Source: a virus
DNA: 23,272 bases
Direction: 5' to 3' (one strand)
IMG/VR virus record: IMGVR_UViG_3300037427_000054
Coordinates: 1 to 23,272 of that record
Part shown: in pieces, positions 1 to 23,272 of the stretch
Layout: each line of letters begins with the position of its first letter
Numbering within the stretch: the first letter of the stretch is position 1
Translations under genes and position numbers: made by a program
Notes under the pieces: model-generated
What the model was told of the DNA's origin: nothing
What the model saw: only the letters and a program-made list of their open reading frames with translations
The model's database searches: none

Positions 1-204
1 CAAGATAGTATTAGCTAAAGTCTGTGCTTTAAATATTTCTGTTTGTTGTTCATTATTAAGATTAGCCATATCTATCTGCAAGAAGTTTTGTGCATTTTGA
101 ACTTGAGCTTGCTGTCTATTATTTAAACTAGCCATTTCTAACTGAGAGATCTGAGCAGCTTCAGCCATGACTAAGGCTTGTCTATTATTTAAGTTAGCAA
201 GATT
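1..204 (-). repeat. 22-residue (66-base) tandem coding repeats
   Basis: Three clear units and a weaker fourth encode a helical repeat with consensus A-x-L-N-N-[RE]-Q-x. On the plus strand the shared core reads approximately ATTATTTAA followed by CTAGC, near positions 52, 118 and 184, a spacing of 66 bases. The units have diverged at both DNA and protein level and stay in frame. The array may continue beyond the left edge. Confidence 0.75.
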
Positions 205-2304
205 CATAGTCTGTGCCATCTTGGCATTCTCTAGTGCTACCTGCTGTTCTGCAGTAAAGTTCATGTTAGCAATTTCACTAACCTTTGAAGCATTTATAAC
301 TTTAGCTTGAAAGTTTTGATCAAACTCCATCTGCATAAACTTAGCTCTTTGTTCACCTTTAAACAAAGCAACCTGTTGTTTATTAGCAGTATCTATCTGT
401 GCTATTGGTAGTGATGCTTCCATAGCAGCTTGTATAATAGCTTGACCTGCCATACTTGATGCACCTAAACCTCTCTGTGCCATTACTGCAGTAGCTTTAC
501 GCATTGCTCCTGCTGCCCAAGGTGGTGTGTTACCTCCTTCAAATTGATCCATCAAGGTAGTCATTTCATCCTGCATAGAAGCAGCTTTTACTTCTCCTGT
601 ACCAAAAGCTTCTGATACCTGATCTTTGTCTACTGTTGAAGCATCTATATCAGGATAGTCTGTAATTAACTCTCCCTTTTGAAGTTCTCTTTTAGCAGCA
701 ACTGCTTCAGCAGCTGTTCCTTGAGCTGCTTCAAGATCAGAGACTGCAGTAGTATCTTGTGTTTGTGCCTCTATTGTTTTTGTAGGACCAGTAGATGTTT
801 TAGCTTCAACATCTTCAAGAGCGTCTTCTACATCTGTTTGTGCTTTCTGAGTTGTGACTTTAGTAACATCAGGTTTGTCTGGAGTATCTGCAGTAATTGT
901 TTTAGGTGCTTGTGCAGGGTCAGTAATAATAGGAGCAGTTCCTAATACTTGACCTGTAGTAGCACCTAATACTGTACCTTCTGCATCAGGATTAATTGTA
1001 GCTACAGGTGGTGCTACTACTGTACCTGCAGGATCTAGTATTGCACCTGCAGTAAGATCAGCTTGACCTTGTGCCATTTGTTCTTTAGTAAGAGGTTGAT
1101 CTGCTACTGTAACTTTAGGAGTATCAGGTGTAGTAATTGGATTTTCTGGTGTACTAGTTTCATCTTCTTCGTTAGGCAATTGAAAATCATCAGCCTGTGG
1201 CATACCACCGGGACTATAACCTCTAATCATACCACCTTGATAAACATTAACAAATTCTGGATCACCAACTTTATCTGCAGGTACTCCAAAAGGATTTGTA
1301 GTTACATCAATATTAGGTGTAGCAGGAGCAGATGCTGCTTGCTGTACAAGATAAGGTGCTTGCCCTACATTAGCTTCCCTGTATCCTTGAGGTATAGGTT
1401 GAGAAGGAGTCCACACACCTTCACTATTATATACACCAAGAACATATGTAGACATACCCTGTCTGTTTTGATAGAGTCTTTGCTCAAGTCGTCCTGCTTG
1501 ACCTGATGCTATCTTCTCTGCACGAGTTTGTGGCTGTATAAGTTGAGCTTGATCTATTCCTCTTTGTTTAAACTGTTCAGCTTGTCTATCTATATTAGCT
1601 TGAAATGTTGGTGCATCTACTGCTGTTGTTCCTTCAGGAGCTTCTACAGTAGGTGTTTCTATTGATGGTAAATCATAACTACCAGTAGGTAATGTTACAG
1701 TTCCATCTGAAGAAAATATTTCTGCAGCTCTATCAATCTCGTCTTGACTAGGCTCTAATGAAACAGTAGCTGGCATATCAGGAGCAGGAGCAGATTGTTT
1801 AGGTGTTGACATAACTGGTTGAGTAGGAGCAGGAGTATCTGCAGGTGTGTCTGTAGGTTTATCATCACTTTTTGTATCACTATCCTCATGTTTATAACCA
1901 TACGTAGCACCATGAGTTACATTAAGATCAGATGCTTCTTGTGTTTTTTCACCTGCACCTGCTATTCTTGCTGTTTCTTTAAACTCTTCTAACGTAAAAG
2001 GAGAGCTACTAAAATTATAATTATCAAATGTAGATAGATCAGAGTAATCTCCTAAATTACCTGAAGTTGTAGGACCTATTTGTTTTAACTTAGCTCTAGC
2101 TTCTTCTTGTGTCATACCTCCATTAGAAAAACCTAATGCTTCACTTTGTACTAATGCACCTTCATCAGCAGTAACTGCAGCTCTAGCTCTTGGATTAGCT
2201 TTAACAAAAGCATCTATTGATGCCCATCTTGCAGGACCATCATAACCAAAAGGTTCAAGATTATTCTTAGCTTCTCTTGCTGTAACTTCTCTTTTTTCTG
2301 CCAT
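1..2304 (-). CDS. Large virion-type protein, C-terminus cut by left edge
   Basis: An open frame starts at ATG 2302-2304 and runs without a stop to base 1, so 768 residues are visible and the end is missing. An AAGGAT Shine-Dalgarno lies just upstream, inside the end of the preceding gene, four bases away. The N-terminal half is acidic, rich in Pro/Thr/Ala and probably disordered. It carries a F-S-N-G-G motif at residues 59-63 and two more GG turns in the middle. A block around residues 589-635 (GGNTPPWAAGAMRK, then MAQRGLGASSMAGQA) looks well folded, and I associate it with uncharacterised marine phage structural proteins. From about residue 680 the chain becomes helical with 22-residue repeats (A-x-L-N-N-[RE]-Q). 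It lies last in the visible structural block, after the fibre genes. An internal or ejected virion protein is a reasonable inference; no enzymatic motif is visible. Confidence 0.75.
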   Translation of the reverse strand, partial: MAEKREVTAREAKNNLEPFGYDGPARWASIDAFVKANPRARAAVTADEGALVQSEALGFSNGGMTQEEARAKLKQIGPTTSGNLGDYSDLSTFDNYNFSSSPFTLEEFKETARIAGAGEKTQEASDLNVTHGATYGYKHEDSDTKSDDKPTDTPADTPAPTQPVMSTPKQSAPAPDMPATVSLEPSQDEIDRAAEIFSSDGTVTLPTGSYDLPSIETPTVEAPEGTTAVDAPTFQANIDRQAEQFKQRGIDQAQLIQPQTRAEKIASGQAGRLEQRLYQNRQGMSTYVLGVYNSEGVWTPSQPIPQGYREANVGQAPYLVQQAASAPATPNIDVTTNPFGVPADKVGDPEFVNVYQGGMIRGYSPGGMPQADDFQLPNEEDETSTPENPITTPDTPKVTVADQPLTKEQMAQGQADLTAGAILDPAGTVVAPPVATINPDAEGTVLGATTGQVLGTAPIITDPAQAPKTITADTPDKPDVTKVTTQKAQTDVEDALEDVEAKTSTGPTKTIEAQTQDTTAVSDLEAAQGTAAEAVAAKRELQKGELITDYPDIDASTVDKDQVSEAFGTGEVKAASMQDEMTTLMDQFEGGNTPPWAAGAMRKATAVMAQRGLGASSMAGQAIIQAAMEASLPIAQIDTANKQQVALFKGEQRAKFMQMEFDQNFQAKVINASKVSEIANMNFTAEQQVALENAKMAQTMNLANLNNRQALVMAEAAQISQLEMASLNNRQQAQVQNAQNFLQIDMANLNNEQQTEIFKAQTLANTIL

Positions 2305-2308
2305 CTAT

Positions 2309-2539
2309 CTAATCCTTGCTCAATACTTTATCTAGTTTATCTTCTAATCTATGAAGTGCATCCATCACTTGACCAAGATCATCACGCATTTCTTTACGTG
2401 TAACATATTCTTCTCTTGTTTTATTCAATAGTATATCAATACGTTTTACTTCCTGTATGAGTCCTCTGAATGCCCATACAGCAGGAGCTATTACTAATGT
2501 TAAGATGATGTTCCAGAACATCCACATACTGATTTCCAT
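2309..2539 (-). CDS. Small one-TM coiled-coil protein, holin/lysis candidate
   Basis: This 76-residue protein has a hydrophobic N-terminal segment at about residues 6-24 (FWNIILTLVIAPAVWAF), long enough to cross the membrane once. A highly charged helical tail follows (about 28-74) with heptad-like spacing, ending in MDALHRLEDKLDKVL. An AGGAG Shine-Dalgarno lies at normal distance and overlaps the end of the upstream gene, which supports the first ATG. The topology fits a single-TM phage holin or another lysis-associated membrane protein, and it sits beside a second small membrane protein at the end of the tail module, a common place for lysis genes. No family signature proves the role; a membrane-anchored virion or accessory protein is the alternative. 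Confidence 0.7.
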   Translation of the reverse strand: MEISMWMFWNIILTLVIAPAVWAFRGLIQEVKRIDILLNKTREEYVTRKEMRDDLGQVMDALHRLEDKLDKVLSKD

Positions 2540-2542
2540 CTA

Positions 2543-3019
2543 CTACTCCTGAATTGATTTTAAGTACCATACAAGCCAACCTAGTCCTATAATTGTACAC
2601 ACTAAAAATAATATAAATAAACCTTCAATACACCTGTCTTTAAACTCTTGTCTCTTATATAGTTGTTCTTGTCTGACCTTTCTAATCTTACCTTCCATTG
2701 CTATTAACTCATCCCAAGCTTTGTGTCCATGAGAAAACTGTATGAAAGTTTTAAGTTCGTATCTTTGTTCCTCTAACTTCTTCTTAGCAGCAAATGCTTC
2801 TAGTGCTTCCTGCTCTACTGACCCAAAGACTTTACGAAAGATAGGTGGGTTCTTTGCCTGTTTTTCTTTTTGTTCTATATCAGACACAGCACCCATCCAC
2901 TTTGAAAGATCTCCACTCATCTGTTCTATATCACGACCTGCTTGGAAGGCTCTTTTTAATCCTGCAAATGCAGTGCTTGCTGTTGTTAAACAAGCTCCTA
3001 TCGTGATTGGATCAAACAT
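2543..3019 (-). CDS. Hypothetical protein with C-terminal membrane segment
   Basis: This 158-residue protein begins with a weakly hydrophobic Ala/Gly/Thr stretch (about residues 5-22). A long charged helical region follows, rich in Lys, Glu and Gln (about 45-130). It ends with one strong transmembrane segment at about 133-153 (LFILFLVCTIIGLGWLVWYL) and a short tail. Its start overlaps the upstream stop as TAATG and there is no Shine-Dalgarno, so it is probably translated by coupling. The layout suggests a tail-anchored membrane protein of the lysis region, such as a spanin-like or holin-accessory protein. I do not recognise a named family, and the function is inferred only from topology and position. 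Confidence 0.7.
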   Translation of the reverse strand: MFDPITIGACLTTASTAFAGLKRAFQAGRDIEQMSGDLSKWMGAVSDIEQKEKQAKNPPIFRKVFGSVEQEALEAFAAKKKLEEQRYELKTFIQFSHGHKAWDELIAMEGKIRKVRQEQLYKRQEFKDRCIEGLFILFLVCTIIGLGWLVWYLKSIQE

Positions 3020-3270
3020 TAGTGCTTTGTCTTATTCTCTATCTTCTTAGTATTAGTTAATGACTGCTTGTCAAGAAGTGTAAATCCTCTACGTTTTGCA
3101 AACTTTTGTGGATCACCTTCCCACTTATCTGCACAAGCTTCTAGCCAACGCATAGTCATCTCATGTGTAGGTGCTTTACCTTCCTTCATTAGTTCATTTT
3201 CTGCATTAAGATAAGCAAAGACTTCAGCTTGTGCTTGAGCACCACTGAATTTTACTACTTTGTGTGCCAT
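3019..3270 (-). CDS. Small hypothetical protein
   Basis: This 83-residue soluble protein has no membrane segment. It starts MAHKVVKFSGAQAQAEVF, has a helical core with two Trp residues (MRWLEACADKWEGDP), and ends in a Lys/Asn/Thr-rich tail. An AGGAG Shine-Dalgarno overlaps the stop of the upstream gene, and its own stop shares a base with the next start (TAATG), so it is embedded in the operon. I do not recognise the family. Its place between the fibre-assembly gene and two membrane proteins gives no firm functional clue. Confidence 0.65.
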   Translation of the reverse strand: MAHKVVKFSGAQAQAEVFAYLNAENELMKEGKAPTHEMTMRWLEACADKWEGDPQKFAKRRGFTLLDKQSLTNTKKIENKTKH

Positions 3271-3278
3271 TATTTCTC

Positions 3279-3785
3279 CTATGAAGGTTTAGTAGGCCAA
3301 TCACTGTCTGCTAAGTGAGGCCATTTAGAATGTTTTGGTAAATCTCTTAGAGCTTGTCTATAAGTTTTCATATTACTAGACATTGTTACATCTGAAAGAC
3401 CAAAGTAATCTGTTTCTGCAAGTAAAGCAGTTCTTTTACTTCTGTTTCCTTCAGCTACTCTTGCATCTACACTTGCTTTGTGAGCAGCAGTTTGAGTTTC
3501 TACAGTTATAGTCTTACCATCTTTATCTGTATAATCACTATAGATAGGACCTACTTTATACTTAGTATACCACTTACCATCAGTTTTATACTCTACTCCA
3601 TCATCTACTATTGTTTGATAGGGAGGAGTAATAGATGGTCTTTTACCTTCAAACACAGGATCAAGTTGATTATGTTCCATAAACTCTGTAGTCAAAGGTT
3701 GTGGTGGTCTTTTAGATTTATTTTCTGTTATCCAAGTAGTATCTGTCATTACCCTACCTGTGTTTCTCTCTCGTACCCAACCCAT
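3279..3785 (-). CDS. Tail-fibre assembly chaperone-like protein
   Basis: The protein has 168 residues. The last 60 or so carry the pattern of the phage tail assembly chaperone C-terminal domain (Phage_tail_APC type): a helix with RSKRTALLAETDYFGLSDV, then YRQALRDLPKH and a terminal WP-x-K-P. In known phages such proteins help fold or attach fibre proteins and lie just downstream of fibre genes, as here, ten bases after the 677-residue adhesin. The N-terminal 100 residues are polar with several Tyr and Trp (VEYKTDGKWYTKYKV) and may contact the partner fibre. AGGAG overlaps the upstream stop codon and sets the start. The domain call rests on motif recognition; the partner is inferred from position. 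Confidence 0.75.
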   Translation of the reverse strand: MGWVRERNTGRVMTDTTWITENKSKRPPQPLTTEFMEHNQLDPVFEGKRPSITPPYQTIVDDGVEYKTDGKWYTKYKVGPIYSDYTDKDGKTITVETQTAAHKASVDARVAEGNRSKRTALLAETDYFGLSDVTMSSNMKTYRQALRDLPKHSKWPHLADSDWPTKPS

Positions 3786-3794
3786 TATTATCTC

Positions 3795-5828
3795 CTATGC
3801 TGCTATTGCGTAAAAAAAGTATGATCCAGTAGTAAATCCACTAGCTATTTGAAAACCACTGTTAAGTGGGTCAATGTAATCTGTACCTGTAACCTCTAAT
3901 CCAGTGTCCATGATAAAATGAGGGTCATTACCAGATACAATACCTCTAGCACTATCCCAAAGATACCAACTACCAGTAGAGTCTGTTCTTTTAACTATAA
4001 CAAATGATGATCCAGAACTAAATCCACAATCTACATCTGTGCTTGAACCATTGGTATGACTAAATGTTCCTACTTTACTAATACCTGCAAGATTAGCAAA
4101 AAGGTAAGCTACATATGAAGAAGAGCTATTATTTACAAAAGCATCTGTACTCACAGAAAATACAGTTGATGTAGGACCAGTATCATTCATAATTGCTTCA
4201 TCAACTTCTGCTGCATTTGTGTCTAAATAAAGTGTAGTATCATTTGTTGCAGTTGCATTTGGTAAATGAAGTGAAGTTACAACCCAACCTCTTGTAAAGC
4301 CACCTGTAGATGATCTTAGCTTTATCCAAATCATATCTGGAACTACGCCTAAATTATGATTAATTGTCCTGTTACTTCCATTACCATCATAAAGAACTAC
4401 ATCAAAATATTTTGGTGCTCTTCTCCAAGCGTATCCCATGTTTTCTTTAGACCATACACTTACTGATACATATTTATTAGGGTGGTCTAATTCCCATCCT
4501 GCACCAGTACCTGTTAATTCAGAAGCATTATCTTTTGTGTTCATAAATCTATATGTATTTGTAGTATTCCCACCCTGAAGTCTACTTAATGTGGAAAGAC
4601 CACTAGGTGTTCCTTGGTCTTCTCGTACAGGATTAATAATAAAATCAGCAGGAAAACCTGTTGTAAAAGTTTGAGTGCCACCTGATGATTTAGCTTCAAC
4701 ATGAAAAACACTAGCTCTAGTTGTAGGTGTAGCCATTGGTGCTTTGCGTATTGCTACGTACAATAAGCTTTGACTACCACTGAAATAACCAGTGGTTTGA
4801 AAACCTGTGCTTGTAACCCAAGAATATTTAGCATTATAAGTTGTTTCAGCATTATTACCACTTGCGTGTAATTTACTAAGATTAGATACATTCCAACTCC
4901 TTAATGTATCATGAAGTTCCCAATCAGCAGAAGCTGTGTAAGTTCTACCCAAAAACCATTGTGGCTCCCACCCTAAATCAACAGTAGCATTATTAGAACC
5001 ATCAACATCAACTGTACCACATTGTATCATACCATCTGAAGATGTGTCATGTCCAAAAATATAAGCAATATATGAACGACCAGTAGCATTCATAGCAACA
5101 CTATTATCAACATCAAATCCTGTAGAAGTAACATTTGTTATCATGCCTGTATTAGCTTCTGCATCCGTTGTATTTAAATAAAGTGTACGATTTGTAGTTA
5201 AACTCCTATGAAAACATATCCAGTTTTCTGTCCCTTCTCCTGCATAAAGTTTAACCATTATAAATCCGGGAGTAGCACCTAAATTATGACTTATAGTTCT
5301 ACCATCAACATTATCACCAGTCCAAGAAACTATATCAAAAAACTTTGGTGCTTTTCTAAATGTCCAAGCTACATAATCTCTATTACTTCCACCAAAATCG
5401 TGATCTCCAACTTTAAAACCTGTGCTTGTAAATTCATATAATCTATTATTGCTTGGTGTACCATTTTCACTAGCTCCATTAGTATTACTTAATAGTTGTT
5501 GATTAGTTCCCCTAACTGTATCAAACAAACCATGAGAAATACTATTACCTCTATCTTTAATCCAAATTAATCCACCTTCATTAAGAGTATCAATACCAGT
5601 TGTAACTGTAAGATTACCTCCTGTGCCAACATAAGTATCAACACTAAATATATTTTCTACAAACTTAGCAGGGTCACTAACACCTGCAGTAGGCCAAAGA
5701 CCTTGCTTGTTAAGAGCTTGAGCTTCTTCTAGTGTCCATACTCCCGGAGCAGAGGTATCTTGATAATTATTAGCAGGAAGAACTAATGATTCATCTTTAG
5801 TAATTAATCCACCTAAGTATCTTGTCAT
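3795..5828 (-). CDS. Multi-repeat tail adhesin (DUF7483-like units)
   Basis: After a short N-terminal region of about 60 residues (with GVWTLEEAQAL, a common opening in marine phage adhesins), this 677-residue protein is a chain of six related units of about 100 residues. They lie at roughly 62-158, 160-262, 264-362, 366-466, 468-572 and 574-677. Units 2 and 5 are closest, with T-I-[SN]-H-N-L-G followed by P-x-[FM]-I-[MW]-[VI]-K; units 1 and 4 end in R-[KR]-A-P-K-[FY]-F-D-[IV]-V; most units close with Y-[VI]-A. This matches my recollection of the DUF7483 type of beta-rich module in cyanophage and marine phage fibres. It probably acts outside the cell in host recognition. An AGGGAA ribosome-binding site lies upstream. 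No catalytic residues are apparent. Confidence 0.75.
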   Translation of the reverse strand: MTRYLGGLITKDESLVLPANNYQDTSAPGVWTLEEAQALNKQGLWPTAGVSDPAKFVENIFSVDTYVGTGGNLTVTTGIDTLNEGGLIWIKDRGNSISHGLFDTVRGTNQQLLSNTNGASENGTPSNNRLYEFTSTGFKVGDHDFGGSNRDYVAWTFRKAPKFFDIVSWTGDNVDGRTISHNLGATPGFIMVKLYAGEGTENWICFHRSLTTNRTLYLNTTDAEANTGMITNVTSTGFDVDNSVAMNATGRSYIAYIFGHDTSSDGMIQCGTVDVDGSNNATVDLGWEPQWFLGRTYTASADWELHDTLRSWNVSNLSKLHASGNNAETTYNAKYSWVTSTGFQTTGYFSGSQSLLYVAIRKAPMATPTTRASVFHVEAKSSGGTQTFTTGFPADFIINPVREDQGTPSGLSTLSRLQGGNTTNTYRFMNTKDNASELTGTGAGWELDHPNKYVSVSVWSKENMGYAWRRAPKYFDVVLYDGNGSNRTINHNLGVVPDMIWIKLRSSTGGFTRGWVVTSLHLPNATATNDTTLYLDTNAAEVDEAIMNDTGPTSTVFSVSTDAFVNNSSSSYVAYLFANLAGISKVGTFSHTNGSSTDVDCGFSSGSSFVIVKRTDSTGSWYLWDSARGIVSGNDPHFIMDTGLEVTGTDYIDPLNSGFQIASGFTTGSYFFYAIAA

Positions 5829-5849
5829 TTTTAAATTCCCTAGTTACTA

Positions 5850-6566
5850 TTAAAATGGGTGACTTGCATCTGCTGCTGCATTTCCACCTATTGTAAGTGT
5901 ATGATTTGAAGCACTTCTGTCTGTGATTGTTCCAGAAGGGTTAAAACAAGTTAATAATGTAGTTCCAGAAATTGCTGTCAAAGGTGTAGTTGAAGGAGTA
6001 AAGTTAGAAGTATAAACAGCACTACCTTTTACAATTCTAAAATTAGAAACGTATCCTGTAAAATCATATCCCCCACCACTACCATAGTTAGCTATTGTTG
6101 CTAAATTTGTTGCATGATTAACACTGCTACTAGAGTAATTTCCAACAGATGTGCCGTTGTGATATAAATTTACATTGCCACTTCCATCTCTTACTGCTGC
6201 TGTATGAAACCAAGTGGATTGATTTAAAGCACCAGTAGTATATTGTAGATGAGTTTCACCTGAACCAGAAACAAGCAACAATCTTATTTTACTACTTTTA
6301 AATGTCCACTTTACACCGTTGCTACCAATGTCAAATAAAAATATTACTGAAGAGCCAGAAGTATCAAACCCAACTTTATACCAACATTCCACCGTAAAAG
6401 CACCTGTTCCAAAAGTAAAATCGCTACTAGCAGGGGTAACAATATAATCTCCACTACCATCAAAAACAGTTGAACCATATAAAACAGGAGTAGCCGATTG
6501 CCACCTATCACCTTTAACAGCAACACCATGTTCTTTTAAATCCCACACTCCAGAATAGTTAGGCAT
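5850..6566 (-). CDS. LamG-like (concanavalin A-fold) tail adhesin
   Basis: This 238-residue protein has a short N-terminal tail-attachment-like piece (MPNYSGVWDLKEHGVAVKG). A single LamG/concanavalin-A-like jelly-roll domain follows, about residues 33-225. Diagnostic strands are visible: FDGSGDYI near the start, FTVECWYKV, WFHTAAVRDGSGNVNLYHNG in the middle, and YVSNFRIVKGSAVY near the end. Such domains usually bind glycans, so a receptor-binding role at the tail is likely. It is clearly paralogous to the next gene (6588-7547), sharing the domain and the final NAAAD-x-x-HPF. AAAGGAT gives a good ribosome-binding site. Two consecutive stop codons, TAA and TAG, end the frame. Confidence 0.8.
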   Translation of the reverse strand: MPNYSGVWDLKEHGVAVKGDRWQSATPVLYGSTVFDGSGDYIVTPASSDFTFGTGAFTVECWYKVGFDTSGSSVIFLFDIGSNGVKWTFKSSKIRLLLVSGSGETHLQYTTGALNQSTWFHTAAVRDGSGNVNLYHNGTSVGNYSSSSVNHATNLATIANYGSGGGYDFTGYVSNFRIVKGSAVYTSNFTPSTTPLTAISGTTLLTCFNPSGTITDRSASNHTLTIGGNAAADASHPF

Positions 6567-6587
6567 TATTGTAATCCTTTATTAACA

Positions 6588-7547
6588 TTAAAAGGGATGA
6601 ATTGTATCTGCTGCTGCATTACCATTAGCTGTAATTGAATGGCTTGAAGAACTTGCATCTGTAATTGTTCCTGTACTGTTTTGACAAGTTAATAATACTG
6701 TATTTGTAATAGCTGTAAGTGGCGATGTCGGTGGTGTAAAATTTGACGTATATAATGCTGTGCCTTTTAAAATTCTAAAATTACTTATGTGACCATTAAG
6801 AGGGTAACTTGTGCTGTAAAAAACACCGATAGCTAAATATGTATAAGTATAATTAGTAGTTTCTGAAGAAACTGTATGAAAAAGAGTACCATCTAAATAA
6901 ATTTTTAAAGTATCGTCACTTGAATTTCTAACCATTGCTACATGATGCCATGCATCAGCACTAGGAGAAGTGCTTGTTAAATCATTTCCACCAGCTTTAG
7001 AATAAATTCTAAAAGGATGTCCACTTCCCCCAGAAATACCAATTGCTAAAGAATTTCCTGTATCAGTCGTGTACCCATTAGAATTAGCACTTAGTTGGAA
7101 AAGACCACCAGTAACATCACGATTGAAAAAACACTCTATAGTAAAATCTCCAGTACCAAAGGAAAAATCAGAAGTAGAAGGAACTTGCAAATAATCACCA
7201 GAACCATCAAATTCTGTAGAACCAAATAAAGCTAGACTTGATGAAGTAGCAGAACTATATGGTGATTGACCAAACGCATTATTAGCCAAACCTGTAACAG
7301 AGTAGCTTGTGCCATTTGTTAATCCAGTTATCACAACAGGACTTGAGGAACTAGAAGCTCCAGTAGACACTCCACTTGCTATTGCTGTAGCTGTGTAAGA
7401 ACTGATAGCACCACCACCCACATCTGATGGATTAGTAAAAGCTACACTAACTTGTTGATTACCTGGTGTAACGCTTATTGTAGGAGCATCAGGCGATCTT
7501 AGCTGATCAAAGCCACCTACTAAACCACCCTTTTTATTTACACCCAT
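6588..7547 (-). CDS. Fn3 plus LamG-like tail adhesin
   Basis: The protein has 319 residues. Residues about 19-110 look like a fibronectin type III domain: PDAPTISVTPGNQQVSVAF, then SSYTATA, then VVITGLTNGTSYSVTGLANN. Residues about 111-305 are a LamG/concanavalin-A-like domain with FDGSGDYLQVP, FTIECFFNRD, WHHVAMVRNSSDDTLKIYLDG and ISNFRILKGTALY. Fn3 domains in phages often decorate or link tail adhesins and LamG folds bind sugars, so a host-surface-binding role is probable. It differs from its downstream paralogue by the inserted Fn3 domain and a different N-terminus (MGVNKKGGLVGGFDQL). AAGGAT, overlapping the end of the upstream gene, supports the start. Confidence 0.8.
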   Translation of the reverse strand: MGVNKKGGLVGGFDQLRSPDAPTISVTPGNQQVSVAFTNPSDVGGGAISSYTATAIASGVSTGASSSSSPVVITGLTNGTSYSVTGLANNAFGQSPYSSATSSSLALFGSTEFDGSGDYLQVPSTSDFSFGTGDFTIECFFNRDVTGGLFQLSANSNGYTTDTGNSLAIGISGGSGHPFRIYSKAGGNDLTSTSPSADAWHHVAMVRNSSDDTLKIYLDGTLFHTVSSETTNYTYTYLAIGVFYSTSYPLNGHISNFRILKGTALYTSNFTPPTSPLTAITNTVLLTCQNSTGTITDASSSSHSITANGNAAADTIHPF

Positions 7548-7556
7548 TAACTATCC

Positions 7557-7919
7557 TTATGCGTCATCTATTTCTTCATATGAACAAGTAGCAGATAAAT
7601 CACCTGCAGCACTTGCTTGTATTTTAAGAACATCACTTTCAACCAAATACAAACCCATGTTTTTGTCAATAACAACAAGGCTTGCATCTGCAGGAACAGA
7701 AATAGTTTTTGCTATGTAGTAGTCAGCAGAGGAACGAGTAACCCATACGTCAATCGTAGCTGCATTTGTACCATCTATATTAGCGATAACTAAACTGTTT
7801 ATTTTTTGTAACTTGTTAGAACCACACGTTAACAAACTTACTGCAGAAGCTGCTACATCAGCATCAACAGCAGTGTTTGCATATATGCTACTAACAGCTA
7901 CTACATTAGGATTTGCCAT
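7557..7919 (-). CDS. Small beta-rich structural protein of the fibre cassette
   Basis: This 120-residue protein has alternating hydrophobic beta-type strands (KINSLVIANIDGTNAATIDVWV, LVVIDKNMGLYLVESDVLKIQ) and ends in the acidic CSYEEIDDA. Its pattern resembles short hypothetical proteins encoded beside fibre genes in marine phages. It may be a fibre-associated, baseplate or hinge component, but I cannot name a family with confidence. It lies between the long fibre and the LamG pair, all in one direction. A strong AAAGGAGA Shine-Dalgarno precedes the start, so it may be made in quantity. Confidence 0.7.
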   Translation of the reverse strand: MANPNVVAVSSIYANTAVDADVAASAVSLLTCGSNKLQKINSLVIANIDGTNAATIDVWVTRSSADYYIAKTISVPADASLVVIDKNMGLYLVESDVLKIQASAAGDLSATCSYEEIDDA

Positions 7920-7934
7920 ACTTTCTCTCCTTTA

Positions 7935-10886
7935 TTATCCAAATACCATTGCCATTGCTATTGCTTTACCAGTTGTAGCTGCACCATTTATATCAGAAGC
8001 TGTTGCTGTAACTAGTGTACCACCTAGTTTTAAACCATTACTACCATCATGGCTTGCAATATCAAAATCATAAGCACCATCAGCAAAAGTAGTGTCACCT
8101 GTAATTGTAATGGAACTTCCGTCTGCTGTCAAGCTATCTAATGCAATATTTCCAACATTTGTGATATTATTGTCATTAAATGATGTCGCACCTAAAGATC
8201 CTGAACCTGTTGCAGTTAAATTACTTGAGCCAATATCTATATTTCCAAATCCTGAACTAATACTTCCTGCATCTAATGCACCTGTAGTTACGATAGAAGA
8301 ACTACCTGCTACAACACCATAAATAGAACCAATAGCTGTACCATTAATAGTAATAGCATCTGCTTCTAGAGTACCATTTATATCTGCATCACCTTCAATA
8401 TCTAGTGTAGCAGCATCAAGTTCACCTGTAATGGTTAAGTTACCTGATGTATCTAATGTTTGTTTAGTAGCAAATGAACCAGAAGTATAACTATCCCAAG
8501 TCCATGTACCACCATCAGCTAAACTTAATCTCCAAGTATCAGCATTATCATCTGCTTGGTCTGCACTAAAAGTAAAACCTAATGCAGCTCCTTCTACATT
8601 TGCTTTAAACTCTAGCGTATCATTACCATTTTCATCATAACCAACAACTACATTTTGATCAGAACCAAAGTTAATGTATTTGTCATCAGCAATATAGACA
8701 TCACCAAACTCTGCAGAAGCACTACCTATATCTGCTCCACCAGAAGCATCAGGTAGTAAAGAAGTTTCTACAGTAACGGTGTTTGTTCTAATACCTGAAG
8801 TACCATTATCAATAGCTCCAAATCCAGAAGTAATAGAACCACTGTCTAATGCACCTACAGTTGTAGCAGCTGTGGTTATTAAGTTAGGCATTGCTGTAAT
8901 CTCATCATCAAGATAAGCAGCAAGAGTAGTGACAGCAATTTGCTTCATTGTGCCACCATCATTAATAGGTATTCTATCTGCATCTTCTACAGTAATAGCA
9001 GATGCACTTGTATCTCCATCAGCTACAGCATTAAGTTCTGAACCTGTTGCTGTAAGACCAGTAACATTATTAGCCTGTCCTGCTACTGTAGTGACATAGG
9101 CTTTAATAGATTGTTGTGTAGCAAGTTTAGTTGCACTGTCACTACTAAAGTCATCTTCATCTGCAATGTCTGTAATAGTAACAGAACCATCTGTAAGACT
9201 ACCAAAGCTTATTGTACCTGAAGTTGTAATAGCACTTGAGCCATTATTAATAGCACCAAAACCCGTTGCAATACTACCACTATTTAATGCTCCTGTAGTT
9301 ACTAGGTTTGGCATAGCAGTTATTTCATCATCAAAGTATGCTGCTAGATCTGTAACAGCTACCTGCTTCATTGTACCTGCATCATTAAAAACAACTCTGT
9401 CAGCATCAACTACAGTTGTAGAAGTAGCACTAGTATCACCATCTAGTATACTTATTTCAGCAGGTGTGGCTGTTACTGCTGTATCACTATCTGCAGCTAA
9501 TACTACAAGAGTTCCTGACTGATTAGGTAACTTGATTGTTCTATCAGCATCAGGATCAGTAATCGTTAAAGTTGTTTCATTAGCATCTGCAGTTGCACCT
9601 TCAAACACAATAGCATTTTGAGCATTCATAGTAACAGTATCTACAACTGTTTGTGTTCCTGTAACAGTAAGATTACCTGTTACTGTAAGGTTATCACCTA
9701 TTGTTACCTCTGAAGTACCATGACCTATTGTAATAGCTGTACCTGATACACCTGTACCTATAGATATGGACTCACTACTATTACCTGTATCAATAATTAA
9801 ATAAGCATCAGAGCCTTGCTTTACAGTAAAAGAAGTAGCAGAGTTATCTGTAATAGCTACATTAATATCTGTACCATCTGCACTAATAGAGTCAAGAGCT
9901 ATATCACCTACATTAATAATATTAGCATCACCAAAAGATGTAGTAGATAAAGTAGTTGTTCCTGTTACAGTTAAGTTATCTGCAACGGTTACTTCTGAAG
10001 TTGTATGACCTATTGTTACAGCTATACCACTTGTCTCTGTAGCAAGTTTTAATGCACCTGTAGCATTAGTAATATAAGAGTCACTACCATCATGGTATAA
10101 CTGCATATCACTACCTGCACCAAACTTAAACTTATCACTGTCAGGTACAATTAAATCACCATTACTATCTACTGTAACAGCTTTAGAAGCTTGTGATGTA
10201 CCTAATGTAGTTATATCAACATAGTTTAATTCTGCAGTAGAAGACGTTACACCATCTAATATATTTAACTCTGCAGTTGTTGACGTTACTCCATCCATTA
10301 TGTTAAGCTCTGCAGTTGTAGCAGTAACACCATCCATAATATTTAACTCTGTTGCTGTGGCTGTAACTCCATCAAGTATATTTAATTCAGCTACAGTTGA
10401 AGTAAGAGCAACATCAGCTATGGTTAAAGAACCAGATACATCTAAATTACCATTTACGTCTATTGTTGTAGCATTTATTTCTATTTCTGTATCACTAACA
10501 AGATCTAATATACCATCAGCAGATTGATGAATATAAGATGCTGTATCTCCAAAGTTAAGTCTCTCAGTACCATTTATTAAAATGTCATCATCAAATCTAA
10601 AGTAATCTTCGTCTTCCATCCACCTAAAGATACCATCACCTGCATTTCCTTTACAAGTTATAACAACATCATCTCCATCACTAGGACTATCAACACCAAA
10701 TTGTATAGTCATACTTTGAAGACTACTAATAGGACCACCTTCTGCAGCTGTTCCATCATGTGAGTGTCCTGTTGAAGCTGCAAAAGCATTTACAACAGCA
10801 TTAAGTTCAGCATTTAATGGTGCTGATTTAACAACCTCATCAGCTTGAATATCTGACGTATTTGTTCTTGTGTAACCTGTACCCAT
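7935..10886 (-). CDS. Long repeat-rich tail fibre
   Basis: The protein has 983 residues. The N-terminal 55 residues (PLNAELNAVVNAF, then GHSHDGT with a possible His41-x-His43 metal site) look like the tail-attachment region of marine phage fibres. Five copies of a 13-residue repeat (E-L-N-[IY]-x-D-G-V-T) lie at residues 167-224. Larger duplicated modules follow, with DEITAMPNL[VI]TT and SGFGAI twice and a shorter version near residue 870. The composition is Thr/Ser/Asp/Gly-rich and low in Cys, typical of extended trimeric beta-helical fibres. The end reads ATTGKAIAMAMVFG, an ending I associate with this fibre type. It probably binds the host surface. The start overlaps the upstream stop as TAATG, and AGGAGAT lies slightly far upstream. 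Confidence 0.85.
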   Translation of the reverse strand: MGTGYTRTNTSDIQADEVVKSAPLNAELNAVVNAFAASTGHSHDGTAAEGGPISSLQSMTIQFGVDSPSDGDDVVITCKGNAGDGIFRWMEDEDYFRFDDDILINGTERLNFGDTASYIHQSADGILDLVSDTEIEINATTIDVNGNLDVSGSLTIADVALTSTVAELNILDGVTATATELNIMDGVTATTAELNIMDGVTSTTAELNILDGVTSSTAELNYVDITTLGTSQASKAVTVDSNGDLIVPDSDKFKFGAGSDMQLYHDGSDSYITNATGALKLATETSGIAVTIGHTTSEVTVADNLTVTGTTTLSTTSFGDANIINVGDIALDSISADGTDINVAITDNSATSFTVKQGSDAYLIIDTGNSSESISIGTGVSGTAITIGHGTSEVTIGDNLTVTGNLTVTGTQTVVDTVTMNAQNAIVFEGATADANETTLTITDPDADRTIKLPNQSGTLVVLAADSDTAVTATPAEISILDGDTSATSTTVVDADRVVFNDAGTMKQVAVTDLAAYFDDEITAMPNLVTTGALNSGSIATGFGAINNGSSAITTSGTISFGSLTDGSVTITDIADEDDFSSDSATKLATQQSIKAYVTTVAGQANNVTGLTATGSELNAVADGDTSASAITVEDADRIPINDGGTMKQIAVTTLAAYLDDEITAMPNLITTAATTVGALDSGSITSGFGAIDNGTSGIRTNTVTVETSLLPDASGGADIGSASAEFGDVYIADDKYINFGSDQNVVVGYDENGNDTLEFKANVEGAALGFTFSADQADDNADTWRLSLADGGTWTWDSYTSGSFATKQTLDTSGNLTITGELDAATLDIEGDADINGTLEADAITINGTAIGSIYGVVAGSSSIVTTGALDAGSISSGFGNIDIGSSNLTATGSGSLGATSFNDNNITNVGNIALDSLTADGSSITITGDTTFADGAYDFDIASHDGSNGLKLGGTLVTATASDINGAATTGKAIAMAMVFG
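10215..10388 (-). repeat. 13-residue (39-base) tandem repeats in tail fibre
   Basis: The motif E-L-N begins at residues 167, 180, 193, 206 and 219 of the fibre, exactly 13 residues apart. Most copies continue I-[LM]-D-G-V-T-[AS]; the last is E-L-N-Y-V-D. The DNA copies differ at many third positions, so selection seems to hold the protein pattern. This repeat type is common in marine phage fibres and probably forms one rung or knob of an extended trimer per unit. Confidence 0.85.
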
Positions 10887-12421
10887 TACCTTATATCTCC
10901 TAATCCATAAGTAATTGTAAATCCTTGTATACTGTGACTAGCATTTGTATCCTCTGCAACAAAACGAAAAGAAATAGATTTTCCTGATCCTGTAAACTGT
11001 GCTGTTTCTACTGGTGATGGATTACCATCAAATACTTGAGTTGTATCATATATTGCTGAACCATAAACAGCTGCTGTACCAGTAGCACTAAATGTTACGT
11101 TAGAAGGATTAAGAACAGTTGTATCTTCAAAGTCATACACTATACCTAGTGATACGGATATTGCACCCTCTGCACGTAAGTATGTAGCCATATCATAAAA
11201 TATTTTTCTTTGTCTTGGATCTTGAAAATATAAATAAGGTGTTTGATAAATACTTAATACAGAAGATCCTGCAAAAGATGTTCCTGATTCTTGTGCATAA
11301 ACTTTACCTGTAGAGTCACCATGTATAATTGTTTCTGTTGTTCCTATGTATCCACTATCTGCACAAGTAACAGAAAAACCAAACAATGTTGAAAACTCAA
11401 AAGCAAAACCTCCTTGAGGACTTTCTCTAAGTGCTCCTAGTATTCCTACAGAGCTAGTTCCTGAGAACATATATCTAAACTGTGACTTTGACCTGATTAA
11501 TACAGAAGATAAACCTGAAAGTGTTTCTGTGTTAATAGTATTCTGTACTGTCTTATGTATCTTTTTAGATACAGTTTCTAAATTAACGTCACCAATCTTT
11601 GCAGTACCACCAATAGGTCTAATACCATCAGGTGCTAAAAATAGTAAGTCACCACCTATTTCTATTACACTGTCTGTAGCTAGACAACCTAAGTTATTTG
11701 TAACATTCTCTAATGCAAAATCTGTTTCATTATTACCAACAAGTCTTTTAATATTGTTAGTACCAAATATATAAAGAATATTACGAAAAACTTTTATAGC
11801 TACAATATCAAAACCTACGTTAAAACTTCCTGCACCATTTGCAGGAGTAAAGTCTGTTTCAGCTAAAGGAGCACTAAAGAATAACTCATCTTTTTTTGCA
11901 GGATCTCCTGCTAAGAATAAATGATTAGCAAAAACTTCAGATATTACTGGATCAGTAGGAGCGTTAGAATCTGTTATCTGAACATAGCTACTACCATCAT
12001 AAGTAGCTGCAGGATTAATACCATCTGTAAGTACAACTTTAGGTGAACCAAAGTTTAATCTGGTAAATCTTACTTTAGTTACACTGGTCATTGAGGGTGA
12101 ACCACCACAAGTAATAGCAGTCCATGCAGAGCCTGTCCAGTAGTGTAAGTAGTTACTTCCAGAGGAAGGTTTTCTTGCAGCGAGTATTCCATTATGAATA
12201 CCATCAGCTATACAAACACCTAATACAGATCCTGTACCTGTTATTGTACCATAACTATGTGCAAACCCACTAATTCTTCTATAGCCACCCTGAAGGTCAG
12301 GCTCATAGTTTAAAAGCTTTGTAGCACTTCCCGGAGTTTCTTCTCCCTGAGAAAGAACATCTCCTGTAGTATTTAAACCACCCCTGCAGACTGCTTTAAA
12401 TGTTTGTACTTCATCTGCCAT
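10886..12421 (-). CDS. Beta-propeller-like tail hub/nozzle protein
   Basis: The 511-residue protein begins with an extended segment (GGLNTTGD, then LLNYEPDLQGGYRRISGF), a typical opening of podovirus tail nozzle or P22 gp10-like packaged-DNA-stabilising proteins. Repeated four-strand blade patterns follow, such as KVRFTRLNFGSPKVVLTDG, ANHLFLAGDPAKKDELFFS, AIKVFRNILYIFGTNNIKRL and GGDLLFLAPDGIRPIGG, and suggest a propeller. The end (about 390-511) looks like a separate beta domain. It would close the tail tube below the adaptor and carry fibres. Its start shares a base with the upstream stop (TAATG) and no Shine-Dalgarno is visible, so translation probably depends on the preceding gene. The fold is inferred from sequence pattern and gene order. 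Confidence 0.7.
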   Translation of the reverse strand: MADEVQTFKAVCRGGLNTTGDVLSQGEETPGSATKLLNYEPDLQGGYRRISGFAHSYGTITGTGSVLGVCIADGIHNGILAARKPSSGSNYLHYWTGSAWTAITCGGSPSMTSVTKVRFTRLNFGSPKVVLTDGINPAATYDGSSYVQITDSNAPTDPVISEVFANHLFLAGDPAKKDELFFSAPLAETDFTPANGAGSFNVGFDIVAIKVFRNILYIFGTNNIKRLVGNNETDFALENVTNNLGCLATDSVIEIGGDLLFLAPDGIRPIGGTAKIGDVNLETVSKKIHKTVQNTINTETLSGLSSVLIRSKSQFRYMFSGTSSVGILGALRESPQGGFAFEFSTLFGFSVTCADSGYIGTTETIIHGDSTGKVYAQESGTSFAGSSVLSIYQTPYLYFQDPRQRKIFYDMATYLRAEGAISVSLGIVYDFEDTTVLNPSNVTFSATGTAAVYGSAIYDTTQVFDGNPSPVETAQFTGSGKSISFRFVAEDTNASHSIQGFTITYGLGDIR

Positions 12422-13191
12422 TAAGAACTACTACTTACACTTAACATATGTGAAGAATATTTAGGTCTTGTAATAAAAGTAGATTCAACAAAAAGAGGAT
12501 CATCAAGTAATAATCTACGCATAGCTTTCATGCCTTGCATAAACTTTTGTTGGTGTATCTGAGCACTTTGTTCGTTAGATCTAAACCTCATCATATAGAC
12601 CATAGCACCATCTATAATAATATAATTAAATCTTTCTGGAATAATAGGTATATCATAGGTAGTATGTGTACCATCTGTTGCTGCTCCTGTACTTGCGTTT
12701 GTTCCCATAGGATTAGGGAACTTATAGTAGACATAATCTACAACATAAGCTGCATTAGGAATAGGAGTAACACCAAACTTTTCTTCTGCTGTTTGGTAAA
12801 CTATAGTTGGAGCAGTTCTACCTGCCTCTCCTGAAGCATCTTCTAAAGTTCTATAGTTCCTTGTATAACTCTCAAAAGAAATAGTAGGAAGAGATCTAGC
12901 TGTATTTGATTCAGAAGAAAGGGTTTTTAAATAAAAAGTATCCCAATCCACTGTAGACATATCACTTTGGAAATCGTATGTTCCTGTACCTGCCGTAAGT
13001 GTTTGGGAGTATGCAACTTTTAAAAATGGAAATTGATGACCATCCTGAAGTATTTCTCTTATTGCACTATTTATAGCATCTTTTGCAAGAGCTTGAACAT
13101 TCTTAGCTGCAGAAAAAGTATCTGTAGTAAGAACTACTTCATTAAGTCTTCTTAATAACTCGTTTGTTAACGATAAAAATGTAGTAGCCAT
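12421..13191 (-). CDS. Neck/head-tail adaptor candidate
   Basis: This 256-residue protein has an N-terminal helical part (about 1-55: TNELLRRLNEVVL, then AKDAINSAIREILQDG) of the kind seen in podovirus head-tail adaptors and tail tubular A-like proteins. A beta-rich centre follows (VVDYVYYKFPNPM), then a C-terminal helical part (ERFNYIIIDGAMVYMMRFRS, then IHQQKFMQGMKAMRRLL). It would bind the portal and connect to the nozzle protein encoded next. Size and order, after capsid and before the propeller protein, fit this role. The ribosome-binding site AAAGGT lies immediately downstream of a terminator-like hairpin, so expression may depend on readthrough. The family is inferred; I cannot assign a precise named group. 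Confidence 0.65.
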   Translation of the reverse strand: MATTFLSLTNELLRRLNEVVLTTDTFSAAKNVQALAKDAINSAIREILQDGHQFPFLKVAYSQTLTAGTGTYDFQSDMSTVDWDTFYLKTLSSESNTARSLPTISFESYTRNYRTLEDASGEAGRTAPTIVYQTAEEKFGVTPIPNAAYVVDYVYYKFPNPMGTNASTGAATDGTHTTYDIPIIPERFNYIIIDGAMVYMMRFRSNEQSAQIHQQKFMQGMKAMRRLLLDDPLFVESTFITRPKYSSHMLSVSSSS

Positions 13192-13207
13192 AAGTTACCT
13201 TTATGTT

Positions 13208-13237
13208 AAAAGAGAGGGCAAGTCTCCCCACCCTCTC
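13208..13237 (-). terminator. Intrinsic terminator-like hairpin after decoration gene
   Basis: Read on the minus strand, GAGAGGG (13231-13237) pairs perfectly with CCCTCTC (13212-13218) around a 12-base loop, followed at once by TTTT (13208-13211). Two G-U pairs could extend the stem into the loop. The short U tract suggests partial rather than complete termination. It sits in the 57-base gap between the decoration gene stop and the adaptor start, where it could limit transcription of the neck and tail genes relative to the capsid genes. Confidence 0.7.
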
Positions 13238-13248
13238 AATTAATGTGA

Positions 13249-13773
13249 TTAAGCTAACTGATCTCTGTCAACTGTATCAGCTTTACCTGCTGCACCTAAG
13301 TCGTTACAGTCAATAACACAAGCATAAACTCGTAATCGTCCTGTAGCAGGAGCTGCACCTTCAACTTTTACGTCAATTGTATCAGTTGTTCCAATAAATT
13401 GAGTAAAGGTAATAGTTCCAGATGTGGAGTTAGTTGTACCATTTGAACCTTTAGCACAGAAACCTGTGGAGGTAATGTCAGCACCATCAACGATGTCATC
13501 ACCTGCTGCAAAGTCAATATCACAAGTACAACTTGAGGTGAAAGCTTTCTCTACTTCAGCACCTGCAAAAAGAACAAGTGTTCCTGCAGGAATCTCAAGT
13601 AACTGAAAGATGTCACCATCAGCACCAGAATACCCTGCTGTTACAAGTGCATCAATGTCCAAGTAAGCTTGAACCATACGCATTGCACCCATACCAGTTT
13701 GGGAAGGTAAAGTAGCGATAGAGTTGGAAGAAACACCAGTAGTGTCAGAAGATGTCATATCATAAGTAGCCAT
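13249..13773 (-). CDS. Probable capsid decoration/head protein
   Basis: This 174-residue protein follows the major capsid gene by 14 bases. Its very strong Shine-Dalgarno AGGGAGGGA overlaps the capsid stop, as expected for an abundant partner. It is small, acidic and rich in Thr, Gly, Asp and Ala, with beta-type segments (MRMVQAYLDIDALV, DIFQLLEIPAGTLVLFAGAEVEKAF, RLRVYACVIDCND). It has six Cys residues, including CTC near the middle, unusual among its neighbours. Small proteins encoded directly after the coat protein commonly cement or decorate the shell, and that is the best inference here. A minor head or head-fibre protein is possible. No named family is claimed. Confidence 0.7.
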   Translation of the reverse strand: MATYDMTSSDTTGVSSNSIATLPSQTGMGAMRMVQAYLDIDALVTAGYSGADGDIFQLLEIPAGTLVLFAGAEVEKAFTSSCTCDIDFAAGDDIVDGADITSTGFCAKGSNGTTNSTSGTITFTQFIGTTDTIDVKVEGAAPATGRLRVYACVIDCNDLGAAGKADTVDRDQLA

Positions 13774-13787
13774 TTTCTAATCCCTCC

Positions 13788-14849
13788 CTATATTGATGAA
13801 CAATAAAACGCACGAGTCAAGGCCTCTGGACGTAATATTTTTCTGCCATACAAATGCATACCACGAACAATGTCAGCAAAGCTGTCAGGGTCACGATATG
13901 TTTCTGTCTTGTTAATCTGTTCAGCAGAGGCAACAGCAGAGCTATGACCTGCACAGATAACTCCATAGTGAGAGCTTCCTGTTGCAGTAGCACCAGTTGG
14001 TCCATTGCCGACAGATGGTAGATTGTTTGACATATACACTTTAAATCCGTGTATATTATTAAAGACTAGTCCGTTCTGCAATCCAGAACCTCCAAAGTCA
14101 GCATCCATCAATCGTGAATCCTCATCTTTGAGTAGTTCTGCAAATACAGGGTCAATCACTAACCATCTTCCGTTAGTGTCAACAAACTGCTGATCAAGTT
14201 TCCTTGACATTCTTGCAATTACAGACAAGGGTGAAGCTTTAGCTGTAGTAGTATTTAAGCTATCTCCACCTGCTCTTGGAACAACTACAATAGAGTTATT
14301 TGCTGTACCTCCATTAAAGTCATTTGCGTCTACAAGCATAGAGGTAAGCAATTCATTTGATCCTGCTGTAGATACAGCTTTAGTACCAGATACTGTGGTA
14401 TTAGCTGTTCCTGCAACAGAGCTTAATGAAGACTGCTTAAATCCTGTCATGTAGCCAAGAACTTCTTGGTCAAATTGGTCTGCTAATCTGTATGCAGCAC
14501 GATCAGTCGCAAGACTTTGAAAGTTTACATGACTATGAGCTTCTTCAATGTCATCAACTTTAAATGCAAAGTAATTTGCTTTGTCAACAACAAGGGAAAA
14601 GTCTTCGTCATCTAGGTCTTGTGGTGTAATCTGACCACCTCTAGCATACTCTTTAACAGTAATTTCAGGTTCTTTGATAATCTTAACGGTATCTCCCATT
14701 CCTGAAATCTCTCCAAAATAGTCAGAGTTTGTAATTGCTTCTACAATAGAACCCTTACGAAACGCTAACTGAACTTGTTTGGAATAGATAACTGGCGAGA
14801 AATTACCGTTAGGCAGATTACCATAACCTGCTGCGGTTTTAAAAGCCAT
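13788..14849 (-). CDS. Major capsid protein (HK97-fold type)
   Basis: The 353-residue protein has the pattern of podovirus coat proteins: an N-arm with YSKQVQLAFRKGSIVEAIT, then GDTVKIIKEPEITVKEY (E-loop/beta-hinge-like), a spine-helix region with ADQFDQEVLGYMTGF, and a late segment KVYMSNNLP followed by YGVICAGHSSAVASAEQ. It follows a scaffold-like gene and precedes a probable decoration gene, the expected order. The start at 14847-14849 is fixed by a perfect AGGAGG at 14857-14862, seven bases upstream, the strongest ribosome-binding site in the window. There is no sign of a fused protease or long cleaved N-terminal domain, which suits assembly on a separate scaffold. A dedicated promoter precedes it. 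Confidence 0.9.
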   Translation of the reverse strand: MAFKTAAGYGNLPNGNFSPVIYSKQVQLAFRKGSIVEAITNSDYFGEISGMGDTVKIIKEPEITVKEYARGGQITPQDLDDEDFSLVVDKANYFAFKVDDIEEAHSHVNFQSLATDRAAYRLADQFDQEVLGYMTGFKQSSLSSVAGTANTTVSGTKAVSTAGSNELLTSMLVDANDFNGGTANNSIVVVPRAGGDSLNTTTAKASPLSVIARMSRKLDQQFVDTNGRWLVIDPVFAELLKDEDSRLMDADFGGSGLQNGLVFNNIHGFKVYMSNNLPSVGNGPTGATATGSSHYGVICAGHSSAVASAEQINKTETYRDPDSFADIVRGMHLYGRKILRPEALTRAFYCSSI

Positions 14850-14856
14850 AATAAAT

Positions 14857-14862
14857 CCTCCT
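14857..14862 (-). promoter_or_regulatory. Consensus Shine-Dalgarno of capsid gene
   Basis: The minus strand reads AGGAGG with a seven-base spacer to the capsid ATG. It is a perfect match to the anti-SD core, whereas most other genes here have four- to six-base partial matches. It implies high translation of the capsid protein. Confidence 0.9.
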
Positions 14863-14975
14863 ATAATTGGTTTGGCTTATTGAAAAGCTAAACATCTCAG
14901 AAGAGGCTATACGTTCTAGAGTGCAGAAGATTACTCGGCAGCTAACCTAATAATCCTTGGGTCTTTACTTATATA

Positions 14976-15055
14976 GGTAGTCTTATTTATTCTGTTTAGA
15001 CTTTGTGTTAAATTAAACATAGACATAAAGGTAGTCTTTAACAGAGGCTTTGTGT
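14976..15055. repeat. Bipartite direct repeat in capsid leader
   Basis: Read on the plus strand, GGTAGTCTT occurs at 14976-14984 and 15030-15038. CTTTGTGT occurs downstream of each, at 15001-15008 and 15048-15055. The spacing between half-units differs (16 and 9 bases), so the units are imperfect. ACATAAAG at 15023-15030 lies between them and can pair with either CTTTGTGT copy, allowing one G-T mismatch, giving two mutually exclusive hairpins. Confidence 0.6.
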
Positions 15056-15065
15056 CTAGGCTCTA

Positions 15066-15093
15066 GTTATACTGATAAAATCTTTTTTGTCAA
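15066..15093 (-). promoter_or_regulatory. Sigma70-type promoter for capsid gene
   Basis: On the minus strand a perfect -35 TTGACA (15088-15093) is followed by a 16-base AT-rich spacer and the -10 TATAAC (15066-15071), one mismatch from consensus. It begins four bases past the scaffold stop codon and faces the capsid gene. Such matches arise by chance in AT-rich DNA, but the perfect -35, near-perfect -10, good spacing and placement in the only large gap make it the best promoter candidate in the window. Recognition by host vegetative RNA polymerase is inferred. Confidence 0.7.
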
Positions 15094-15097
15094 GACC

Positions 15098-15973
15098 TTA
15101 TCTAGCATTTCCTGAAATATCGTATATAATTTTACCAGAACGAATAGCTTCATTGATTTCATCAGCTTTTCTAGCATACTCTGCAGCACTCATTCTTTCT
15201 ATATCCGATTCTTTTATCTTATTTGATAGTTCTTCTGTATCAACTCTTGTTTTAGATCCTCTGTCTACCAACGAGGCAGCAGCTTTTGTTTTATCTTTTT
15301 TATCAGATCTTGTAAGTCCATTATCAACTTTATACAAATCAAGAACACGTACAACTGAAGGAGCATCATCCGTATTTTCGTACAAAGCGTTCTGCACCCA
15401 CTTAGGCTGTTCTTCAACCCAGTTATGAAAATTGTCTGAATCACGAAGTTTATCAAAATCTGGATGTGCTTCCCTAATTTCATTCTCGGCACGACTCCTT
15501 GTTGCTTCTTCTTTAGCCTTACTGAGTTCTTCTAATTGTATATTAGCCTTATCAAACATTTGTTTTGCTCGTTTGTCGGCTATTGTTTCTACTATCCCTG
15601 CTACATCAGGGTATTTATCAACCCACTCAGCAAGTTCTTCTTCGGACTTAGGTGGAACAAGTTTCTCAGTTTGTCCTAGTTGATTTTCTAGCTCCTTAAT
15701 CTTGGCATTGTATTCTTTTTCTTTAGCAGCTAGGTGTCTTCTTACATCACCATAACGAGTTTTAAAGGATTTTTCTTCATCACTAAGTTCAGGTTCGTTC
15801 TTCTTAGCTTCTTCCTTTTCTGCTTCTTCTTGAGCTTCTTTAACTTTTCCTTGTTCTTTATCAATTAACTCTTGAAGTTCTTTTTCTTCTTTTGCAATCC
15901 TGTCTTTCTTAGTGTATCTGCTGTCTACAAATCCTACAGTTTTTACTTTTTTTACTTCTTCTAATTCTGGCAT
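15098..15973 (-). CDS. Scaffolding protein
   Basis: This 291-residue protein is very rich in Glu, Lys, Asp and Ala, with long coiled-coil helices (about residues 23-135: KDRIAKEEKELQELIDKEQ, then AKEKEYNAKIKELENQLGQ). A middle segment contains EAHPDFDKLRDSDNFHNWVEEQPKWVQNALYE at about 165-196, a helix/Trp pattern seen in scaffold-like proteins of marine podoviruses. The C-terminus (about 255-291) is helical and basic-acidic mixed, fitting a coat-binding end. It lies just before the major capsid gene, the classic scaffold position. AAAGGAA gives the ribosome-binding site. There are no protease motifs, so it is probably a pure scaffold that is lost from the mature head. Confidence 0.85.
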   Translation of the reverse strand: MPELEEVKKVKTVGFVDSRYTKKDRIAKEEKELQELIDKEQGKVKEAQEEAEKEEAKKNEPELSDEEKSFKTRYGDVRRHLAAKEKEYNAKIKELENQLGQTEKLVPPKSEEELAEWVDKYPDVAGIVETIADKRAKQMFDKANIQLEELSKAKEEATRSRAENEIREAHPDFDKLRDSDNFHNWVEEQPKWVQNALYENTDDAPSVVRVLDLYKVDNGLTRSDKKDKTKAAASLVDRGSKTRVDTEELSNKIKESDIERMSAAEYARKADEINEAIRSGKIIYDISGNAR

Positions 15974-16014
15974 TCCGTTTCCTTTCTTGGGGTCAACATT
16001 GTTGAGTAGCCAAT

Positions 16015-19000
16015 CTACTTTTTGTTTTTACGTTTTGGTCTTTGTATTAGTCCTCCTTTTGCTCTTTTTTCTCCAGTTCTTTCAAATGGATCATCTGCTT
16101 CTTCTTTTTGTTTTACTTTTTTATCAATAGCACTTTGTCCTCTATATGATTTATCTTTATCTCTTTTAACCCTATCTATAACTTCTTTTTGTTGTATTGA
16201 TGCTCGTTCTTTTTCCTCCCTAGAAGGTTTTCTTGAAGGAGATCCTTTTATAAAAATTTTAGGTTCTTTTTCTACCTTGCCATCAATAGTAGTAGTAGTT
16301 TTACCACTACCTAAGTTAGCATAAGTTTCATTAGTAAATGCTATAGTCTTAGCATATGCACCTTCTCCACCAAGTTTAAGAAGTTTATTTGCACCTGTTA
16401 CAATAACTTTTCCATAAGTCGGTAAATCATCATAAGCAAGTTTAACTTTCTTTTCCATTTCAGTTGTATCTATACCTTTAGCTTTAGCAAGTTCTATAGC
16501 AGCATAAGCATTAGCAACACCTGCTGCTCTAAAAAATCCATGCTTTCCTACTCCTTTAGGAGTAACTAAAGAATTTATTTCTTTATTCCAGTTATCTTCA
16601 GTCCAATCAGTAAAATCAAACTGTTCAGGATCTGCTCCCCAACCCGGAGGTGGATCTTTTCTATCTTTATCATCTCTACTACTAGAAACTTGTTGTTGAG
16701 TCTGTGTTGGTTTATTTAAAGACCAAGGTGGTTGAGTAAACTTTAAGTCAGTAGCAGGGCTTACAACACCATTAATAAAAGTAACTACCTTTGCTTCACC
16801 AGTTTGTCCATGATAATAAGTCATAGTAGTTTTATTTTGTTGGGATTGAGGTTGACCTTGACCTGTTTGATAAATAGGACTGCTTGGAGTAAATCCGGGA
16901 ACAGCATAATCTGCAGGATTAAAAGTTCTAGATTTTTCTATTTGTTGCATATCTGAACTAACACCACCATTGTCAAATCCAACAACACCACCTTGAGCTT
17001 TCTTTTCTTTCTTGTCTTTATCCCTTTGACCAAAAGCTATCATAGTCATATCTACTTCTACTGGCTCACCACCTATCCTACCTGTAGCTTCCATTTCTGC
17101 AAGACCACGCTTTGCTTCTGCACGTATATCTTCAAAAAACTTTACACCAAAATACTGAACAACATCTGCAGGAACAACATATTCACCATCACTTAATTGT
17201 GCAGGTATATCATCACGAACTTCTTTAGCTAATGATCCCGGAGGAATATCATTACCACTGACAGGATCTCTATCTAGTCCATCATCTTTCATTCCACCTT
17301 CTTCAAATAGGCTCATCTGTTGTTCCATGCTCATTCCACCTTTATTAAATTGACTAGGTACATTTTCTTGAATTTTATTTCTTTTAAAAATTCTATCTCG
17401 TGCTTCTCTAAGATTTTTAATAGCATCAGAATTATTAAGATCTGATTGTAATTTATTTAATCGTTGTATTGTTGGTGCATACTGTTTAGCAAATAATCTA
17501 TTTTGAAATTGATAACTTTCTACAGCATTTTTAAATTCTTGAGATTGTGGTCCAAACTGTCTTGCAACTTCACCAATTTTTCTTTGATAAGAACCTAACT
17601 CTTTTTGTTGTATATTACCAAACTCTCTAGCTTCTTTTTGTATAAGTTTAAATTCTGGAGTATCTCTAACAAGACGATCTAAGTCCATAATTTCTTTTTG
17701 TTCTTCTTGAGTAGGTCTGTATGGTTGAGGTAATCTTTTTGGAGTTTGTTGTGTAGCAATTGCTTGCTGTAATCTTTCTTGGAATCTTTCTCGGTCTTTT
17801 TTTATTAATGCATCCACACGAGGATTATTACTAAAATTTACATTAGCTTTATTTCTCAACATAGCTTCATACATTTTAGGATGCTTTTCTTTTATCATTC
17901 TCAGATGATTTTTTGCAAACTCTTCTTTTTGAGCATCAGTACGTTCTGGTACTTTAGATCCATCTGCAGCATAAACTGAATTAACTGCTTGAATAGGTGT
18001 AGCTTGTTTTGGAGCAGTTTGCTCTGCTTGTTTAATATTCTCTGGAACAAATGTACTAGCTACTTGCTCTGCTTGTTCTGGTGTTTCAACAGGTTGTGCT
18101 ACAGGTTGTGGAGGAGGTGGAGTTGGAGGTTGAGGTGCAGGTTGTTGCACAGGTTGTTGTACAAGTTGTTGTGTTGTAGTTGCAGATGCAGGAGGTGGAG
18201 TTGGAGTTGGAGCAAGTGCAGGAGTTGATACTGCAGGAGGAGTAATAGAGGTTGCAGGAGTAGCAACAGGAGCAGACTCTTTTGGAGAAACAATATTATC
18301 TGAAGAAGTATCTCCTCCTTCGTAAACAATCTTTCCGTCAACAACAGTGCCTTGATGAGCTTTAATAGGTTTTCTAAGTAATCCACCCATTTGTTGTTCC
18401 ATTGTTGTTCCACCTTTGTTAAATTTTGGTCTACCCATTGGTTCTTTAGTTTTTTCTACTACACCGGGATTTAAAGAAAAACCTTTTGGTCTTTGTGCAG
18501 GTGGTGTAGCAGATTCTACAAAACCTTTATACTGAGGATTGTCCTGTTTTAATTGATTAATCATTTTTGGAGTTACTTTATCAATTCTACGAACACCTAT
18601 TATTTCATTAACAGAAAAAGGTTTTACATTAATTTCTGCAAGTGATTTACTACTGCTTTGATTACCACCTAAACCTAATAATCTCTTATCTGAATATTTA
18701 GAGGAAACATCAAAAGCTCCTTCAATATCATCACCAACAAAAATAGTTAAATGAGTTATAGCACCTACTTCTTCTGGACCTCCTTTTAAAAAAGTATTAG
18801 GATCACCTATAATAAGTATATCACCACTTTTTATTTTTGATAAATCAATACTACCATCTTTTTTTAAATCAGCAATTTTTGTTCCATAGTCAATATATTT
18901 TCTTGCTCTAATTCTATCAAAACTATTAGAAGTTTCTAAAGGTTTTGCATTTACTTTTGTTAAAATATCGTGTATAAAAGCACTACACCAAAACCAAGAA

Positions 19001-20340
19001 CTTTCAGGATTATCAATATCTAACTCTTCTACAGTTTTTGCACCAGTTGCCTGTGTATAAAAATTATGTATAGCTTTTACTTGATTAGGATCATTTTCAT
19101 CTAAATTACCAACAAATCTATTTCTGCCAAGATCATATTCTCCAGTTTTTTCATTAAATATAAAGTTATCAAAATCATTAGGTGCATTTATTAAAAAACC
19201 TGATTCTATTACTGCTTGTATCATAGGAGCTTTTATATTAAAATACTCCATACTTTTTTGAACATCAGTAATATTTTTAGGATCTTGAAAAAGTTTATTT
19301 GTACCAGAAACTATTTCACTAACTTTAGTTTCTGGATTATACTCAACTGTTGTTTTTGAAAGTTCTTTTAGTCTATTAAACACAGAGTTCTTAACTCTAG
19401 CTTTAGCCATTTCTACTGTTTCACTTAAACCAGAAAACCTTTTTATTCTTTTTACTTCTTCCTGACGTTCTTTTAAAGTTTGACCAGTAGGTTCTCCTAA
19501 AAAACCTAGTGGTTGATTTTTATCTGTCTGTTGAAACTTTAAGTTAGTATAAACTTCAGGATCTACTCTTTTATATTTATCAAATTGCCCTTCTTGAAAA
19601 GGAGCAGAAGTTAGTGGTTTAGCTATTTTATTATTATCTCCACCACTGCTCATGTCTACAGATTCTTGAAAAGTTTTTGTTTCTGCAGGAGCTTCTTTTG
19701 CTTCACCCTTGTAACCAAGACCTTTAAAGTTACCTTTTTCTTTTGCTGCAGATACACCAGTGTCAGGAGTAAACTTACCTGCTACACCATAACCACCCTG
19801 ATTAAATGCTTGTTGTGTTTGTTCGTTTTGTGTAATATAATTTTTTATACTATCTAACACTTTTTTTTGTTCTAAAGTATACAAATTATCTTTTGTTTTT
19901 TTATCAAACTGGTTAAATACATATCCTCTAAGTAATTCAGGATAACCTGTTCTTTCCGACCAATTATTAAAATCCCTCTTTTCTCCTAAATTATTTTTAT
20001 GGTAATTATATCTATTTAACATATCTTCTTTAGAAATTAATTTTTTAAATTCTTCATATTTTTTAGAGAGATATTTATCTTTATTAATAATATGATGAGA
20101 TATAATATCACCTGCTATATCTTCAGGTCTTACATCTTTAAATATCTGCAAACCATATTCGCCAATAGGTAAATTTTTAGGCCTAGGATTTTCTAAAGAA
20201 CCCACTTCCTCTGGAGGAAAATGTTCTAAATAATAAGGACTATTTTTGTCTAAAGTTTCTATAATACTATAAGGATAATTTTTTAAAATAGGATACATTT
20301 TTTTTGCTGTATCATATTTATTTTTTATTTGTTTAGACAT
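16015..20340 (-). CDS. Giant modular virion protein with NlpC/P60-type peptidase domain
   Basis: The protein has 1441 residues. In order: a helical N-terminal module (about 30-170, with RTGYPELLRGYVFNQF); FNQGG at 179-183; a Lys-rich helical part; a probable NlpC/P60 (TIGR02594-like) cell-wall peptidase domain at about 425-600, with WFWCSAF (Cys452), KSGDILII, ITHLTIFVGD (His530) and LGLGGNQS (Asn560); FNKGG at 640 followed by MEQQM; a Pro/Ala/Thr/Gln-rich linker at about 690-795; a charged helical region (about 800-995); FNKGG at 998, again followed by MEQQM; a folded block DIPAQLSDGEYVVPADVV (from about 1043); FDNGG at 1122; and a very basic C-terminus. It probably acts in the virion, opening peptidoglycan during entry, or less likely as a lysis enzyme. 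The 8-base overlap with the upstream gene and weak AGAGA suggest coupled translation. Peptidase assignment is from motifs only. Confidence 0.8.
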   Translation of the reverse strand: MSKQIKNKYDTAKKMYPILKNYPYSIIETLDKNSPYYLEHFPPEEVGSLENPRPKNLPIGEYGLQIFKDVRPEDIAGDIISHHIINKDKYLSKKYEEFKKLISKEDMLNRYNYHKNNLGEKRDFNNWSERTGYPELLRGYVFNQFDKKTKDNLYTLEQKKVLDSIKNYITQNEQTQQAFNQGGYGVAGKFTPDTGVSAAKEKGNFKGLGYKGEAKEAPAETKTFQESVDMSSGGDNNKIAKPLTSAPFQEGQFDKYKRVDPEVYTNLKFQQTDKNQPLGFLGEPTGQTLKERQEEVKRIKRFSGLSETVEMAKARVKNSVFNRLKELSKTTVEYNPETKVSEIVSGTNKLFQDPKNITDVQKSMEYFNIKAPMIQAVIESGFLINAPNDFDNFIFNEKTGEYDLGRNRFVGNLDENDPNQVKAIHNFYTQATGAKTVEELDIDNPESSWFWCSAFIHDILTKVNAKPLETSNSFDRIRARKYIDYGTKIADLKKDGSIDLSKIKSGDILIIGDPNTFLKGGPEEVGAITHLTIFVGDDIEGAFDVSSKYSDKRLLGLGGNQSSSKSLAEINVKPFSVNEIIGVRRIDKVTPKMINQLKQDNPQYKGFVESATPPAQRPKGFSLNPGVVEKTKEPMGRPKFNKGGTTMEQQMGGLLRKPIKAHQGTVVDGKIVYEGGDTSSDNIVSPKESAPVATPATSITPPAVSTPALAPTPTPPPASATTTQQLVQQPVQQPAPQPPTPPPPQPVAQPVETPEQAEQVASTFVPENIKQAEQTAPKQATPIQAVNSVYAADGSKVPERTDAQKEEFAKNHLRMIKEKHPKMYEAMLRNKANVNFSNNPRVDALIKKDRERFQERLQQAIATQQTPKRLPQPYRPTQEEQKEIMDLDRLVRDTPEFKLIQKEAREFGNIQQKELGSYQRKIGEVARQFGPQSQEFKNAVESYQFQNRLFAKQYAPTIQRLNKLQSDLNNSDAIKNLREARDRIFKRNKIQENVPSQFNKGGMSMEQQMSLFEEGGMKDDGLDRDPVSGNDIPPGSLAKEVRDDIPAQLSDGEYVVPADVVQYFGVKFFEDIRAEAKRGLAEMEATGRIGGEPVEVDMTMIAFGQRDKDKKEKKAQGGVVGFDNGGVSSDMQQIEKSRTFNPADYAVPGFTPSSPIYQTGQGQPQSQQNKTTMTYYHGQTGEAKVVTFINGVVSPATDLKFTQPPWSLNKPTQTQQQVSSSRDDKDRKDPPPGWGADPEQFDFTDWTEDNWNKEINSLVTPKGVGKHGFFRAAGVANAYAAIELAKAKGIDTTEMEKKVKLAYDDLPTYGKVIVTGANKLLKLGGEGAYAKTIAFTNETYANLGSGKTTTTIDGKVEKEPKIFIKGSPSRKPSREEKERASIQQKEVIDRVKRDKDKSYRGQSAIDKKVKQKEEADDPFERTGEKRAKGGLIQRPKRKNKK
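17960..18281 (-). repeat. Proline/glutamine-rich low-complexity linker
   Basis: Within the 1441-residue protein, about residues 687-794 are dominated by Pro, Ala, Thr and Gln, with runs such as PTPTPPPASATTTQQ and QQPVQQPAPQPP. The DNA shows matching short imperfect repeats (GGTTGTTG and GGAGGTGGAG types on the plus strand). It is probably a disordered flexible tether between the peptidase half and the helical half. Such DNA is prone to slippage, so its length may vary among relatives. Confidence 0.8.
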
Positions 20341-20539
20341 TATCTCTCTTTGAATTTAACTCATCTCTAAGATATTTCATTCTACGTAAACAAGCAATAG
20401 ATCCCTGTAGTTTATAGACCATAGAAACTTCTGTTGCTTGCTCTAGTGATTTATGTTGTTTAGCTATAGCATCATCTATATATTCTACAAACGCATCCCA
20501 TAGCTCTTTGTCAGTAGTAAGTTTTCTTAATGTTATCAT
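20333..20539 (-). CDS. Small conserved-looking helical protein
   Basis: This 68-residue protein, MITLRKLTTDKELWDAFVEY and onward, is predicted almost wholly helical, with one central stretch VSMVYKLQGSIACLRRMKYL resembling a helical hairpin. Its start shares a base with the portal stop (TAATG), and its stop overlaps the next start by eight bases, so translation of three genes is linked. No Shine-Dalgarno is visible. The tight coupling to portal suggests a head-assembly or packaging accessory protein. I do not recognise a family, and the function is unknown. Confidence 0.7.
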   Translation of the reverse strand: MITLRKLTTDKELWDAFVEYIDDAIAKQHKSLEQATEVSMVYKLQGSIACLRRMKYLRDELNSKRDNV

Positions 20540-22647
20540 TATTGTATAGGTCCTTGATTACCAGTAAAGCCTTCTTCTTCTGGAGTTGGCACTGATCCTG
20601 TACCTATTGTACCACCACCAGATCCTTGTGTGTCTTCTACCTGTCCACCTGCAGGAGCAGGAGGTTGTGGCTGTCCTTGTTGTGGTGGAGGTGCAGGTGG
20701 TGGATTAGCTTCTTGAAACTTCTTGAGTATCTCTGCCTGTACAGCAGCTTGACTCATGGAGTTACCTACTTTATCAGGATCAAGATCCATACTCTTTGCA
20801 ATCTCTCTAACAATGTAATCCATTCTGGCAAAAGGAGCGAGAGCAGGATTAGATACTGTCTGCATAAACTGCATCAATCTCTGGCTTCTAACTTCATTCA
20901 TCATTAAACTTTCTGTACCTTGAGCTTTAACTTCAAGATCACCTTTAATCTCTGGATCAAAGTCAAACTGCATATTAAAGCTAAAGAATGCTTTACCCAA
21001 AGGTCCTAGTAGATAGTCATCTACATTCTTAATGACATTACGAATAGAACCATTAGCTGCATTCATCAGCATAGAAATACCTGATGCAGTTCTACCTACA
21101 CCCTGTATGCCTGTTTGTCCATGAGCAAACGAAGGAAAACCAGTAGATTCATCTGCAAGAACTCTGGCTTTGTCAAACATCTGCATATTCTCATTAGATA
21201 CATTAGGAAATTTTGTTCCAAAGATCCCCTGTCCGGGAGCACCACCCTGTCTTCTAAAGACTTTTCCGGGATATACTGTAAGATCTTGTCCGGGAACTAG
21301 GTTAGTTTCATCAACTTCTATCAACAAGTTTCCTGATAGTGCAGCATTGTCTACTGACATACGCATGAAACCATTCATTAAAGTCTGTGTGTCATCCATG
21401 TTTTCTGCAATACCTACACCAAATATGTTGTAAGGATTCATCTCATAAGGTGTAGCATAGTAGGGTAGATAGGCAGGAGTAAATGGGTTCATTACTAAAC
21501 GTAACACACAGCCATTGCACAGCCATACATTAACACTTAACTGCTCTACATCTTTTAGTTCTTTAGGTATATCTACATCATATTGCTCTATAATTTCTCT
21601 ATCTACAAAACCCCAGAACTCTAATACTTCAAATCGTTGAGAATAATCATCTTCATTACTCTCATCCATTTCGTGTTCCCACCATTCTTTATTATAGTTT
21701 TCACCCATATCTAATGCTTTATCAATAGTATTCTCTCTAAAGAAAGGTCTACGTTTTAAAGCACGTAGTTGTGAACGAGACATCTTGTGTCTCTCTATAA
21801 CATATTCTGCCTCATCCATATTGTTTGCATCTGGATCAGGATAGAAGTTCCAGATAGAAACATTAGAAGTTTGTGGTACAGTTTTAAATACTGGTTCATA
21901 TTCACCTTCTTCATTCCAGTTAGGATATTCCTTATCAACTGCAAAAGGTCCTTTCATAACACCAGTACCAAATAAAGCAGCTTCAAAAGCAGCAGCTCTT
22001 AATTGTTTCTTAGCATTAGACTCTTCTAATTGATCATGTATTTTCTTTTCCATCTTCTTAGCTGCAATCATTGCAGGATGAAACTGTACAGCCGAAGGAC
22101 TTTTAGCAGGTTTAAAATCTAGATCTTCCTCAACTGCACTCAGATCCTCTGTAAGAGGTCCTACACGCTCATTAAATTCTGGAAGAGTTTCACCGGGTTT
22201 AAGTGTTCTTTCCCCCTCAGTAGCCTCCTCAGAGCCTCCTAGAGCCTCTTTGAGTTGAGGGTTAGTTTCCAAACTAACTGTATCTTCTACTCCCTCTGGT
22301 AAAACAGTGGGGTTAATACCTAATGGAAATCTATTTGCACCAAAGAGAACTTCTACAAGTTGACCATAAGCAGCAAGAACTTTTGTTTTAGTAACTTTAA
22401 CAAAAACTCTGGATTTTTCTGTGGAAGTGAATTGAACTTCTGGACTGTAAAGACCTCTGTAATTTCTGTAAGCTTGTATCCACCTTTCTTCATCAGATCT
22501 TCTTGCTGTTTCTGCTTTGTTATATTTTTCTTTAACAAACTTTTCTATCTGACCTGCAGGTTCATCTCTAAAATCATCTACATTAATATCATCTAGGGCT
22601 GCAGACTCTTCAGCATCCATTGCCATCTGTTCTATATCTTCTGCCAT
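20539..22647 (-). CDS. Portal protein
   Basis: The 702-residue protein lies directly downstream of the terminase and has the size and layout of P22-like podovirus portals. An acidic N-terminus is followed by a helical clip/wing region (EERWIQAYRNYRGLY, then FVKVTKTKVLAAYGQLVEVLF). A central part holds NVSIWNFYPDPDANNMDEAEYVIERH, a hallmark pattern of phage portals. Then come QTLMNGFMRMSVDNAALSGN and, further on, a stem/crown-like helical region. The last 70 residues are Pro/Gln/Gly-rich (PPPAPPPQQGQPQPP) and probably disordered. Twelve copies would form the DNA-entry vertex, docking terminase and later the adaptor. AAGGAT lies nine bases from the upstream stop and supports the ATG start. No frameshift or missing part is apparent. 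Confidence 0.9.
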   Translation of the reverse strand: MAEDIEQMAMDAEESAALDDINVDDFRDEPAGQIEKFVKEKYNKAETARRSDEERWIQAYRNYRGLYSPEVQFTSTEKSRVFVKVTKTKVLAAYGQLVEVLFGANRFPLGINPTVLPEGVEDTVSLETNPQLKEALGGSEEATEGERTLKPGETLPEFNERVGPLTEDLSAVEEDLDFKPAKSPSAVQFHPAMIAAKKMEKKIHDQLEESNAKKQLRAAAFEAALFGTGVMKGPFAVDKEYPNWNEEGEYEPVFKTVPQTSNVSIWNFYPDPDANNMDEAEYVIERHKMSRSQLRALKRRPFFRENTIDKALDMGENYNKEWWEHEMDESNEDDYSQRFEVLEFWGFVDREIIEQYDVDIPKELKDVEQLSVNVWLCNGCVLRLVMNPFTPAYLPYYATPYEMNPYNIFGVGIAENMDDTQTLMNGFMRMSVDNAALSGNLLIEVDETNLVPGQDLTVYPGKVFRRQGGAPGQGIFGTKFPNVSNENMQMFDKARVLADESTGFPSFAHGQTGIQGVGRTASGISMLMNAANGSIRNVIKNVDDYLLGPLGKAFFSFNMQFDFDPEIKGDLEVKAQGTESLMMNEVRSQRLMQFMQTVSNPALAPFARMDYIVREIAKSMDLDPDKVGNSMSQAAVQAEILKKFQEANPPPAPPPQQGQPQPPAPAGGQVEDTQGSGGGTIGTGSVPTPEEEGFTGNQGPIQ

Positions 22648-22656
22648 ATTTTATCC

Positions 22657-23272
22657 TTAATATCCAAATGTTGCGTCTGCTGCTTGAAATCCAGTTTTTT
22701 GTGTATTTGGATTGTAATCAAACAAACTACTTCTTGGTCTTGTCATAACACCATAACGTAAAGCATCATAAAGGTGGTCTTCTGATTTAGTATCTACATC
22801 CTCTGAATTATTTTTATCTAGAGGAACAGAAGGAAGCTGAGAGATAGTATGAATACACGTATTAAAAAAGACCAGTCTAGGTTGTTCAGTAAACTCATCA
22901 ACTTGTAATCTCCTGTGTATTTCATTTTTACCTGCTATTCTACTTCCTCTACTTCTGTCTGATGGTCGCCATCTGCAACCTTTTATAATCATCTGCTCTG
23001 CTAGTGAAGGTCCTGTGTCACCTCTTTTGTGCCAGAGAGAACTATCTAGTACACCATAACGTATTGTTCCATCTTCTTGTTCTGCTTCTAGTACTAGATC
23101 TGCTAAATCAGTTGCTAATACTTTTGAAACATACAATTCTCTATAAACAACTAGTTGTTCATCAGGAGCGACTGCAAACCATAGAACCCCTGTATGACTT
23201 CCGTAACCATAGTCACAGGCTCTGAACTTAGTCCAACCAGTAGGTATATCGTAAGGCTCAACAACATGAGTG
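22657..23272 (-). CDS. terL: Terminase large subunit, C-terminal nuclease part (cut by right edge)
   Basis: The frame is open to the right edge, so the N-terminal ATPase part is outside; 205 residues are visible. The RNase H-like nuclease shows its acidic motifs: FRACDYGYGSHTG with Asp at 23212-23214, GVLDSSLW with Asp at 23044-23046, and EDHLYDALRYG with Asp at 22765-22767. These residues would bind two metals and cut concatemeric DNA at packaging. The next gene is the portal, nine bases away, the classic order. An in-frame TTG at 23134-23136 could be mistaken for a start, but strong homology-type sequence continues upstream, so it is internal. The end (after RPRSSLFDYNPN) is short and may contact the portal. 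Confidence 0.9.
   Translation of the reverse strand, partial: THVVEPYDIPTGWTKFRACDYGYGSHTGVLWFAVAPDEQLVVYRELYVSKVLATDLADLVLEAEQEDGTIRYGVLDSSLWHKRGDTGPSLAEQMIIKGCRWRPSDRSRGSRIAGKNEIHRRLQVDEFTEQPRLVFFNTCIHTISQLPSVPLDKNNSEDVDTKSEDHLYDALRYGVMTRPRSSLFDYNPNTQKTGFQAADATFGY

Follow-up and report, generated by a model that had tools for sequence, protein, structure and literature searches.

A head-module protein of an HMO-2011-type marine phage with an exchangeable cargo cassette and a putative cell-wall peptidase

The locus and the modules of the slot protein

The window, that is, the whole stretch of 23,272 nucleotides analysed here (IMG/VR record IMGVR_UViG_3300037427_000054), is a 23 kb fragment of an HMO-2011-type marine short-tailed phage that terminates within the terminase gene. 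Phages of this type form one of the dominant groups of marine phages (PMC9038755). All the features described below are on the minus strand. The fragment encodes a portal protein of the SU10 type (20539..22647; PF23899, E 8.5e-26) and an adaptor, a combination typical of short tails (Pfam), and no tail tube gene was recognised within these incomplete 23 kb. Next to the portal there is a gene for a 68-aa protein (20333..20539), also kept in relatives, which overlaps by 8 bases the start of a gene for a predicted cargo-carrying protein of 1441 aa (16015..20340 in the ORF list). We will refer to the latter as the slot gene. It is followed by a presumed scaffold protein (15098..15973), so named by position only and matching phrog_13678 (function unknown, E 8e-51), and by the major capsid protein (13788..14849; phrog_267, E 7.5e-65). 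The same order (portal, small gene, slot gene, unknown gene, capsid) is found in CRP-9, CRP-2, HMO-2011 and HTVC115P, and in every annotated relative examined the slot protein is labelled "hypothetical."

The slot protein is modular. Its first 178 residues (19807..20340) form a conserved, ordered alpha/beta domain (pLDDT 90) that in other phages mostly occurs on its own, as a protein of about 200 aa. Inspected by eye, these stand-alone versions sit next to genes for lysis, terminase or portal. The module resembles zincin-like folds only weakly (Z no higher than 5.7), and an active metallopeptidase is unlikely, as a conserved D..SH occupies the place where HExxH would be. The short linker FNQGG (residues 179-183, 19792..19806) marks a junction shared with the homologue L013. 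A second linker, FNKGGTTMEQQM (residues 640-651, 18388..18423), comes after the peptidase domain, and the homologues L002 and L007 match from about residue 647 onwards. By composition, residues 652-996 (17353..18387) are a low-complexity Pro/Gln-rich tract and then a helical stretch. The initial annotation described the flanks of the peptidase as unrelated helical and disordered regions, which holds for the Pro/Gln-rich residues 606-800 but fails for the well-ordered, conserved N-terminal module.

The peptidase domain

The domain of interest covers residues 425-605 (18526..19068) and was delimited by profile and structure comparison. The motifs first noticed in it are where they had been placed, in residues 425-600 (18541-19068) of the minus-strand ORF: WCSAF with Cys452 (18985..18987), AITHLTIFVGD with His530 (18751..18753), LGGNQS with Asn560 (18661..18663) and then IIGVRR. 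In the structural model the predicted nucleophile Cys452 is at the start of a helix (H64-75), the predicted base His530 at the start of a strand (E143-150) and the predicted third residue Asn560 at the end of another (E166-173). Among 69 relatives, recruited with patterns that included the Cys and the Asn and left the His free, the Cys and the His are invariant (69/69 each) and the Asn is kept in 67. Homologues recruited through the conserved core of the protein alone also keep the three residues, with one exception in which the Asn is replaced by Glu. The invariance of a His that had not been selected for, together with the core-recruited homologues, puts this set of motifs beyond chance.

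With the window protein alone, the peptidase reached no curated cut-off in scans of Pfam, NCBIfam and PHROGs, and a PDB search with the single sequence gave no match. The suggested TIGR02594 pattern is a real resemblance that stops short of membership (E 0.091, 13.1 bits against an NCBIfam cut-off of 70.55). Along similar lines, when viral contigs were scanned using the domain as a single protein query, one relative was found, and an alignment-based query was needed for the others. A profile built only from slot homologues did match in the PDB the NlpC/P60 cell-wall hydrolase 7cfl (E 1.3e-6). The domain model has a pLDDT of 78 overall and of 84-97 across most of the core. A Foldseek search of the PDB with it returned nothing below E 0.001, a weak result that was resolved by re-alignment of the structures, in which every top-ranking match was an NlpC/P60 or CHAP enzyme (Z 10.0 for CwlO, the best, 9.4-9.5 for MepS and 8.4 for the endolysin LysIME-EF1). 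These comparisons bear out the expected papain-like fold and Cys/His/Asn arrangement, and we assign the domain to the papain-like NlpC/P60-CHAP peptidases on homologue profiles and a predicted structure. It is a putative peptidoglycan peptidase. In L013 the same peptidase is followed by LysM, a peptidoglycan-binding domain (E 3.5e-14).

Some of the evidence would suit a phage endolysin that has become part of a large late protein and acts at the end of infection. The closest stand-alone relatives of the peptidase include annotated Proteus phage endolysins, CRP-118 has a stand-alone CHAP protein, and the fragment shows no further lysin. The last point had already been made, and it is true, but it is uninformative because the 23 kb fragment stops in the terminase gene and the HMO-2011 genome runs on to a lysozyme just past this point. 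The window protein equated by gene order with HMO-2011 gp44, annotated as "amidase," had no match in Pfam. Against an endolysin, the slot gene belongs to the head module, and it is in this head-module gene, rather than in a lysis cassette, that we found 33 distinct fusions of peptidase and core. Moreover, the L094 genome has, besides its slot peptidase, two separate lysozyme-type genes (PF00959 and GH108), and HMO-2011 has a separate lysozyme and a slot without peptidase. CRP-3 also has a PF00959 gene, separate from the different wall hydrolase in its slot (see below). The slot peptidase departs from the usual pattern of an endolysin (a lysis-module gene, usually small and the sole lysin of its genome), and we consider this role quite unlikely, in agreement with the initial view that it is not an ordinary endolysin.

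The conserved core and the exchangeable cassette

Homologue comparison delimited a conserved core at residues 998-1094 (17059..17349). Within it, residues 1041-1074 (17119..17220; VRDDIPAQLSDGEYVVPADVVQYFGVKFFEDIRA) resemble a motif of tape measure proteins, the common pattern being GG...DxIPAxLSxGEYV...A. In an unselected list of core search results, 46 of the 47 specifically named out-group matches were tape measure proteins; these matches recurred with an independent query and were absent with a control segment. An hhalign comparison of the core with a tape measure set gave a probability of 98.4 over 34 columns, a value biased by the choice of that set by similarity. The resemblance is limited to these 34 residues. 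By sequence comparison, the slot gene has this one conserved element with a likeness to a tape measure motif, yet we do not class its product as a tape measure protein.

All the sequence ahead of the core element (17350..20354 in the source phage, up to 1630 aa in relatives) behaves as a cassette, with sharp homology breakpoints at both ends, and is swapped between phages with 95% identical portals. Its contents in relatives are peptidase, Hydrolase_2, LPD23 "polyvalent" domains (10 of 75 relatives), putative metallopeptidases (DUF6782), methyltransferases, or nothing. In CRP-2 and CRP-3 the slot carries PF07486 (Hydrolase_2), a wall hydrolase unrelated to the NlpC/P60-type peptidase. The protein of the source phage has one sure enzyme domain and is free of LPD domains. 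Cargo is absent from 20 of 59 complete slot genes, and a wall enzyme in the slot is therefore not essential for this phage group. What the initial annotation overlooked is that the peptidase is, as judged from these homologues, one among several cargoes that are exchanged on a conserved carrier.

Prohead proteases are classically encoded in the order portal-protease-scaffold-capsid, which the slot position fits, and the domain might be a cysteine peptidase that cleaves scaffold or portal during capsid maturation. However, relatives swap or lose the whole cassette and retain the portal, presumed scaffold and capsid genes, L013 adds LysM, and the fold matches are wall hydrolases. We find a maturation protease highly improbable. 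The variety of cargoes raises another alternative, an injected effector whose papain-like domain would act inside the host on a protein or defence component instead of the wall. It is favoured by what the slots of relatives contain, namely LPD23 domains, methyltransferases and putative metallopeptidases (DUF6782), and intracellular action of this kind has already been proposed for polyvalent proteins. This is unlikely, in our opinion, given that the nearest folds and profiles are those of peptidoglycan peptidases, that the domain occurs fused to LysM and that it is replaced by Hydrolase_2 in other phages.

Proposed role and comparison with known systems

Since the front of the protein is an exchangeable cargo section filled with other enzymes in relatives, the phage particle probably brings the peptidase along to get past the host wall at infection. 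Like the initial annotation, we infer a virion-borne entry enzyme, and it seems to us reasonably probable that the slot protein serves this HMO-2011-type phage as virion cargo or as an ejection protein, with a peptidase that opens peptidoglycan at entry. The conserved core, with its tape-measure-shared motif, would be the carrier part, and the front 1000 residues the exchangeable cargo cassette, here with an NlpC/P60-CHAP-type cysteine peptidase. The protein would be packaged near the portal and would exit together with the DNA. The peptidase would then cut peptide bonds of the peptidoglycan, and the resulting local hole in the thin wall would let the genome cross the periplasm, by analogy to T7 gp16 and to the peptidase of the Rhodobacter capsulatus gene transfer agent. 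A broader scheme can be put forward tentatively, as a possibility that we would not yet call likely: marine short-tailed phages that infect SAR116, Roseobacter and SAR11 hosts would share a portal-adjacent carrier, either derived from tape measure proteins or convergent with them, that docks exchangeable injected cargo. Its modules would be shuffled at recurrent FNxGG..MEQQM linkers, with the peptidase as one of many payloads for entry or host takeover.

Describing the slot protein as a wall-peptidase-bearing cargo carrier offers a testable explanation for envelope crossing in abundant, hard-to-grow alphaproteobacteria, and the cassette flags a place to mine for injected effector enzymes. The motif in common points to a connection of short-tailed phage ejection proteins with the tape measure proteins of long-tailed phages.

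The nearest known proteins are CRP-9 gp54 (QSL99469.1) and other HMO-2011-type slot proteins, with the same slot, core and peptidase (E 2e-17). CRP-9 gp54 is annotated only as a hypothetical protein, and its peptidase is at residue 123 versus 450 in the source phage. Polyvalent proteins are multidomain, predicted to be packaged in virions, and have interchangeable enzyme domains including lysozyme and PF07486 (PMC5512222). The slot enzyme domains are likewise interchangeable between relatives, some of which have LPD23, whereas the source-phage protein lacks LPD domains and NlpC has no occurrence in the text of that paper. The R. capsulatus gene transfer agent (with g14) and roseophage R4C have a cell-wall peptidase thought to be tail-carried and used at entry (PMC7296036, PMC10276861). 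These are also peptidases of particles infecting alphaproteobacteria, but they are separate proteins of long-tailed particles, whereas the slot peptidase is a domain of a 1441-aa protein. Motif 3 of the TM4 tape measure protein is an accessory peptidoglycan hydrolase domain within a virion protein of only some phages (PMC1796659). The slot peptidase resembles it as a putative wall-hydrolase domain that only some relatives have, in a larger protein that would be part of the virion; TM4, however, is a long-tailed mycobacteriophage with a different enzyme motif. T7 gp16 has its peptidoglycan-cutting domain in the N-terminal part, phage-specific and absent from P22-like phages (PMC8954989). The slot protein is likewise large and from a podovirus, and its putative peptidoglycan-cutting domain also lies in the N-terminal part and varies between phages. 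Unlike gp16, a lytic transglycosylase, the slot protein has a cysteine peptidase of varying position, a tape-measure-like core motif and a gene between portal and presumed scaffold. The larger finding, beyond the peptidase itself, is a putative carrier protein with a swappable cassette.

Gene order around the slot protein

All main genes of this 23,272-base IMG/VR virus record lie on the minus strand. The order begins with the end of a terminase, inside which the window stops, and continues with an SU10-type portal (PF23899, E 8.5e-26), a gene of 68 residues, the gene analyzed here (1441 residues, 16015-20340, hereafter the slot gene), a 291-residue gene of unassigned family presumed to encode the scaffold by position only, the major capsid (13788-14849), a gene of 174 residues, an SU10-type adaptor (PF24175, E 3e-22) and then the tail genes. 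The nearest annotated genomes are the CRP-series Roseobacter phages and Puniceispirillum phage HMO-2011. Gene order around the slot is identical in CRP-9, CRP-2, CRP-603 and HMO-2011, and is likewise kept in SAR11 phage HTVC115P and in other relatives, some with small insertions. The open-licence papers on HMO-2011-type phages that were searched (PMC9038755, PMC8528129, PMC6918029) describe no enzyme for the slot gene. HMO-2011 gp44 (14010-15518 of that locus) is annotated as "amidase", a doubtful assignment; the window protein corresponding in position (10886-12421) is without a Pfam match.

A putative wall peptidase within the slot protein

The residues that the initial annotation had named as marks of an NlpC/P60-like peptidase (residues 425-605 of the slot protein, with Cys452, His530 and Asn560 as predicted catalytic residues) were all found at their places. 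The resemblance to TIGR02594 that it had seen exists as a weak match (E 0.091), but its 13.1 bits fall far short of the cut-off of 70.55, and the Pfam scan of the window slot protein gave no peptidase match. Translated searches located this domain in the CRP-9 protein of the corresponding slot (E 2e-17); a stand-alone CRP-118 protein also matched (E 1e-3), as did Proteus phage endolysins, though weakly. Pfam assigns CHAP to the matching CRP-118 and Proteus proteins. A profile built from 11 slot proteins with the domain, without stand-alone lysins, led to the cell-wall hydrolase 7cfl (E 1.3e-6, and 1.9e-8 with CRP-9 and two CHAP relatives added), and in the alignment from the enlarged profile the Cys and His of the query coincide with the corresponding motifs of 7cfl. 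Among 69 aligned relatives Cys and His are invariant (69/69 each) and Asn is kept in 67/69. The Cys and Asn counts owe something to the scan patterns, which included WC and GGNQ; His was absent from these patterns.

In the AlphaFold2 model of the domain (mean pLDDT 78; 84-97 across most of the core of the fold) Cys452 begins a helix, His530 begins a strand and Asn560 ends the next one, a predicted arrangement that agrees with the proposed triad. Re-aligned to solved structures, the model is papain-like, the upper rows being NlpC/P60 or CHAP throughout (Z 10.0 for CwlO, 9.4-9.5 for MepS, 8.4 for the CHAP endolysin LysIME-EF1). Foldseek alone gave nothing below E 0.001 against the PDB; run against the viral library, it had C51, CHAP and "tail lysozyme" proteins among its top hits.

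In relative L013, 66% identical over the domain, LysM directly follows the peptidase (E 3.5e-14), and the slot proteins of CRP-2 (E 1.3e-11) and CRP-3 carry Hydrolase_2 (PF07486), another type of cell-wall hydrolase. For these reasons wall hydrolysis is most likely the common function of these slot cargoes. That the slot peptidase is the lysis enzyme (endolysin) of the phage is improbable: the L094 genome has PF00959 and GH108 genes besides its slot peptidase, CRP-3 has a separate PF00959 gene besides its slot Hydrolase_2, and the HMO-2011 lysozyme gene lies beyond the terminase, where the window stops.

The cargo cassette and its breakpoints

Near relatives share 82-94% DNA identity with the window across 20354-23272, and about 74-96% over stretches that lie below 17350; in many of them the DNA between 17350 and 20354 is unrelated. 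The clearest case of exchange is relative L008, with 100% (terminase), 95% (portal) and 99% (slot core, residues 998-1094) protein identity and undetectable similarity over slot residues 1-996. The upstream breakpoint lies 14 bases before the slot start codon and the downstream one at the FNKGGMSMEQQM linker, residue 998. Similar linkers occur at residues 179 and 640; at one such linker L006 has the window-type N-terminal module joined straight to the core, in L013 a different N-terminus meets the same peptidase at FNQGG, and in the L002 and L007 homologues the match begins at residue 647. It looks as if modules are shuffled at short linkers, presumably by recombination. The major capsid (13788-14849) is only 66-69% identical in those relatives among L001-L022 that have portal and terminase at 88-100%, and the head module may therefore have a second boundary of exchange.

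The peptidase was present in 12 of 103 slot proteins, which were recruited via the core, the whole protein or a peptidase scan with one protein, or were annotated relatives. Of the 59 complete slot genes that the core alone brought in, nine have it, and in 20 the stretch ahead of the core is shorter than 60 residues; all recruitment routes together gave 33 distinct fusions of peptidase and core, in which the place of the peptidase varies widely, reaching as far along as residue 1038. A capsid maturation protease is a very unlikely identity for it, as the loss or replacement of such an enzyme would be unexpected among phages whose head genes are otherwise the same. Pfam found in 75 pre-core regions LPD23 (10), NLPC_P60 (3), Hydrolase_2 (2), the putative metallopeptidase DUF6782 (2), methyltransferase (2), LysM (1) and SprT-like (1). 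PHROGs matches comprised several endolysin families as well as one transglycosylase.

The N-terminal module (19807-20340, residues 1-178) in most other cases forms an independent protein of about 200 residues in other phages (L196-L275), adjoining lysis, terminase or portal genes in the loci inspected; its predicted fold is confident, with a weak zincin-like likeness and a degenerate HExxH (D..SH). An alternative N-terminus (L003 6744-9275, L004, L008, L010) has a Tat-signal-like stretch, RRQFIAGTAALGAASGL, near slot residues 139-160 of a presumed virion protein (E 2e-4, narrowly missing the Pfam cut-off).

The core and a possible role in entry

Tape measure proteins were 46 of the 47 specifically named matches outside HMO-2011 relatives in the spread list of the 85-residue core, many records being related and not 46 independent events. 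The matches are weak and come from phages of Arthrobacter, Gordonia, Mycobacterium, Streptomyces, Vibrio, Acinetobacter and others. The HMO-2011 core as query gave the same result; an adjacent 85-residue control segment matched a single hypothetical/membrane protein (two records). PHROG 3547, a tape measure family, matched the window with E 4.8e-4, and among other slot proteins the E values fell as low as 5e-8. In a profile comparison the core aligned over 34 columns, at probability 98.4, with tape measure sequences that had been selected for their match. The motif (17119-17220) is also found in HTVC115P gp72, between portal and capsid. In the window it belongs to a head-module protein of a phage whose portal and adaptor are of the short-tail type. 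Rhizobium phage RHph_TM3_14A has a 362-residue hypothetical protein (L277 2417-3505) with the core motif (E 7e-4 to the HMO-2011 core), and the group of phages bearing such a carrier may be wider.

We propose that the core would keep the slot protein at the portal end of the particle or inside it, that the protein would pass out with the DNA at infection, and that the peptidase would locally loosen the host wall. LPD23 and PF07486 are common to slot cargoes and polyvalent proteins, for which packaging and injection are predicted (PMC5512222). Precedents for the entry role are T7 gp16 (PMC8954989), the peptidases of the Rhodobacter capsulatus gene transfer agent and roseophage R4C (PMC7296036, PMC10276861) and motif 3 of TM4 Tmp, which aids infection of stationary cells and is non-essential (PMC1796659). 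An entry aid of this kind, useful but dispensable, would fit the uneven distribution of cargo among the slot genes.
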